DNA of 64,000 nt, from assembly GCF_001753165.1 (NCBI RefSeq), contig NZ_CP017448.1, positions 2,374,462-2,438,461 on the forward strand. The letters are read 5' to 3'. The stretch comes from Acidihalobacter aeolianus. GTDB lineage: Bacteria; Pseudomonadota; Gammaproteobacteria; DSM-5130; Acidihalobacteraceae. The notes beneath the pieces are model-generated. The model was given only the letters and a program-made list of their open reading frames with translations, was not told where the DNA came from and made no database searches. The position numbers and the translations under genes are program-made. How positions within the stretch are numbered: position 1 is the stretch's first letter; each line of letters starts with the position of its first letter. Positions 1 through 64,000 of the stretch are shown here, piece after piece.

Positions 1-27
1 CACCGTTTGGATCGCAGCGTAGCGAGT

Positions 28-1911
28 TCAGGTACCGGCTGAGGCGTTCCCGTCCGACGCCTGCTTGCCCAGCTCCGCCAATTTCTGTTTAAGGAAGGCC
101 ACTCGGCCCGGGGCCTTGGTGCGCGCGAGAAGATCTCGGAGAATTCGACGCGCATCGCCTGTCAATCCGCCCTTCGCAAGCACCTGCGCCGCATTGTAAC
201 GCGCTGTCTGACCCCACTGGTCGTAGGACTGCTGACCGCCGGCCGTTGCGGAATCGAGATACTGCCGGGCTGCTTCGCGATAATGGCCCATCGCCTGATA
301 GGATTCTCCCTCCCAGAACAGCACCTCTCGGCGTTGCTGGGAGTCGTTCAGGTGCGGTAGTAGTGCCTGGAACAAAGCAATGGCCTGAGTGTTGAGCTTG
401 AGCGACTGAAGATTGAACAACACCTGCATCAGACGGTCGGCCTGCGTCTTGTCGATGTTCTTACTGCCGTCGATCAGGTGCTTGAGCTGGGCCACACCAT
501 CATCCGGTTTGCCACCAAGGATCAACACCCGCGCCACTCGCAACGACCAATCGAAGGCATTTTCGCCCGGCGGGGCCTGATTGACACCCACCATCAGCCT
601 GGCGGCCAGCTTCAAATCATGTCGGTCAACCGCATCGTTGGCGAGCACCAGACGTACAGGTACCGGCAATGCTTCGAGTTTGGGAAAGGTCTTGGGAGCG
701 GTGAGGAACAGGCGGTCGACCAGTTGCGTGCCATTCGGCTCGGCAAGCAGCGCCGTCAGTAGCCAACGAAATCCGGTCATACGCCCTTGCGGCGTCTGCC
801 CAGTCAGCGCCAACATCGCGTTATAGGCCCGCGCCTGCAGGGCTTGCCCTGCCTTGCCCGCGGCACCTGCCGCCTTTTCCCAGGCGGTGTCATCGCCGAG
901 CAGGATGCGGTTGCGATTGCCCAAGGCTTCGCCTTCCTCGCGATAGGTCGCCCACAACGTATCACCGTCGTATGGCAACAACGGGCTCATCGGCACACTG
1001 GGCGCAAGGGCAAGATAGTGCTCCAGTGCCCGCATCGCGGCTGGCCAGTCTTGCAATTGCAGTGCGGCGGCAGCCGATACCGCCCACAAACGTGCAGCAG
1101 CCGTTTGCACAACGCCCTTGGCCTGCGCGGCATCCATCGCCTCCTGCTCGATCTTGGCGGCAGGCAGGGAACCGGCCTTCAAACTGGCCAACAGAAACAG
1201 CCAGCGTGACGCGCTGTTCCCCGACTTCAACAGGGCCAACGCGTAGCGCGGCTCGCCGACGCGCAGCCAGACGCGCGACATGACCTCGCGTTCGCGATTG
1301 TCCGTAAGCGGGTAATCGGCCTGATACTGCAGCAAGGCCAGACGTGCGTCGTCGGCCTGGTCGCTTTCCAGGTAGGCCTCGATCAGGAGACGCCGCCACA
1401 ATCGGACGGAAGAGTCGGCAGGGATGGCGCCGCCCCCCCAGAGGAGATCCAGCAAGGTGCGGCGAGCTTCCTTGCCACGATGCAGCTTCAGCCAGGCGCG
1501 GGCTGCGTCCGTCTGCAGGGCGTCGCGCGCATCCGCAGCAAGCGAAGAGGGCAGTTGCCGCGCCTCATCGGCAATTTCCTGCCATCGTCCGGCGCGCGTG
1601 AGCAGTTCGAATTTAAGCTGCTCCCACTGCAGCCAGCGCTTGGAATGTTGTGCGTAGGGAGGTTGCCCGGCGTGGATGGAGGCCAAGGCGAGGTCGACTG
1701 CCCCTGCCTGCGCATAGGCCTTCACCTGCGAGAACGCAGCCGTGCTGCCCTCCAAGGGCTGCGCGGCTGCGACCGGTTTCTGATCCGCCAGTACGGCCGT
1801 ACCCGGCGCCAGCAGGGCCAGCAGCCCCCAGGCGACAAGCCACGTCCGGGCAGAGCGTCCGAAGCGGCAGAAAAACCGCGACACATCCCGCATCATGGGA
1901 CGTGCGCGCAT
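28..1911 (-). CDS. Exported TPR-type repeat protein, function unknown
   Basis: About 627 residues. The N-terminus has an Arg-rich stretch, a hydrophobic core (WLVAWGLLALLAPG) and an AxA-like end (AVLA before DQ), so it looks like a secretory signal or N-terminal anchor. The rest is Ala/Leu-rich helical sequence with pairs of amphipathic helices typical of tetratricopeptide-like solenoids, for example near RYNAAQVLAKGGL at the C-terminus. No catalytic motif is visible. The chosen ATG lies 4 nt after the rplS stop; no good Shine-Dalgarno is seen, and an ATG pair 15-18 nt further in is an alternative. It follows rplS on the same strand and may be read through from the ribosomal operon. A periplasmic scaffold role is inference only. 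Confidence 0.75.
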   Translation of the reverse strand: MRARPMMRDVSRFFCRFGRSARTWLVAWGLLALLAPGTAVLADQKPVAAAQPLEGSTAAFSQVKAYAQAGAVDLALASIHAGQPPYAQHSKRWLQWEQLKFELLTRAGRWQEIADEARQLPSSLAADARDALQTDAARAWLKLHRGKEARRTLLDLLWGGGAIPADSSVRLWRRLLIEAYLESDQADDARLALLQYQADYPLTDNREREVMSRVWLRVGEPRYALALLKSGNSASRWLFLLASLKAGSLPAAKIEQEAMDAAQAKGVVQTAAARLWAVSAAAALQLQDWPAAMRALEHYLALAPSVPMSPLLPYDGDTLWATYREEGEALGNRNRILLGDDTAWEKAAGAAGKAGQALQARAYNAMLALTGQTPQGRMTGFRWLLTALLAEPNGTQLVDRLFLTAPKTFPKLEALPVPVRLVLANDAVDRHDLKLAARLMVGVNQAPPGENAFDWSLRVARVLILGGKPDDGVAQLKHLIDGSKNIDKTQADRLMQVLFNLQSLKLNTQAIALFQALLPHLNDSQQRREVLFWEGESYQAMGHYREAARQYLDSATAGGQQSYDQWGQTARYNAAQVLAKGGLTGDARRILRDLLARTKAPGRVAFLKQKLAELGKQASDGNASAGT

Positions 1912-1915
1912 CGAA

Positions 1916-2260
1916 TCAGAGCTTTTCCTTGATTCGAGCGGCCTTGCCGGTACGTCCACGCAGGTAGTACAGCTTGGCGCGACGGATATCGCCGCGGCGC
2001 TTCACGCTGATCTCTGCAATGCTCGGGCTGTGCGTCTGGAACACACGCTCGACGCCTTCGCCGTGAGAGATCTTGCGTACCGTGAAGGCCGAATTAAGAC
2101 CGCGGTTGCGCTTGCCGATGACCACGCCCTCGAAGGCCTGCAGACGCTCGCGGTTGCCTTCCTTGACCTTGACCTGGACGACGACAGTGTCGCCCGGTCC
2201 AAAGTTCGGCACTTCGCTCTTCAACTGCTCGGTTTCGAGCGCCCTGATAATCTCGTTCAT
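1916..2260 (-). CDS. rplS: 50S ribosomal protein L19
   Basis: 114 residues, the family's usual size. L19 sits at the interface of the ribosomal subunits. The sequence carries the family's conserved stretches [49 protein letters not shown] and the basic C-terminus [12 protein letters not shown]. The start MNEIIRALE was chosen over an in-frame ATG six codons upstream, which overlaps the trmD stop, because a GAGGA ribosome site lies 8 nt before it and the length then fits. Last gene of the rpsP-rimM-trmD-rplS order typical of gammaproteobacteria. Confidence 0.98.
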
Positions 2261-2277
2261 CACTTCAATCCTCGACA

Positions 2278-3033
2278 TTAATCCTTGCGTACCGCCTCAG
2301 CGGCCGCACGCTCGGCCAGATATTCATCCAGCAAACCCCGGTCGGCCTCCGAGATCGCTGCCTTCTGCAGCAAGTCCGGGCGGCGTTCCCACGTTCTTCC
2401 CAGCGACTGCTTGCGCCGCCAGCGGGCAATCTCCGCATGATGGCCCTGCAACAGCACACCCGGCACCGTCAATCCGTCCACGACCTCGGGTCGGGTATAG
2501 TGCGGGCAGTCGAGCAGGCCATCCTGAAACGAATCCTGCTCGGCCGACTCACTGTCGCCCAACACGCCGGGCAACAGCCTGGCAATCGCATCGACCATCA
2601 CCATCGCCGCGAGTTCGCCACCGCTGAGGACATAGTCTCCGATGGACCATTCCTCATCGACCTCAAGCTCGATCAAGCGTTCGTCGATGCCTTCGTAACG
2701 CCCGGCCAGGAGGGTCAGATCTCCTCCTGCTGCAAACCTTCCAACTGCCGCCTGATCCAGCCGCCGTCCCTGAGGACTCAGATGGATCACCCGGCCTGCG
2801 CCATCCGCTCTGGCCGCATGGATGGCACGGCGTATCGGCTCCACCTTCATGATCATTCCCGGGCCACCGCCATAGGGCCGATCATCCACCGTACGGTGGC
2901 GGTCCTCGGTATAGTCGCGCGGGTTCCAGGTCCGCAGGTCCAGAAGCTTCCGCTCGACGGCCCTGCCCAGTACCCCATAACGCCCTATTCCGGCTACCCA
3001 CTCCGGAAACAGGCTGACGACATCTATACGCAT
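2278..3033 (-). CDS. trmD: tRNA (guanine-N1-)-methyltransferase TrmD
   Basis: 251 residues. Makes m1G37 in tRNAs that read CNN codons, using S-adenosylmethionine, which prevents +1 frameshifting. It opens with the family signature [12 protein letters not shown], has [10 protein letters not shown], and shows the trefoil-knot SAM-binding stretches [15 protein letters not shown] and [15 protein letters not shown]. It starts 6 nt after the rimM stop and its stop codon lies just upstream of rplS. The neighbouring gene order and full-length family match make the call secure. Confidence 0.98.
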
Positions 3034-3039
3034 GGCCGT

Positions 3040-3543
3040 CTAGAAATCAGCATCCCAATCGACCTGCATGCGGCCAGCCGATAGATCAATCTCCCGTACC
3101 ACATCCGGCCGCAGAAACGGGATCAGGCGTTCGCGTTCGCCGCGCACTACCATCACGTCGTTCGCCCCGGTCTCGATCATCCGTTCAATCGTGCCGAGAG
3201 GTTTCCCGTCCTCACCAACGACGTGTAGACCGATCAGATCGGCCCAGTAGTACTCGCCTTCAGGCAGTGACTCCAGCGCCTGCCGTGGAAGGGCCACCTC
3301 GCTACCGCGCAGGGCGTCCGCCTGGTCGCGGTCGCCGATGCCCTCGAAACGGACGAGTAGTATCGGCCCGCCATGTTCCCGCGCTTCCGCCACCCGGCGT
3401 TCGCGCCACTTGCCTTCGCTCCCCACCTGCCAGGTGAGGTAGTCCAGCAGCATGCCGGGCGGCTCGGCGTAGGAATGCACCTTGACCCAGCCCTTGATAC
3501 CGAAAGGCGCGGATACCCGCGCCATGATCACCCGGTCCGGCAT
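3040..3543 (-). CDS. rimM: Ribosome maturation factor RimM
   Basis: 167 residues. Assists assembly of the 30S head domain by binding ribosomal protein S19. The N-terminal RimM domain begins ARVSAPFGIKGWVKV; the C-terminal PRC-barrel contains GEYYWADLIGLHVV and ends in a short acidic tail. The frame stays open upstream through rpsP, but the ATG of MPDRVIMARV is the sensible start: it lies 13 nt after the rpsP stop and gives family length. Part of the rpsP-rimM-trmD-rplS operon. Confidence 0.97.
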   Translation of the reverse strand: MPDRVIMARVSAPFGIKGWVKVHSYAEPPGMLLDYLTWQVGSEGKWRERRVAEAREHGGPILLVRFEGIGDRDQADALRGSEVALPRQALESLPEGEYYWADLIGLHVVGEDGKPLGTIERMIETGANDVMVVRGERERLIPFLRPDVVREIDLSAGRMQVDWDADF

Positions 3544-3556
3544 GTTAGCCGGCGCT

Positions 3557-3808
3557 TCAGGCAGCCGACTTGCGCGCTTCCTTGAGCAACTGCGCGACGC
3601 GCTCGCTGGGCAGCGCGCCCTGGGCCAGCCAGTGCTCGACCCGCGGGGCATCCATCTGCAGGCGCTGTTCCTGACCGCGCGCGACGGGGTTGAAAAACCC
3701 CAGGCGCTCGATATAGCCGGAATCACGCCGACCGCGGGAGTCGGTCACAACGATGTGGTAGAACGGGCGCTTCTTGGCGCCGCCTCGGGCCAGTCGAATC
3801 GTTACCAT
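3557..3808 (-). CDS. rpsP: 30S ribosomal protein S16
   Basis: 83 residues, the usual size. N-terminus [20 protein letters not shown] is diagnostic for S16, followed by the conserved [11 protein letters not shown] stretch. S16 is an early 30S assembly protein. First gene of the operon that continues into rimM, trmD and rplS. An AGGACT ribosome site lies a few bases upstream of the ATG, and a candidate promoter sits in the 120-nt gap after ffh. Confidence 0.98.
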
Positions 3809-3838
3809 GTAGTCCTAGTCCTGACGCTAATGCTTGGG

Positions 3839-3844
3839 GTATAA
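3839..3844 (-). promoter_or_regulatory. Candidate extended -10 element for the rpsP operon
   Basis: On the minus strand TTATAC is preceded by TGC, giving an extended -10 pattern (TGnTTATAC). No good -35 is visible at 16-18 nt. Transcription would begin about 25 nt before the rpsP ATG. The position between ffh and rpsP is right for an operon promoter, but the match is modest. Confidence 0.3.
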
Positions 3845-3906
3845 GCAGCCGTACAACGCACGGACTGCTACCGGGCCGGCAATTTTACGCGATTTGGGGC
3901 AAAAGT

Positions 3907-3925
3907 GAAGTGGAAACGCCACTTC
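3907..3925 (-). terminator. Candidate intrinsic terminator after ffh
   Basis: A perfect 7-bp inverted repeat, GAAGTGG and CCACTTC around a 5-nt loop, begins immediately after the ffh stop codon. On the minus strand it is followed by ACTTTTG, a short interrupted U-run. It could end ffh transcripts or act as a partial terminator ahead of rpsP. Confidence 0.45.
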
Positions 3926-3928
3926 GCT

Positions 3929-5293
3929 TCAGAACGGCATCCCGCCACCGGGCATGCGGCCCTTCATCGCACGCATCATCTTGGCCATGCCTCCGCCCTT
4001 GGAAAACTTCTTCATCGCCTTGCGCATCTGCAGATGCTGCTTGAGCAGACGGTTCACATCCTGCACCTCTGAACCCGAACCGACCGCAATCCGTCGCTTG
4101 CGCGAGCCCTTGATGATGTCGGGGAAACGCCGCTCCTCGAGGGTCATGGAATCGATGATCGCCATCATCCGCCTGACCTGGCCATCGTTGGCCTGATTCT
4201 TCACCCCGGCCGGGAGCTGGCCGGCACCCGGCAGCTTGTCCAGCAGGCCGGCAATCCCCCCCATCTTGAGCATCTGCTCCAACTGATCGCGCAGATCGGC
4301 CAGATCAAAACCTTGCCCCTTCTGCACCTTGCGCGCCAGCTTGGCAGCCTTCTCCTGATCGAGGCTGCGCTGCGCCTCTTCGACCAGCGAGACCACGTCG
4401 CCCATGCCGAGAATGCGCGAGGCGATGCGCTCCGGATGAAACGGCTCCAGCGCCTTGGTCTTTTCGCCCACGCCGAGGAACTTGATCGGCTTGCCGGTCA
4501 CCGTGCGCACCGACAGCGCGGCGCCGCCACGGGCGTCGCCGTCCGCCTTGGTGAGCACCACGCCGGTCAGCGGCAGCGCATCGCCGAAGGCCTTGGCCGT
4601 ATTGGCGGCGTCCTGGCCGGTCATCGCGTCGACCACGAAGAGGGTCTCGACGGGATTCAGCGCGGCATGCAGCCGGCGAATCTCGTCCATCATCTCCGCA
4701 TCGACGTGCAGGCGGCCCGCGGTGTCCACGAGCAACACATCGCGATGCTGGCGGCGCGCATGATCCACCGCGGCGCGAGCGATGGCAACGGGGTCCTGAT
4801 CCGCCTGACTGGGATAGAAATCGACCTCGACCTCGCGCGCAAGCGTCTCGAGCTGCTTGATCGCCGCCGGACGGTACACGTCGCAGCTGACCACGGTCAC
4901 CGACTTGCCGCGCTCCTCGCGCAGCCAGCGCGCCAGCTTGCCCACTGTGGTGGTCTTGCCGGCACCCTGCAAACCGGCCATCAGCACGATGGCGGGAGGC
5001 TGGGCATGGAGATCGAGGGCCGCGTTCGCGGTGCCCATGGCGGCGACCAGTTCGTCGTTCACCACCTTGATGAAGGCCTGCCCCGGGGTCAGACTGCGGA
5101 TGACCTCCTGGCCGACAGCGCGTTCGCGTACCGCGTCGATGAAGGACTTGACGACCGGCAGGGCGACGTCCGCCTCGAGCAGCGCCATGCGCACCTCGCG
5201 GAGGGCATCCTTGATATTGTCCTCGGTGAGCCGCGCCTGCCCGCGCAGACGCTGTATCGTGCCGGCAAGGCGTTCGCTCAGGCTATCGAACAT
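3929..5293 (-). CDS. ffh: Signal recognition particle GTPase Ffh
   Basis: 454 residues, the usual length. Binds signal sequences of nascent inner-membrane proteins with 4.5S RNA and delivers them to FtsY. The N-terminal helical bundle is followed by the G domain with P-loop GLQGAGKTTT (about residue 107), DTAGR and TKADG nucleotide motifs. The C-terminal M domain carries RRIAVGSGSEVQDVNRLLKQ (RNA binding) and the Met/Gly-rich tail. A perfect TATAAT lies about 30 nt upstream of the ATG. Divergent from ypjD, the common gammaproteobacterial arrangement. Confidence 0.98.
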   Translation of the reverse strand: MFDSLSERLAGTIQRLRGQARLTEDNIKDALREVRMALLEADVALPVVKSFIDAVRERAVGQEVIRSLTPGQAFIKVVNDELVAAMGTANAALDLHAQPPAIVLMAGLQGAGKTTTVGKLARWLREERGKSVTVVSCDVYRPAAIKQLETLAREVEVDFYPSQADQDPVAIARAAVDHARRQHRDVLLVDTAGRLHVDAEMMDEIRRLHAALNPVETLFVVDAMTGQDAANTAKAFGDALPLTGVVLTKADGDARGGAALSVRTVTGKPIKFLGVGEKTKALEPFHPERIASRILGMGDVVSLVEEAQRSLDQEKAAKLARKVQKGQGFDLADLRDQLEQMLKMGGIAGLLDKLPGAGQLPAGVKNQANDGQVRRMMAIIDSMTLEERRFPDIIKGSRKRRIAVGSGSEVQDVNRLLKQHLQMRKAMKKFSKGGGMAKMMRAMKGRMPGGGMPF

Positions 5294-5322
5294 GGGAAGC
5301 TCTCTAATTCGTACGAACCGGC

Positions 5323-5328
5323 ATTATA
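5323..5328 (-). promoter_or_regulatory. Candidate ffh promoter -10 box
   Basis: The minus strand reads a perfect TATAAT. Transcription would start about 25 nt before the ffh ATG. The hexamer 17 nt upstream is a poor -35 (CTGGTC), so the call rests mainly on the -10 box and its location in the ffh/ypjD divergent gap. Confidence 0.4.
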
Positions 5329-5437
5329 AGGCCTGTTCAACGCCTGACCAGAGGCTGCCTCCCCGCTTCACCTGCCGGTCCAAGATGTGTAACTATGCTG
5401 ACTATTTCAGCATCGCCTGACATACACTTCGCCGATC

Positions 5438-6250
5438 ATGCAATTAGCGCTCGCCCTGCCAGCCATTTTCCTCTACCTGATCTGCACTCAGCAGATCTGG
5501 CGGCGCCTGCGTAGCCGCGCGGCCGGCGTGCAGATACCCTGCGGGCGCGATATCGCCCTGCTGTGGATCGGCGCCCTGGTGCTGCATGCCCTGGCCATCT
5601 ATACCGGCATCGTCACACCTCAAGGCATCACCCTGGGGATCTCCCATGCCTTCTCGCTGGTCGGATGGCTGGTTGCCCTGATCGTGCTCATTGCCCTGCA
5701 CTCCAGCCCCGTAGAAAACCTGGGACTGATCCTGCTGCCCTTTGCGGCGCTGACCCTTGCCGCCGAATCGATCTTCCCAGGCACGCGCGTGCTCGACCGG
5801 CCGGGCGACCTGTTGCTGGCGACGCACATCTTCATTTCACTGCTCGCCTACAGCCTGTTCCTGATCGCAGCACTGCAGTCCGGCGTGCTGTGGCTGCAGG
5901 ACCGCCAGTTGCGCAATCATCGCCCGGGCGCCTTGTTGCGTGCCCTGCCGCCCCTGGAACATACGGAGAGCGTGTTATTCCAGATCATCGGCCTCGGCTT
6001 TACCCTGCTCACCGTCGCCATCGTCAGCGGCTTTGTCTACGTCAGCGAATTCCCCGCCTCGCTGCACCCCCAGCAAATCATCCTGTTTACGATTTTCCTG
6101 AGCTCCTGGGTGATCTTCGCCACCCTGCTCCTGGGTCGCTGGCGTTTCGGCTGGCGTGGACGGATCGCCATCCGCTGGACGCTCAGCGGCTTTTTCGTCC
6201 TGCTCCTGGCCTATCTCGGCACGGAAATCGCAGTGACCTTGCTTGCATGA
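5438..6250 (+). CDS. ypjD: Inner-membrane CcsA/CcmC-like protein (YpjD type)
   Basis: 270 residues, almost entirely hydrophobic with about eight membrane segments. It belongs to the cytochrome c assembly (CcsA/CcmC/HemX-like) superfamily. The family's conserved centre is recognisable as LLLATHIFISLLAYSLFLIAA and SVLFQIIGLGFTLLTVAIVSG. The WGxxWxWD haem-handling motif of true CcsA is not present, so a haem-lyase role should not be assumed; the cellular role of YpjD is unresolved. It is divergent from ffh and followed by the CNNM/CorC-type gene, an order conserved in many gammaproteobacteria. Confidence 0.88.
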   Translation: MQLALALPAIFLYLICTQQIWRRLRSRAAGVQIPCGRDIALLWIGALVLHALAIYTGIVTPQGITLGISHAFSLVGWLVALIVLIALHSSPVENLGLILLPFAALTLAAESIFPGTRVLDRPGDLLLATHIFISLLAYSLFLIAALQSGVLWLQDRQLRNHRPGALLRALPPLEHTESVLFQIIGLGFTLLTVAIVSGFVYVSEFPASLHPQQIILFTIFLSSWVIFATLLLGRWRFGWRGRIAIRWTLSGFFVLLLAYLGTEIAVTLLA

Positions 6251-6329
6251 TGCCGCCGTGGGCGCTTGACAGCCCCGCGAAAGCCCTCGTGTAATGCCAA
6301 CATATCCATAATCGCCATAACGGATTCGC

Positions 6330-7616
6330 TTGAACCACGCCGACCTGGGCCTCCTCGGCCTCATCCTGTTTGCGCTCGTGCTGCTCTCCGCATTCTTCTC
6401 CGGCTCGGAGACTGCACTGATGTCGCTCAACCGCTACCGCCTGCATCATCTGGCAGAGAGCGGGCACCCCGGCGCGATGCGGGCGCAGCGGCTGCTCGCC
6501 AAACCGGATCGGTTGATCGGGCTGATCCTGCTCGGCAACAACTTCACCAACATCGTCATCACCCAGCTCGCGACCTACCTAGGCTATGCGCTGTTCAGCG
6601 AGGCTGGCATCGCCATCGCCACCGGCGTGCTGACCCTCGCACTGCTGATCTTCGCCGAGGTGGCGCCCAAGACCCTCGCCGTGCTGCATGCCGAGCGGAT
6701 CGCCTTTCCTGCCGCCTACATCTACGTGCCGCTGCTCACGCTCGCGTACCCGTTGGTCTGGCTGGTCAATCTGATGGCGAACTCGATCCTGCGTCTGGTC
6801 GGCGTCTCCGCCGATGAAGTGGATGCGCAACCGATGAGCCGCGAAGAGCTGCGCAGCGTGATGAATCAGGCCAGCGGCCTGATTCCGCGCCGCCATCAGA
6901 AGATGCTGCTCAGCCTGCTCGATCTGGACAAAGTGACAGTCGAGGACATCATGGTCCCGCGCAACGAGGTCATCGGTCTCGATCTGGGCGAGGACTGGGA
7001 CAAGATCGTGGATCAGCTTGCGCACACACCGTATACCCGTCTGCCCGCCTTTCACGGCGACATCGACCGCGTGGTCGGCATCATCCATATCCGCCGGGTC
7101 TTTCAGTTGGAGCAGCAGGGGCAGCTCGACCGCGAGCATCTGGTCGCGCACCTGCGCGAGCCCTATTTCATCCCGGAGGGCACCACGCTGAACCAGCAGC
7201 TGCTGCGCTTCCAGTCGGAACGCCGCCGCATCGGACTGGTGGTCGACGAATACGGCGACATCCAGGGGTTGGTAACGCTAGAGGACCTGCTCGAAGAGGT
7301 CGTGGGCGAATTCACCACCGACCCCACGGCGCATAACAAGGACATCCTCCCGCAGGAGGACGGCAGCTACATCATCGACGGCGCGACGCATATCCGCGAC
7401 ATCAACCGATCGCTCGGCTGGCGTTTGCCGACGCGCGGCCAGCGCACCCTCAACGGCCTGCTGCTGGAACATCTGGAGATGATCCCGGAACCCGGCACCA
7501 CGGTGCTCATCGAGGGACACCCCATCGAAGTGGTGCAGATCAAGAACAACGCGATCCGTACCGCGCGGGCGCGACCGCGCCTGCCCAACTACCGACCGCA
7601 ACGCCCGGAACGCTGA
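6330..7616 (+). CDS. CNNM/CBS-domain membrane protein (HlyC/CorC family, YfjD-like)
   Basis: 428 residues. The N-terminal DUF21/CNNM transmembrane domain (about residues 5-180) has the family's FFSGSETALMSLNRYRL and the conserved AEVAPKTLAVLHAER stretch. It is followed by two CBS domains (VEDIMVPRNEVIGLD, then GLVVDEYGDIQGLVTLEDLLEEVVGE) and a CorC_HlyC C-terminal domain. Family members are linked to Mg2+/Co2+ transport or resistance; substrate here is unproven. The start is a TTG, because the first ATG in frame lies inside the first membrane helix. The stop is followed one base later by radA, suggesting coupling. Confidence 0.9.
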   Translation: MNHADLGLLGLILFALVLLSAFFSGSETALMSLNRYRLHHLAESGHPGAMRAQRLLAKPDRLIGLILLGNNFTNIVITQLATYLGYALFSEAGIAIATGVLTLALLIFAEVAPKTLAVLHAERIAFPAAYIYVPLLTLAYPLVWLVNLMANSILRLVGVSADEVDAQPMSREELRSVMNQASGLIPRRHQKMLLSLLDLDKVTVEDIMVPRNEVIGLDLGEDWDKIVDQLAHTPYTRLPAFHGDIDRVVGIIHIRRVFQLEQQGQLDREHLVAHLREPYFIPEGTTLNQQLLRFQSERRRIGLVVDEYGDIQGLVTLEDLLEEVVGEFTTDPTAHNKDILPQEDGSYIIDGATHIRDINRSLGWRLPTRGQRTLNGLLLEHLEMIPEPGTTVLIEGHPIEVVQIKNNAIRTARARPRLPNYRPQRPER

Positions 7617-7617
7617 G

Positions 7618-8979
7618 ATGGCCAAACCGAAAGTCGTCTATCAGTGCAGCGCCTGCGGCGGCCAGTCGCCCAAATGGGGCGGGCAATGCCCCGATTGCGG
7701 GGCCTGGAACACACTGATCGAAACGGCGGTCGCGACTCCACAGGCGACCGCCGCCCCCGCCCGCTTTGCCGGCTACGCCGGACCGCAGAGCGTACGCTCG
7801 CTGGGCGAGGTCGAATTGCGCGAGGCGCCGCGCGCGCCCACCGGGTTGGGCGAACTCGACCGCGTACTCGGCGGCGGCCTCGTAGACGGCTCGGTGGTGC
7901 TCATCGGCGGCGACCCGGGCATCGGCAAGTCCACCCTACTGCTGCAGACTCTGTCGCTGCTGGAAACCCAGCCGGCGCTTTACGTGACCGGCGAGGAATC
8001 CCTGCAGCAGGTCGGCCTGCGCGCTCAGCGCCTCGGCCTCAACGTCTCTGCCCTGCGCCTGCTCGCCGAGACCTGTGTGGAGCGTGTGCTGGCCGCGGCG
8101 AACGCCGAAAACCCGCGCGTGCTGGTCATAGACTCCATTCAGACGCTCTATTCCGAAGCCCTGTCCTCGGCACCCGGCTCGGTCGGCCAGGTACGCGAGA
8201 GCGCGGCGCAACTGGTGCGCTATGCCAAGCAAACCGACACCGCGATCTTCATCGTGGGGCATGTGACCAAGGAAGGCGCCCTGGCCGGTCCGCGGGTGCT
8301 CGAACACATGGTCGACACGGTGCTGTACTTCGAGGGCGATCCGGGACAGCGCTACCGGGTCATGCGCGCGGTCAAGAACCGTTTCGGCGCGGTCAACGAA
8401 CTCGGCGTGTTCGCGATGACCGAAGGCGGGCTGAAGCCGGTCGCCAACCCGTCGGCCATCTTCCTCTCGCGCCACCCGGAACCCGTGGCCGGCAGCGTGG
8501 TGATGGTCACGCGCGAGGGCACTCGTCCGCTTCTGGTCGAGGTCCAGGCGCTGGTCGACGAAAGCCGTCAGGCCTCGCCGCGCCGGGTCACCGTGGGTCT
8601 GGAGCAGAACCGGCTGGCCATGCTGCTCGCCGTACTGCACCGCCACGGCGGACTTGCGCTGTTCGACCAGGACGTATTCGTGAACGTGGTGGGCGGGGTG
8701 CGTGTGGGTGAGACTGCGGCAGATCTCGCCGTACTCTGCGCGGCGCTGTCGAGCTTCCGCGACCGACCGATCCCGGGCGACCTTGTGATCTTCGGCGAAG
8801 TGGGGCTTGCCGGCGAGATCCGCCCCGTCCCGAACGGCGAGGAGCGGCTGCGCGAGGCAGCCAAGCATGGCTACGCCCAGGCCATCGTGCCCCAGGCAAA
8901 CGCCCCGAAACGCCCTATCCCCGGCATGCAGGTACACGCCGTCAACCGGCTGGCCCAGGCCCTGGACCAGCTGGGCTGA
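7618..8979 (+). CDS. radA: DNA repair protein RadA (Sms)
   Basis: 453 residues. RadA promotes branch migration of recombination intermediates. The N-terminal C4 zinc finger (CSACGG...CPDCGAW, residues about 10-30) is intact. The RecA-like ATPase has Walker A GGDPGIGKST, a Walker B LVIDSIQTL, and the RadA-specific KNRFG motif. The C-terminal Lon-protease-like domain is present without a protease role. The ATG begins one base after the upstream gene's stop. It converges on the DUF3501 gene with 16 nt between stops and no visible terminator. Confidence 0.97.
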   Translation: MAKPKVVYQCSACGGQSPKWGGQCPDCGAWNTLIETAVATPQATAAPARFAGYAGPQSVRSLGEVELREAPRAPTGLGELDRVLGGGLVDGSVVLIGGDPGIGKSTLLLQTLSLLETQPALYVTGEESLQQVGLRAQRLGLNVSALRLLAETCVERVLAAANAENPRVLVIDSIQTLYSEALSSAPGSVGQVRESAAQLVRYAKQTDTAIFIVGHVTKEGALAGPRVLEHMVDTVLYFEGDPGQRYRVMRAVKNRFGAVNELGVFAMTEGGLKPVANPSAIFLSRHPEPVAGSVVMVTREGTRPLLVEVQALVDESRQASPRRVTVGLEQNRLAMLLAVLHRHGGLALFDQDVFVNVVGGVRVGETAADLAVLCAALSSFRDRPIPGDLVIFGEVGLAGEIRPVPNGEERLREAAKHGYAQAIVPQANAPKRPIPGMQVHAVNRLAQALDQLG

Positions 8980-8995
8980 AACGTCTGCCTACCGC

Positions 8996-9580
8996 CTAAT
9001 CCAGATCGGCGGCCAGCGAGCTGACGGTATCCGCCGGTAGGCTGTCGATCGAACGCTCGAAACCCGGATAGTCGATACCCATGCCGAGCATCCCTCCAGC
9101 CTTGGCCGCCACGACCATTTCCGGTGTCAGTTCGAAACGCAGGAAATGCACGGTTGAGGTCTTTTCCTCGGTCTCGCGGTCAAGGTCCTCGTCGGCAATG
9201 GCATACACACGATCCATGTCGCCCACCCGAACCCAGACATGATCCTCCACGCCGATGAGCCTAGCTAGGGCCGCCTGACGTTCGTCGGCGTCCGTATACT
9301 CGATCATGAAGGTCGCCTTCCAGTTGCTGCCGTCGGGAATCAGCGGGTTGTAGGCCTCGAGTTCCTCCTCGATGCCCGCGGCCTCGAAGATGCGTTCGGC
9401 ACGGAGAATCTCCTGAATCTGGTACTGCATGGTCAGGCGATCCTCGAAATACAAGGCGGCGTGCTCGCCGAGTGCTACGCGGCGCGGACGCTTGTGCGCC
9501 ATGACGCGCGCACGAAACTCGGGGCGCACCTCGGCGTAACGTTCCAGAGAATACAGGTCGGACCGGGTCAGCTTTTGCAT
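8996..9580 (-). CDS. DUF3501 family protein
   Basis: 194 residues, soluble, acidic, no signal peptide. It matches the conserved DUF3501 pattern: N-terminal YSLERYAEVRPEFRARVMAHK, then LGEHAALYFEDRLTMQYQIQEILRAERI, and a C-terminal RFELTPEMV. No Cys-rich metal motif or nucleotide fold is visible. It is the last gene of a cluster with a Cys-rich Fe-S oxidoreductase and a rubrerythrin, a grouping repeatedly seen in proteobacteria (family knowledge). The association suggests a role in peroxide or redox metabolism, but biochemical function is unknown. A strong GC-rich hairpin lies in the 108-nt gap before it. Confidence 0.88.
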   Translation of the reverse strand: MQKLTRSDLYSLERYAEVRPEFRARVMAHKRPRRVALGEHAALYFEDRLTMQYQIQEILRAERIFEAAGIEEELEAYNPLIPDGSNWKATFMIEYTDADERQAALARLIGVEDHVWVRVGDMDRVYAIADEDLDRETEEKTSTVHFLRFELTPEMVVAAKAGGMLGMGIDYPGFERSIDSLPADTVSSLAADLD

Positions 9581-9630
9581 GGCTTACGCTCCCACGAATC
9601 GGGCCGGGTTCGGGTAAAATCCGGCTGATA

Positions 9631-9650
9631 CCGCGGCGCGAACGCCGCGG
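9631..9650 (-). terminator. Stable hairpin between the Fe-S oxidoreductase and DUF3501 genes
   Basis: A perfect 8-bp inverted repeat, CCGCGGCG and CGCCGCGG, closes a four-base loop that reads UUCG in the minus-strand RNA. A short T-run (ATTTTA) follows about 12 nt later, too far for a classical terminator. It may attenuate, or protect and process, the transcript between the two genes. Confidence 0.4.
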
Positions 9651-9688
9651 CGGTGACTTTAAGAGAAACCCCTGAAACGGGCGGTGGG

Positions 9689-11035
9689 CTACAGACCGTA
9701 GGCCATTCGCAACAGGGTCAATGGATGCTCGGGCGGCTTGTCGCCTTCAATGCCGTTTTCAATCTGATGACCGGCCATCGGGCAATCGCTCGAATAGTGA
9801 TCGGCCTCGGCCTTCTGCACCCGGCTGATCACTGGCTGGCAGATCTTCATCGAGATCTCGTGATACTCGCTTTTCACGGCGTAGGTACCATCGTGACCAG
9901 AACAGCGTTCGATCGGGTCGATCTTGGTTTCCGGAATCAATTCGAGCAATTCACGCGTCTTCATGCCGATGTTCTGCACCCGCAGGTGACAGGCAACGTG
10001 ATAGGCGATCTTGCCCAGCGAGCTCTTGAAATCGGTTTTCAGCAAACCGTCGCGATGGCGCAGCATCAGGTATTCGAAGGGATCGAAAATATGTTCGCGC
10101 ACCTTGGCGACCTCCGGGTCGTCCGGGAACATCAGCGGCAGCTCCTGCTTGTACATGAGGACGCAAGAGGGCACCGGGGCAACGATGTCCCAACCCTCGT
10201 CGATCATGCGGGCGAGCACCGGGATGTTGGCCTCCTTGGCCTCGCGAACGGCCTCCAGATCCCCAAGCTCGAGCTTGGGCATGCCGCAACACTGTTCCTT
10301 CTCAGCCAGTGTGAGCACGATGCCGTTGTGGTCGAAGACCTTGTACAGATCCTCGGCGAGATGTGGTTCGTTATAGTTGCCGTAACAGGTCGCATAGAGC
10401 GCGACCTTGCCGCGCGTGCGTCCTGCAGCCACCGGCTCTGTGGCCGAGGCGGCAAAGTGTTCGACTCTCTTGCGGCCCGTATTGCTGTGATACTCGGGCA
10501 ATGCCGCATCTGGGTGGATACCCATCGACTTGTCCAGCATCTTGCGGAACGCAGGGTTGCGGTTGGCGCTGTTGACCATGTCCGCAACCACTGGGATGCC
10601 TGCCAGCTTGCCCACCGCATCGGTCGAACTGATCATCTTGTCGCGAGGCTTGGCATTGCCTTCGCGGTATTTCACCGCCTTGGCGCGAAGCATCAGGTGG
10701 GGAAAGTCCAGGTTCCACTCGTGCGGCGGCACGTAGGGACACTTGGTCATGTAGCACAGGTCGCACAGATAGCAGTGATCCACGACCTGCCAGAAATCGG
10801 CCTTGTCCACACCGTCAACTTCCATCGATTCTGATTCGTCGACGAGGTCGAAAAGCGTGGGGAAGGAGTGACATAGGCTGACGCAGCGCCGGCACCCGTG
10901 GCAGATGTCGAAGACCCGCTCCATCTCGGCGAACAGGGATTCCTGGTCGTAAAACGACGGCGACTGCCATTCCACGGGATGGCGGATCGGCGCCTCCAGA
11001 CTGCCTTCCTTACGCCCTTCGGCCGGTGTAGACAT
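9689..11035 (-). CDS. Cys-rich Fe-S oxidoreductase (GlpC/HdrD-like)
   Basis: 448 residues. The N-terminal third has two ferredoxin-like [4Fe-4S] motifs, [11 protein letters not shown] and [12 protein letters not shown]. The C-terminal half has two CCG-type domains ([11 protein letters not shown] and a second with [10 protein letters not shown] and CSGHDGTY), as in heterodisulfide reductase subunit D and GlpC. No membrane segment is visible. In this context it is best read as an electron-transfer partner of rubrerythrin and DUF3501; electron donor and acceptor are unknown. The ATG has an excellent GAGGAG site 9 nt upstream. It lies about 100 nt downstream of rubrerythrin, behind a leaky-looking terminator. 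Confidence 0.88.
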
Positions 11036-11104
11036 CTATCGGGTCTCCTCGTGTTTATTTTTCGGTTGCTGTGCGCATCGCAGGCGTACGGTCGCGACAA
11101 AATC

Positions 11105-11128
11105 GGGGCCGCCCAGACAGGCGACCCC
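11105..11128 (-). terminator. Terminator or attenuator after rubrerythrin
   Basis: On the minus strand a 9-bp stem (GGGGTCGCC with GGCGGCCCC, one G-U pair) and a 6-nt loop are followed by GATTTTG. It sits just after the rubrerythrin stop and before the Fe-S oxidoreductase gene, so it could set a higher rubrerythrin-to-reductase transcript ratio. Confidence 0.55.
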
Positions 11129-11136
11129 GTCAGGCA

Positions 11137-11553
11137 TTACGCCATGTCGTCCAGAGCCTTCTGGAAGCGGTTGGCGTGCGAACGCTCGGCCTTGGCGAGG
11201 GTCTCGAACCAGTCGGCAATCTCGTCGAAACCTTCTTCACGCGCGGTCTTGCCCATGCCCGGGTACATGTCGGTGTACTCGTGGGTCTCGCCCGCGATCG
11301 CAGTCTTCAGGTTCAATTCGCTAGTGCCGAAAGGCAGGCCCGTGGCTGGATCGCCGCACTGCTCCAGGTATTCCAGATGGCCGTGGGCATGGCCGGTCTC
11401 ACCTTCCGCGGTGGAGCGGAAAACGGCTGCCACGTCATTCTGGCCTTCGACATCGGCCTTGGCTGCGAAATAAAGGTAACGGCGATTGGCCTGCGATTCG
11501 CCCGCGAAGGCGTCCTTGAGGCTCTGTTCGGTCTTGCTGCCTTTGAGTTCCAT
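11137..11553 (-). CDS. Rubrerythrin-family diiron protein (no rubredoxin domain)
   Basis: 138 residues, only the ferritin-like erythrin domain; the C-terminal rubredoxin Cys4 domain of classical rubrerythrin is absent. Candidate diiron ligands are Glu19, Glu52/His55, Glu89/Glu92 and Glu123/His126, arranged as paired ExxH-type motifs. The family reduces hydrogen peroxide, and without rubredoxin it needs a separate electron donor, for which the neighbouring Fe-S oxidoreductase is a natural candidate (inference). The frame opens 13 codons earlier, but MELKGSK has a GGAGG site about 10 nt upstream and fits the family start. Expression is probably controlled through the palindrome in its promoter. 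Confidence 0.9.
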
Positions 11554-11628
11554 GATGCAACAACCTCCAACTGTGGGTGGATAGGGGCTCACGTACCGGA
11601 CGCATTCCGTCCGTTCGACGCGAGGACA

Positions 11629-11657
11629 AATTTAGACTAAGTCTAAAACACAGTCAA
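11629..11657 (-). promoter_or_regulatory. Rubrerythrin promoter with overlapping palindromic operator
   Basis: Minus strand: -35 TTGACT, 17-nt spacer, -10 TAAATT. A 17-nt perfect palindrome, TTTAGACTAAGTCTAAA (11631-11647), covers the end of the -10 box and most of the spacer, the classic place for a repressor. Transcription would start near 11622, leaving a leader of about 70 nt. I cannot assign the regulator; Rrf2/IscR-, Fur/PerR- or DtxR-type proteins are possible for an iron/peroxide gene. Confidence 0.75.
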
Positions 11658-11682
11658 CCCCGCCTCCGGATTATGGACCGCA

Positions 11683-11711
11683 TTGCCCTCGCTGGCACAC
11701 TGGGGTAGTTT
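11683..11711 (+). promoter_or_regulatory. Candidate promoter for xseB-ispA-dxs
   Basis: TTGCCC and TAGTTT with a 17-nt spacer precede xseB by about 38 nt. Both boxes are imperfect. Position in the divergent gap with rubrerythrin is the main support. Confidence 0.3.
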
Positions 11712-11749
11712 AGCTGGCTTGATTTTACTCAGGTCGAAGCACCCACAAG

Positions 11750-12007
11750 ATGAGTCCCAAGAGCAAGAAGATCGATTTCGAGAAAACCCTGGCCGAGCTC
11801 GAGGCCCTGGTCGAGCGCATGGAACAGGGCGAACTCTCCTTGGAGGACTCCTTAAAGGAATTCGAGCGCGGCATCGCCCTGACGCGTGGCTGCCAACAGG
11901 CACTCGCCGACGCCGAGCTGCGTGTGCGACAGCTTTCCGCCGATGGGTCCGAATCCGTCCCAAACGGACTTGGACAGGACGAAGGAAAACCCGACGATGC
12001 CCAGTGA
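11750..12007 (+). CDS. xseB: Exodeoxyribonuclease VII small subunit
   Basis: 85 residues, a helical protein with the family pattern [32 protein letters not shown] at the N-terminus, given here only as a region (residues about 9-40). Partner of XseA in degrading single-stranded DNA; no xseA is in the window. It overlaps ispA by 11 nt, the usual xseB-ispA-dxs arrangement. Confidence 0.95.
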
Positions 12008-12893
12008 AACCGAGGGTTTGATGGAGCTATGGCGTCAGCGCACAGAAGCTGCGCTCGACCACTGGCTGCCCTCGGCCAACATGTTGCCGACCAAGATGCA
12101 TGAAGCCATGCGCTATGCCGCGATGGGCGGTGGCAAGCGAATCCGCCCCCTCCTCGTCTATGCGGCCGGACATGCGCTCGGTACGGCTCCCGAAGCCCTT
12201 GACGGCGCCGCGGCGGCGGTCGAGCTGATCCATGTCTACTCGCTGATCCACGACGATCTACCAGCGATGGATGACGACGACCTGCGCCGCGGCAAGCCCA
12301 CCTGCCACCGCGCCTTCGACGAAGCGACCGCCATTCTCGCCGGCGATGCCATGCAGGCCGTGGCCTTTCATATCCTGGCCACGGCGCCGGAGTTCACCTG
12401 CAGCGCGGAAACACGCCTGAGCATGATCGAAACGCTGGCGCAAGCGGCCGGCTCGCGTGGGATGGCGGGTGGACAGGCCATCGACCTCGACGCCGTAGGA
12501 CGTGAACTCAGCATCGCGGAACTGGAAAACATGCACATTCACAAGACAGGTGCACTGATCCGCGCCAGCATTCGCCTGGGAGCACTCGCTGGGGATGCCG
12601 GTGAAGGCGAGGCCCTGGAAGCGCTGGACCGCTATGCCAAGTGCATCGGCCTGGCCTTCCAGATCCGCGACGACATTCTCGACGTCGAGGGCGAAACCGA
12701 AACACTGGGCAAAACCCAGGGCGCAGACATCGCACGCGGCAAGCCGACCTTTCCCAGCCTGCTGGGCATGAGCGAGGCGAAAGCGCGGGCTCAGGCCCTA
12801 TATGAAGAGGCCATCGAGGCCATCGCCGCTCTGCCTGAGACGGCCGAGCCGCTACGCTGGATCGCCGGCTACATCGTCAACCGTATCCACTAG
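11997..12893 (+). CDS. ispA: Farnesyl (short-chain prenyl) diphosphate synthase
   Basis: 298 residues. Condenses DMAPP/IPP to geranyl and farnesyl diphosphate for ubiquinone and undecaprenyl lipids. First Asp-rich motif is [10 protein letters not shown], second is [16 protein letters not shown] binds IPP. The start ATG lies inside the end of xseB, with an AAGGA site 9 nt before it; the longer open frame upstream overlaps xseB and lacks family similarity. Followed by dxs, so both ends of the MEP-to-FPP route are co-expressed. Confidence 0.96.
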
Positions 12894-12941
12894 ACCGCGA
12901 TGGGCGCAAACTGTAACGGTCGTATCCGCTAACTCACGAGC

Positions 12942-14831
12942 ATGCCCCACACCTTACTCGACCGCATCGCCAGCCCTGCCGACCTGCGCACCCTGGATGG
13001 GGCGCAGCTGGAACGACTGGCGGACGAACTACGCGATTTCCTGCTCCACAGCATTTCGTCCACGGGCGGGCACCTCGCCGCCAACCTGGGCACGGTCGAA
13101 CTGACCATTGCACTGCATCGGGTGTTCAATACCCCCGAAGACCGGCTGGTGTGGGACGTGGGCCACCAGGCCTATGCCCACAAAATACTGACGGGGCGCC
13201 GCGAGGCCATGGGCGGGCTTCGGCGTAAGAATGGCATTGCCGGCTTTCCCCGGCGCACCGAGAGTCCTTACGACACCTTCGGCGTCGGGCATTCGAGCAC
13301 CTCGATCAGTGCCGCCTTGGGCATGGCGCTGGCCGCCCAACGGCAGCAATCCGAACGTAAGGCCATCGCCGTCATCGGCGACGGCGCGCTGACTGCCGGC
13401 ATGGCCTACGAGGCGCTGAATCATGCAGGTGGCCTGGGCGCCGACCTGCTGGTCGTGCTCAACGACAACGACATGTCGATCTCGCCCAACGTCGGCGCGA
13501 TGTCGAATTACCTGACCAGCCTGTTGTCGTCACCCATCTATTCGACCTTGCGCCAGGGCGGCAAGGAGATTCTCAAGCATCTACCCCCGGTATGGGAAAT
13601 GGCCCAACGCACGCGTGAGCACCTGCGCGGCATGATCATGCCGGGCACGCTGTTCGAGGAGATGGGCTTTCGCTACTTCGGACCGGTGGACGGACACGAC
13701 CTCGGCACCCTGATCAAGACCCTGGACAATCTGCGCCAGATCAAGGGCCCTCGCCTGCTGCATGTCGTCACCCGCAAGGGACAGGGCTACCGTCCGGCCG
13801 AAGAGGACCCCGTGGCCTATCACGGCGTGAGCCGCTTCGACCCCGAACACGGCATCGTCAAACCCACGGCCCCTCCGGCGCCTAGCTACACACAGATCTT
13901 CGGCCAGTGGCTGTGCGACATGGCGGCTCGCGACGAGCGTCTGATGGCCATTACCCCGGCCATGCGCGAGGGCTCCGGGCTCGTGGCCTTCTCGGAACAG
14001 TTCCCCGAACGCTATTTCGATGTCGCCATCGCCGAACAGCATGCGCTGACGCTGGCCGCAGGCATGGCCTGCGACGGTCTCAAGCCGGTAGTCGCGATCT
14101 ATTCCACCTTCCTGCAGCGGGCCTACGACCAGCTTATTCACGATATCGCCCTGCAGAACCTGCCTGTCCTGTTCGCCATCGATCGCGCCGGCGTAGTCGG
14201 TCCGGACGGCCCCACACATGCCGGCAGCTTCGACCTCAGCTACCTGCGCTGCATACCCAATATGCTGATCATGGCGCCCGCGGACGAAAACGAGTGCCGC
14301 CAAATGCTCTACACCGGCTTCTGTCACGACGGTCCGGCTGCGGTGCGCTACCCCCGAGGCCAGGGTCCCGGCGCAACGGTCGAACATGCCATGACGGCGC
14401 TGCCGGTCGGCCGAGGCGAGATCATACGTGAAGGTCGGGAGGTCGCCCTGCTGTGTTTCGGCAGCCTGCTCTCCGCCGCACTGGCTGCCGCCGAACACCT
14501 CGACGCTACGATCGTCAACATGCGCTTCGTGAAGCCGCTCGACGAGGCCCTGATTGACGAACTGTCTGGTCGTCACCGGCTGCTGGTGACCATCGAGGAC
14601 AACGCCGTCGCCGGCGGCGGCGGCAGCGCGGTCAACGAATATTTGGCCACACGCAACAGCCGCCCTGCGCTGCTTAACCTGGGACTGCCGGATCGTTTTC
14701 TCGAGCATGCCTCGCGCGATGAGCTTCTCGCCGAAAGCGGGTTGGATGTCGCGGGTATCGAACGCCAGGTCAGGGCGCGGCTGGAACTGGTCAGGCCGGC
14801 TTCGGTTGCCCGGCAGAATGCGATCCGGTAA
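12942..14831 (+). CDS. dxs: 1-deoxy-D-xylulose-5-phosphate synthase
   Basis: 629 residues, full length. Joins pyruvate and glyceraldehyde 3-phosphate in a thiamine diphosphate-dependent reaction, the first step of the MEP pathway. The ThDP/Mg site is GDGALTAGM followed by NDNDMSIS. The transketolase pyrimidine-binding domain shows [18 protein letters not shown] with its Glu. The C-terminal transketolase domain is complete. It follows ispA by 48 nt. Provides isoprenoid and thiamine/pyridoxal precursors. Confidence 0.97.
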
Positions 14832-14859
14832 TATCCTACCAATTAGATCAGGTAAACGC

Positions 14860-15243
14860 ATGCCCGCCAAATACACGCTGACCGTGCTCACCGACTTCGC
14901 CGCCGCGCATACCCTGCGCGGTTATCCTGGCGACTGCAGCCGTATGCACGGACACAACTGGAAGCTCGAGGCCGAGGTCCAGGCCACGGCCCTGGACGAT
15001 GTCGGCATGGCGGTGGACTTCAAGGTGATCAAGCAGGCCGCGCGCGAAATCGCCGGCGAGCTGGATCACCACTACCTCAACGACCTGCCGGCCTTCGCAC
15101 GCGTCAACCCCACAGCCGAGCAGATCGCGGCCTACATCTACCAGCGTCTTGGCGAACGTCTCAATACCGGGCAGGTACGCGTTAGCGCAGTGACCCTGTG
15201 GGAAACCGAACGCGCCTGCGTCCGCTACAGCGAGGAAGCATGA
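14860..15243 (+). CDS. queD: 6-carboxytetrahydropterin synthase family protein (QueD/PTPS)
   Basis: 127 residues. Zinc ligands are visible as His17, His30 and His32 (the last two in RMHGHNW), and Cys26 occupies the catalytic position of the QueD/PTPS family. It would convert dihydroneopterin triphosphate, made by the next gene's product, toward 7-deazapurines or pterins. The first ATG after the dxs stop fits the family start; upstream open frame lies inside dxs. It overlaps folE2 by ATGA. No other queuosine gene lies nearby, so the exact pathway branch is uncertain. Confidence 0.88.
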
Positions 15244-16058
15244 ATCACATGAGCCCGCCCAAGGCACGCGACAATCGCGAGATGCCGGACGTCCAGTCCG
15301 CCGCGGACGATCGTCGCATCCGCATCGATCAGGTCGGCATCAAAGGACTGCGCCACCCCGTGCGCATTGCGCTGGACGACGGTGAAGCGCCACAGGCGAC
15401 AGTGGCTACGGTAGACATGCTGGTGGACCTTCCTGCCGACCGCAAGGGCACCCACATGTCGCGTTTCGTCGCCCTGCTCAACGAGTCCGAGGACGCACTG
15501 GACATTGCTTCCTTCGAACGTCTGCTCAAGGCCATGAGCGAGCGTCTGGATGCGCGGAGTGGGCGTATCGAGCTGAGCTTCCCCTACTTCGTACGCAAGT
15601 CCGCTCCGGTATCCGGGGTCCCCAGCCTGCTAGACTATGACGTCGCCATCATCGGCGACATAGACCATGAGCGGGTCGCGCTCACCCTGCGCATCGTCGT
15701 GCCCGTCACCAGTCTGTGCCCCTGCTCTCGCGATATTTCGGCTTACGGCGCGCACAACCAGCGCTCGCACATCACCTTGACGGTTAGGCTGGCAGGTCCC
15801 GTCTCGGTACGCAGGCTGATTCAGATCGCCGAAGAAGAGGCCTCCTGCGAATTGTTCGGTCTGCTCAAGCGGCCGGACGAAAAGTTCGTCACCGAACGCG
15901 CCTACGACAATCCCAAGTTCGTCGAGGATGCCGTACGCGACGTCGCCGCCCGCCTGGATGCCGAGCCCGGTATCGCGGCCTATATCGCGGAATGCGAGAA
16001 CTTCGAGTCCATCCACAATCATTCGGCCTACGCACGCATCGAGCGCGACAAGTCCTGA
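15240..16058 (+). CDS. folE2: GTP cyclohydrolase FolE2 (type IB)
   Basis: 272 residues. Converts GTP to 7,8-dihydroneopterin triphosphate and uses a flexible metal site in place of the zinc of FolE. The signature [10 protein letters not shown] contains the catalytic Cys, and [15 protein letters not shown] near the C-terminus is typical. The ATG overlapping the queD stop (ATGA) is preferred; a second ATG nine bases later is possible. Coupling with queD points to pterin or deazapurine supply. A strong terminator follows. Confidence 0.94.
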
Positions 16059-16077
16059 ACGACTTCCACTACGACTG

Positions 16078-16113
16078 AACGAAGAGGCCCCGGCTCACCG
16101 GGGCCTCTTCGTT
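16078..16113. terminator. Bidirectional terminator between folE2 and bamC
   Basis: A perfect 16-bp inverted repeat starting AACGAAGAGGCCCCGG with loop CTCA lies between two converging genes. A short T-rich tail follows on the plus strand (TTTCACTT). It probably ends both transcripts. Confidence 0.85.
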
Positions 16114-16147
16114 TCACTTGGGCGAGTAACGGCCGATGAGTGCAGCT

Positions 16148-17851
16148 TTATCCCGCCGCGGACAACGCCGGCTGGAACGACTCGAGCACCGAGCGCGCAC
16201 CATGCGCAGGCATCGGCAAGCCCATCGGATTCTGTGCATGCACCCACACCTGCTTGTCGACCTGCTGCACGTAGATGCGGAAATGCACGCCGTGGAACAG
16301 CACCGGTCCGCCATCGAACATATTGCTCATGAACCCGCCACTTCCTTTCTGGCTCTTGCCGACATAGGTCACCTGATAGGTGCCCTTGGCGCGGTCGTGA
16401 GCATCGATCAGGTAGTTGCTGTGCAACAGTGCGACAGCCACCTCAGGCCAGGCCACGGAGAACGGCGCGCTGGTCACCAGCACCGGCTCCTGACTTTCGT
16501 CAACGATGCGATAGGTCGCCTTGGCCACCCCGGTCTGCTGCTGTGCCTGATGCAATGCCGTCACACTCTGCTGCATTTCGGACTGTTGCTGGGCAGCAGT
16601 GATCTTGGCAGCGGCCGCCTGGCGATGCGGGCCGATCATGCCACCGCGGATCATCTCCAGGATCCCTTGAGCGCCCCCAGTTTCCACGGGCAGCATCATC
16701 GGGTTGTCCGCCTCGACCTGAACACCGCCCTTGTGGTGTTTCACGGCAATGATGAATTTGGCACCCTTGCTCAGCACGGCACCCGGACCAAACAGGTTCC
16801 CAAAGTAGCCATTATCGTCGTGGCCTTCGAAGGTGACGTGATACAACCCCTTGCCTTCATCGGCCTTGTCGACGACAAAGTTCACCCGTTGCAGCGCGGT
16901 GCCGATCTGTGCCCAAGCGGTCGTAAAGGGCAAGGCGCTGCGCATCACCGGTTGTTCGTTCACGTCCAGAATCTTGTAGTCCGCTGGATCGGTATGCATC
17001 CCGGATGCAACAGACGGCGACGTGCTCCCTGCTGAGACAGGCGCAGCGCCGGTGTGGGCAACACTGGTGGGACCTGCCGAAGCTGCCGGGGCAGTTGCTC
17101 CGGGAGCCGGCATGGCCGACAACTGGGCATGAGGAATATGTGACGCGAGGTAATTCATCAAAGCCTGCAGTTCAGTCGCTTCCTTGCCGGGAGTCGGCTT
17201 GGCCCACTGCCAATGCATGGCACCCGAACCGATTTTTTCTTCAATCGCGCCCTGATAGCTGAGATACACCAGACTGGCGGCCCCATCGTGGTCGCTGACC
17301 AGGCGGATAACCAGACGCTCGCGCGTGCCCGAATCGTATAACCCACTGAACAGACGCCCCGTCAGTCCCTTGGGCACACCATACTTGCCATCCCGCCAAT
17401 CGGTACGTATCACACCGGTCTTGGCGTCGGTCTCGGTCAACTTGAAACCCACGGACTTGCAGTACGCTACAAGGTAAGGCCACACGGCGTCTGGCACTGC
17501 CTGCACGGTCAACCAGTGATTATCACCCTGATTAACCAGATGGATACCGACAGCCGTGGGAACGACGCCGGCCTGTGGCGGCGGCACCGAGGCTACACCC
17601 GGTTTGGCAACTGACGGCGCGGGCTGTGTGGTCGCTGCCGCCGCCCCCGGAGCCGGGCCAAGGCCCTGAGCGGATGGTACGGCGTAGGTGGAAGACGTCT
17701 TAGGCGCCATCAGGTTGGGTGGTACGGCCAACGCCTGCGTGGCGGCATTCTCGGAATAAGCGGGGCCCGGATGGCCGCCAAACCAGGAACATCCACCCAA
17801 CCCCAAGGCGAGGGTGGCCATCGTCACGGTCGTACGCAAAGGCTTAGACAT
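16148..17851 (-). CDS. bamC: BamC-like outer-membrane assembly lipoprotein with three helix-grip domains
   Basis: 567 residues, far longer than the roughly 344 of the E. coli protein. Signal peptide with lipobox LGGC (Cys21), then a Pro/Ala-rich linker. Domain 1 (about 102-241) contains VWPYLVAYCKSVGFKL and SGLYDSGTRERLVIRL as in the BamC N-terminal domain. Domains 2 (about 292-402) and 3 (about 447-560) resemble each other: each has an xxPF..AW start, a Y.V.F/YxG stretch and a PM.LP... end before a final helix. It lies directly downstream of dapA, as in E. coli (dapA-bamC), overlapping it by 8 nt. Role in the BAM complex is by homology. Confidence 0.85.
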   Translation of the reverse strand: MSKPLRTTVTMATLALGLGGCSWFGGHPGPAYSENAATQALAVPPNLMAPKTSSTYAVPSAQGLGPAPGAAAATTQPAPSVAKPGVASVPPPQAGVVPTAVGIHLVNQGDNHWLTVQAVPDAVWPYLVAYCKSVGFKLTETDAKTGVIRTDWRDGKYGVPKGLTGRLFSGLYDSGTRERLVIRLVSDHDGAASLVYLSYQGAIEEKIGSGAMHWQWAKPTPGKEATELQALMNYLASHIPHAQLSAMPAPGATAPAASAGPTSVAHTGAAPVSAGSTSPSVASGMHTDPADYKILDVNEQPVMRSALPFTTAWAQIGTALQRVNFVVDKADEGKGLYHVTFEGHDDNGYFGNLFGPGAVLSKGAKFIIAVKHHKGGVQVEADNPMMLPVETGGAQGILEMIRGGMIGPHRQAAAAKITAAQQQSEMQQSVTALHQAQQQTGVAKATYRIVDESQEPVLVTSAPFSVAWPEVAVALLHSNYLIDAHDRAKGTYQVTYVGKSQKGSGGFMSNMFDGGPVLFHGVHFRIYVQQVDKQVWVHAQNPMGLPMPAHGARSVLESFQPALSAAG

Positions 17852-18743
17852 TGACGGCATCCCCCGCAAAAGCGATGCCGGCCTGGGCCAGTGCGGCACG
17901 CACGGGTTCTCTGTACTGTTCGGACAACACGGTCAACGGCAAACGGATTCCCTCCTGGATCAGGCCCATGGCGAACAGGGCCCATTTGACGGGTATCGGA
18001 TTGGATTCGAGAAATAAGGCCCGGTGCAGCGCTTCCAGCGGTGCATTCAAGGCCGCAGCGGCCACTGCGTCACCTCGGCAAGCAGCCTCACTCATCTCAT
18101 GCATAGCGCGCGGAGCCACATTGGCAGTGACCGAAATCACGCCTTCCCCGCCGGCCAGCATCAAGGCCATGGCCGTGGCGTCATCACCACCATAGACGTT
18201 CATGCGTCCACCGCAGCGCGCGATCAGTTCACGACCGCGATCGATGCTGCCAGTGGCATCCTTGATACCGACGATGTTGGCGATGTCGGCAAGACGATCG
18301 ACCGTATCGGGCAGCATGTCGACAGCCGTACGCCCCGGCACGTTGTAGAGAATTTGCGGAATCGGCACGGCCTCGGCGATCGTTCGGTAGTGCCGGTAAA
18401 GACCTTCCTGCGTCGGCTTGTTGTAGTAGGGAGTGACCAGGAGGCAGGCATCGGCACCGGCGTTCTGCGCACAGCGCGTCAGCTCGATCGCCTCCGAGGT
18501 GGAATTGGCGCCGGTACCCGCGATGATGGGTATCCGGCCACCGACCAATTCGACGACCCTGGCAATGACCGCACAGTGTTCGTCCATATCGAGCGTCGCC
18601 GATTCGCCGGTAGTGCCGACGGCTACGATGGCATCCGTACCCTCGCGGATGTGGAATTCGATCAACCTCGCGAAGGCTTCGTCGTCGACGGACCCATCGA
18701 GATTCATGGGCGTGACGATCGCCACCATACTGCCGTGAAACAT
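17844..18743 (-). CDS. dapA: 4-hydroxy-tetrahydrodipicolinate synthase
   Basis: 299 residues. Condenses pyruvate and aspartate semialdehyde in lysine/meso-diaminopimelate synthesis. Schiff-base lysine is Lys161 in VGIKDATG; Thr44-Thr45 (GTTGES), Tyr107 and Tyr133 (YNVPGRT) complete the active site at the canonical positions. A well-formed promoter lies just upstream. bamC follows in the same transcript. Confidence 0.97.
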   Translation of the reverse strand: MFHGSMVAIVTPMNLDGSVDDEAFARLIEFHIREGTDAIVAVGTTGESATLDMDEHCAVIARVVELVGGRIPIIAGTGANSTSEAIELTRCAQNAGADACLLVTPYYNKPTQEGLYRHYRTIAEAVPIPQILYNVPGRTAVDMLPDTVDRLADIANIVGIKDATGSIDRGRELIARCGGRMNVYGGDDATAMALMLAGGEGVISVTANVAPRAMHEMSEAACRGDAVAAAALNAPLEALHRALFLESNPIPVKWALFAMGLIQEGIRLPLTVLSEQYREPVRAALAQAGIAFAGDAVNV

Positions 18744-18772
18744 GCTTCACCCCTGCCAGGGAACAAACGATC

Positions 18773-18801
18773 ATAGTACTTTCGCCCGACCGGAGTGACA
18801 A
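18773..18801 (-). promoter_or_regulatory. dapA promoter
   Basis: Minus strand TTGTCA, 17-nt spacer, TACTAT. Transcription would begin about 25 nt upstream of the dapA ATG, which is preceded by an AGGGG site. It lies in the divergent gap with the gcvR-like gene. Confidence 0.55.
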
Positions 18802-18911
18802 GCTGCCAGGAGATCGCTCCGGCACATTTCGTGAGCCTCGCGGACCTGTTAATCTTGCCTGGAAAGGAGGGCGCACAAACGCCTGGGCACCGCCACCAAA
18901 TCGAGGCCGGC

Positions 18912-19469
18912 ATGAGGCCGCAGCACACTGAGGATAGATTGAACACGCATCTGGTAATCTCGGCCATCGGCGAGGACCGGCCTGGTATCGTCGAGGCCGT
19001 GGCCGGCGCCATCCACGATGCCGGCTGCAACCTGGAAGACAGCCGCATGACGGTACTGGGCGGCGCCTTCGCCATGGTGCTCCTGGCCAGCGGCAACTGG
19101 AACACGACCACCAAACTCGAAAAGGCCCTCGACCGGCTGGGCCAGGCCACCGGGCTGACCATCACCACGCAGCGAACCGAGCGCAAGCCACCGCGCAGCG
19201 ACCGTTTGCCCTACGCGATCGACGTCATCTCGCTCGACCAGCCCGGCATCGTTCACGAACTGGCGAGCTTCTTCGCCGAACGCGGCGTGAACATCCAGAA
19301 CATGACCACCACCACCTACGCCGCCCCTCACACCGGCTCGCCGATGTTCTCCCTGCACATGACCATTGAGATTCCGGGTCAGGCGCATCTCGCTGCCCTG
19401 CGCGACGAATTCCTAGATCTGTGCGACGGCTTCAATCTCGACGGCATCATGGAGCCGGTCAAGCATTGA
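18912..19469 (+). CDS. gcvR: GcvR-like double ACT-domain regulatory protein
   Basis: 185 residues with two ACT domains: THLVISAIGEDRPGIVEAVAG (first, partly) and YAIDVISLDQPGIVHELASFF (second region). The ordering and length match the glycine-cleavage repressor GcvR, which acts by binding GcvA; whether a GcvA partner exists cannot be seen here. The ATG at 18912 lacks a clear ribosome site; a TTG 27 nt downstream has GAGGA close by and is a real alternative start. Followed by bcp after 34 nt, an order common in gammaproteobacteria (dapA/gcvR/bcp). Confidence 0.82.
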   Translation: MRPQHTEDRLNTHLVISAIGEDRPGIVEAVAGAIHDAGCNLEDSRMTVLGGAFAMVLLASGNWNTTTKLEKALDRLGQATGLTITTQRTERKPPRSDRLPYAIDVISLDQPGIVHELASFFAERGVNIQNMTTTTYAAPHTGSPMFSLHMTIEIPGQAHLAALRDEFLDLCDGFNLDGIMEPVKH

Positions 19470-19503
19470 TCCCCGCCCCACCACTCAAATCAGGAGCGAC
19501 ACC

Positions 19504-19983
19504 ATGAGCACGACGCCCGCCATTGGCGAGCCCGTCCCCGGCTTCCGCTGCCCGTCCACTGCGGGTAACACCTTCGACTTCGCAACCCTGCGCGGAACCA
19601 GCGCGCTGGTGCTCTACTTCTACCCGCGCGACAGCACCCCCGGATGCACGCGCGAGGGCGAGGGTTTTCGCGATCTCTACGCACAGTTCCAGGATGCGGG
19701 CGCTGAAATCCTGGGCGTGTCGCGCGACAGCCTGGCCTCTCACGAGCGTTTCCGCGCCAAGCTGGGCCTGCCCTTCCATCTGCTTTCCGACGGGGACAGC
19801 AGCCTGTGCAACCAGTTCGCGGTGATCAAACCCAAGAACATGTACGGCAAGCAGGTCGTCGGCATCGAACGCAGCACATTCCTGATCGACCGCGAAGGCG
19901 TACTCAGATCCGAGTGGCGCAAGGTCAAGGTACCCGGCCATCCGGAAGCGGTCCTTGAGGCACTCAAGCAGATCCAGCAATAG
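19504..19983 (+). CDS. bcp: Thioredoxin-dependent peroxiredoxin (Bcp/PrxQ)
   Basis: 159 residues. Reduces hydroperoxides. Peroxidatic Cys48 is in FYPRDSTPGCT. The resolving Cys five residues later in E. coli Bcp is missing here (the stretch reads CTREGEGF), while Cys16 and Cys102 remain; it may be a 1-Cys enzyme or use a distal resolving Cys. Start has an AGGAG site 7 nt upstream. It lies 14 nt before phoH. Confidence 0.95.
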   Translation: MSTTPAIGEPVPGFRCPSTAGNTFDFATLRGTSALVLYFYPRDSTPGCTREGEGFRDLYAQFQDAGAEILGVSRDSLASHERFRAKLGLPFHLLSDGDSSLCNQFAVIKPKNMYGKQVVGIERSTFLIDREGVLRSEWRKVKVPGHPEAVLEALKQIQQ

Positions 19984-19997
19984 CTCCCGGAGGATAC

Positions 19998-21410
19998 ATG
20001 GCCCCGGCTCGACCCAAGAAACGGCTTTTCGTACTCGACACCAACGTGCTGATGCACGATCCCAGTTCGCTGTTCCGCTTCCAGGAACATGACATCTACC
20101 TGCCAATGGTCGTGCTGGAGGAACTGGACCGGGCCAAGAAAGGCGTTTCCGAGGTCGCGCGCAACGTACGCCAGGTCAGCCGGTTTCTGGACGACATCAT
20201 GGCGCAGGGCGACGCGAGCGCGATCAGCGAGGGGCTACGCCTGAACAGCGCACTGCTTGAGCACAGCAGCGAACTGGCGGCCAGTGGGCGGCTGTTCTTC
20301 CAGACCCATACCCTGCCCGCCGTTTTGCCCGAGACCCTGCCCGGCAACAGTCCGGACAACACCATCCTAGCCACCGCCCTGGCGCTGCAGAACGGCGGCA
20401 ACCACAGCCGCGTGACCCTGGTGTCCAAGGACATCAATCTGCGCATCAAGGCCAGCGTGGTCGGCGTGCACGCCGAGGACTATCACAACGATCAGGTCCT
20501 CGACGACGTCAACCTGCTGTACAGCGGCATGAGCGAACTCCCGCATGACTTCTGGGAAAACCACAGCAGGAACATGGATTCCTGGCAGGAAAACGGCCGC
20601 ACCTTCTACCGCGTCAGCGGACCACTGACGGAGGGGTGGTACCCCAACGAATGCCTGCGTCAGGAGGGCGACACCGGCTTTTCCGCCCTGGTGCGGGAGG
20701 TTGCCCCAGACCACGCGCTGATCGAGACCGCTGCCGACTACGGCAGTTCGCGCCATGGCGTGTGGGGCATCCATGCGCGCAACCCGGAACAGAATTTCGC
20801 CCTCAATCTGCTGCTCGACCCGGAGGTGGATTTCGTCACTCTAGTGGGGGCCGCAGGTACCGGCAAGACCCTGCTCACCCTCGCTGCAGGGCTCGTGCAA
20901 ACCCTCGAGGAAAATCGCTACAAGGAAATCATCATGACCCGCGTCACCGTGCCGGTGGGCGAGGACATCGGTTTCCTGCCTGGCACCGAAGAGGAAAAGA
21001 TGACGCCTTGGATGGGTGCCTTGATGGACAACCTGGAAGTCCTCACCAAGACCGAGTCGGGCGGAGACTGGGGACGCGAGGCGACCAACGACCTGCTACG
21101 CAACCGGATCAAGATCCGCTCGCTCAATTTCATGCGCGGGCGCACCTTCCTCAACCGCTTCATCATCATCGACGAGGCACAGAACCTCACGTCGAAGCAA
21201 ATGAAGACCCTGGTGACGCGTGCCGGACCGGGCACCAAGGTCGTCTGCCTCGGCAACGTGGCGCAGATCGACACCCCATACCTGACGGAAACCACCTCGG
21301 GCCTGACCTACGTCGTCGACCGCTTCAAGGGTTGGCCTCACAGCGGCCACATCATCCTCAAACGCGGCGAACGTTCACGCCTCGCCGATTACGCCTCCGA
21401 CGTGCTCTGA
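19998..21410 (+). CDS. PhoH family protein with N-terminal PIN domain
   Basis: 470 residues. The N-terminal PIN nuclease domain starts KKRLFVLDTNVLMHDP with its first acidic residue, further acidic positions following. The C-terminal PhoH ATPase (from about residue 260) has Walker A GAAGTGKTLL and a Walker B-like FIIIDEAQNL. Proteins of this fused type (PhoH2-like) have been described as RNA-unwinding ribonucleases. The start is preceded by GGAGG. It converges with the AI-2E permease gene; 12 nt separate the stops. Confidence 0.93.
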   Translation: MAPARPKKRLFVLDTNVLMHDPSSLFRFQEHDIYLPMVVLEELDRAKKGVSEVARNVRQVSRFLDDIMAQGDASAISEGLRLNSALLEHSSELAASGRLFFQTHTLPAVLPETLPGNSPDNTILATALALQNGGNHSRVTLVSKDINLRIKASVVGVHAEDYHNDQVLDDVNLLYSGMSELPHDFWENHSRNMDSWQENGRTFYRVSGPLTEGWYPNECLRQEGDTGFSALVREVAPDHALIETAADYGSSRHGVWGIHARNPEQNFALNLLLDPEVDFVTLVGAAGTGKTLLTLAAGLVQTLEENRYKEIIMTRVTVPVGEDIGFLPGTEEEKMTPWMGALMDNLEVLTKTESGGDWGREATNDLLRNRIKIRSLNFMRGRTFLNRFIIIDEAQNLTSKQMKTLVTRAGPGTKVVCLGNVAQIDTPYLTETTSGLTYVVDRFKGWPHSGHIILKRGERSRLADYASDVL

Positions 21411-21422
21411 CCTGCCGCACAC

Positions 21423-22502
21423 TCAGGGCGGCGGTGCGGCCGCATCGGCCCGCCGCACCGCCCCGACCCAGGCATGCAGCACGGCTTGCACCAGGGTCGC
21501 CAGCGGAATGGCAAAAAACACACCCCAGACGCCCCACAGCCCGCCGAACAGCAATACCGCCGCGATGATCGCGACCGGATGCAGATTGACCATCTCCGAA
21601 AACAGCAGGGGCACCAGCAAATTGCCGTCGATGAACTGGATCACGGCGTAGGCGCCCACCGCGTAGACAAATTCGCTGCCCAGCCCCCACTGCACATAGG
21701 CCACGAAGATGACCGGCAGGGTGACCACCGCCGCTCCCACGTAGGGGATGATCACCGACAGCCCCACCAACACCGCCAGCAGCAGCGCATAGTGCATGCC
21801 CAGCAGCGCGAAGGCGACATATGTGGCAAGCCACACCACGACGATCTCGACCAGCTTGCCGCGCACATAGCCCACGATCTTCAGATTGACCTCACGCCAG
21901 ACCTCGGTGGCGAGCGCCTGCTGCTGTGGCAGCAGCCCGCGCGCCCAGTTGAGCAGCAAAGCCTTGTCCTTGAGCATGAAAAATACCAGGAGTGGCACCA
22001 GCACGAGGTAGATGCTCAGGGTGATGAGCCCCAGCACGGAAGCCAGGGAAAGGCTCAGCACGTGCTGCCCCACACCGCCCAGGGCATGTTGCAGTTCGCC
22101 CATCATAGTCTTGATCTGGGCGTCGGTGACGAAATGCGGGTAACGCTGGGGCAGCATCTGCAGCGCTTCCTGGCCCTGCGCGATCATGTGCGGGAGTTCG
22201 CGCAGAAACTCCGTCACCTGGCGCGACAACAGCGGTGCGATACCCACCAGCATCAGCGCGACCACGGTCATGAACGCCAGGAACACGATCCAGACGGCGG
22301 GGGACCTCGGCAGCCCCAGACGAACGAGACGCAGCACCACGCCTTCGAGCACGAAGGCGATCACCAGAGCGGCGATCAGAGGGGCCAGCAGGTGCCCGAT
22401 CAGCAACACGACCGCCGCACCGGCGACGATCAGCAGGATCAGGCTAACGATCTGTGGATCGGAGAAGTAGCGTGTGAACCAGGCGCGCAGCAGGGCGATC
22501 AT
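21423..22502 (-). CDS. AI-2E family transporter (PerM/YdiK type)
   Basis: 359 residues with about eight membrane segments and a central amphipathic stretch. The family signature is visible near the C-terminus: LLAVLVGLSVIIPYVGAAV and FIDGNLLVPLLFSEMVNLHP. Despite the name, substrates in this family vary and AI-2 export should not be assumed. The start overlaps the preceding 128-aa gene by ATGA, so the two are translationally coupled. A second family member lies at 38.9-40.0 kb. Confidence 0.9.
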   Translation of the reverse strand: MIALLRAWFTRYFSDPQIVSLILLIVAGAAVVLLIGHLLAPLIAALVIAFVLEGVVLRLVRLGLPRSPAVWIVFLAFMTVVALMLVGIAPLLSRQVTEFLRELPHMIAQGQEALQMLPQRYPHFVTDAQIKTMMGELQHALGGVGQHVLSLSLASVLGLITLSIYLVLVPLLVFFMLKDKALLLNWARGLLPQQQALATEVWREVNLKIVGYVRGKLVEIVVVWLATYVAFALLGMHYALLLAVLVGLSVIIPYVGAAVVTLPVIFVAYVQWGLGSEFVYAVGAYAVIQFIDGNLLVPLLFSEMVNLHPVAIIAAVLLFGGLWGVWGVFFAIPLATLVQAVLHAWVGAVRRADAAAPPP

Positions 22503-22885
22503 TCAGAGGCGTCTTCGCGCCGGGCCTCCACATATTCGCGATAGTGCGTTTCGAAGAGCACTTCCAGCTCGTCAATCACCTCGACCGCCGCCCGCCCCTG
22601 CATGACATGCTGGGCCATCAGGGAAGACGTCTGATTAAGCATTTTCGCCTTGTCGAGCATCGGATAGGTTGCCGACAGGCGACGCACCGCCTTGACCACC
22701 GACTCCTTTTCTGGGCGTGTATGCGGCACGGGATCCTGTTCCGGCTCGGGTTGCTTAGGCGCTTTGGCGGCGAGAAACTCGGCGAATTCGAGCAGCGTTT
22801 TCCGTTCCGCCTCGGGAAGCGCCTCGAAAAAGGCGAGCAGGCGCTTGCCCGCCGCTGCCTTCTTGTTCATCGGCAGAGCCGGCAC
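22499..22885 (-). CDS. Hypothetical 128-residue cytosolic protein
   Basis: Not recognised. A soluble, charged, mainly helical protein: a basic N-terminus, the region LLAFFEALPEAERKTLLEFAEFLA, a proline-rich linker (KQPEPEQDPVPH), then a second helical half ending in acidic residues. GTG start chosen because GGAG lies 7 nt upstream; an ATG 15 nt further in lacks one. It sits between the pseudo-amidotransferase gene (4-nt gap) and the AI-2E transporter (4-nt overlap), which argues for a joint role. Confidence 0.75.
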   Translation of the reverse strand: MPALPMNKKAAAGKRLLAFFEALPEAERKTLLEFAEFLAAKAPKQPEPEQDPVPHTRPEKESVVKAVRRLSATYPMLDKAKMLNQTSSLMAQHVMQGRAAVEVIDELEVLFETHYREYVEARREDASE

Positions 22886-22889
22886 GACC

Positions 22890-23627
22890 TCACTCCACCT
22901 TCAGGGTGAATACGGGAGCCTTGTGACGCGCTCGCATCAACCCCAGAGCCTTGACCAGCGCAACCACCACCGCATCGGTCGTTTCCTGCATCTGCCCCCA
23001 TTCCATGCGCGCCTCACCCAGCAGGTCCGGAAGATTCGGCGCGGGATCGTGCCCCTCCTCCATGAGAATGTCCTCGATCATGCCCGGCTTCACCTCGGGG
23101 CGGAACAACATGCCGTAGGTCAACCGGTCGGGGCGGATTGCCAGCCAGCGGCCATCATCACCGACCAACACGGGCTCGATCCCGTCGGGCAAATCGACGC
23201 TGCCATGGTAGAGCGCCAGCACCCGACGCCCGTCCATCGCCTCGGCCAGTTCGTCGCCTTCGCCCGCGGCCGTCTTGCGCGCAGTCACGAACGTGGCCGT
23301 ATACGCAGGATCGGCGCGCCCGATACCACCCGCCGCCTCGGCCACCAGCAGACCGCCGAGGCCGAAGCCCACCACCGGGCGGCCAACCTTCTGGAACAGG
23401 TGGATCAGATTGAGCACCTCGTTGCGATAGGGCAGCGCCTCCTCGTCCAGGGTGGACGAGGCGCCACCGAGCACAAACAGACCGTCGAACTGACCCACGC
23501 TGGGCGGCAGTCCCTGCCCGAGGAACGGGCGGTAATAGTCGAAGCCGATATCGCGCTTCTCGAGTTGCTTTTCGATCAGTCCGAGAAATTCAGAGTAGGT
23601 GTTCTGGACGACCGCGTAGTTCTGCAT
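22890..23627 (-). CDS. Class-I glutamine amidotransferase-like protein lacking the catalytic Cys and His
   Basis: 245 residues with the GATase1 fold pattern. The oxyanion/nucleophile elbow reads RPVVGFGLGGLLVAEA: the Cys of the usual GICLGHQ motif is Gly89 here. The C-terminal YGMLFRPE (171-178) replaces the active-site His of FHPE by Arg176 while keeping Glu178. It therefore looks like a non-hydrolysing pseudo-enzyme. The ATG has a strong AGGAGG site; the longer open frame upstream overlaps the LysR gene. It lies 31 nt after the LysR gene and 4 nt before the 128-aa unknown. Confidence 0.82.
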   Translation of the reverse strand: MQNYAVVQNTYSEFLGLIEKQLEKRDIGFDYYRPFLGQGLPPSVGQFDGLFVLGGASSTLDEEALPYRNEVLNLIHLFQKVGRPVVGFGLGGLLVAEAAGGIGRADPAYTATFVTARKTAAGEGDELAEAMDGRRVLALYHGSVDLPDGIEPVLVGDDGRWLAIRPDRLTYGMLFRPEVKPGMIEDILMEEGHDPAPNLPDLLGEARMEWGQMQETTDAVVVALVKALGLMRARHKAPVFTLKVE

Positions 23628-23658
23628 GCTTCCTCCTACGTACGTCTGTGAACGCCGA

Positions 23659-24579
23659 TCAGTTCTTGGGTTGACCGTCCTCGGCATGCTCCTCGCAGTA
23701 ATGGCGCGCGAAGTTGAGCAGCTCTTCCATGGCACGCAAGCGGAATTTCTGCCGCTGCCGCACGAAGGAGAACGGTCTGCACAGCGGGGGATCGAGCGGT
23801 ACCGCCTTCAGGCGGCCGAGTTCGATTTCCTTGGCCAGGCTGGTGCGCGACAGGATGCTCACACCCATGCCCGCTTCCACCGCCCCCTTGATGGATTCCG
23901 ATCTGCCCAGTTCCAGGCACTCATTCAGGCTGTTGCGATCCAGACCCTGCTCGTCGAGGTACTCCATGATGACCTCGCGCGTGCCGGATCCCTCCTCACG
24001 GCAGATGAAGGGATAGCTGAAAAACGTCTTGGCCGCAACCGACGACTGGTCGGCCAGGGGGTGACCCGGCTGCACGACAGCCACCAGTTCGTCTTCACGA
24101 CAGATTTCCACAACCAGATTCTTGTTGGCCACCGGCGCTTCGACCACGCCTAGATCGATGATGTTATTTTCGACCATGGACACGATTCCTTCTGTGTTGG
24201 AAACACGCAGGCGCAGGTTTACATCGGGATGCTCTGCCTTGAAGGTGCCCAGCAGAGCTGGCAGCATGTACTCGGCGATCGTGGTCGACGCACCCACGGT
24301 CAGCGCGCCGCTGATATCACCGGTCAACTCCTTGATGGCATTATCCAGTTCGGTGTAAAGCTCGAAGATCCGCTCGCTGAACTGGTAGGCTATCTGTCCC
24401 GCTTCGGTCAGACTGACCCGATTGTGCGTGCGGTCGAAGAGCCGTGTATTGAAGTGATCTTCCAACTGGCGGATCTGAAACGTCACCGCTGGTTGTGTCA
24501 TGTGTAGGGTGTCAGCCGCCTTGGTAAAGCTCAGCAGCTTGGCGACGGTATAGAAAACCTGAAGTCTGCGATCAGCCAC
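23659..24579 (-). CDS. LysR-type transcriptional regulator
   Basis: 306 residues from the chosen GTG. The winged helix-turn-helix is near the N-terminus (FYTVAKLLSFTKAADTLHMTQ then QIRQLEDHFNTRLFDR), followed by the periplasmic-binding-like effector domain; the overall pattern is closest to the CbbR/YeiE/CysB-like branch. The open frame continues 33 codons upstream from a TTG, but LysR proteins normally begin right before the HTH, so GTG was preferred despite a weak ribosome site. Effector and targets unknown. It is read in the same direction as the next three genes, so it may head their operon. Confidence 0.88.
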   Translation of the reverse strand: MADRRLQVFYTVAKLLSFTKAADTLHMTQPAVTFQIRQLEDHFNTRLFDRTHNRVSLTEAGQIAYQFSERIFELYTELDNAIKELTGDISGALTVGASTTIAEYMLPALLGTFKAEHPDVNLRLRVSNTEGIVSMVENNIIDLGVVEAPVANKNLVVEICREDELVAVVQPGHPLADQSSVAAKTFFSYPFICREEGSGTREVIMEYLDEQGLDRNSLNECLELGRSESIKGAVEAGMGVSILSRTSLAKEIELGRLKAVPLDPPLCRPFSFVRQRQKFRLRAMEELLNFARHYCEEHAEDGQPKN

Positions 24580-24718
24580 GGTATCGAATAAATCCTCAAG
24601 GGGATCGGCGTGTAAGTCGGTGCATACTAGCAGCCCGCACGCGCTCGGGAAACTGAAAACGCGTCGTATTATCCACAACCTGTCGAGATCGCGACAAACG
24701 GTCGCAGTGAGCCGAACA

Positions 24719-25285
24719 ATGCATGAGGCATGGAAAAAGCTGGACCTGGAAGGCGAGGGATTACAAACCCTGAACGTGCGTTACAACCGCGCCATGCGGC
24801 GCACGTCCACGGCCTTCCCGCTGATGCTCGGCTTCCCCCTTGGCCTGCACCGCTGGTACCTCCGCGAACCGGTGGGCGCCATCGCCTACCCGCTGCTGTG
24901 CCTGTCCGCGCTGTGGTCCGGCTGGCGTTTCGGCGTCATCGCGGGGATCTCCGTGGGCGCCGTCGTGCTGGCGTTTCTGGTCTTCGACCTGTTCTGGGTA
25001 CCTCGTCACTGTGTGGCGTTCAACAAGGCCCTGCGCATGCGTCAGTTCCTGCAGCCGGGTCAGGCACCGCCGCCGGGTTACCGAGGGCGCTACGTCGACG
25101 AGGGCCTGGAGGACTACCTGCAAATCAAGGCGGGTGAGCGAGCGGGCCATCAACCGATGTCCGGGAACGCGCCGACACCGGCAGAAAGCTCGGCCAGCGC
25201 CAGCACACCGCCCTCGTTCAACGAGCAGGAAGCCATGCTGCGCGAGCTGATGCGAACCCGCAAGGAACACCGCGACACGGACTGA
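24719..25285 (+). CDS. TM2-like small membrane protein
   Basis: 188 residues. A short N-terminal cytosolic part is followed by FPLMLGFPLGLHRWYL, close to the TM2-domain pattern, then two to three hydrophobic segments (YPLLCLSALWSGWRFGV; GAVVLAFLVFDLFW). The C-terminal 80 residues are hydrophilic, with a Pro/Ser/Ala stretch and a charged end. ATG at MHEAWKK chosen because the upstream open frame lacks plausible protein features; no clear ribosome site. Divergent from the LysR gene and convergent on the RND pump gene. Confidence 0.7.
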   Translation: MHEAWKKLDLEGEGLQTLNVRYNRAMRRTSTAFPLMLGFPLGLHRWYLREPVGAIAYPLLCLSALWSGWRFGVIAGISVGAVVLAFLVFDLFWVPRHCVAFNKALRMRQFLQPGQAPPPGYRGRYVDEGLEDYLQIKAGERAGHQPMSGNAPTPAESSASASTPPSFNEQEAMLRELMRTRKEHRDTD

Positions 25286-25301
25286 AGCGCCGTCCCAGTC
25301 C

Positions 25302-28300
25302 TCAGGCAGCGCGTGAATCCTCGCGCCGCTGCCAAAGGTAATACATCAGAGGAATCACGATCAGGGTGAGCAGCGTGGACGCCAGGGTTCCGAAGATCAG
25401 CGAGACCGCCAAGCCGCCGAACACCGGATCACTGACCATCACTGAAGAACCGAAGATGATCGCCAGCGCGGTCAATAGGATCGGGCGGAAACGGATCGCC
25501 CCCGCCTCGACAACCGCCTCGACGAGTGGATAGCCACGCTTGCGGTACTCCAGGATGAAGTCGATCAACAGCAACGAATTGCGCACCACGATACCGGCCA
25601 GCGCAATGAACCCAATCATCGAAGTTGCGTTGAAGGGCATATTGAACAGCCAATGCCCCGGGAAGATACCGACCAGAGTCAGCGGGATCGCGCCCATCAC
25701 AATGATCGGTAGGGCGAACGACTGGTAGTAGGCCACCAGCAGCAGATAGATGAACACCAAGGCGACGATGAAGGCCGCGCCCAGGTCTCGGAACACATCC
25801 AGGGTCAGGCGCATGTCACCACCCCACAGCAGCTGATAGTGAGTCACGTCATGCGGCTGTGCGTCTACGAAACCGAGATTGGCCGTGCTCAGTTTCACCC
25901 CGTTAGCCAGCGTAGCGCCATCCAGCAGCTTGTTCAGGGTCAGCGTCGCGTAGATCGGGCTCGCGTTCAGCATATCGCCCATGACATAGACCACCGGGTG
26001 CTGATCGCGATCCAGGATCGGTTTGGCCAAACTGGAAGGTTCGATACGAACAAGACTACCCACAGGCACCGGATGCCCCTGTGCGTTAGTGATCTGCAGG
26101 TCACGCACCTGCTGAATCCATGAGCGGTCGGCCCGCTTGAGTCGGAGAATCAGGGTTACCGGTTCAGGCGAGTGTTTGAGACGCAAGGTGCCCACGTCGA
26201 TGCCCGCAATGTAGTCGTGGATCAGCTTCGCCACAGCGGCAGGAGCAACACCGGCCAGCATGGCCTTGCGCTGATCGACATGTACGACATATTCGGGTGC
26301 GTTCGCCGAAACCGAATCGTCGACGTTGATCATGCCGTAGACCTTTTCGAAGTCCTGCTTCACCAATGCGGCGGTCTGACGGAGGGTCGCGTAGTTCGGT
26401 CCGTAAAGCTCAGCGAGCACCTGCGAGCGCACCGGCGGCCCAGGCGGGGTCATGAACAACTTGATTCGGCTCAAAGGAAACGCCTGGCGCACCTGGGCCA
26501 TAGCCTTCCATATTTCGGTGGCGACCACGCTGGTGTGCGGGCGATCATGGCGGCCTACGAGGTTCACTGTGATCTGCGCCAGATTGCTCCCCTTGCGCAG
26601 CGCGTCACCGCGTACCATGCCGGCGAAACTCAACGGCCCGGTGCGCCCCAAATAGGTCTGGTAGTGACGCACATAGCGGTTGGCTGAGAGCACCTCTCCG
26701 ACCGACTGCGCGACCCGCCCAGTCTCGGCCAGGGCAGTTCCCGCCGGTGTATCGATCTCCACAACGAAGGTACTGACGTTGCCGTCAGGCAGCATCTGTA
26801 AACTGACCCCCAGCGGGCTGAGTGGGCCATTCATGCCCGACGGGCGGATAAACTGCCAGGCCGGCATTAGCATCGAGAGAATTAGCAGCAAAATCACCAC
26901 GGAGAAAAACACTGTTCGCTTGCGCCCACTGGCGAGCAGAGGACGAATTACAGCGACGTAACTGCGATGGAGCCAGTCTCGCGAGGAATGTCCGGCATCT
27001 TCCAGATCGGCCTGACGTGCCAGTGAGGCCATCGCCTTGCCGCGGAGCCAGCGATAAGCCACCCAAGGCACCACGATATAGGCCAGTATCAGCGAAGCGA
27101 CCATCGCCACCGGAACATTGATCGGTATCGGGCGCATGAAAGGGCCCATCATGCCACTGACGAAGGCCATGGGGATGAAGGCAAGGATCACCGCCACGGT
27201 GGCGATATTGGTGGGGTTACCGATCTCGTTGGTCGCACGTATCAGCATGTTGCCGTAATCGCGGCAGTCACTGTGATGCAGATGGCGATGGATGTTCTCG
27301 ATCACCACGATGGCCGCATCGACCAGCAGTCCCAACGACAGGATCAGGGCGAATAGCGATATCCGGTTGATCGTCTGGCCGATCACGTAGCCTACGCCGA
27401 GCACCACGAACAGCGTCAGCGGCACCGTCAGGGTCACGATCACCGCCTCACGCCAGCCGAGGAAGAACAGCAGGATGAATGCCACCACGATGATGGCGAC
27501 CACCAGATGCTCCATGAGGGTATTGACGGCATCGTTCGCGCGGCGTCCGTAATCGCGACTGACGCTGACATGCACGCCCTCTGGAATCATCTCGCGCTCC
27601 AGCCGATGCAACTTGTTCAGCACCGCCTGAGACACGGTCACGGCATTGGCCCCGGCGCGCTTGCCGATGGCGAGCGTAACCGCAGGCACCGCATTGGCCA
27701 GACCATGCACCTTGCCGGCATCGGCGGCACCATAAGCCTCGGTCACGAACTGATCATGGCTACGCGCGCCGTAATGGACCTTGGCTACGTCCTTGAGGTA
27801 AATGGGTTTGCCGTGCGCCTGGCCCACCACAATGTCGCCCAGACCGCTCACGCTGGCAAAGGCGCCATCCACCCGCAGATCGATCTGTTGGTTGCTGTTG
27901 ACCAAATGACCAGCGGGCATAACGACATTGGATGCCCGCAGCATCTTGATGACCTGATCCAGACTGACACCTGACGCCGCCAGACGACCGGGTTCGATGT
28001 GGATGTTCACGGCCGGGCGCTGGCCGCCAATGACGCTGCTGACACCCACGTCCGGCACGCTGCGCAATTGCTGCAGCACACGTTCGCCGAGTTCACGCAA
28101 GCCCACCTCGCCGAGCTTGTCGGAACTCAGCGTCACAGCCAGCACCGGGACGTCATTGATTCCAATACTCTTGACCAGTGGCTGACGCGTACCCGGTGGC
28201 AGGCTGTCCATATTGCGCATCAGCTGGTTGTACAGCAGCAGCAGGCTGCGCTCCTCGTTGGCACCGACCTGGAACTGCACCGTGACCACGCCGAGATCGT

Positions 28301-28589
28301 TGACCGCATAGCCGTAGGTGTGATTTACGCCCTTCAGGCCGGCCATCAACGCCTCGAGCGGCCTGACGACATGATTCTCGATCTCGTCGGGACTGCGCCC
28401 CGGGCTCATCACCAGGATCGATGCGGCGGGCACCACGATTTCAGGGTTGTACAGACGCGGCGTCACCATGATCGCCAGCGTCCCGAACAAGGTCAGGGCC
28501 AGCATAATCAGGGCAGTGATCTTCGACTCCAGAAAGCCGTGCGCCAATCGCCCGGCAAGATTGAGCTTATTCTCCGGCTGAGCGCTCAT
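25302..28589 (-). CDS. RND-family efflux transporter inner-membrane subunit
   Basis: 1095 residues, full length. Typical RND layout: first membrane helix, large periplasmic loop, TM2-6 block, second periplasmic loop, TM8-12 block. The TM4 proton-relay region reads GLLVDAAIVVIENI: Asp424 matches AcrB Asp407, but the next Asp (AcrB Asp408) is Ala425. The pattern differs from the CzcA metal-pump DGA(V) motif, so neither drug nor metal class is proven. It ends the operon after the membrane-fusion gene, with 3 nt between them. Energised by the proton gradient by family. Confidence 0.92.
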   Translation of the reverse strand: MSAQPENKLNLAGRLAHGFLESKITALIMLALTLFGTLAIMVTPRLYNPEIVVPAASILVMSPGRSPDEIENHVVRPLEALMAGLKGVNHTYGYAVNDLGVVTVQFQVGANEERSLLLLYNQLMRNMDSLPPGTRQPLVKSIGINDVPVLAVTLSSDKLGEVGLRELGERVLQQLRSVPDVGVSSVIGGQRPAVNIHIEPGRLAASGVSLDQVIKMLRASNVVMPAGHLVNSNQQIDLRVDGAFASVSGLGDIVVGQAHGKPIYLKDVAKVHYGARSHDQFVTEAYGAADAGKVHGLANAVPAVTLAIGKRAGANAVTVSQAVLNKLHRLEREMIPEGVHVSVSRDYGRRANDAVNTLMEHLVVAIIVVAFILLFFLGWREAVIVTLTVPLTLFVVLGVGYVIGQTINRISLFALILSLGLLVDAAIVVIENIHRHLHHSDCRDYGNMLIRATNEIGNPTNIATVAVILAFIPMAFVSGMMGPFMRPIPINVPVAMVASLILAYIVVPWVAYRWLRGKAMASLARQADLEDAGHSSRDWLHRSYVAVIRPLLASGRKRTVFFSVVILLLILSMLMPAWQFIRPSGMNGPLSPLGVSLQMLPDGNVSTFVVEIDTPAGTALAETGRVAQSVGEVLSANRYVRHYQTYLGRTGPLSFAGMVRGDALRKGSNLAQITVNLVGRHDRPHTSVVATEIWKAMAQVRQAFPLSRIKLFMTPPGPPVRSQVLAELYGPNYATLRQTAALVKQDFEKVYGMINVDDSVSANAPEYVVHVDQRKAMLAGVAPAAVAKLIHDYIAGIDVGTLRLKHSPEPVTLILRLKRADRSWIQQVRDLQITNAQGHPVPVGSLVRIEPSSLAKPILDRDQHPVVYVMGDMLNASPIYATLTLNKLLDGATLANGVKLSTANLGFVDAQPHDVTHYQLLWGGDMRLTLDVFRDLGAAFIVALVFIYLLLVAYYQSFALPIIVMGAIPLTLVGIFPGHWLFNMPFNATSMIGFIALAGIVVRNSLLLIDFILEYRKRGYPLVEAVVEAGAIRFRPILLTALAIIFGSSVMVSDPVFGGLAVSLIFGTLASTLLTLIVIPLMYYLWQRREDSRAA

Positions 28590-28592
28590 GTT

Positions 28593-29690
28593 TTACCCTT
28601 CCGCGCTGACGCGATCGCCGTTGTCCAGCTGTTCCTGCGCCGAAATCACGACCCGGTCTCCACTGACCAGGCCCGCCATGATCTCGACGTCGCCACCGAC
28701 GGACTCACCCGGACGCACCATGCGGAAATGCGCCACGCCATGCGCATCGACCACGAATACGCCGTCGATTCCGCCACGCCGCTGTACCGCGGCAGCCGGA
28801 ACGAGAATACCGCTGTGTTGACCCACGATGATGCGCACGCGAACGTAGTCGCCGGGTTGCACTTGGCTAGCTGCAGGCAGGGCCAGTTTCACCGTATGCG
28901 TATGCGTCATCGGATCCGCGGAGGACACCAAACGCTCGACGGTCGCCTGTAGCGTCAACGGCGCCGCGCCCAGACCGCCCACTTCGACCGCCACTCGCTG
29001 CCCCAGCTTGAGATGATCGTAGGCCTGCCCGCTGACCTGGGTCACCACCTGCAGATGCGCTGCCCCCTCCAACGTCAACAACGGCTGACCGGGTGCTGCC
29101 AGCTGTCCATCGCTGACCTGTTTGCCAACCACCGTACCGGCAAAAGGCGCTCGCACCTCGGCATAATGCAGCTGGGTACGTGCGCTGGCCAGGGCAGCAC
29201 GTGCCGCCTGGACGTTCCCCCGCGCGACCTGATAAGCCAGGTGCATGCGCTCATACTGCTGCGCGGGAACCGCCTGCTGTTCGTAGAGTGACTTGTAACG
29301 CTTCTGGTTGGCGGCGGCATCGGCCAGCGCCGCCTCGGCCTTGGCCAGATTCGCCTTGGCCTGTGCAATACCGTTCCTGACGTCGCTCGGATCGATGGTC
29401 AATAGCAGCTCGCCGGCACGCACATGCTGTCCATCGTGCACCCGCAACCCCTGCACATAGCCCATCAGCCGCGAGGCAACCACAACGTGGTCGGCAGAGG
29501 TCACCGAGCCGGGAAAATCCGCATAGGCAGGCAAACTGCGCATGGCCACCGTCTCGACTCGAGCCGACACTGCAGCCTCAGACGCGATGTGCGCACTCGA
29601 GCCCTGCTCCTTACCGCCACAGCCAGCCAGCAGACCCAGCGCCAGCAAAGGTACCACCCTCGAAATCCATTTACCTGATTGCATCAACAT
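28593..29690 (-). CDS. Membrane-fusion lipoprotein of the RND pump
   Basis: 365 residues. Lipobox LLAGC after a short signal peptide (MLMQSGKWISRVVPLLALG), followed by the HlyD/AcrA domains: barrel-sandwich hybrid (GSVTSADHVVVASRLMGYV and FAGTVVGKQV halves) flanking a coiled-coil alpha-hairpin rich in Ala/Lys/Glu, then beta-barrel and membrane-proximal domain. Bridges the RND pump and outer-membrane channel. The ATG at 29690 has GGAAG 8 nt upstream; ATGs further upstream have no ribosome site. Gap of 34 nt after the channel gene. Confidence 0.92.
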   Translation of the reverse strand: MLMQSGKWISRVVPLLALGLLAGCGGKEQGSSAHIASEAAVSARVETVAMRSLPAYADFPGSVTSADHVVVASRLMGYVQGLRVHDGQHVRAGELLLTIDPSDVRNGIAQAKANLAKAEAALADAAANQKRYKSLYEQQAVPAQQYERMHLAYQVARGNVQAARAALASARTQLHYAEVRAPFAGTVVGKQVSDGQLAAPGQPLLTLEGAAHLQVVTQVSGQAYDHLKLGQRVAVEVGGLGAAPLTLQATVERLVSSADPMTHTHTVKLALPAASQVQPGDYVRVRIIVGQHSGILVPAAAVQRRGGIDGVFVVDAHGVAHFRMVRPGESVGGDVEIMAGLVSGDRVVISAQEQLDNGDRVSAEG

Positions 29691-29724
29691 GTTTGTCGCT
29701 TCCAAAGTCATGAATATCGTCGGG

Positions 29725-31167
29725 TCAAGGTGTATCCAGTGGTACGGCACGTAGCGCGGAAAGGTGCAACTGCCCGGTCGCCAGCATCAGCGAAGCGCCC
29801 GCCATCACCTCCTGATAGCGCGCAGCCACCAATTGGCTACGGGCCTGATCAAGTGCGGCCTGCGCGGACAGCAGGTCGGCGATCGTGGATACACCCTTTT
29901 CGTAGCGCAGTCTTGCCAGCCGTTCGGCCTCGCTCGCCTCCGCAACACCCAACTTACGCGCGGCCACCCGCTCTCCCGCCAGATGCACCGCGCGCCACGA
30001 CTTGTCCACAGCCAGCTCCGTACTTTCGCGCGCCTGTCGGGCCTCCGCACGGCGCTCCATTACCTGTGCCTCGGCTGTATCCAGGGCACCACTACGAGCG
30101 CCGAAATCGAAAATGTTCCAGCTCAACACGCCAGCGATAGTGTATGAAGGCCTGCCCCCGTCGAGCGACGGACTGTTCCATTCGCGGCTGATCTGGATAT
30201 TGAAGTGCGGCAAGTAACTGGCTCGCGCCATGCTCACACCCGCCTGTGCCGCCTCGACCTGGAACAGGCGCGCACGCACCCCAGGATTGGCCGCCGCACC
30301 CTGTCGACGGAGCTCTGCGAGCCCCATGCGGGGCAATATGGCACTGATTGTCTGCGTGATTTGCAAAGGGGTCCCGGGCGGCAATCCGATCAGCATCCGC
30401 AGCTCGGCCCGCCGATCTGCCAGCGCGTTGCGCGCCTCCTCCCCTTGCAGGCGCGCATTGGTAAGGTTGAGTTCTGCACGCAGAAGATCACTTTTGGAAA
30501 CGACGCCCTGTGCGAACAGATGCTGGCTGATTTTCACGTAAGCCTTGGCGGCGTTAATCGCCTTGCCCGCGACACCCACGAAGGACTGTGCACTATTCAC
30601 GCCCTCATAGGCGCTCAGGACCTCATAAATCATGTGCTGTCGGGCAGCCTGGTCACCTTGTCGCGCTGCCGCAAGGTAGGCACGCGCCTGGGACAGACCA
30701 CCCCAGATTTGGCCCCCGTTATAGACCGGAACCTGCAGTGAAAGCTTGGGCTGGTAGTTGCGATACCAATCCGGGTTGTCGAGATTGTTCGGTGTGACTC
30801 CCAGGGTCTGTGGACCCAGAAACTGGTTAGCACCGAAATCGTTGAACGTCGCCTTGCCCTGGGAGAGCTTCATCCCGAAGACGTTAAGCGGATTATCGCT
30901 GCCCATGCCGGTAAATGAAGCGCTCAGGCTCGGCAGTAAATGACCTCGCGCCTGACGGACACCACCCCGTGCCTCAGCGATCTGCGCTTGTGCTTTCAGC
31001 ATCTCGGGAGTCTGCGCCAGAGCCATATTGACGGCTTTCGCGAAACTGATCCTGTTTCCCGCGATATTGTCCCCGGCGGCCATTACCGGCTGCCCCACAA
31101 CGACGGCGAGCAGGAGCGCAACCAATGCACCCTTCCAGCAATCGGTAGGACAAACCATCATCTGCAC
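29725..31167 (-). CDS. TolC-family outer-membrane efflux channel
   Basis: About 480 residues. Signal peptide with AxA end (VVVGQPVMAAG). Two repeats of the OEP domain with long helices; conserved features include SLQVPVYNGGQIWGGL and SWNIFDFGARSG at equivalent points of the two repeats, matching the β-strand/helix joints of TolC. GTG chosen as start because AGGAG lies 7 nt before it; an ATG 6 nt upstream is too close to that site and one 6 nt downstream too far. First gene of the efflux operon, behind the promoter/operator region. Confidence 0.9.
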   Translation of the reverse strand: MQMMVCPTDCWKGALVALLLAVVVGQPVMAAGDNIAGNRISFAKAVNMALAQTPEMLKAQAQIAEARGGVRQARGHLLPSLSASFTGMGSDNPLNVFGMKLSQGKATFNDFGANQFLGPQTLGVTPNNLDNPDWYRNYQPKLSLQVPVYNGGQIWGGLSQARAYLAAARQGDQAARQHMIYEVLSAYEGVNSAQSFVGVAGKAINAAKAYVKISQHLFAQGVVSKSDLLRAELNLTNARLQGEEARNALADRRAELRMLIGLPPGTPLQITQTISAILPRMGLAELRRQGAAANPGVRARLFQVEAAQAGVSMARASYLPHFNIQISREWNSPSLDGGRPSYTIAGVLSWNIFDFGARSGALDTAEAQVMERRAEARQARESTELAVDKSWRAVHLAGERVAARKLGVAEASEAERLARLRYEKGVSTIADLLSAQAALDQARSQLVAARYQEVMAGASLMLATGQLHLSALRAVPLDTP

Positions 31168-31173
31168 GTGCAT

Positions 31174-31618
31174 GCTCCTTTGCTCAACTGTCAGCCCTGC
31201 CTGCGCGCTATACGCTACCCAATCCGTATATTAGAAAACAGTAATAATCTAATAGTCAACCTACCAATCCATACTCGAATATTTTCCAGTTTATTCTCGA
31301 TTGACATGTTGTCACGTACTAAAGCTTCGCGCTCAAACTTAAAGATGAACGACGTCGCTCACGACCATATTCGTTGTATTGAACGCAACATGACAGGATG
31401 CATGTAAGCGAACCAAGATATATTCAAGAATTATCCTTAACTCATCCCCCCATCACAGCTATCAATTAGTAACTGGCCATGGAATTATGTGAGTTCTAAG
31501 AAAGGATATCGGCAGTTTCGAAGGCATATGCAGCACCATCGCGTACAATGAGCCGTTTTCTTAGGGTTGGATAGGATGATTTGCTACACTTAAACCAATT
31601 CCCGTTACAGGAACTATC
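31174..31618. other. A+T-rich intergenic region between the efflux operon and a DUF4124 gene
   Basis: 445 nt with no convincing gene, clearly richer in A+T than the flanking coding sequence. It contains the efflux-operon promoter/operator near 31.23-31.26 kb. On the plus strand only weak promoter-like elements are seen upstream of the DUF4124 gene (TTGGAT with TTAAAC at 17 nt). A 33-codon ATG frame at 31306 has no ribosome site and is not called. Confidence 0.6.
31229..31259 (-). promoter_or_regulatory. Efflux operon promoter with overlapping inverted repeat
   Basis: Minus strand -35 TTGACT (31254-31259), 18-nt spacer, -10 TCTAAT (31230-31235). A 7-bp inverted repeat, TATTAGA and TCTAATA separated by 12 nt (31229-31254), spans the -10 box and the spacer. 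This is where a pump repressor or MerR-like activator would bind; no regulator gene lies adjacent. Confidence 0.6.
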
Positions 31619-32059
31619 ATGAGGCTGAAAGCATGCATAGTCAGTCTAGCCGCAGCGTTGGCATTTGGTTCCACTCTTCCTGCTGCCGCTGACGCTTACA
31701 AATGGCTCGACGGCAACGGTGTTACCCATTACAGCCAACTGCCGCCGCTTAAAGGTCCGTATACCGTAGTCAAGACTCAAAGCGGCGATTCGATATCGGA
31801 CTCACCATCTGCAGCCACAGGCAGCACCACCCAAACACCTGAAGACACGTCACAAAATGGCCCTAAACGGGTCGATCGCAATGAGATCCCTGATCTTAAG
31901 CAACGCTGCCAAATTGCCAGGAAGGACGTGACAACGCTGCAGATGCCCGTTCGCATCCGCATCGTCAAGCCTGACGGCAGTGTAAGGTGGATGAGCGATG
32001 CCCAACGCACACAACACCTGAAGGAAGCCAAATCCTTCATTGCTCAATACTGCTCCTAA
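31619..32059 (+). CDS. Exported DUF4124 protein
   Basis: 146 residues. Signal peptide with AAADA cleavage, then the DUF4124 pattern YKWLDGNGVTHYSQLPP (residues about 27-45), a Ser/Thr-rich linker and a C-terminal helical part with two Cys (CQIARKD, QYCS end) that may form a disulfide. Function of the family is unknown; periplasmic location is inferred. Start has AGGA 6-7 nt upstream. Lies at the edge of the A+T-rich gap. Confidence 0.85.
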   Translation: MRLKACIVSLAAALAFGSTLPAAADAYKWLDGNGVTHYSQLPPLKGPYTVVKTQSGDSISDSPSAATGSTTQTPEDTSQNGPKRVDRNEIPDLKQRCQIARKDVTTLQMPVRIRIVKPDGSVRWMSDAQRTQHLKEAKSFIAQYCS

Positions 32060-32072
32060 TTAAAGTTGATCC

Positions 32073-32417
32073 ATGCCACTCCTCAGCATAGAGATCAATC
32101 GCTCTCTTGAGGCGTCCGGGGTTGAAGCCCTGCTGACCGAGTCTTCCGCGCTGGTCGCTGGGCTGTTGGGCAAGCCGGAGTCGTACATGATGGTCAGGCA
32201 TCAATACAACCCCGACCTGCGTTTCGGTGGACAGGAGGGGCCGGCCGCCCATCTGGAATTGCACAGCATCGGACTACCCGATGCCATGACGCAGGACCTG
32301 AGCCAGGCCCTGTGCAAGCTGATCGAACGTCATGCGGGCATTCCTGGCAGCCGAACCTACATCCTGTTCGAGAATGTACCCGGGCAGCTTTGGGGACACG
32401 ACGGCACTACCTTCTAG
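32073..32417 (+). CDS. MIF/tautomerase-superfamily protein
   Basis: 114 residues. The sequence begins M-Pro, so after Met removal Pro is N-terminal, the catalytic base of the tautomerase superfamily. Length and the stretch [15 protein letters not shown] fit the macrophage migration inhibitory factor branch, as do the conserved [14 protein letters not shown] and the WG near the end. Could be a phenylpyruvate/dopachrome-type tautomerase; natural substrate unknown. It follows the DUF4124 gene by 13 nt and precedes proS. Confidence 0.88.
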
Positions 32418-32503
32418 GCTCGGATTCCCGGCAAAATACTCGCCACGCAGCCACTGCTGCGAGATTGCCTCCTCTTCACTCACGAAAGCGAACACCACGA
32501 CCC

Positions 32504-34216
32504 ATGCGCGTATCCAAATTCCCGCTCACGACCCTCAAGGAAGTGCCCGCCGAGGCCGAGATCACCAGCCACCAGCTCATGCTCAGGGCGGGCCTCATCC
32601 GCCGTCTCGCCTCGGGCCTGTACACATGGATGCCCCTGGGCCTGCGCATCCTGCGCAAGGTCGAGCGCGTGGTCCGCGAGGAAATGGATGCCGCAGGCGC
32701 GCTGGAATTGCTCATGCCCTGCGTCCAGCCGGCCGATCTCTGGCAAGAGTCCGCGCGCTGGGAAAAGTACGGTCCGGAACTGCTGCGGCTCAAGGACCGC
32801 CATCAGCGGGAGTTCTGCTTCGGCCCGACGCACGAAGAGGTGATCACCGACATCGCGCGCCGCGAGCTGCGTAGCTACAAGCAACTGCCGCTGAACTTTT
32901 ACCAGATTCAGACCAAGTTCCGCGACGAGATCCGGCCGCGTTTCGGCGTGATGCGGGCACGCGAATTCGTGATGAAAGATGCCTATTCCTTCCACCTGGA
33001 CGACGCCTCGCTGGATGAGACCTACCAGCGCATGTACGCGGCCTACACCAATATCTTCACCCGCCTGGGTCTGGATTTCCGCGCCGTCGCCGCGGACACC
33101 GGTTCGATCGGGGGCAATGCCTCGCACGAGTTCCATGTCCTCGCCGACGCCGGCGAGGACGCGATCGCGTTTTCCGACACCAGCGACTATGCCGCCAACG
33201 TCGAGTTGGCCGAAGGCGCAGTGCCGACCGAGACCCGGCCCGCGCCGGCCGAGACCCTGCGTGAGGTGGATACGCCCGACGCCAGAACCATTCAGGATCT
33301 GGTCGCACAGTTCGAGCTGCCGGTCGAACGCACGCTCAAGACCCTGATCGTGCATGCCAGCGAGGCCCGCGGCGGTGGACTGATCGCACTGATCCTGCGT
33401 GGCGACCATCAGCTCAACGCGATCAAGGCCGAGAAGCTGCCCGAGGTGACAGTGCCGCTGCAATTCGCTGACGAGGCCGAGATTCGCAACGCCATCGGCG
33501 CCGGCCCCGGCTCGCTCGGCCCGGTCGGACTGCCCATCCCCTGTGTGGTCGACCGCGCCGCCGCTGCAGTCGCAGATTTCGCAGCCGGCGCCAACATCGA
33601 CGGCCGGCACTACTTCGGCATCAACTGGGAACGCGATGTGCCGCTGGGCACGGTCGCCGACCTGCGCAACGTCGAAGCAGGCGATCCCAGTCCCGATGGT
33701 CAGGGACGGCTGCGCATCGTCCGCGGCATCGAGGTCGGTCATATCTTCAAGCTAGGGCGGACCTACAGCGAACGCATGAACGCCACCGTGCTCGATGAGA
33801 ACGGCCAGCCCCAGGTCATGGCCATGGGTTGCTATGGCATTGGCGTGTCGCGCATCGTCGGCGCCGCCATCGAGCAGAACCACGACGACCGCGGCATTGT
33901 CTGGCCGCAACCGATCGCTCCCTTCGAGGTCGCCATCGCGCCCATCGGGCTGCACAAGTCGGCTCGCCTGCGCGAGGCGGTGGAGGCGCTCTACGTGCAG
34001 CTGACCGAGGCCGGCTTCGAGGTCCTGCTGGACGACCGCGATGTACGTCCCGGCGTGATGTTCGCTGACCTCGAACTCATCGGCATCCCGCATCGCCTCG
34101 TGCTCGGCGAGCGCGCTCTCGATGCCGGCGAGATCGAATACAAGGGTCGCCGCGACGACGCTCCGAGCCAGATACCGATGGACCGACTGGTCGAATTCCT
34201 GCGCGGAAACGCCTGA
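32504..34216 (+). CDS. proS: Prolyl-tRNA synthetase
   Basis: 570 residues, the bacterial type with an editing (INS/YbaK-like) domain inserted between class II motifs 2 and 3. Motif 2 region [21 protein letters not shown] and motif 3 [13 protein letters not shown] are visible; the C-terminal anticodon-binding domain contains [16 protein letters not shown]. Editing removes Ala mischarged on tRNA-Pro. The ATG at [15 protein letters not shown] is the family start; the open frame upstream overlaps the MIF gene. Confidence 0.97.
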
Positions 34217-34222
34217 GACGCG

Positions 34223-34498
34223 TCAGAAGCGGATTTCGAACCCGTCCAGACCCTCCTCGCAGGCCGCCTCGAGCATTTTCAGATCGTCCACGCGGGCAAC
34301 CGGCGGCCCTTGGTGCAACCACGCATCGAGGGCCGCAATTGCAACCTGCGATCCGCAGGCATACACCTCCACCCGACCGTCAGCGAGATTGCGCGCATAG
34401 CCGATCAACCCCAGCGCATGCGCTTCGCTGCGGGTCGCGGCACGGAACGATACCCCCTGAACGCGCCCCGCAACCCACCAACGACGGCAGACGGTCAT
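34223..34498 (-). CDS. acyP: Acylphosphatase
   Basis: 91 residues. Hydrolyses acyl phosphates. The active-site signature GRVQGVSFR has the phosphate-binding Arg, and the second motif GYARNLADGRVEV carries the catalytic Asn. Its start overlaps the yihY-like stop by 4 nt on the same strand. Converges on proS, 6 nt between stops. Confidence 0.95.
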   Translation of the reverse strand: MTVCRRWWVAGRVQGVSFRAATRSEAHALGLIGYARNLADGRVEVYACGSQVAIAALDAWLHQGPPVARVDDLKMLEAACEEGLDGFEIRF

Positions 34499-35754
34499 GC
34501 ATCCCCCTCGCGAACCGAGGGCCTAGTAGTGTCCCCGCCTGCCGCGGACTGTGCTGCAAGCAACGCCCCCAGGGAGATATCGAGAGCGGGCTTCAAACCG
34601 GACTCCGCCTCAGCCAGCAAGACGTCCATCCGTTCGTCTAGTGCCTCGCAATCCTTACCATGCGGCCCACTCGGACGCAGCGAGAAATCGCCGCGAGTGT
34701 AAAACTCATACAGGTTCAACGCCTGCAGATCCCGCACTAGCAGCCAGTCCGCACCGACCTGCCTGGCAATCTTGAGATCGGCGAGGTGCTCGAGCATGGT
34801 TTCGACCTGCGGCTGGGTGAACACGGGCTCGCCGGTCGCCAGCTGGTGCAGACCCACACCTCTGCCCTGCCTTTGCCCCTCGCCCAGCCGGGCGATCAAA
34901 CGCACGGCCAGCCGCAGCGAGCGACGGGCGGTTTCGTCATCCATTCGGGCACGGTGGCAGTCGAGCGTCAGGCAAGCGGTGACCTCGGCACCCAGCAACA
35001 CGATGAGCCACGACAGGTAGATCCAGATCAGGAAGATCGGCACCGCGGAAAAGGCGCCATAGATCAATTCATAATTCTTGAAGTGCGACACATAGAAGGA
35101 AAACCCACGCTTGCTCGCCTCGAACAAAAGCGCCGTGAAGACGCCACCCACCAGGGCATGTTTCAGACTGACCCGGGTCCTCGGCACGAGAACGAACAAT
35201 AGCGTGAAGGTGAGTGTTTCGAGAAACAGCGACAGCGCATGCAAGGCAAGCCAGTCGTCGTCCGGTGACGTGCCCATCAAGGCACGGTACTTCGCGAACA
35301 CGTAGGAGGTCACGGCAAAACCGGTGCCGAAAAGCAGCGGCCCCAGGGTCAGCAGGGTCCAGTAGACGATGAACACGACCAACGTATCGCGATGCCGACG
35401 GGTCCGCCAGATGGCGTTCAGGGCCATGTCGACGGTGGACAGTGTAAGCACCGCGGTCACCAGCAGCCACAATGAACCCACCAGGGTCAGACGCGAGGCT
35501 TTCTCGCTGAACTGCACCAGGTAATGCTGCACCAACTCCCCAGATGTCGGTACCAACTGGCTGACCAGCAGGTGCCGCAAATCCGAAGTCATGTCACGGA
35601 AGGCCGGAAACAGACTGAGCACGCCGAACAGCACCGTGATCAACGGCACCAGCGACAGAAGGGTGGTGAAGGTCAGGCTGCCCGCTGTACGGAAACAACC
35701 ATCCAGAACGAAGCGCTTGCCCGTCGCGAATATGAAATCAACCAGGCCAAGCAT
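34495..35754 (-). CDS. YihY/BrkB-family inner-membrane protein
   Basis: 419 residues. Six or so membrane helices with family signatures SLTFTTLLSLVPLITVLF, TLGPLLFGTGFAVTSY and AVPIFLIWIYLSWLIVLLGAEVTA, followed by a long hydrophilic C-terminal domain (about 150 residues) absent from short homologues. It was once called ribonuclease BN; that role is not supported for the family. The frame is open 25 codons upstream, but these codons overlap a terminator hairpin, so the ATG at 35754 was chosen. Shares a coupled junction with acyP. Confidence 0.85.
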   Translation of the reverse strand: MLGLVDFIFATGKRFVLDGCFRTAGSLTFTTLLSLVPLITVLFGVLSLFPAFRDMTSDLRHLLVSQLVPTSGELVQHYLVQFSEKASRLTLVGSLWLLVTAVLTLSTVDMALNAIWRTRRHRDTLVVFIVYWTLLTLGPLLFGTGFAVTSYVFAKYRALMGTSPDDDWLALHALSLFLETLTFTLLFVLVPRTRVSLKHALVGGVFTALLFEASKRGFSFYVSHFKNYELIYGAFSAVPIFLIWIYLSWLIVLLGAEVTACLTLDCHRARMDDETARRSLRLAVRLIARLGEGQRQGRGVGLHQLATGEPVFTQPQVETMLEHLADLKIARQVGADWLLVRDLQALNLYEFYTRGDFSLRPSGPHGKDCEALDERMDVLLAEAESGLKPALDISLGALLAAQSAAGGDTTRPSVREGDA

Positions 35755-35777
35755 GCGCGGCCCGAGCCTGGACAATG

Positions 35778-35803
35778 AAAAGGGGCCTGGAAAGGCCCCT
35801 TTT
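35778..35803. terminator. Terminator after the LysM lipoprotein gene
   Basis: Perfect 10-bp inverted repeat AAAAGGGGCC / GGCCCCTTTT with a 6-nt loop. On the minus strand the stem is followed by TTTTCATT. It lies 50 nt after the LysM gene stop and ahead of the yihY-like gene. Confidence 0.8.
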
Positions 35804-35852
35804 CTCGGCCTGCGCGAAGCGGCCGCCATCTACCTGTTCTCGCGCGGAGCCC

Positions 35853-36620
35853 TTACATACCGCCCTTCAAATATTTCAGGTCGCTGGACGTAGGCTGACC
35901 CAGCTTCCAGGCGCCGCGATGCTTGGCGTGGTAGATAGCCGAATCGATAGCCGCTTGGCTGGCATGCTGATCGATGGTCAGATTCTGCCCGGGGTAGATC
36001 AGATCGGGATCGTGGATCTTGCCCGAGTTGGCCTTGTAGATCAGCGGCCATTCATAGGGATTGCCGTACACCATGGGCATGGACGCAATACCCCACAGCG
36101 TATCGCCCTTGCTCACCATGACGCTGGTCCGCTTGGCGCTCTCCATTTCCTTCAGCATCTGCTCGGTCAAATCGTAGAGCGCCTTGCCCTTGGAGTCGTG
36201 GAACAGACCTTCCGCCTGTTTCAGCTGCGCTTGCTGGGCAGGCGTCATCTCGCTCTGCATGCCCCGGAGCTTCTCAAGATTGCGCGTACCCATCGCAAGG
36301 TAGTACTGATTGATACCACCTTCGGCTTGCAACTTGGCCTTGTCCGCCAGTGCACTGGCTTTGGTGTAATCACCCGACTTGTAGGCTGCTTCGGCCTTCG
36401 CAATCAGCGGTGCGGTGGTGGTCCAAGCGTATCCCTTGGCTTCGGCCTCAGCATAGGTCGCCTTCGCGGCGGCGATAGCCTGTGCGGCATTCTGCTCGGC
36501 CATGTTCTGCGTGGCCGCAGGTGCGGCGGGCTGTTCCGCCGTGGTGGCGCAGCCACCCAGCAACCCGAGCGACAGAACCGTGCTCGTCAGTAGAACCGAA
36601 CGGGTAATACCGATTTTCAT
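35853..36620 (-). CDS. LysM-domain lipoprotein
   Basis: 255 residues. Signal peptide with lipobox LLGGC, then an Ala/Lys/Glu-rich helical region (about 30-160) like the DUF4398 helical repeats, and a C-terminal LysM domain: VMVSKGDTLWGIASMP ... YPGQNLTI (about 165-215). LysM binds peptidoglycan, so the protein probably bridges the outer membrane and the wall. The ATG has GGAG 8 nt upstream. Its own promoter lies about 100 nt upstream, and it follows a DUF4398 lipoprotein gene whose helical part resembles it. Confidence 0.88.
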   Translation of the reverse strand: MKIGITRSVLLTSTVLSLGLLGGCATTAEQPAAPAATQNMAEQNAAQAIAAAKATYAEAEAKGYAWTTTAPLIAKAEAAYKSGDYTKASALADKAKLQAEGGINQYYLAMGTRNLEKLRGMQSEMTPAQQAQLKQAEGLFHDSKGKALYDLTEQMLKEMESAKRTSVMVSKGDTLWGIASMPMVYGNPYEWPLIYKANSGKIHDPDLIYPGQNLTIDQHASQAAIDSAIYHAKHRGAWKLGQPTSSDLKYLKGGM

Positions 36621-36722
36621 AAGTCGCACTCCAGAGTCGTTATGATTTTTGAGAATGATGCCCAAATCGCCCAATAACCGCTGATTTCTAAGCCGATATC
36701 GCCGTCCTGAATGACGCTGATG

Positions 36723-36751
36723 AAGCTAGCACCCACCCAGGGGGGTGTCAA
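36723..36751 (-). promoter_or_regulatory. Promoter for the LysM lipoprotein gene
   Basis: Minus strand TTGACA (perfect -35), 17-nt spacer, TAGCTT. The start would leave a leader of about 95 nt before the ATG. The spacer is a C/G-rich tract. Confidence 0.5.
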
Positions 36752-36784
36752 GGAAGGCTCCAGTGATAACCAGTGTGAGTCTGA

Positions 36785-37066
36785 CTAGCGGACCAGCGCC
36801 TTATCCCGGGCCTCCTGCGCGGCCTTCTTGGCCTCCTCGGCAAGCTTCTTAGCGGAGGCATAACCACCGACGCTCAACTGATCCTCAGCGCGCTGCATCA
36901 ACGCCTCGGCCCTGGAATAGATTTGTGGCGCGCGGGTGGCGGCACCGGCCTCGCGCGCGGCCAGCAAGGCCTGGCGGGCATCGCTCATTTCCTGCACAGG
37001 CGCAGTGGCGCAGGCAGCGAGCAAACCGCTCAACAGCACAGTAGCAATGATCAGGCGTTTTCCCAT
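36785..37066 (-). CDS. DUF4398-domain lipoprotein
   Basis: 93 residues. Signal peptide with lipobox LLAAC, then a highly helical Ala/Glu/Arg/Lys-rich domain with the DUF4398 pattern SDARQALLAAREAGA and YASAKKLAEEAKKAAQEA. Outer-membrane-anchored, small, probably an elongated coiled coil. It precedes the LysM lipoprotein; the shared helical region suggests a common role in the envelope. A TTGACC-17-TAGCGT promoter lies upstream. Confidence 0.85.
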   Translation of the reverse strand: MGKRLIIATVLLSGLLAACATAPVQEMSDARQALLAAREAGAATRAPQIYSRAEALMQRAEDQLSVGGYASAKKLAEEAKKAAQEARDKALVR

Positions 37067-37120
37067 GGGCTGCGCAACCGTTTATGATTTGCGCCCGACA
37101 CACCCGGCGCATTCGACGCG

Positions 37121-37149
37121 ACGCTAGCATCCGGCCATCGGTCGGTCAA
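37121..37149 (-). promoter_or_regulatory. Promoter for the DUF4398 lipoprotein gene
   Basis: Minus strand TTGACC, 17-nt spacer, TAGCGT, leaving a leader of about 48 nt. The boxes resemble those of the LysM gene promoter downstream, which may indicate common control. Confidence 0.45.
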
Positions 37150-37198
37150 GCGAACGCCGCCCGCCCGCACCCACCGCCCGCACCGAGGACATTCAGGC

Positions 37199-38153
<955 letters not shown>

Positions 38154-38168
38154 ACCGAAGTTGCTGGC

Positions 38169-38870
38169 TCAGGCGCCTTCGAGCACTGTGCGGATCAGCG
38201 GAACGGTTACGCGTCGCTGTGCCTGCAGACTGGCGGTATCCAGCCGGTCGAGCAGGGCCAGCAGCGAATTGGGATCGCGCGCCGCGTGGCGCAGCAGATA
38301 GTCCGTCTCGCTATCGCCAAGCCTGAAACCCCGCGTCATCGCACCCGCCTGCAGCATCCGCCGCAGGCGCGACTCGTCGAGCGCGCGCAGGCGGAAGACC
38401 GGCCCCCACAGCAGTCGCGAACGCAGATCTGCCAACCCGACCTGCTCTGTTTCCGGGCGCGACAAGGCGGTCAGCAGCAGCCGCCCGCCGCAGGTCCGCG
38501 CCTCATTGACAAGGCCGAACAGGGCCTCCTGCCAGGCTCGCTCCTGCCACACGCGGTCGAGGTCGTCGATCGCCAGCACCTGGACCGACGTCAGTCCGTC
38601 GAGCACGGCAGGCCCCAGCTCGGCCAGTTCGGCGAGCGGCAGATAGGCCGCAGAAAGCCCGTGCGCGCCGGCCTCGTGGCAGGCGGCCTGCGCCAGATGC
38701 GTCTTGCCCGTTCCCGGCGGCCCCCACAGGAACAACTGAGGCACGTCGCCATCTCCAGCCACCAGGGCGCGCACGGCTTCCGGCAGCTCGCTCTGATCCT
38801 CGGCCGGCAGATAGGCCTCCAGCGTGGTTTCCGCACGCAGGCGAAGATTGAGCACCAACTGGTCAGCCAT
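38169..38870 (-). CDS. hda: DnaA regulatory inactivator Hda
   Basis: 233 residues. AAA+ protein that with the beta clamp stimulates DnaA-ATP hydrolysis. P-loop GPPGTGKTHLAQ and Walker B LAIDDLDRV are present. The N-terminal QLVLNLRL resembles the clamp-binding motif of Hda. Its start overlaps the AI-2E permease stop by 8 nt; the permease-hda pairing next to purM is common in gammaproteobacteria. Confidence 0.94.
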   Translation of the reverse strand: MADQLVLNLRLRAETTLEAYLPAEDQSELPEAVRALVAGDGDVPQLFLWGPPGTGKTHLAQAACHEAGAHGLSAAYLPLAELAELGPAVLDGLTSVQVLAIDDLDRVWQERAWQEALFGLVNEARTCGGRLLLTALSRPETEQVGLADLRSRLLWGPVFRLRALDESRLRRMLQAGAMTRGFRLGDSETDYLLRHAARDPNSLLALLDRLDTASLQAQRRVTVPLIRTVLEGA

Positions 38871-39954
38871 CCGACTCGTCTGTTCTCGGCCTGCGGAAAA
38901 AACGGCTGCCGCGATATTCGCGGTGTGCGTGGCGCAGCAACACGGCGAGCACCGCCGCGCAGGGCAGCGCGAGCAGAATGCCGACGAAACCGAACAACTG
39001 CCCCCCAGCCAGCACCGCGAAGATCACGGCGACCGGGTGCAGGCCGATGCGGTCGCCGACCAGCAACGGGGTGAACACCGCGCTCTCGAGCACCTGTCCG
39101 ACGGCGAACACGACCGCGATCGGCCACAGGGAGATTAATGCATGGGTCTGGAAGAACATCGCGATGGCCGCCGCCACGATGCCCAGCGTGAAACCCAGAT
39201 AGGGCACGAAGCTCACCAGCCCGGCCAGGATGCCGATCAGGATGCCCACCTTGAGGCCGGCCAACCACAGCCCCACCGCATAGACCGTTCCCAGGGCCAG
39301 CATGACCGAGAACTGTCCGCGCAGAAATGCGCCGAGCCGGTCGTCCGCCTCGCGGGTCAGCAACACCACCGTATCGCGATAGCGCAGCGGCAGTAGTTCG
39401 TGCACATAGGCCACCAGCCGATCCCAGTCGCGCAGCAGATAGAAACCGACGATCGGAATCAGCAGCAGATTCGCCAACCAGCCCAGCACCGCCAGTCCCG
39501 AACGGCTCACCGTATCGAACAGATGCGCGGCCACGCCGCCCGCCTGACGCCAATGCGCGGCGACCAGATCGGGCAGCGCCTGCAGGTTGAGCGCATGCAG
39601 ATCCACGCCGAGACGTTGCTGCACCCAGGGCAGCGCATGGGCATCGATCCAAGCGACGTATCCGGGCAGTGCGTGCAGCAGCGTGCTGATCTGATTTTCC
39701 AGAATGGGTACGAGCAGCAGCAGTGCAAGCAGCAGTGCGAGTCCCATGCCGAGAAAGACCACGACCACCGCCAGAGTGCGCGGCAGACGCCAGGCCTCGA
39801 GACGGTCCGCCAGCGGGTCGCCCAGATAGGCGAACAACGCCGCGGCCAGGAACGGGGTCAGGACCGGCGCCAGCAGATAGATCAGCCAGCCCGTCAGCAA
39901 GGCGCTGGTAAGGATCAGCCAGGCGACATTCCTGCCGCTGCCCCGCGTGCTCAA
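38863..39954 (-). CDS. AI-2E family transporter (second copy)
   Basis: 363 residues with the usual membrane-segment pattern and the conserved GLVSFVPYLGFTLGI and VGDRIGLHPVAVIFAVLAGG. The frame stays open well into DUF2066, but the TTG that overlaps the DUF2066 stop (TTGA) gives family length and no ATG is in frame before the first helix. Substrate unknown. Together with hda, DUF2066 and purM it keeps a conserved gammaproteobacterial neighbourhood. Confidence 0.88.
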   Translation of the reverse strand: MSTRGSGRNVAWLILTSALLTGWLIYLLAPVLTPFLAAALFAYLGDPLADRLEAWRLPRTLAVVVVFLGMGLALLLALLLLVPILENQISTLLHALPGYVAWIDAHALPWVQQRLGVDLHALNLQALPDLVAAHWRQAGGVAAHLFDTVSRSGLAVLGWLANLLLIPIVGFYLLRDWDRLVAYVHELLPLRYRDTVVLLTREADDRLGAFLRGQFSVMLALGTVYAVGLWLAGLKVGILIGILAGLVSFVPYLGFTLGIVAAAIAMFFQTHALISLWPIAVVFAVGQVLESAVFTPLLVGDRIGLHPVAVIFAVLAGGQLFGFVGILLALPCAAVLAVLLRHAHREYRGSRFFRRPRTDESDG

Positions 39955-41294
39955 GGCTGATACCGGAAATAGAAGGTCTGCACGGGTGCAGGCGGCAACA
40001 CCGCGACAGGCGCCGCCGTGGCGGTGGCATTCGACGGCATAGCGACGGGGGCACCCGCGGGCTGAACGGCAGTCGCGTTCGCCGGAAGGCCCGCCTGCAT
40101 GTCCGCGGGTTGAACGGCGCTGGCATTGGGCGGGAGCGTAACCGCGGTCGTGGCGGCCGGCAGCATACCGTTTGACGGTGTCGGTGTCGGCGCCGGCTCG
40201 GCGGGCGTTACCGGAGCAGGTTCCGGGGTGAGCCAGCTGACCAGCGCCAGATTGCGCGCAACATCCTCGGGATTGCCCCGCGGCACGACGTCGAATACCA
40301 GTTGGTCTCCGGACACCTTCACCAGCCTTGCTGTGGAGATCGGCGCCAGATGCTCCAGCATGCGTTCGATGCGCGCATAATCGTTCACCTTCCCCACGCC
40401 GGCGATGGCCACGCGGACTGGCCCTGCGGGAGCCCCGGGTACGGACTGACCAGTAACCGCCAGCAGCCCGGCGAGGCGGTCGGCGACACCGCCCACCCCG
40501 CTCGCCAGGGCAGTATCGAGATCCGGGTTCAGCGTCGTCCAGTGATCGGTGCGCCCGCGGAACGCAAGCCACCACTGGCCTCGCCACTGGCCGGTCGGCG
40601 CGCGCCTGACCACACCGGCGACCTCGGCATTGGCCTCGTAACGGGCCGAGGCTGCGATCACCGTATCCATGAAACCGCCATCCAGATCGGAGAAGCTGAC
40701 CGCGCCCTGATCCTGCAGATCGAGCAGCGGAAACAGCACCGGCAGACCGCGAGCATCCGCTGCCTGCTGCAGGGCGGCGCGCGCGCCACTGTTCTGCGAA
40801 CCGCCGTCACTGCCGACGATAAAACGCGCACCGGACTGGTCCACCCCCACCCACATCATCACCAGCGGGCGCTCCCGGCCCCAGAGCGGCAGATTGGCCG
40901 TCTGCAGCAGGGCGTCCACCGAAGGAGGATCGAAACTCACGGAAAGGCTCAGGCCCGGCGTGCTGCCGGGCGACGCCGTGGCCGTACCGGCGGGCGGCGC
41001 GGCGGGCTGCTGATAGGCATATTGCTGAATGTACTGGGCGGGCTGCTGCAAGGCGGCGGCGAGCGCGGGATTGGCGGCCACGCCGGTGTTGCCGGTTACC
41101 TTGATCAGCACCTGCGTGAAGGCCTGGGTAAAGGCCGCTGCAAGCGCGGCCTCCGAGCGGTCCGTCACCGGCACCGTGGTCTGGTAGAGACCTGCGACCT
41201 GAACCGCGTCGGCGGTGGGCGCGAGCAGTAGCAATGCCGACAGCATACCCGCGAACCCGAGCAGTCTTGCCGCAAACCGATAGTAGTGCTTCAC
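39951..41294 (-). CDS. DUF2066-domain exported protein
   Basis: 447 residues. Signal peptide (LLGFAGMLSALLLLAPTADA), then a DUF2066 domain with QVAGLYQTTVPVTDRSEAAL, FTQVLIKVTGN and SFDPPSVDALLQTANLPLWG. The C-terminal 80 residues are low-complexity Pro/Ala/Thr with three degenerate repeats of an [LM]P.NA(S/T)A pattern; the family normally stops earlier. Function unknown; the divergent purM gap carries no obvious operator. Confidence 0.88.
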   Translation of the reverse strand: MKHYYRFAARLLGFAGMLSALLLLAPTADAVQVAGLYQTTVPVTDRSEAALAAAFTQAFTQVLIKVTGNTGVAANPALAAALQQPAQYIQQYAYQQPAAPPAGTATASPGSTPGLSLSVSFDPPSVDALLQTANLPLWGRERPLVMMWVGVDQSGARFIVGSDGGSQNSGARAALQQAADARGLPVLFPLLDLQDQGAVSFSDLDGGFMDTVIAASARYEANAEVAGVVRRAPTGQWRGQWWLAFRGRTDHWTTLNPDLDTALASGVGGVADRLAGLLAVTGQSVPGAPAGPVRVAIAGVGKVNDYARIERMLEHLAPISTARLVKVSGDQLVFDVVPRGNPEDVARNLALVSWLTPEPAPVTPAEPAPTPTPSNGMLPAATTAVTLPPNASAVQPADMQAGLPANATAVQPAGAPVAMPSNATATAAPVAVLPPAPVQTFYFRYQP

Positions 41295-41374
41295 CTTGTT
41301 GCGTCCCCGCGGCTTCCGGCCCTGTACGTCGTATAGCGATGCGGATTTTAAGATACCACAGGCACCCGCGCCGG

Positions 41375-41403
41375 TTTACACGGCAGGACACGGACAATAC
41401 CAT
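41375..41403 (+). promoter_or_regulatory. purM promoter
   Basis: TTTACA and TACCAT with a 17-nt spacer, about 27 nt before the purM ATG. A PurR-like operator is not obvious by eye. Confidence 0.5.
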
Positions 41404-41429
41404 TAGCGCCCTTCTCCGCGGATACGCCC

Positions 41430-42488
41430 ATGATCGACAAGACCCCTGCCACACCTGGCCTGAGCTACCGCGATGCGGGCGTCGACATCGATGCCGGCGG
41501 CGAACTCGTCGAACGCATCAAGCCGCTGGCAGCGGCCACGCGCCGGCCCGAGGTGCTCGCCGGCCTGGGCGGTTTCGGCGCCCTGTTCGCCCTGCCCTGG
41601 GAGCGTTACCGCGAGCCGGTGCTGGTCTCCGGCACCGACGGCGTGGGCACCAAGCTCAAGCTGGCCCAGACCCTGCATCGCCACCGGCATATCGGCATCG
41701 ACCTCGTCGCCATGTGCGTCAACGACATCGTGGTGCAGGGTGCCGAGCCATTGTTCTTCCTCGACTACTACGCCACCGGTCATCTCAACGTGCCGCGCGC
41801 GGCCGAAGTGGTCGCCGGCATCGCCGACGGCTGCGCCCAGGCCGGCTGCGCCCTGATCGGCGGCGAGACCGCCGAAATGCCCGGCATGTACCAGGGTGAG
41901 GACTACGACCTGGCCGGCTTCTCCGTCGGCATCGTCGAGCGTTCCCAGATGCTCGACGGCAGCTGCGTGACACCCGGCGACGCGATCATCGGCCTGGCAT
42001 CCACTGGCCCGCATTCCAACGGTTATTCGCTGATCCGCCATATCCTCGACACCTCCGGCGCCGACCTCGAACGGGAAACCCTCGACGGCCGCCCACTCGC
42101 CGACTGGCTGCTCGAACCCACGCGCATCTACGTCAAGCCGCTGCTGGCCTTGCTGCAGACGCTGCCGGTACATGCCTTCGCCCACATCACCGGTGGCGGT
42201 CTGACCGAGAACGTACCGCGCGTGCTGCCTGCAGGCACCGAGGCGGTCATCGACCCCGCAGCATGGCAGCGACCCGCCATCTTCGACTGGCTGCAAGCCC
42301 AAGGCCGGGTCGACGCCGAGGAAATGCTGCGTACCTTCAACTGCGGCATCGGCATGGTCGTAATCGTGGCCGGGGACGAGGCCGAAACCGCCCTCGCCCA
42401 CTGCCGCACCCAGGGTCTCGACGGCTGGGTCATCGGCCGGATCGACGCGACGGACAGCGACGAACCGCGGACGGTCTATTCCCGGTGA
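41430..42488 (+). CDS. purM: Phosphoribosylformylglycinamidine cyclo-ligase (AIR synthetase)
   Basis: 352 residues. ATP-dependent ring closure in purine synthesis. Family motifs [28 protein letters not shown] and the [13 protein letters not shown] stretch are present. Overlaps purN by GTGA. Confidence 0.97.
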
Positions 42489-43159
42489 CGAACACGGCGA
42501 CGCCGCGCATCGTCGTCCTGGTATCCGGCGAAGGGAGCAACCTGGAAGCCATTCTCGACGCTGTCCGGGACGGTCGGCTGCAGGCCCGCGTGGCGGCCGT
42601 GATCAGCAACCGGCCCGAGGCCAATGCGTTGCGCCGCGCAGCAGGCCATGGCATTGCCGGCGAGGCGCTCGACCATCGCGCCTACGTTTCGCGCGAGGCC
42701 TTCGACGAGGCACTGGCCCGCGCCATCGATGCCCACCGCCCGGAACTCGTAGTCCTTGCCGGCTTCATGCGCATCCTCACGCCCGCCTTCGTGAACCACT
42801 ATCTCGGGCGCATGCTCAACATCCACCCCTCGCTGCTGCCGGCCTACCCGGGACTGCACACCCACGCGCGCGCCCTCGCCGATGGCGCCGAAAGGCACGG
42901 GGCGAGCGTGCACTTCGTCACTGCAGAACTCGACGGTGGCCCGGTGGTCCTGCAGGGGTGGGTGCCCATACGAACGGGCGATACCCCGGAAAACCTGGCC
43001 TCCAGGGTGCTCGAGGTCGAGCATTGTCTCTACCCGCTCGCGATCGGCTGGTTCGTTGCGGGGCGTTTGCGTCTCGACGGCAAGCGTGCCACGCTCGACG
43101 GCATACCGTTGGAGAGACCATGGCAGCTCGATTATGGCGCCGAGGCGCCACACCCCTGA
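42485..43159 (+). CDS. purN: Phosphoribosylglycinamide formyltransferase
   Basis: 224 residues. Uses 10-formyltetrahydrofolate to formylate GAR in purine synthesis. N-terminal [11 protein letters not shown], the catalytic [12 protein letters not shown] with its His, and DGGPVVLQ region all present. GTG start overlaps the purM stop by 4 nt; the longer frame upstream lies inside purM. The last 40 nt overlap the DUF3108 gene. Confidence 0.96.
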
Positions 43160-43911
43160 ACCCCGCCCGCACCCCGTTGCAATGGCTGGCCGCACTGTTG
43201 GTCGCTGCCGCGCTGCTGCCCTCCATCGCCGCGGCCGCGACGAATGACGCGGGCGCTTTCGGCATCCCCTTCTTCACCGCCCACTATGTGCTCAAGCAGT
43301 ATGGTCTGACCGCGGCCGACATCACCGTGAGCTTCGGCCCGGAGAGCAACGGCCGCCTGATCTACCGTCAGGTCACACTGCCGGCCGGGATGGTTTCGTG
43401 GTTCCGACATGACCGCATCACCGGGGAGAGCATCCTCGCGCCAGGCCCCATACCGCTGCCGGTCGAATACCGCTTCGTGCACAGCGGCGACGGCCCCACC
43501 CAGGAGGCAGTGATCCACTTCGACCGCCGGCAGGGCAAGGCGACAGGACATATGCAGAACGGCGACAGGGTCAAGGTCGCCATCGAACCCGACACCCTCG
43601 ACCGCCTGTCGCTGCAACTCGCGCTGATGCAGGCGGTCGCCCAGGGCCGCAAATCGCTGCGCTTCACCACGGTGGAAACCAAGGACAAGCTCAGTCACTA
43701 CGATTTTCACAACCTCGGGCGTGAGACGGTCGTCACCTCCCTCGGCCGGCTGGAAACCGTGCATCTGCAACGCATCTGGAAGGCCAAGCACCTGCGCTAC
43801 GACTTCTGGCTGGCCCCCTCGCTGCACGATCTACCGGTCAAACTGACCCAGATCGAGGGTAACGACAGCAGCGGTCTCGCCCTGTATCTGCAGTCGGTGA
43901 ACTGGCACTGA
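43120..43911 (+). CDS. DUF3108-domain exported protein
   Basis: 263 residues. Signal peptide (WLAALLVAAALLPSIAAAA) and a DUF3108 β-rich domain: FTAHYVLKQYGLTAADITVSF, FRHDRITGESILAPG, and near the end LRYDFWLAPSLHDLPVKLTQIE. Probably periplasmic or outer-membrane associated; family function is unknown. ATG within purN chosen for its GGAG 5 nt upstream and the intact signal peptide. Confidence 0.85.
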   Translation: MAARLWRRGATPLNPARTPLQWLAALLVAAALLPSIAAAATNDAGAFGIPFFTAHYVLKQYGLTAADITVSFGPESNGRLIYRQVTLPAGMVSWFRHDRITGESILAPGPIPLPVEYRFVHSGDGPTQEAVIHFDRRQGKATGHMQNGDRVKVAIEPDTLDRLSLQLALMQAVAQGRKSLRFTTVETKDKLSHYDFHNLGRETVVTSLGRLETVHLQRIWKAKHLRYDFWLAPSLHDLPVKLTQIEGNDSSGLALYLQSVNWH

Positions 43912-43936
43912 TCGGTTCACCCACAGGAGTCCTTTC

Positions 43937-45343
43937 ATGAGTGCAGAAACCTACGACATCGCCATCATCGGTTCCGGCCCCGGCGGCTACCGTGCCGCCA
44001 TCCTCGCCGCCCTGAAGGGGCAGCGCGTGGCCATCCTCGAAAAGGCCGACTGGGGCGGCTGCTGTCTCAACCGCGGCTGCGTACCGAAGAAGGATTGGCA
44101 CCATACCGCCCGCCTCGTCGCCGCCAGCCGCAACTTCGCGAAGCGCGGCATCGCCGGCACACTCAGCGCCGACATGGACGCGGCCTGGGAGCATCAGGAA
44201 GGTGTGGTCGCCAGTGTGCAGGAGAGCTACGTCGACTACATGAAGCGGCTCAAGATCGCCACCTTCGAGGGCACAGGCCGCTTCGTCGATGCGCACACAC
44301 TCAGCATCGCCGGCCGCGACGGAGATCGCGAACTCAAGGCCGAGGCCTTCGTCATTGCTACCGGCGGCCGCGCCCACGTTCCCGAACCCTTCGTCGCCGA
44401 GGCCGGCAAGGTGCTCACCAGCGACATGCTGTTCGATAGCCGACCGCCGGCCGGCAAGCGTGTGGCCATCGTCGGCAGCGGAGTGGTCGCCACCGAATTC
44501 GCCTTCATCTTCGCCATGCTGGGCAAGGAGGTCGTCTGGCTGGCGCGCTCCGAACCGCTGCGCAAGATTCCGTTCAGCCCGCAGGCGCGCGGCGTGCTGC
44601 GCGACGCCCTCGCCCGCCACGACGTCGCCCTGCGCAAGGTGTCCGGCTTCGCCGCCGTGGATACCAGCGGCGACGGTGTGCGCATCGAACTCACGGACGG
44701 CAACAAGGTGGAGGTCGACTGGGCGTGCCTCGGCACCGGCCGTGTGCCCTACACCGAGGGGCTCGATCTGGACAAGGTCGGCATCGAATGCGATGAGCAT
44801 GGATTCGTCCGGCGCAACCCGCAGCTGCAGACCTCGCAGCCGCACATTTACGCCATCGGCGACGTCGCCAGCCCTGAGATGACCGCCAATCACGCCCTGT
44901 CCGACGCCACGGTGGCGATCAACAACATCGTCGATGGCCGCGGCCAGGCACAGGACAGCACCTGGGTGCCGCTCGCCGTGTACAGCGCGGTGGAGCTCGC
45001 ACGCCTCGGCATGGACGAGGACGCCGCCGAGGACGAGGGCCTGGAACCCGCCGTCGGTTTCGCCGCCTTCGAGACCTCGCCGCGAGCCCTCGGCCAGGAC
45101 GACACCGACGGCTTCGTGCGTCTCATCGGCGACATGGACAGCGGCGCCCTGCTCGGTGGGGAGATCGTCGGCGCCGAGGCCGGCGAGCTGATCCATCTGC
45201 TATCGCTCGCACCCGACCGCGACACCGCGCTGCGCTGGCTCGCCTCGGGCCGCTACAACCACCCGGCGCGCGCCGAGGAACTGGCCAACGCCACCGAGAC
45301 TCTGGCCAGCAAATGGGGACTCGCGGATGCCATCCTGCGCTGA
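43937..45343 (+). CDS. Dihydrolipoamide dehydrogenase-like flavoprotein disulfide reductase
   Basis: 468 residues. FAD dinucleotide motif GSGPGGYRAA, redox pair in CCLNRGCVPKK (CxxxxC with an extra preceding Cys), NAD(P) motif VAIVGSGVVATEFAF, and a C-terminal NHPARAE that aligns with the catalytic HPTLSE of Lpd. It therefore looks like an active pyridine nucleotide-disulfide oxidoreductase. No E1/E2 dehydrogenase genes lie nearby, so the lipoyl substrate is not assured; a related thiol role is possible. Strong AGGAG site. It overlaps the next small ORF by 17 nt. Confidence 0.85.
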   Translation: MSAETYDIAIIGSGPGGYRAAILAALKGQRVAILEKADWGGCCLNRGCVPKKDWHHTARLVAASRNFAKRGIAGTLSADMDAAWEHQEGVVASVQESYVDYMKRLKIATFEGTGRFVDAHTLSIAGRDGDRELKAEAFVIATGGRAHVPEPFVAEAGKVLTSDMLFDSRPPAGKRVAIVGSGVVATEFAFIFAMLGKEVVWLARSEPLRKIPFSPQARGVLRDALARHDVALRKVSGFAAVDTSGDGVRIELTDGNKVEVDWACLGTGRVPYTEGLDLDKVGIECDEHGFVRRNPQLQTSQPHIYAIGDVASPEMTANHALSDATVAINNIVDGRGQAQDSTWVPLAVYSAVELARLGMDEDAAEDEGLEPAVGFAAFETSPRALGQDDTDGFVRLIGDMDSGALLGGEIVGAEAGELIHLLSLAPDRDTALRWLASGRYNHPARAEELANATETLASKWGLADAILR

Positions 45344-45560
45344 TCCGCAGGCACACGCGTTTGCCGAGCGCGTGCGCGCCGCCTGCCTGCAGGCTGCACT
45401 CGATGCCTACGAGGAGGCAGCCCTGCGCGGCCTGTGCGCCGAGGGTGCACTGGAATATGCCCTCGACGCCATTCGTCGTCTCGACCTAGTGCCGCTTTGT
45501 CCAGCCAGTTTCAAGTCCGGCAACGCGGGTTGCGAGCCCCCAGACGATCCCGTAGGGTAA
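45327..45560 (+). CDS. Small helical protein, function unknown
   Basis: 77 residues. The core is a compact helical pattern (ALDAYEEAALRGLCAEGALEYALDAIRRLDL, described here by its motif AYEEA.LRGLC.EGA.E.AL.AIR.LDL) seen in small conserved proteobacterial proteins that I cannot name. Two Cys flank the C-terminus. The ATG lies inside the end of the flavoprotein gene and the stop is 24 nt before ehuB. Coding is likely from the coupled position and the ordered helix pattern. Confidence 0.6.
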   Translation: MPSCADPQAHAFAERVRAACLQAALDAYEEAALRGLCAEGALEYALDAIRRLDLVPLCPASFKSGNAGCEPPDDPVG

Positions 45561-45584
45561 AAAAGGAACCCACACCCATACGGA

Positions 45585-46457
45585 ATGATGACCTCCACAA
45601 AAAAACGCATCGTCTCTCTTCTCACCCTCCTTCCCATCCTCCTGATTGGCCTACCCGGCGCGCATGCCGAAGGTCTCCTCAAGCAAGTCGAAAGCACCGG
45701 CACCATCAAGGTCGGCATCGCCAATGAAATTCCGTATGGCTACAAGGGCGCGGACGGCAAGGTCCAGGGTATTGCCCCCAACGTCGCCAAACACGTGCTC
45801 CACGAAATGGGCGTCAAACACATCGAATGGGTGGTCCTGCCCTTCGGCGCCTTGATCCCGGCGGTCAAGGCCGGCCGCATCGACATGGCCTCTGCCAGTC
45901 AGAACGTGCTGCCCGAACGCTGCAAGCAGGTCACCTTCTCCAAGGTCAACTCCAGCTACGGCGAGGGCCTGCTGGTGCTCAAGGGCAATCCGCACGGCAT
46001 CCACAGCTACAAGGCGTTCAAGGACAACCCCAAGCTCAAGCTTGGCGTGGTGACCGGCGCTGACGAGCTCAATTTCGCCCAGGCCATGGGTATCCCGCAG
46101 AGCCAGGTCGTGATGATCAACGCCAACTCTGACGCCATCCCGGCGCTGATGGCGCATCGCATCGACGCCTACGCGGCCACCGGCCTGACCGTGCACAACC
46201 TGGCCAAGCGCAGCCCGGCCGTGGTCGGCGTCGAGCCGTTCACGCAGCCGATCTACCATGGCAAGCCCACGCGCAGCTATGGAGCCTTCTCGTTCCGCAA
46301 GTCGGATAAAGCCTTCATCAAGCGCTTCGACGAGAAACTGGCGGCCTACCAGAAGACCTCGGCCTGGGCCAGGGACGAGATGCACTACGGTCTCTCGCAC
46401 GAGGACGTGGAAGCGGCGCGCAAAGCTTCGACCGAGATGCTCTGCTCGGGCCACTAA
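45585..46457 (+). CDS. ehuB: Ectoine/hydroxyectoine-type ABC transporter substrate-binding protein (EhuB-like)
   Basis: 290 residues. Signal peptide ending AHA, then a periplasmic binding-protein fold. The stretch TIKVGIANEIPYGYKGADGK and GIAPNVAKHVL is close to the EhuB pattern in the polar amino-acid/ectoine subfamily, as are MASASQNVLPERCKQVTFSK and the GLTVHNLAK area. It would bind ectoines at the outside of the cell. First of four genes in an ehuBCDA order; no ectoine-degradation (eut) genes follow. Confidence 0.82.
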   Translation: MMTSTKKRIVSLLTLLPILLIGLPGAHAEGLLKQVESTGTIKVGIANEIPYGYKGADGKVQGIAPNVAKHVLHEMGVKHIEWVVLPFGALIPAVKAGRIDMASASQNVLPERCKQVTFSKVNSSYGEGLLVLKGNPHGIHSYKAFKDNPKLKLGVVTGADELNFAQAMGIPQSQVVMINANSDAIPALMAHRIDAYAATGLTVHNLAKRSPAVVGVEPFTQPIYHGKPTRSYGAFSFRKSDKAFIKRFDEKLAAYQKTSAWARDEMHYGLSHEDVEAARKASTEMLCSGH

Positions 46458-46496
46458 GCGCCACAACCGGCGAGGCGCGATGATCAAGGAACGATC

Positions 46497-47147
46497 GTGA
46501 CCTTTACGCAAATCGCCCTGAACGTCGCTCAGGGCCTCCAGATGACCGTGGAGCTGACGCTGCTCTCCTCGGCTCTGGGGGTCCTGATCGCCTTCGTCTT
46601 CGGCACGCTCAAGACCGTGAAGTGGCGACCCGTACGCTATTTCGCCACGGCCTACGTCGAGATATTTCGCGGTACCTCGCTGATCGTGCAGCTGTTCTGG
46701 CTGTACTACGCCCTGCCGCTGCTCGGCGTGTCGCTCTCGCCCTTCGTGGCCGGCATCGCAGCGCTCTCGCTGAACATCGGCGCCTATGGGGCCGAAGTCG
46801 TGCGCGGCGCCCTCCAGGCCGTACCCCGCGGACAGCGCGAGGCCGCCATCGCCCTGGGTTTCACACCGGCGCAACGCATCTACCGCATTTTCTTCCCGCA
46901 GGCGCTGCCCGAGATGATGCCGACCTTCGGCAATCTCGCGGTGCAGAACCTCAAGGATTCCTCGGTGGTGTCGCTGATCAGCCTCGCCGACCTCACCTAT
47001 TACGCCAACAACCTGCAGAACCTGACCTTCGAGACCACGCGCATCTACACCGTGACCCTGTTCGCTTACTTCGGCCTTGCGCTGTTGCTGAGCTGGGGGA
47101 TCCGCGGGCTCGAAAACCGTCTGCGCCGCTGGAAGACGAGGAGGTAA
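46497..47147 (+). CDS. ehuC: ABC permease, EhuC-like
   Basis: 216 residues, about five membrane helices. BPD-type permease loop EAAIALGFTPAQRIYRIFFPQALPE with the EAA signature contacts the ATPase. GTG start with AAGGA 6 nt upstream. It pairs with the next permease for the same transporter. Confidence 0.85.
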   Translation: MTFTQIALNVAQGLQMTVELTLLSSALGVLIAFVFGTLKTVKWRPVRYFATAYVEIFRGTSLIVQLFWLYYALPLLGVSLSPFVAGIAALSLNIGAYGAEVVRGALQAVPRGQREAAIALGFTPAQRIYRIFFPQALPEMMPTFGNLAVQNLKDSSVVSLISLADLTYYANNLQNLTFETTRIYTVTLFAYFGLALLLSWGIRGLENRLRRWKTRR

Positions 47148-47150
47148 GCG

Positions 47151-47846
47151 ATGCTCTTCGGCCTGCACTGGGACACCAGCGGCGACATGCTCGCCTTCGC
47201 CTGGTCCATCCTGCCGATCCTGCTGATCGGCCTCAAGGTCACCCTGGAGGCCACGGTGCTGGGTTTTCTGCTCGCCCTCGTGCTCGGTCTCGTGTTCGCC
47301 CTGCTGCAGGGCGTGCGCCTGCGCCTGATCTCCTGGCCGGTACGCTTCGTGGTCGAATTTCTGCGTGACACGCCACTGCTGGTGCAGCTCTTTTTCCTGT
47401 TCTATGTGCTGCCCGGTTTCGGGCTGTCGCTGCCTGCCTTCGCCATCGGCACCATCGCACTGGGCGCGCAGTACAGCGCGTATTGCGCCGAGATCTACCG
47501 CGCCGGCATCGAGGCGGTCGGCCGCGGCCAGTGGGAGGCCGCATGCGCGCTCGACCTCGACCGCTGGACCACCTACAAGGACATCGTGCTGCCGCAGGCG
47601 GTCCCACGCATCATCCCGGCCCTCGGCACCTATCTCGTGTCCATGATCAAGGATGCACCGCTACTCTCGGCCATCACCGTGCTCGACATGCTGGCCGCAG
47701 CCAACATCATTGGCGGTCAGACCTACAACTACCTGATTCCTCTGACCTTGGTGGGCGCGCTGTTCCTGCTCACCACCCTGGTCGTCTCCTACCTCGTGCA
47801 CCGGCTCGACCGCTGGCTGCCCAAGAGCGGAATCCCCCTGAAATGA
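47151..47846 (+). CDS. ehuD: ABC permease, EhuD-like
   Basis: 231 residues, about five membrane helices with the EAA-type loop [25 protein letters not shown]. It follows ehuC by 3 nt and overlaps ehuA by ATGA. Both permeases are of the His/Glu/Gln/Arg transporter family, so amino-acid transport cannot be excluded. Confidence 0.85.
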
Positions 47847-48628
47847 GCCAGGAAATGAGCCAGCCCATCGTCCAGTTCCAGTCCGTCGACAAGCGCTTCG
47901 GCGACTTCGAGATCCTCAAGGGATTCGACTTCAACATCCAGCGCGGGGAAAAGGTCGTGATCATCGGCGCCTCCGGCTCCGGCAAGTCGACCGTGCTGCG
48001 CATCCTGATGACCCTGGAGCGCATCCAGGGAGGCGAGGTCTACATCGACGGCACCCCGCTCTGGCACGAACCCCTGCCCGGCGGCGGCTCGAAGCCGGCC
48101 GGCGAACGCTATCTGCACCGCATGCGCACCCAGGTCGGCATGGTGTTCCAGCATTTCAACCTGTTCCCGCACATGACCGCGCTGCGCAACGTGATCGAGG
48201 CGCCGCTGCGGGTGCTGAAACTGCCCCGCGCCGAGGCCGAGGCGCGCGGCCGCGCGCTGCTCGAACGCGTCGGCCTGGGCGACAAGCTGACCGCCTTCCC
48301 CGCGCAGCTTTCCGGCGGTCAGCAACAGCGCGTGGCCATCGCCCGCGCGCTGGCCATGCAGCCCAAGGTGATGCTGTTCGACGAACCCACCTCCGCGCTC
48401 GATCCGGAGATGATCGGCGAGGTGCTCGGCGTGATCCGCGAGCTGGCGGAGGAAAGCGACCTGACCATGCTCATCGCCACCCACGAGATGCGCTTCGCGC
48501 GCGAGGCGGCCGACCGCGTCTGCTTCTTCGATCAGGGAAGGATTCTGGAAGACGGGCCGCCGTCGCAGATCTTCGGCGAGCCCCGCGAGGCGCGTACCCG
48601 CGAATTTCTCGCCCGCGTCGACGCCTGA
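47843..48628 (+). CDS. ehuA: ABC transporter ATPase, EhuA-like
   Basis: 261 residues. Walker [10 protein letters not shown], signature [15 protein letters not shown], Walker [13 protein letters not shown] and H-loop THEM are intact. Start chosen at the ATG overlapping the ehuD stop; the upstream frame is inside ehuD. Powers the importer. Confidence 0.9.
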
Positions 48629-48644
48629 GATCGTCCCGGGAGGT

Positions 48645-48938
48645 TCAGCCGGCAGCCACGGCGCGATCCAGGCGTGCCACGCAGGCGGCCCATTCCGGGC
48701 TGCGGTTGGCTCCGTCGGCGTAACGCTCCATCAAGGCGTAGGCCAGCGCGCGCTGCGCGGCGTCGAGCATGCGCAGCCGACTCATCGCCACCGGATTGCC
48801 ACGGGTTTCGAGCTCCGGCGCCATGCCCTTGACGAGGCCGTAGAACACCAGCGAGGCGGCCGCCGCCGGTGCGGCCTCGACCAGGACGCAGATGCGCTCC
48901 AGCGGATCGGCTTCCGCCGCCGCGCCCGGCACGGACAT
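48645..48938 (-). CDS. Hypothetical 97-residue helical protein
   Basis: Not recognised. Soluble, Ala-rich, helical, with pI-balanced charges. Its ATG shares one base with the pmbA stop (TAATG), so it is translated after pmbA. It converges on ehuA, 16 nt between stops. It may be a pmbA-linked accessory or merely a small neighbour. Confidence 0.6.
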   Translation of the reverse strand: MSVPGAAAEADPLERICVLVEAAPAAAASLVFYGLVKGMAPELETRGNPVAMSRLRMLDAAQRALAYALMERYADGANRSPEWAACVARLDRAVAAG

Positions 48939-50281
48939 TACTCGCCGGCGACCGTCATGCGGTCGAGCAGGATCGAGCCGGTGCGGATGTTGCCGCGCGC
49001 GTCCACGTCGTTGCCCACCGCGGCGATGCCCGCGAACATTTCCTTGAGGTTACCGGCGATGGTGATCTCCTCGACGGGGTAGCACAGCTCGCCGTTCTCG
49101 ACCCAGAATCCCGCTGCACCGCGCGAGTAGTCGCCGGTCACCATGTTGATGCCGTGACCGATCAGCTCGGTGACCAGCAGGCCGGTATCCATCTCGCGCA
49201 CCAGTCCCGCCAGATCGTGCGCCCCGGGCTGCACGGTGAGGTTGTGCACCCCACCGGCGTTGCCCGTGGTCTCGAGTCCGAGCCGACGCGCCGAGTAGCT
49301 GTCGAGCACGTAACCCTGGAGCACACCATCGCAGACTAGGTCGCGGGGAGCGGTGGCCACGCCCTCGCCGTCGAACGGCGCACTGCCGAGGGCACCGGGC
49401 AGATGCGGCTGTTCGTCGATCTGCATGAAGGCCGGAAACACCGGCTGGCCGGCATGGTCAACGAGGAAGCTGGCCTTGCGGTAGAGCGCACCGCCGCGGA
49501 TCGCACCGACGAAATGCCCGATCAGTCCACGCGCGAGGTCCGATTCGAAGATAACCGGTACCTGACGGGTGCTCAGCTTGCGCGCGCCGAGCCGGCGTAC
49601 GGTCCGGCGAGCCGTTTCGCGACCCACGTCCTCCGCGCCCTCCAGCAGCGACGGGTTGCGCGACGCGGTATACCAGTAGTCGCGCTGCATGCCGCCGTCC
49701 TGCTCGGCCACCACCGAACAGCTCAGGCTGTGGCGCGTGCCGGTGTAGCCGCCGATGAAGCCGTGGCTGTTGCCGTAAACCATGGTGCCGCGAGAGGTGT
49801 TCACGCTCGCACCCTCGGAGTTCTTGATCCGGGCATCGGCGCCGCGCGCAGCGTCCTCGCAGCGCTTGGCAAGCTCCACCGCGGCCTCGGGCTCCAGCGC
49901 CCAGGGATGGTCGAGGTCGAGGTCGGGGAAGTCGCTGGCCATGCGCGCGGCATCGGCCAGACCCGCATAGGGGTCCTCGGCCGTATAGCGGGCGATCGCC
50001 GCTGCCGCGGCGACCGCCTCGCGCACCGCCTCTGGACGGAAGTCGGCGGTACTGGCATTGCCCTTGCGCTGACCGAAATACAGGGTCAGGCCGAGTCCCT
50101 TGTCGCGATGGTATTCGAGCGTTTCCACCTCGCCGAGTCGCACCGTCACGGCTAGGCCGCTGTCGACGCTGACCACCGCCTCGGCACCCGTCGCGCCGGC
50201 TCGCTTGGCCTCTTCGAGGGCCATGCCCACCACCGACTCGAGCTGAGCCTCGTCCATCGCCAGAGGGCGGATCGCGTTCAT
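48938..50281 (-). CDS. pmbA: Metalloprotease PmbA (TldE)
   Basis: 447 residues. PmbA/TldE domain with GLGLTLYFGQRKGNAS in the first half and GGVHNLTVQPGAHDLAGLVREMDTG, GHGINMVTGDYSRGAAGFWVENG in the second. It lacks the metal-binding HExxxH of TldD, as expected of the partner subunit. TldD/PmbA complexes trim modified peptides such as microcin B17 and degrade CcdA. Start ATG has AAGGAG 5-6 nt upstream; the upstream open frame is not supported. Confidence 0.93.
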   Translation of the reverse strand: MNAIRPLAMDEAQLESVVGMALEEAKRAGATGAEAVVSVDSGLAVTVRLGEVETLEYHRDKGLGLTLYFGQRKGNASTADFRPEAVREAVAAAAAIARYTAEDPYAGLADAARMASDFPDLDLDHPWALEPEAAVELAKRCEDAARGADARIKNSEGASVNTSRGTMVYGNSHGFIGGYTGTRHSLSCSVVAEQDGGMQRDYWYTASRNPSLLEGAEDVGRETARRTVRRLGARKLSTRQVPVIFESDLARGLIGHFVGAIRGGALYRKASFLVDHAGQPVFPAFMQIDEQPHLPGALGSAPFDGEGVATAPRDLVCDGVLQGYVLDSYSARRLGLETTGNAGGVHNLTVQPGAHDLAGLVREMDTGLLVTELIGHGINMVTGDYSRGAAGFWVENGELCYPVEEITIAGNLKEMFAGIAAVGNDVDARGNIRTGSILLDRMTVAGE

Positions 50282-50325
50282 CGGTACTCCTTGTCGCTTC
50301 TCGATTGGGAAAGGACGCCGCGCCT

Positions 50326-50607
50326 TCAGGCGCTGGCGCCGTGTTTGTTCACCGCCTGGCGGTTGCCCCAGTGGTCCAGGTCGTCGACGCGCACGCCGAC
50401 CCACCATAATGGCCCAAGGCTGTCCTCGGCCTGACCGCCGACGACCTGCTGATCCTCGGCGAGACGGATCGAGGCGGCGAATCCAGCCGCCTCGCTGCGG
50501 TTGCGAAAGCAATGCCACTGCACGATGCGGTCGTCCCCATGCCCCTGCGGCAGAGGGTTCATCTGGTCGAGCAGTGCGTTGTCGGTACTGTAGGTTTCAC
50601 GCTTCAT
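50326..50607 (-). CDS. Hypothetical 93-residue protein between pmbA and tldD
   Basis: Not recognised. Contains one Cys and three Trp, mixed hydrophilic sequence, predicted globular by eye. It has no lantibiotic-like leader/core layout. ATG chosen with GGAGG 8 nt upstream. It lies on the same strand between pmbA and tldD with gaps of 44 and 57 nt, so co-expression is plausible. Confidence 0.6.
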   Translation of the reverse strand: MKRETYSTDNALLDQMNPLPQGHGDDRIVQWHCFRNRSEAAGFAASIRLAEDQQVVGGQAEDSLGPLWWVGVRVDDLDHWGNRQAVNKHGASA

Positions 50608-50664
50608 GGCTGCCACCTCCCGGGGTCAGTGTCTACCCCGGTTATAGCACTTGCGTTTCGCGAA

Positions 50665-52110
50665 TCACGCCTGGGTGCCGCCCACGGTCAGGCCGTCGAC
50701 CCGCAGGGTCGGCTGGCCGACGCCCACCGGCACGCTCTGTCCGTCCTTGCCGCAGGTGCCGACGCCGTCGTCGAGCTTGAGGTCGTTGCCGATGCGCGTC
50801 ACCCGGGTGAGCACGTCGGGACCATTGCCGATCAGGGTCGCGCCCTTGACCGGCCGCGTCACCTTGCCGTTCTCGATCAGATAGGCCTCGGAGGCGGAGA
50901 ACACGAACTTGCCGGATGTGATGTCCACCTGGCCGCCGCCGAAGTTCACCGCGTACAGCCCCTTGTCGACCGACGCGATGATTTCCGCCGGATCGTCCTG
51001 CCCGGCCAGCATGTAGGTGTTGGTCATGCGCGGCATCGGCAGATGGGCGTAAGACTCGCGCCGGCCGTTGCCGGTCGGTGCCATCCCCATCAGGCGGGCG
51101 TTGAGGCGATCCTGCATGTAGCCGACCAGCACGCCGTCCTCGATCAGCGTGGTGCAGGACGTGGGCGTGCCCTCGTCGTCCACGTTGAGCGAACCGCGCC
51201 GGTCGGGCAACGTGCCGTCGTCGACCACGGTCACGCCCTTGGCCGCCACACGCTGGCCCAGCCGGTCGCTGAAGGCCGAGGTCTTCTTGCGGTTGAAGTC
51301 GCCCTCGAGCCCGTGACCGATGGCCTCGTGCAGCAACACGCCGGGCCAGCCCGGGCCAAGCACCACGTTCATGTTACCGGCGGGCGCCGCCACCGCCTCC
51401 AGGTTCACCAGCGCCTGGCGCACGGCCTCGCGTGCGTAATCGAGCGCGCGATCGCCCTCCAGGAAGTAGCGGTAATCGACGCGTCCGCCGCCGCCGGCGT
51501 GGCCCTGTTCGCGGCGCCCGTTGGATTCGACGATCACGGTCACGTTGAGGCGCACCAGCGGGCGGGCATCGGCGGCCAGGGTGCCGTCGCTGGCCGCCAC
51601 CAGCACCAGATCGTGCTCGCCGGCCATGCTCACCATCACCTGCGTCACCCGCGGGTCCGTGCGGCGCGCCTCGGCATCCACGCGGTGCAGCAAGGCGATC
51701 TTGTCCTCCGCCGTGATGCCCTGGGTCGGGTCCTGCGGCATGTACAGGGCATGTCCGGCCTTCGCCTGCCAGGCCTGGATCTGTCCGGACTGGCCGCCGT
51801 GGGCGATCGCGCGTGCGGCCTGCGCCGCGTCCAGCAGCGCCGGCAGCACGATCTCGTCGCTGTAGGCAAAACCGGTCTTCTCGCCGCTGATGGCACGCAC
51901 GCCGACGCCCTGCTCCACCCCCCAGGAACCCTCGCGCACGATACCGTCCTCCAGCCCCCAGGACTCGTGCCGGCTGAGCTGGAAGTACAGATCGCCGCTG
52001 TCGATGCGGCCGTTGAGCAGGCTTCCCAGAGCGTTGCTCAGGTCCTGCTCGCCCAGCCCGGAGGGGGCAAGGATGTGCGCCTGCGCAAGATCGAGTGCAT
52101 TGTCCGTCAT
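50665..52110 (-). CDS. tldD: Metalloprotease TldD
   Basis: 481 residues. The zinc motif [11 protein letters not shown] (HExxxH) is visible, with surrounding TldD signatures [12 protein letters not shown] and NMVTxxY-like downstream regions. Forms a heterodimeric protease with PmbA. ATGA overlap with the nitrilase stop; the longer frame upstream lies in the nitrilase gene. Order nitrilase-tldD-(small ORF)-pmbA on one strand. Confidence 0.95.
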
Positions 52111-52949
52111 AGCGTCTCCGTTACGGCCGGCATCGCCAGCCGATGATGTTCCAGGGTGGGGAATTGGCCGCGGATCCGCCGTTGTTGCGCGAGATCGATA
52201 TCCGCGACGACCACGCCCGCGCCGCCGGCACGGCTGGCGAGAACGTTGCCCCAGGTGTCGATGATCTGGCTGTGGCCGTAGGTTTCGCGGCCGCTGACAT
52301 GAAAGCCGCCCTGAGCCGCCGCGATCATGTAGCTGAGATTCTCGATGGCGCGGGCGCGCAGCAGCACGCTCCAGTGTGCCTGTCCGGTGACCGCGGTGAA
52401 CGCCGAGGGTAGCACGAACAGTTCTGCACCCTGACACCGCAGCCGGTGAAACAGCTCAGGGAAGCGCAGGTCGTAGCACACCGCCAGGCCGACGCAGCCG
52501 AGCTCGGTTTCGACCGTGACGGGCGTGTCGCCGGGCACGGTGGTCGCCGACTCACGGTATTCCTCCCCGCTCGCGCTCAGAGAAACGTCGAACAGGTGGA
52601 TCTTGTCATAGCGCGCGGCTCGCTGGCCCCGCGGATCGAAGACGAGGCAACTGGCATAGGCGCGCCCGGGCTCGTCGGAACGCAGCGGTATGGTACCGCC
52701 GACCAGCCAAAGCCCGTGCTTGCGGGCCTGCGCGGCGAGGAAATCCTGCACCGGACCGACGCCGTCGACCTCGGCGGCCGCAGCACGCTCCGCGTCGGTA
52801 CGCGCCATCAGGTCGAAGCTCTCCGGCAACACGGCCAGCCGCGCACCCGCCTGGGCGGCCTCGCGCAGCAAGCGTGCAGCCTCGAGCAGGTTCGCCTCGC
52901 GGTTCGAACCGGAGGCCATCTGAATCGCGGCGACCTTGGTGTTCTTCAT
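52107..52949 (-). CDS. Nitrilase-superfamily amidohydrolase (deaminated glutathione amidase-like)
   Basis: 280 residues. Catalytic triad visible as Glu in LPESFD, Lys in YDKIHLFD and Cys in [10 protein letters not shown]. The closeness to Nit1-type enzymes suggests repair of deaminated glutathione, but the substrate is not proven. Start overlaps the preceding stop by ATGA. The yhdP-(small)-nitrilase-tldD order is common in gammaproteobacteria. Confidence 0.92.
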
Positions 52950-53332
52950 GCACCGCCTCTGGACGGACGCAAACTCAATGCGAGGACATTGCCCCCGCCG
53001 GCGCCGGGAAACAGGGTGATTGCCTGCTTCGGCACACCGAAGGCGACCAGCCAGCCGACCATGCGGTTGGCCCAGATCACGCCCTGCTCGCCGCCCGGGT
53101 ATTCGATGTTCACCCGCATGCCGGGCTGCGCGGCCCAGGCCTGCAGCAATCTGCGCAGGGCCGGATCGCCGAGCAGGGTCTGGCTCCGATCGGGGCTCTC
53201 CCATTGTGCGGCCGAGATGTCGCAGGTGGGCGACTCGATCAGCCCGCCAGACATCGAGGTCTGTGCTTGCGCAACTAAGGGGATAACCGCGAAACCGAGC
53301 GTCAGCAGGATTCGCTTGAGCATGTTCAACAT
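52946..53332 (-). CDS. Small exported protein of unknown function
   Basis: 128 residues. Signal peptide (ILLTLGFAVIPLVAQAQ), then a compact domain with VNIEYPGGEQGVIWA and a Trp/Leu-rich WLVAFGVPKQAITLFPGAGGG segment. The pattern hints at an OmpA-like or periplasmic domain but I cannot name the family. Start uncertain between two Met codons nine bases apart. Overlaps the nitrilase start by ATGA, so it is coupled to it. Confidence 0.65.
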   Translation of the reverse strand: MLNMLKRILLTLGFAVIPLVAQAQTSMSGGLIESPTCDISAAQWESPDRSQTLLGDPALRRLLQAWAAQPGMRVNIEYPGGEQGVIWANRMVGWLVAFGVPKQAITLFPGAGGGNVLALSLRPSRGGA

Positions 53333-53393
53333 GGCGTCATGGTAGCGCACTTTTAGATTCAGTCCATCTGCATCCGAGACATTCGCCGATGAG

Positions 53394-56300
53394 TCAGAAA
53401 GGATTGATCTGTGGGGTCTTACGTTCGCTGGGAGGCTTTGCAGGATGGTCATCTCCCTCGGCCTGCACCTTCGGTGCATCCCAAGGTCCCGTTACGTGAT
53501 AACGGAATTCGGCGGCCTTGTTAATCTGCTTGCCAATCCCCAGCAGGCGGTCGAGCAAGAACAACGCCGCCCCCGTCACCGGCCCACCGAGCACGGCACC
53601 GGCAATGGCCACGGTGGACTGCACCTGAGGGACGATACTCACCTGTGCATCGTAATCTCGCGCAACCATGCCCACGCGGCCGGTAATCGACATGTTCGCT
53701 GCCGGTCCGGAGATATGTGTGTCCTGGGTATAGATGTTGCCATCGCGGATTTGAAAACGGCTCGTCATGTCGTCGAAGGCGAAGCCCTTGTCGAACACAT
53801 CGCCGAAATTAAGGCTCAGACGCTGCGGGAGCGCGGCCAGATTGAGCAAGCCGAGCAGGCGTCCGGTCTGCCCCGGATTGACTTGCTCCAGGCGTCCGTT
53901 CTTGAGCGTCAAGCGTGCCTGTCCGTCGAGCACGCCCCACGCCAGTTGACCTGGCCCGCCTGGCCAGCTGAGGTTGGCCGATAGATGTCCCTGGCCACCA
54001 GCCAGGCCAGCTTGCACGTTGAGCGCATCGAGGGCCTTGCCGGCATCGTCGCTGTCTACCTCAAGCTGAATCTGCATCAGGGTATGCCCGCCAGGCTCAC
54101 GCAGCCAACTACCGCTGGCGCGGGCGCGCAGATGAGGCTCATCGACCTCGGCCAGATGGATCTGCATACCGTCGCGGGTCGGCGTGGTGCGCAAGCTGAC
54201 ATTGCGCAACCGCCTTCCCGTCACCAGCAGGGCACCGATGTGTCCCGACAGGGCGGGTAGACTGGCTGGATCGGGCTCACTACTGGAGCCCGAGGAAGTC
54301 TGCGTCGCACCGTCCAAGTCAAGTTGTGTCAGATCGAAACGCAGCGGGGTACCCCCATGCAATGCGACGGGCACACTCAGTTTGCCACTGATCTCCTTTG
54401 CAGCCACCGTCGCAGCCCATTGTTTGCCGGTACGCTTCGCGTCCAGTCTGACTTCATGGAGCCGCCGGCCAAAGATATCGAGTATGCCGAAGTGCATGTG
54501 CAATCGGTTGACTGTCTGAGGCATCAGTCCGCGCCCCGCCGGACATTGAGCATCCACACCAGAACCCGGCATCGCATCGAGCACGCGGCGCCAGGTGTCA
54601 ACATCGAAGTACGCCAGCCTGCCCTCGATATCCACGCCCGAGGCCGGCAATGCCGGAGCCCCTGCGGCAAATCGCAGATCACCGCGTACCACATGCCTGC
54701 AACCGGTCTTGCCGGCCAACTGCAGGAGACCCTGGAAATCGGGTCCATAACGCAGAAACACCGGCTCATCTGCGCGCGTGAGCGATAACTGCACGACCAG
54801 TCCCTTGCTAGTGCCGGCGGATTTGCCAAGCGGGGCGGGCAAAGATATGGCCACGCCCTTGAGCCCCGAAACCAGCGTCAGGCCTGTCCCGTAACGTCGG
54901 TAACTCGCACTCGTCATCGGCAGGGCCAATGCCGCACGCCAGTCGCTGTCGCCATGGGCATATCGAGCAATCACGGACCCGGGGCCGAGTAACTGAGCAA
55001 CGCTCAGATGTCCATCGAGGGTCAGCGTCGCCAGCCCGTCGCTGCGTGTGCTCGCACCCAAAACCACCGGAGAACCGCGGAACGACGCCTTGATGTCATG
55101 CGCACTCAGACTACGTTGCGTAAATGCCAGATCCCCGTCTATCGCGCTCAGAGCGAACCCTTCTCGCGTCAGCGCAAATGTGCCTTGGGTGACGTGGGCT
55201 TGTCCCTGCAGTTGCCAGCGGTACATCTCCTTGACTCTCAACGGCAAGCTCAGTTTGAGCTCAAAGCGTGTGTGCCCACCCGAACGCATTTGAGCAAATA
55301 GGGCCTTGCGGCCATGCGCAAGCGGTGTGTATGAGAGAAATTTCTCCACGTCGCCAAGCGACCCGTCGCCAGAGCCACTGATGCTCAGCACCGCATTGTC
55401 GAGATCAGGGATATCCACATCCACGTCACTGAGATGCGTAGTCAGCATCGTGCCCTGAGTGATGTGTGCCTTTAGACCCAAATCGTGTAGATCGAGGGTA
55501 CCCTGCATCTCCTTGAGTCGCGGCCAGTCGCTGAAATACGCCAGCATACCGTCGTGGATATCGAGATGTAGCTCGAACACGCCGGCGTGGTTGCGAAACG
55601 GGAACTGGGTCGGATCGCCGCGCAACAACAAGCTGCCGCCGGTCACCTCTCCACCTTGCAGGGCATTGACGAACCATTTGACCAGATCCGGATGCAGCAA
55701 TTTGACTGGCAGGTAGCTGGACGTCGCCATCACCTTGGCTCGTTGCACATGTGCCATCAGATTGATTTCCGGTTTGCCGCCGACGGGCAGCCAGAGTCCT
55801 AACTGACCGCGCAACGCCAAATCCGGGTTCTGCAGGGTAAAACCAGGCGCGATCACCTCATCACCCTGCGTCTCGCGGCGCCAGTACACCGCGCCGTGCA
55901 GGGCCATCCGCGGCAGGGGGCCGGCAAACACCGCAGGCGCATCGAAACTCAGATGTGGACTGTCCAGTACGAGCGAGCCCGCAGTATTCGTCAGGGCGAG
56001 CGTCCCACTCAGACCCGCAACACCCGGTTGCCGGTCGCGCGCGTTCAACGACAAGTCGCGCAAGCCCGCGCTCAGTGCATAGCTCGGCGACGCGGTAGCC
56101 GGGAGCGCCGCATGCAAGCGCAGGTCGCTTAACTCGCCGGCAGGGGCTAGCGCGGCCACCCGGTCGGTCCAGGCATCCGGCACCCAAGGCAATTGCAACA
56201 ATAGGGGCGTCAGGTTCTGCAAGCGCAGGAACCCGGCCCAAGCCGAAAACGTGCGCTGCCCATTGCGGTCACTCAAGGCGACATCGAAGGCATCCGTGGG

Positions 56301-57293
56301 CCAGGCATCACTGCCTGCTGACGCGTGGATATCCGCCCCCTGGAGACGCCAACCGCCAGAAGTCGCCTGCCAGCGGAGGTCGCCACTGAAATCGGTCAAA
56401 CCCGATCCGGCATTGTGCGAACTCATCGCCGCACCCAGGGACAGCCCCTGCACGGCGAGATGGCCGCTTACCCTGGTTGGGCGCCCGTTCGCCCAGACCG
56501 ACCAGATGCGGGCATTGATCTGCCCGTGCAATACGGGCATGCGCGGAAGCCATTGTCTAAGCGGCAGCCCGCTCAGCTGGATGGCCTGCAGATCCAGATA
56601 GGCACGGGCCTCCCAATTGCCGGATACAGCACTACCAGCACGGTGCAGTTCGACTGCGAAGTTAATCTGTCGCCCCACGCGCCCGGGTGGCGCGAAACCG
56701 CCGAATACGGCAATTCCATCGTCCACCGGTCGCGCCGACAGAGTGACGTTGCGAAAGCGATAGTGACCGCCTGCCGGCAGCCCTTGGACCACCAGACTGG
56801 CGTCGCTGACATGATAGGTGATACGCGTCAGCCAGCCCGGCATACCGCCACCGTTGCCGCCTCCCCCCGCTGCGGGTACGGGGAGTGCCAAACCGCGCAA
56901 CGACCAGCGTCCGGCCTGGCTGCGATCTAACACCACACGCACGCCGCGCAGGTCGATTTCTCCCGGCACGAGTTGCCGGCTGATCAAGGAGTTCCAGATG
57001 CCCAGTCGTAATCCGACCTGCCCCAGATTCAAGGCGACCTGATCGGAGGGGCCCATCACGCGCACATTGTCCAGGGTCACCGTGGGCGTGAACCAGTGCC
57101 AGCCGACGGCAATCCCGCCGATACGCACGGGATGGTGCAGCCAATGGCTGGCCACGGCCTCGATCTGCATGCGGTATCCAGGAACCATCGGCAGCATCTG
57201 CCGAGCGACCACGGTGAGTACCGCGGCCAGAATCACCGCCAGCGCGGCGGCGAGCCACAGCGCGCCGAACAGGCGTCTCAATATCCTCGGCAT
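53394..57293 (-). CDS. yhdP: AsmA-family envelope protein YhdP
   Basis: 1299 residues. One N-terminal membrane helix (LWLAAALAVILAAVLTVV), then a very long β-rich periplasmic region with the TIGR02099-type DUF3971 section and an AsmA-like C-terminal end (TGAALFLLDRLLGIGKQINKAAEFRYHVTG). By family YhdP is one of the bridge proteins carrying phospholipid to the outer membrane. Length equals E. coli YhdP closely. It sits immediately downstream of rng, the conserved position. Confidence 0.93.
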   Translation of the reverse strand: MPRILRRLFGALWLAAALAVILAAVLTVVARQMLPMVPGYRMQIEAVASHWLHHPVRIGGIAVGWHWFTPTVTLDNVRVMGPSDQVALNLGQVGLRLGIWNSLISRQLVPGEIDLRGVRVVLDRSQAGRWSLRGLALPVPAAGGGGNGGGMPGWLTRITYHVSDASLVVQGLPAGGHYRFRNVTLSARPVDDGIAVFGGFAPPGRVGRQINFAVELHRAGSAVSGNWEARAYLDLQAIQLSGLPLRQWLPRMPVLHGQINARIWSVWANGRPTRVSGHLAVQGLSLGAAMSSHNAGSGLTDFSGDLRWQATSGGWRLQGADIHASAGSDAWPTDAFDVALSDRNGQRTFSAWAGFLRLQNLTPLLLQLPWVPDAWTDRVAALAPAGELSDLRLHAALPATASPSYALSAGLRDLSLNARDRQPGVAGLSGTLALTNTAGSLVLDSPHLSFDAPAVFAGPLPRMALHGAVYWRRETQGDEVIAPGFTLQNPDLALRGQLGLWLPVGGKPEINLMAHVQRAKVMATSSYLPVKLLHPDLVKWFVNALQGGEVTGGSLLLRGDPTQFPFRNHAGVFELHLDIHDGMLAYFSDWPRLKEMQGTLDLHDLGLKAHITQGTMLTTHLSDVDVDIPDLDNAVLSISGSGDGSLGDVEKFLSYTPLAHGRKALFAQMRSGGHTRFELKLSLPLRVKEMYRWQLQGQAHVTQGTFALTREGFALSAIDGDLAFTQRSLSAHDIKASFRGSPVVLGASTRSDGLATLTLDGHLSVAQLLGPGSVIARYAHGDSDWRAALALPMTSASYRRYGTGLTLVSGLKGVAISLPAPLGKSAGTSKGLVVQLSLTRADEPVFLRYGPDFQGLLQLAGKTGCRHVVRGDLRFAAGAPALPASGVDIEGRLAYFDVDTWRRVLDAMPGSGVDAQCPAGRGLMPQTVNRLHMHFGILDIFGRRLHEVRLDAKRTGKQWAATVAAKEISGKLSVPVALHGGTPLRFDLTQLDLDGATQTSSGSSSEPDPASLPALSGHIGALLVTGRRLRNVSLRTTPTRDGMQIHLAEVDEPHLRARASGSWLREPGGHTLMQIQLEVDSDDAGKALDALNVQAGLAGGQGHLSANLSWPGGPGQLAWGVLDGQARLTLKNGRLEQVNPGQTGRLLGLLNLAALPQRLSLNFGDVFDKGFAFDDMTSRFQIRDGNIYTQDTHISGPAANMSITGRVGMVARDYDAQVSIVPQVQSTVAIAGAVLGGPVTGAALFLLDRLLGIGKQINKAAEFRYHVTGPWDAPKVQAEGDDHPAKPPSERKTPQINPF

Positions 57294-57323
57294 GAGCCTC
57301 GGCCGTTCAACGCATGCAGGCGA

Positions 57324-58802
57324 TCAGAGCGGCACCACATCGAATTGCTCCTGGGTGTAGATCTGCTCCACCTGCAGGCGAATCGGCACGCCGATAAACT
57401 CCTGCAGTTCGGCCAGACTGGCAGACTCTTCGTCCAGCAGCATATCGACCACCTCCTGGGCAGCCAGCACCAGCACCTCGCGCGCATCGAACTGGCGTGA
57501 TTCGCGCAGAATCTCGCGGAACATCTCATAGCACACGGTCTCAGCACTCTTGAGCGAACCGCTCCCACCGCAGGTCGGGCAGGTTTCGCACAGCACGTGC
57601 TCCAGGCTCTCGCGGGTGCGCTTGCGCGTCATCTCGACCAAGCCCAGGCTCGAGACCTCGCACACCTGGCTACGCGCATGATCTCGCTCCAACGCCTTCT
57701 CCAGGGCACGCAGCACCTGGGTGCGATGCGTTTCTTCCTTCATGTCGATGAAGTCGATGATGATGATACCGCCAAGGTTGCGCAGCCGGAGCTGACGCGC
57801 AATCGCCTGCGCCGCCTCGAGATTGGTCTTGAGAATGGTTTCCTCGAGGTTGCGGTGACCGACGAAGGCGCCGGTGTTGACGTCTACGGTGGTCATCGAC
57901 TCGGTCTGGTCGATCACGAGATGTCCGCCGGACTTGAGCTGTACCTTGCGGTCTAAGGCCTTCTGGATCTCGTCCTCGACGCCGTGCAGATCGAAGATCG
58001 GCCGCTCGCCCGCGTAGTGTTCGATGCGTTCGAGCATCTCGGGTACATACCGCCCCGCAAATTCGCTAACCAGCTGCAGCGTTTCCCGCGAATCGACCAG
58101 GATCTGGGCAATCTCCTCATTGGCCAGATCGCGCAGCACGCGCAGGGTCAGCGGCAGATCGGAATAGACCAGTGAACCGGCAGGCGCGCTCCCGGCGCGT
58201 TCGCGAATGGTCTTCCACAGGCGCTGCAGGTAATGGATGTCGCGGCGCAAATCCTCTTCGTCGGCACCCTCGGCGGCGGTACGTACGATAAACCCCTGCG
58301 GTTCCTCGCACAGCGTGCTTAGCGACTGCACCAGATCGCGCAGCCGCTGGCGTTCGGCGTCGTCCTCGATACGTGTGGAGATGCCCACGCTGCTACCTGC
58401 GGGTACGAGCACGAGATAGCGCGAGGGTACACTCAGGTGCGTCGTCAGGCGGGCCCCCTTCGAGCCCAGGGGGTCCTTGGTCACCTGCACCAGCAGATGT
58501 TGCCCCTCCTGCAGCACCGAGGTAATTGCCGACGGCGCGAGCGCTTCGCTGCTCGGCGGCAGATCCTCCTGATGGATGTCACGCAGGTCGGAAGCATGCA
58601 GGAAGGCGGCACGATCGAGGCCGATGTCCACGAAGGCGGCCTCCATGCCGGGCAACACCCGGCTCACCCGCCCCTGATAGATGTTGCCCACCAATCCACG
58701 GCGACGGCTGCGCTCGATGTACACCTCCTGCAACACACCGTTTTCCACCAGCGCGACCCGCGTCTCCTGCGGGGTCACGTTCATCAACAATTCAGAGCTC
58801 AT
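57324..58802 (-). CDS. rng: Ribonuclease G
   Basis: 492 residues. S1-like domain near the N-terminus (VGNIYQGRVSRVLPGMEAAFVD), catalytic domain with Asp-bearing TTVDVNTGAFVGHRNLEETI and IIIDFIDMKEE, and the zinc-link Cys motif CETCPTCGG near residue 405-415. The RNase E long C-terminal scaffold is absent, which distinguishes Rng. It processes 16S rRNA 5' ends. Overlaps maf by ATGA. Confidence 0.96.
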   Translation of the reverse strand: MSSELLMNVTPQETRVALVENGVLQEVYIERSRRRGLVGNIYQGRVSRVLPGMEAAFVDIGLDRAAFLHASDLRDIHQEDLPPSSEALAPSAITSVLQEGQHLLVQVTKDPLGSKGARLTTHLSVPSRYLVLVPAGSSVGISTRIEDDAERQRLRDLVQSLSTLCEEPQGFIVRTAAEGADEEDLRRDIHYLQRLWKTIRERAGSAPAGSLVYSDLPLTLRVLRDLANEEIAQILVDSRETLQLVSEFAGRYVPEMLERIEHYAGERPIFDLHGVEDEIQKALDRKVQLKSGGHLVIDQTESMTTVDVNTGAFVGHRNLEETILKTNLEAAQAIARQLRLRNLGGIIIIDFIDMKEETHRTQVLRALEKALERDHARSQVCEVSSLGLVEMTRKRTRESLEHVLCETCPTCGGSGSLKSAETVCYEMFREILRESRQFDAREVLVLAAQEVVDMLLDEESASLAELQEFIGVPIRLQVEQIYTQEQFDVVPL

Positions 58803-59413
58803 GCAGCGCCGTCCCTCACTTGTCCCCTCGTGAGGGGCGTTCCAATACCGAATTCATGCAGCAATGCCACCGTCTCGTACAGCGGCAACCCCATCACCCC
58901 GGAATAACTGCCGGAAAGATGCGCCACGAAGACTGCGCCCAGACCCTGGATCGCGTAGGCTCCGGCCTTGTCCATGGGTTCGCCGGTAGCGACGTAACGG
59001 GCGATTTCCTCCTCGCCCATGACTCGCAGGCTCACCCTACTCTCGGACAGGACGACCCTCTCCCGCGTTCCCTGTACCAGCGCGACCGCCGAGCAGACCT
59101 GGTGTGTGCGCCCGGAAAGACTCCCCAGCATCGCCGCTGCGGCGGCAGACGACACGGGTTTGCCGAGAATCTCGTCGTCCAGCAAGACCGTGGTATCCGC
59201 ACCCAACGCCGCCAGTTCTCCGTTGTTGCGTGCCCAACCTGCACGCGCCTTGTCCATGGCGACCCGCCTCACGTAATCCGCTGGCCGTTCGCCTGGACGA
59301 GGCGTTTCGTCGACATCCACGGGTTCGACACGGTAGGACACGCCGATCTGATCGAGCAATTCGCGCCGTCGTGGCGAGGCGGACGCCAGCAGAAGGCGGG
59401 CATCGAACACCAT
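58799..59413 (-). CDS. maf: Maf-family nucleoside triphosphate pyrophosphatase
   Basis: 204 residues. N-terminal LLLASASPRRRELL and the catalytic Asp in LGADTTVLLDDEILGKP are typical; residue pattern fits dTTP/UTP-type YhdE. It hydrolyses canonical or modified nucleotides. ATG chosen over an adjacent GTG one codon upstream; neither has a strong ribosome site. Overlaps rng by 4 nt. Confidence 0.93.
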   Translation of the reverse strand: MVFDARLLLASASPRRRELLDQIGVSYRVEPVDVDETPRPGERPADYVRRVAMDKARAGWARNNGELAALGADTTVLLDDEILGKPVSSAAAAAMLGSLSGRTHQVCSAVALVQGTRERVVLSESRVSLRVMGEEEIARYVATGEPMDKAGAYAIQGLGAVFVAHLSGSYSGVMGLPLYETVALLHEFGIGTPLTRGQVRDGAA

Positions 59414-59539
59414 CACGACCCGACACCCGCGACGACAGCGGAGGCGGACCCGGCTCTCCAGGTCGACATGTTTCGATCAGTGAGCATCCCGACCTCTGGT
59501 TCGCAGTGGACGGCCGGCAATGCCGGCAGCCGCCCGTTT

Positions 59540-60010
59540 TTAGTCTCTATGATACGGGTGGTGGTTGATGATACTCGACGCACGGTAGAGCTGCTCGGCC
59601 ACGATGACCCGCACCAGAGGATGCGGAAAGGTCAGCGCTGACAACGACCAGAGCAGTTCAGCCTCGGCGCGTGCCGCGTCGGTCAGTCCCTCCGGACCGC
59701 CAACCCACAGGGCAACGTCGCGCCCGTCCTGCAACCAGCCCGACAGGCGCACCGCCAATTTCGGGGTATCGAACTGTCGGCCACGGGCATCCAGCGCAAC
59801 GATGCGGGCGCCGCGCGGCGTGGCGGCGCGCAGGCGTTCCGCCTCGCGCTCGGCGATCCGCACGAGATCGGCCTTGCGCCCACGCTTCTCCGCAGCCACC
59901 TCGACGAGCTGCAGCGTCGACTCCGGCGGCATGCGGCCCGCGTACTCGCGGTAGGCTGCCTCGACCCAGCCGGGCATCCGCTGCCCGACGGCGATCAGAT
60001 GGATACGCAC
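59540..60010 (-). CDS. rlmH: 23S rRNA (pseudouridine1915-N3)-methyltransferase RlmH
   Basis: 156 residues, SPOUT-class knotted methyltransferase. Conserved WVGGPEGL, LTFPHPLVRVIVAEQLYRA and the C-terminal HHPYHR motif are diagnostic. Acts on the 70S ribosome. Separated from maf by 126 nt containing only weak palindromic structure. Confidence 0.97.
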   Translation of the reverse strand: MRIHLIAVGQRMPGWVEAAYREYAGRMPPESTLQLVEVAAEKRGRKADLVRIAEREAERLRAATPRGARIVALDARGRQFDTPKLAVRLSGWLQDGRDVALWVGGPEGLTDAARAEAELLWSLSALTFPHPLVRVIVAEQLYRASSIINHHPYHRD

Positions 60011-60025
60011 CGCAAGTGCCGCCGC

Positions 60026-60403
60026 TCAGCTCCGGCCCTGGCTCGATTCGGCCGGCTCCTCGACATCCGCGACCCAAAGTTTCTCCAGGTTGTAAAAGTC
60101 GCGGACGCGGGGCAGCATGACATGAACGACCATGTCGTCCAGGTCGATCAGCGCCCACTCACCCTCACGCTCGCCCTCACTGCCGCGCACACTGAAACCG
60201 GCCTCCTTGGCGCAGCGCGCCACGTTGCCGGCCAGCGCCCTCACATGCCGGTCCGAGGTGCCGGTGGCGATGATCATCAGATCCATCAGCGGCGACTTGC
60301 CGCGCAGATCGACGGTGCGGATGTCCTGGGCCTTGAGGTCTTCGAGCGCCGTGATGGCGACGCGGTGCAGTTTTTCGACGGCTTCGTCCTGTAGCGGTTT
60401 CAT
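60026..60403 (-). CDS. rsfS: Ribosomal silencing factor RsfS
   Basis: 125 residues. DUF143/Iojap fold: [25 protein letters not shown] and the C-terminal [24 protein letters not shown]. Binds L14 and blocks subunit joining in starvation. Start overlaps the nadD stop by ATGA and is 15 nt upstream of rlmH, the classic nadD-rsfS-rlmH operon. Confidence 0.97.
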
Positions 60404-61068
60404 GTCACTCCCGGGTCGGTGAGCGCGCGTTGCGGCTCCCGACCGTATAGTCCTTGTTTGCGGATGGCATCGAGGACGGCATCCGGCATGAGAAAACGCG
60501 GGCTTCTGCCCTGCCGCAGGCGCTCGCGGATGGCGGTCGCCGAGATCGCAAGCTGAGTCACCTCGACCCAGATCACGCGCCCTGCCGGTGCGGCACTCAG
60601 GTCCGCCGGATTTTCGGTCAGGCGATCCCCCAGCAGCGCCGCCAGCGGCGGTGCGATCACGGGCGTTTCCCCCGGACGGCGCGCCACGGCGATATGCGTA
60701 AGCCCCAGCAGATCGCCGGCACGGTGCCAGCTCGGCAGGCCGGCAAAGGCGTCGGCGCCCACGATCAGGCAGAACGGCCTCTGCTCGCCGTACTCCTCGC
60801 GCAGCGAACGCAGCGTGTCGTAGGTATACGATGGCCCGTCACGTGTCAGCTCGCGCCGGTCGAGCACGAAACCCGGCTCGCCTGCGAGGGCAATGGCGGT
60901 CAGCGCCGCACGCGTCTTCGCATCGGCTCCAGGCCGGCCTCGATGCGGCGGCTCGCCGCAGGGAAGGAAGCGCACCTCGTCGAGACCGAGCGCTTCGCGC
61001 ATTTCCAGTGCGACGCGCAGGTGCCCGTAATGAATCGGGTCGAAGGTTCCGCCCAGCAGCCCGATCAC
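60400..61068 (-). CDS. nadD: Nicotinate-nucleotide adenylyltransferase
   Basis: 222 residues. Nucleotidyl transferase signature [12 protein letters not shown] at the N-terminus and the [10 protein letters not shown] motif near the C-terminus. Makes nicotinic acid adenine dinucleotide for NAD. GTG start chosen: CGGAG lies 6 nt upstream and it avoids overlapping proA; an ATG 39 nt further upstream would overlap proA by 20 nt. Confidence 0.94.
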
Positions 61069-61087
61069 GTGCGACTCCGCAGGTACA

Positions 61088-62371
61088 CTAGCGACGCACC
61101 TGTCCATCTCCCAGCACGATGTATTTCTGGCTGGTCAGGCCTTCGAGCCCGACCGGGCCGCGGGCGTGGAGCTTGTCGGTCGAGATGCCGATCTCGGCTC
61201 CCAGTCCGTACTCGAAGCCATCGGCCAGACGGGTCGAGGCGTTCACCATCACCGAACTCGAATCGACTTCGCGCAGAAAACGCCGCGCCCGAGCGTAGTC
61301 CTGGGTCAGGATGCTGTCGGTATGGTGCGAACCGTAGGTGTTGATATGGTCGATCGCCTCGTCCAGCCCGTCCACCACACGGATGGACAACACCGGCGCC
61401 AGGTATTCGGTATGCCAGTCCGCCTCGCTGGCAGGCTCGATGCGGGGCAGCACCTCGCGCGTGCGCGCGCAGCCCTTGAGGCGCACGCCGACCTCGGCAT
61501 AGCGCGCGGCGAGCGGCGGCAGGATGTCGGCCGCACGCGAGGCACAGACCAGCAGGGTTTCCATGGTGTTGCAGGTGCCGTAGCGCTGGGTCTTGGCGTT
61601 GACGGCGACCGTCAGCGTCATCTCGGTCTCGGCGCTGTCGTCGACGTAGACGTGGCACACGCCGTCGAGGTGCTTGATCACCGGGATCAGCGATTCGCGG
61701 CTGACCCGTTCGATCAGGCTTTTGCCGCCGCGCGGCACGATCACGTCGACGCTGTCCTTCATGCGCAGCAGTTCGCCCACCGCTGCGCGGTCGGCCGTCT
61801 CGACCACCTGCACCGCATCCTCCGGCAGGCCGGCGGCGGCAAGACCCGTGCGGATGCAGACGGCAATGGCCTGATTCGAGTGCAGGGCCTCGGAACCGCC
61901 GCGCAGGATCGAGGCGTTGCCCGACTTGAGGCACAGGGCCGCGGCGTCCACGGTCACGTTGGGCCGCGATTCGTAGATGATACCGATCACGCCCAGCGGC
62001 ACGCGCATGCGTCCGACCTGAATGCCGCTCGGCAGATACTTGAGATCCTCGATCGCGCCCACCGGATCGGCCAGACCCACGATCTGGCGCAGGCCCTCGG
62101 CCATGCTCGCGATGCGCACGTCGGTCAGCTCGAGGCGATCCAGCATCGCCGGTTCGAGACCGCGTGCACGCCCGGCCTCGAGATCGCGGGCATTCTCGGT
62201 CTTGAGCTGCGGAACAGCCGCCTCGATGGCCTCCGCGATCACGCTCAGGGCGCGGTTCTTGGCATCGGTCTCGGCACGCGCCAGGGCGCGTGCGGCGATG
62301 CGCGCGCGCTGGCCGACCTCGGCCATGTAGACCGACACCGCGGATTCCGCTGCGCTTTTGCTTGCACTCAT
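61088..62371 (-). CDS. proA: Glutamate-5-semialdehyde (gamma-glutamyl phosphate) reductase
   Basis: 427 residues. NADPH-dependent aldehyde dehydrogenase-like enzyme of proline synthesis. The catalytic Cys lies in [44 protein letters not shown] is the conserved N-terminal family region. ATG with GAGG 8 nt upstream. proB is not in the window. Confidence 0.97.
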
Positions 62372-62389
62372 GACGACCACCTCAACAGG

Positions 62390-63430
62390 CTAGAGCAGAA
62401 CCCGCCCGGTTTCCGCGGCGAGCCCCCAGGCCGGCGGGAACAGGGACTGCCCGCCCAGCACGAAGGCCAATTGTAACAATTCGTCCCATGGATCGCCCGT
62501 GGACTGTCCCTTGACCACGCGGTCCGCCCGCGCGGCCAGCACGACCAGCAGGCCTGCACGCCCGCCGCGCCAGCGTTCGGCGGCACGCTCCACCGGTTTG
62601 CGTCGCTGCGGCGGGATACCTCGCCACAAGGCATCCGCCGGCGCACCCGAAGCCAGGCGCGCCAGCAGACGGGCTTCGCGGGCCAGCGCCCAGGCCACCA
62701 GCGTGGGCTCGACACCCTCCGCGCGCAACCCATCGAGTATCTGCGCCACGCGCCCTCCGGCCCCTGCGCGTACGGCCTCGGCCAGATCGTTGACGTCATA
62801 GCGGGCGCTGCCGGTCACCGCCTCCAGGACCTCGTTCTCGCCCAGCCGCCCGTCGGGAAAGAGCAGGGCCAGCTTGGCGATTTCCTGGGCCGCGGCGAGC
62901 AGGTTGCCCTCCGTGCGTTCCAGCAACAGTGCGACGGCCGCATCGTCCGCCGTCACGCCCTGCGCCTGCAGGCGCCGCTGCAGCCAGCCGCGCATCTCCG
63001 CCGGAGTCAGCGGCCAGACCGCGATCCAGCAGCCCACTCGCTCCAACGCCTTGACCCACGCCGACGCGCCGGCCGCCTTGTCCAGGCGAGCCGACTGGAT
63101 CAGCAGCACCGTATCCGGCGGCGGATCCTTGAGATAGTCGGTCAGCACCGCACCGCCGGCCTTGCCCGGTTTGGCCGTGCCCAGACGCAGTTCGAGCAGA
63201 CGGCGCTCGGCGAACAGGGAGGTCGAAGCGGCCTCGGCCGCCAGCGCAGGCCAGTCGAAGCCGGTCTCGACGGTCAGCACCACGCGTTCCGCATAGCCCT
63301 GCTCGCGTGCGACGGCACGGATGTGGTCGGCCGCCTCCATGATCTGCAGGGGTTCGTCCCCGCTGATCAGATAGGCGGGTTTCAGCCCGCCTTTGAGTTC
63401 GGCATCGAGCTGCGCAGGCTTGAGCGCCAT
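62390..63430 (-). CDS. holA: DNA polymerase III delta subunit
   Basis: 346 residues. Opens the beta clamp in the clamp loader. N-terminal GLKPAYLISGDEPLQIMEAAD and a central FAERRLLELRL stretch fit HolA; overall low conservation but correct size and place next to lptE. Starts 2 nt after the lptE stop. Confidence 0.93.
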   Translation of the reverse strand: MALKPAQLDAELKGGLKPAYLISGDEPLQIMEAADHIRAVAREQGYAERVVLTVETGFDWPALAAEAASTSLFAERRLLELRLGTAKPGKAGGAVLTDYLKDPPPDTVLLIQSARLDKAAGASAWVKALERVGCWIAVWPLTPAEMRGWLQRRLQAQGVTADDAAVALLLERTEGNLLAAAQEIAKLALLFPDGRLGENEVLEAVTGSARYDVNDLAEAVRAGAGGRVAQILDGLRAEGVEPTLVAWALAREARLLARLASGAPADALWRGIPPQRRKPVERAAERWRGGRAGLLVVLAARADRVVKGQSTGDPWDELLQLAFVLGGQSLFPPAWGLAAETGRVLL

Positions 63431-63432
63431 GC

Positions 63433-63948
63433 TTAAGGCCGTCCTGCCTGCGCCTGCAGGCGCAGCAGGGCCAGATTGGCCAGCTCGCGCGCGGAACTGC
63501 GTGTCAACAGATCGACTTCCGCGCCCTGGCTTTGCAGCTGCGTGGTACTCAGGCTGTACTGCCTTTCGACGGAAAGCGTCTGCGGCGGCAGTTTCCAGCT
63601 GCCGTCGATAGCTGCCGCCGAGAACCGCAGCGTGGTCGTCAGGGCATAGCTGGTGGCCTGGTTGAGCACGCTCACGGTGAGTGCTCGCTGTGAGGTACCG
63701 ACCGATAGCACGGTCAGCACTGCAGTGGCCTGATTACGGTTATCGACCAGGGTCACCCCGTTGGCGCTCAGGGCCTGTTTGAGAGCACGCGCCACTGGCC
63801 CCGCCCCGGCCTGATTGATGAAAAAAGTGCGCCCGAGTGCCGGCGGCAACTCGGCCTGCCCGCGCAGATGGAAACCGCAGCCGGCGAGCGCCAACGCCAG
63901 CGCGACGACGCACAACGTCCTCGCGAGGAGTCCGCGCCCGACATTCAT
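63433..63948 (-). CDS. lptE: LPS-assembly lipoprotein LptE
   Basis: 171 residues. Signal peptide with lipobox ALAGC (Cys24), then GFHLRGQAELP, the LptE/RlpB signature. It plugs LptD in the outer membrane for LPS insertion. Start overlaps the leuS stop by ATGA. Confidence 0.95.
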   Translation of the reverse strand: MNVGRGLLARTLCVVALALALAGCGFHLRGQAELPPALGRTFFINQAGAGPVARALKQALSANGVTLVDNRNQATAVLTVLSVGTSQRALTVSVLNQATSYALTTTLRFSAAAIDGSWKLPPQTLSVERQYSLSTTQLQSQGAEVDLLTRSSARELANLALLRLQAQAGRP

Positions 63949-64000
63949 CCGACGACCACGTTCACCAGCCGGCCGGGTACGACAATAATCTTGCGCACCG
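63945..64000 (-). CDS. leuS: Leucyl-tRNA synthetase, C-terminal end only
   Basis: Only the last 17 codons and stop lie inside the window (reading VRKIIVVPGRLVNVVVG); the rest continues off the right end. The V(R/K)K-I-VPG-LVN-VV pattern matches the LeuS C-terminus, and leuS before lptE-holA is the standard order. Confidence 0.9.
   Translation of the reverse strand, partial: VRKIIVVPGRLVNVVVG

Follow-up and report, generated by a model that had tools for sequence, protein, structure and literature searches.

An Irr-like repressor that other peroxide-destroying enzymes share appears to control a rubredoxin-free rubrerythrin operon in a gammaproteobacterium

How a rubrerythrin without a rubredoxin domain obtains its electrons, and what decides when it is made, are the questions raised by three neighbouring genes in the window, the whole 64,000-nucleotide stretch of Acidihalobacter aeolianus contig NZ_CP017448.1 that was analysed. 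All three lie on the minus strand: rbr (11137-11553) encodes a single-domain aerobic-type rubrerythrin of 138 aa (RBR), the next gene (9689-11035) a GlpC/LutA-like Fe-S protein of 448 aa (RFO), and the last (8996-9580) a DUF3501 protein of 194 aa (PF12007, 241 bits against a cut-off of 25) with a solved homologue, 3fjv. The initial annotation had placed the genes at the same positions, and its names agree with Pfam and NCBIfam. It had also described the rubrerythrin as lacking a rubredoxin domain, which is borne out: the Pfam and NCBIfam profiles detected no rubredoxin domain in RBR, which matches PF02915 (E 1.8e-28), and the whole protein contains one cysteine. The classical-rubrerythrin model, NCBIfam RuberyRbr, gives it 126.7 bits, below the cut-off of 200. 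A sequence search of the PDB returned 9onm and 4di0 (both E ~2e-76) and sulerythrin (1j30 and others, E 4e-51), a solved protein of the same single-domain kind that differs from RBR in being archaeal and in having a heterobimetallic Fe-Zn centre (PMC12833474, accessible passages). The operon is a rubredoxin-free set of RBR, a GlpC-like RFO and DUF3501, and it has the features of the aerobic-type system, namely a single-domain RBR without rubredoxin linked to DUF3501 and to a COG0247-like Fe-S gene.

Such a set is already known. According to the accessible passages of their paper, Cardenas, Quatrini and Holmes named RFO and the 'aerobic-type' RBR-DUF3501-RFO set in 2016 and counted co-occurrence in 4461 genomes, finding all three genes in 185 and RBR-DUF3501 only in 25; they also proposed that RFO makes up for the missing rubredoxin domain (PMC5114695). 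Eukaryotic homologues of the trio with predicted mitochondrial targeting followed in 2020 (PMC7050145, accessible passages). Because the cluster was described and counted in the first of these papers and extended in the second, it is not itself new, and the opinion of the initial annotation that the pathway is not well described has to be given up, as both the cluster and the idea of RFO in place of rubredoxin were in print in 2016. The present operon shares with the published system the three linked families, the absence of rubredoxin and the proposal for RFO. What it adds is its control: the accessible passages of PMC5114695 mention neither operator nor regulator, and the link to Irr is made here. 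In Sideroxydans the trio genes are clustered with OxyR (PMC7852563, accessible passages). No report of an Irr link of the RBR-RFO-DUF3501 operon, or of Irr-type control in this group, was among the matches listed in our literature search, outside which most subscription literature lay. The proposed Irr-type control of this cluster thus appears to be new, whereas the cluster is not. Nor did we find, in the literature searched, an experiment on whether RFO is the donor or on what DUF3501 does.

The three genes are tightly associated, as co-occurrence counts showed. Among 274 genomes of the class (sampled genomes are numbered G, loci L), DUF3501 was present in 119, aerobic-type RBR (at least 76% identity) in 118 and RFO (E 1e-20) in 121; 124 genomes held any of the three, 150 none and 114 the complete trio, and RFO accompanied aerobic-type RBR in 115 of 118 genomes. 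The impression that the genes always travel together therefore holds for 114 of 124 genomes but not for the other 10. Contig ends can explain three of these (G191 and G260, no RBR; G208, no DUF3501), and in G164 the trio is in broken pieces. RBR adjoins DUF3501 in G064 and G079, with RFO neither between them nor elsewhere, the DUF3501 gene of G079 being cut by a contig end. G032 has RBR alone, G116 RFO alone and G212 an RFO-like protein alone (48% identity); the 31% RFO match in G252 probably represents a different GlpC-like protein. Two half operons are found in G088, one of RBR with DUF3501 and one of RBR with RFO (L040, L041), as if RBR paired with each helper separately. Beyond the class, DUF3501 was found in 17 of 299 genomes of a phylum sample, and the 15 loci fetched from these, 11 of them from other classes, all contain the trio in the order RBR-RFO-DUF3501. 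In 80 named loci, the best 80 of 574, all three genes were present in 70; eight of the remainder run off a contig end, L175 has no RFO and L115 no RBR nearby.

What RFO might do is suggested by its domains. The initial annotation had called it HdrD-like with two CCG domains. The Fe-S family name agrees, but the protein is GlpC-like rather than HdrD proper: its best NCBIfam model is GlpC (234.1 bits against a cut-off of 278, and 169.3 against 279.9 for a further GlpC model), both scores lying below the equivalog cut-offs. Pfam finds a single CCG domain, at residues 211-294 (PF02754, E 9e-13). LutA consists of two CCG lobes. In a fold search the C-terminal part of RFO matched LutA over almost its whole length (246 columns, target of 238 residues, TMt 0.83), so a second CCG lobe is likely; its motif is degenerate, with one cysteine at the expected CC, while C349, C378 and C418 are invariant in an alignment of 18 RFOs. 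The same part also resembles HdrB in the fold search. All 18 aligned RFOs keep the eight cysteines of the N-terminal clusters. RFO thus resembles GlpC in its N-terminal 4Fe-4S pair, and GlpC, LutA and HdrB in its CCG-type C-terminal part; it differs from GlpC in its score below the GlpC cut-off and in having no recognised linked flavoprotein dehydrogenase. By sequence, RFO had no match in the PDB at E 0.01. RFO-like genes also occur in two genomes without aerobic-type RBR or DUF3501 (L042 in G116, L043 in G212); the L043 protein keeps the invariant cysteines and has CIGAGGG where most others have CSGHDG.

The fold of DUF3501 is less informative. Its own homologue 3fjv was the sole clear match (Z 26.1, rmsd 2.4, 191 residues aligned), and all later chains had Z of 6.6 or less, a level rated common, so we drew no function from the fold. 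Model confidence is lowest in the conserved stretch at residues 131-140 (block mean 58).

The electron chain proposed in the initial annotation is plausible. RBR would reduce H2O2 or organic peroxides at its diiron site, by analogy with its relative ferriperoxin of Hydrogenobacter thermophilus; RFO, which has no flavin domain, would most likely relay electrons to RBR from a donor encoded elsewhere; and DUF3501, a soluble protein, probably binds RBR or RFO. The flanking ORFs of 76 loci (part of the window, L037-L096 and L263-L277), clustered over a few kb on each side, gave 20 clusters present in at least four loci: the trio, ispA, dxs, parE, a radA-like gene and similar housekeeping genes, spurious antisense ORFs, an Irr-like gene and one secreted-looking protein. 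No flavoprotein, FNR, ferredoxin or quinone enzyme was recognised by eye in these 20 clusters, so the electrons for RFO would come from a general pool. A protein of ~195 aa with a signal-like start recurs near the trio (L063:6296-6883 and its cluster loci, 11 in all), and an ORF of the window near dxs and ispA (15198-16058) resembles, by eye, a GTP cyclohydrolase of the FolE2 type.

The most serious alternative, which we regard as possible though the less probable account, is that a general NADPH-FNR system or ferredoxin feeds RBR directly, RFO and DUF3501 being accessory proteins for metal loading, repair or diiron-site assembly and not the donor. Ferriperoxin resembles RBR in being single-domain and without rubredoxin, and is grouped with sulerythrin in the accessible passages of PMC5114695; it differs in that function with NADPH and FNR has been demonstrated, peroxidase activity being seen in vitro with Fpx, FNR and NADPH and not if any of them was omitted (PMC3317640, accessible passages). 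The initial annotation had held that reduction of the rubrerythrin by an unrelated ferredoxin, with no effect of the HdrD-like protein, would speak against its chain, and the ferriperoxin result goes part of the way towards this. RBR-DUF3501 pairs without RFO do occur (G064, G079, L175), RFO was not found in Thermoproteales, and in H. thermophilus the RFO gene is separate from the other two (both PMC5114695, accessible passages). Against a role for a general reductase alone stand the presence of RFO in nearly all aerobic-RBR genomes with its cluster cysteines invariant, and the flanking clusters of at least four loci, among which inspection by eye revealed no FNR, ferredoxin or flavoprotein.

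The regulation of the operon offers a separate line of evidence. A perfect 7-1-7 palindrome, TTAGACTAAGTCTAA, lies at 11632-11646, 79-93 bases before the RBR start and outside the interval covered by the initial annotation; the 3.5 Mb genome contains it exactly only this once, along with two weaker sites of two mismatches each (L003, L097). A related palindrome, TTAGA(C/A)TnA(G/T)TCTAA, precedes RBR in 89 of 118 genomes, as seen when 120 upstream regions, each of at most 250 bases, were scanned for at least 12 of 14 matching positions, with A or C accepted at position 6; mononucleotide-shuffled regions gave ~0.5 matches per set. TTAGA and TCTAA are almost invariant among the 89 sites, and a stricter score gave 40 of 56. 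The share was lower in the named loci, the best 80 of 574 (40 of the 71 regions before RBR, of which two, L132 and L151, at a contig edge, are faulty), and 6 of 15 phylum-sample loci had a site with at least 12 of 14 positions. Only the RBR upstream regions of L199 and L229 were used. RBR starts were taken from alignments, with 48 of 64 added regions beginning at ATG, and some operator distances are therefore off by a few codons. One genome, G247, was counted as motif-bearing through an orphan RBR and not through the RBR of its operon; the orphan (L090, G247:C6) carries the palindrome and the RBR of the complete operon (L089) does not.

In the window the palindrome overlaps a weak promoter-like pair on the minus strand, TTGACT and TAAATT with a spacing of 17 (11629-11657, 9 of 12 matches); an equally scoring pair further upstream (11670-11698) was preferred in the promoter comparison. 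A promoter-like pair surrounds the site in 71 of 89 cases, against 7.4 in shuffles, and none was found around the operator in the same-genus locus L037. In 45 cases the first base of the -10 hexamer lies 14-20 bases ahead of the palindrome (-20 to -14), and in 15 it coincides with the second base of the palindrome (+1), a geometry that suits a repressor. The ICE consensus is TTTAGAAnnnTTCTAAA, and Irr boxes were reportedly treated by Rodionov et al. in 2006; this consensus has an exact match in 16 of 277 loci.

The candidate repressor is an Irr-like protein encoded away from the operon. The genome has three Fur-family genes: one product scores above the Fur cut-off, one is nearest to Zur, below its cut-off, and one is Irr-like (L005:1438-1872). 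For the last, the Irr and IrrA models are the best, with 132.2 against a cut-off of 150 and 127.7 against 170, both below threshold, and the protein contains HHH in FFDTNLDPHHHLYH, an instance of the HXH motif that is a feature of Irr (PMC7762939, accessible passages). By a detection threshold of E 1e-10 only, 111 of 274 class genomes contain an Irr-like protein; 87 have both Irr and DUF3501, 32 DUF3501 only, 24 Irr only and 131 neither (p 1e-22). The operator is present in 80 of 85 RBR genomes with Irr and in 9 of 33 without (Fisher 4e-13), which leaves five RBR genomes with Irr and no motif, and nine with the motif in which no Irr was detected, one of them G151, a member of the family to which the genome of the window belongs. 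With one genome per family the corresponding counts are 55 with both motif and Irr, 3 with the motif only, 5 with Irr only and 17 with neither (p 2e-10), kinship between families remaining in this comparison. Genome-wide, the exact pattern has 66 sites in 54 of 274 genomes, 51 of which have Irr; the reversed control pattern occurs in 16 of 274 genomes, one with Irr, so the base composition of Irr-containing genomes does not explain the sites. An Irr-like gene lies within ~0.5 kb of the trio in seven class genomes (G006, G093, G142, G202, G214, G250 and G255) and near it in 10 named loci, five being from those same genomes and two, L176 and L072, apparently from one contig. In 4 of the 11 DUF3501 genomes from other classes, an Irr gene scoring above the Irr cut-offs immediately precedes RBR in the same orientation; two of these four loci have a palindrome of at least 12 of 14 positions before RBR, and L272 and L275 do not. 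The conserved operator appears to belong to an Irr-like repressor, judged from sequence patterns.

Palindromes of the 7-1-7 form are general in the Fur superfamily, and it might be supposed that another member, Fur or a PerR-like protein, binds here and that the correlation with Irr reflects shared ancestry. The three Fur-family genes of the genome and the nine motif-bearing genomes without an Irr match agree with this, but we consider it improbable: the correlation persists at one genome per family, 51 of the 54 genomes with the exact pattern contain Irr, the remaining Fur-family proteins of the genome are one Fur that passes its cut-off and one nearest to Zur, and Irr adjoins the trio in at least two classes.

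The sites elsewhere point to the function. By coordinates, 46 of the 66 exact sites are upstream of RBR, and the other 20 are all in genomes with Irr. Nineteen proteins near these 20 sites were scanned; where a site had a gene on either side, distance and orientation decided between them. Nine sites precede genes of peroxide enzymes, namely di-haem cytochrome c peroxidase (four), PF00141 peroxidase, KatG-like by eye (two), and AhpC/TSA peroxiredoxin (three); four are followed by cofactor-independent phosphoglycerate mutase (L243, L254, L257, L261), and the remaining seven were assigned to FtsH, Crp-like, dihydroorotate dehydrogenase, ArsP_2, NIT, FG-GAP or none. The 19 proteins included neither a ferritin nor an iron transporter. 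Because cytochrome c peroxidase, KatG-like and peroxiredoxin genes elsewhere have the operator in common with it, the case for a peroxidase role of the operon is strengthened. In Alphaproteobacteria, according to the accessible passages of PMC3413700, Irr controls MbfA, a rubrerythrin-like protein, and likewise the rubrerythrin-like gene blr7895 in B. japonicum, and R. sphaeroides Irr binds the promoters of mbfA and of ccpA, for a cytochrome c peroxidase, a close parallel to the boxed cytochrome c peroxidase genes here. The two systems are alike in having a Fur-family Irr and a promoter box, with a rubrerythrin-like membrane ferritin and cytochrome c peroxidase as the alphaproteobacterial targets (PMC3413700); here, in contrast, the Irr-like protein scores below the curated cut-off, the host is a gammaproteobacterium and the target is a soluble RBR operon. 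That the module serves mainly iron handling, as a ferroxidase or in iron detoxification under an iron regulator with peroxide as oxidant and not as toxic substrate, would fit Irr-type control as iron regulation and the 1.57-fold rise of a Pelagibacter rubrerythrin, a hypothetical ferroxidase, under iron limitation (PMC2864753, accessible passages), but it is unlikely in view of the peroxide-reducing enzymes behind 9 of 20 non-RBR sites, the four phosphoglycerate mutases, the lack of a ferritin or iron transporter in the 19 proteins, and the inability of an fpx disruptant to grow aerobically (PMC3317640, accessible passages).

We therefore think it probable that a non-alphaproteobacterial Irr-like repressor commands a small peroxide regulon, with the trio operon as its main exact-site target and cytochrome c peroxidase, KatG, peroxiredoxin and phosphoglycerate mutase as targets in some lineages, and that the trio is an iron-priced peroxidase released when haem or iron is ample or when peroxide destroys Irr. 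In the organism studied here, the unlinked Irr-like protein most likely represses through the palindrome near the promoter, binding, sensing and sign all being predicted from sequence, and the iron-rich module would be made when iron or haem suffices or when peroxide disables the repressor. A further level of control may lie within the operon, in which a terminator-like hairpin in the gap between rbr and rfo (11104-11129, minus strand) is a possible attenuator. Similar hairpins are found in 12 of 50 RBR-RFO gaps, against 0.6 in dinucleotide shuffles, and in 1 of 48 rfo-DUF3501 gaps (1 of 20 of the longer ones); this suggests that in some species RBR may be made in excess of its helpers.

Taken as a whole, the reading that we favour with moderate confidence is that of an aerobic-type diiron peroxidase with two dedicated helpers under Irr-like repression. 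The trio is present in 114 of 274 sampled genomes of the class and has homologues in eukaryotes that are predicted to be targeted to mitochondria, which gives its function a wider importance. The operator is independent evidence that links the trio to peroxide enzymes, and it offers a handle on the signal that releases it and on whether RFO or FNR feeds it; if the proposal is true, Irr-type control would extend beyond the Alphaproteobacteria.
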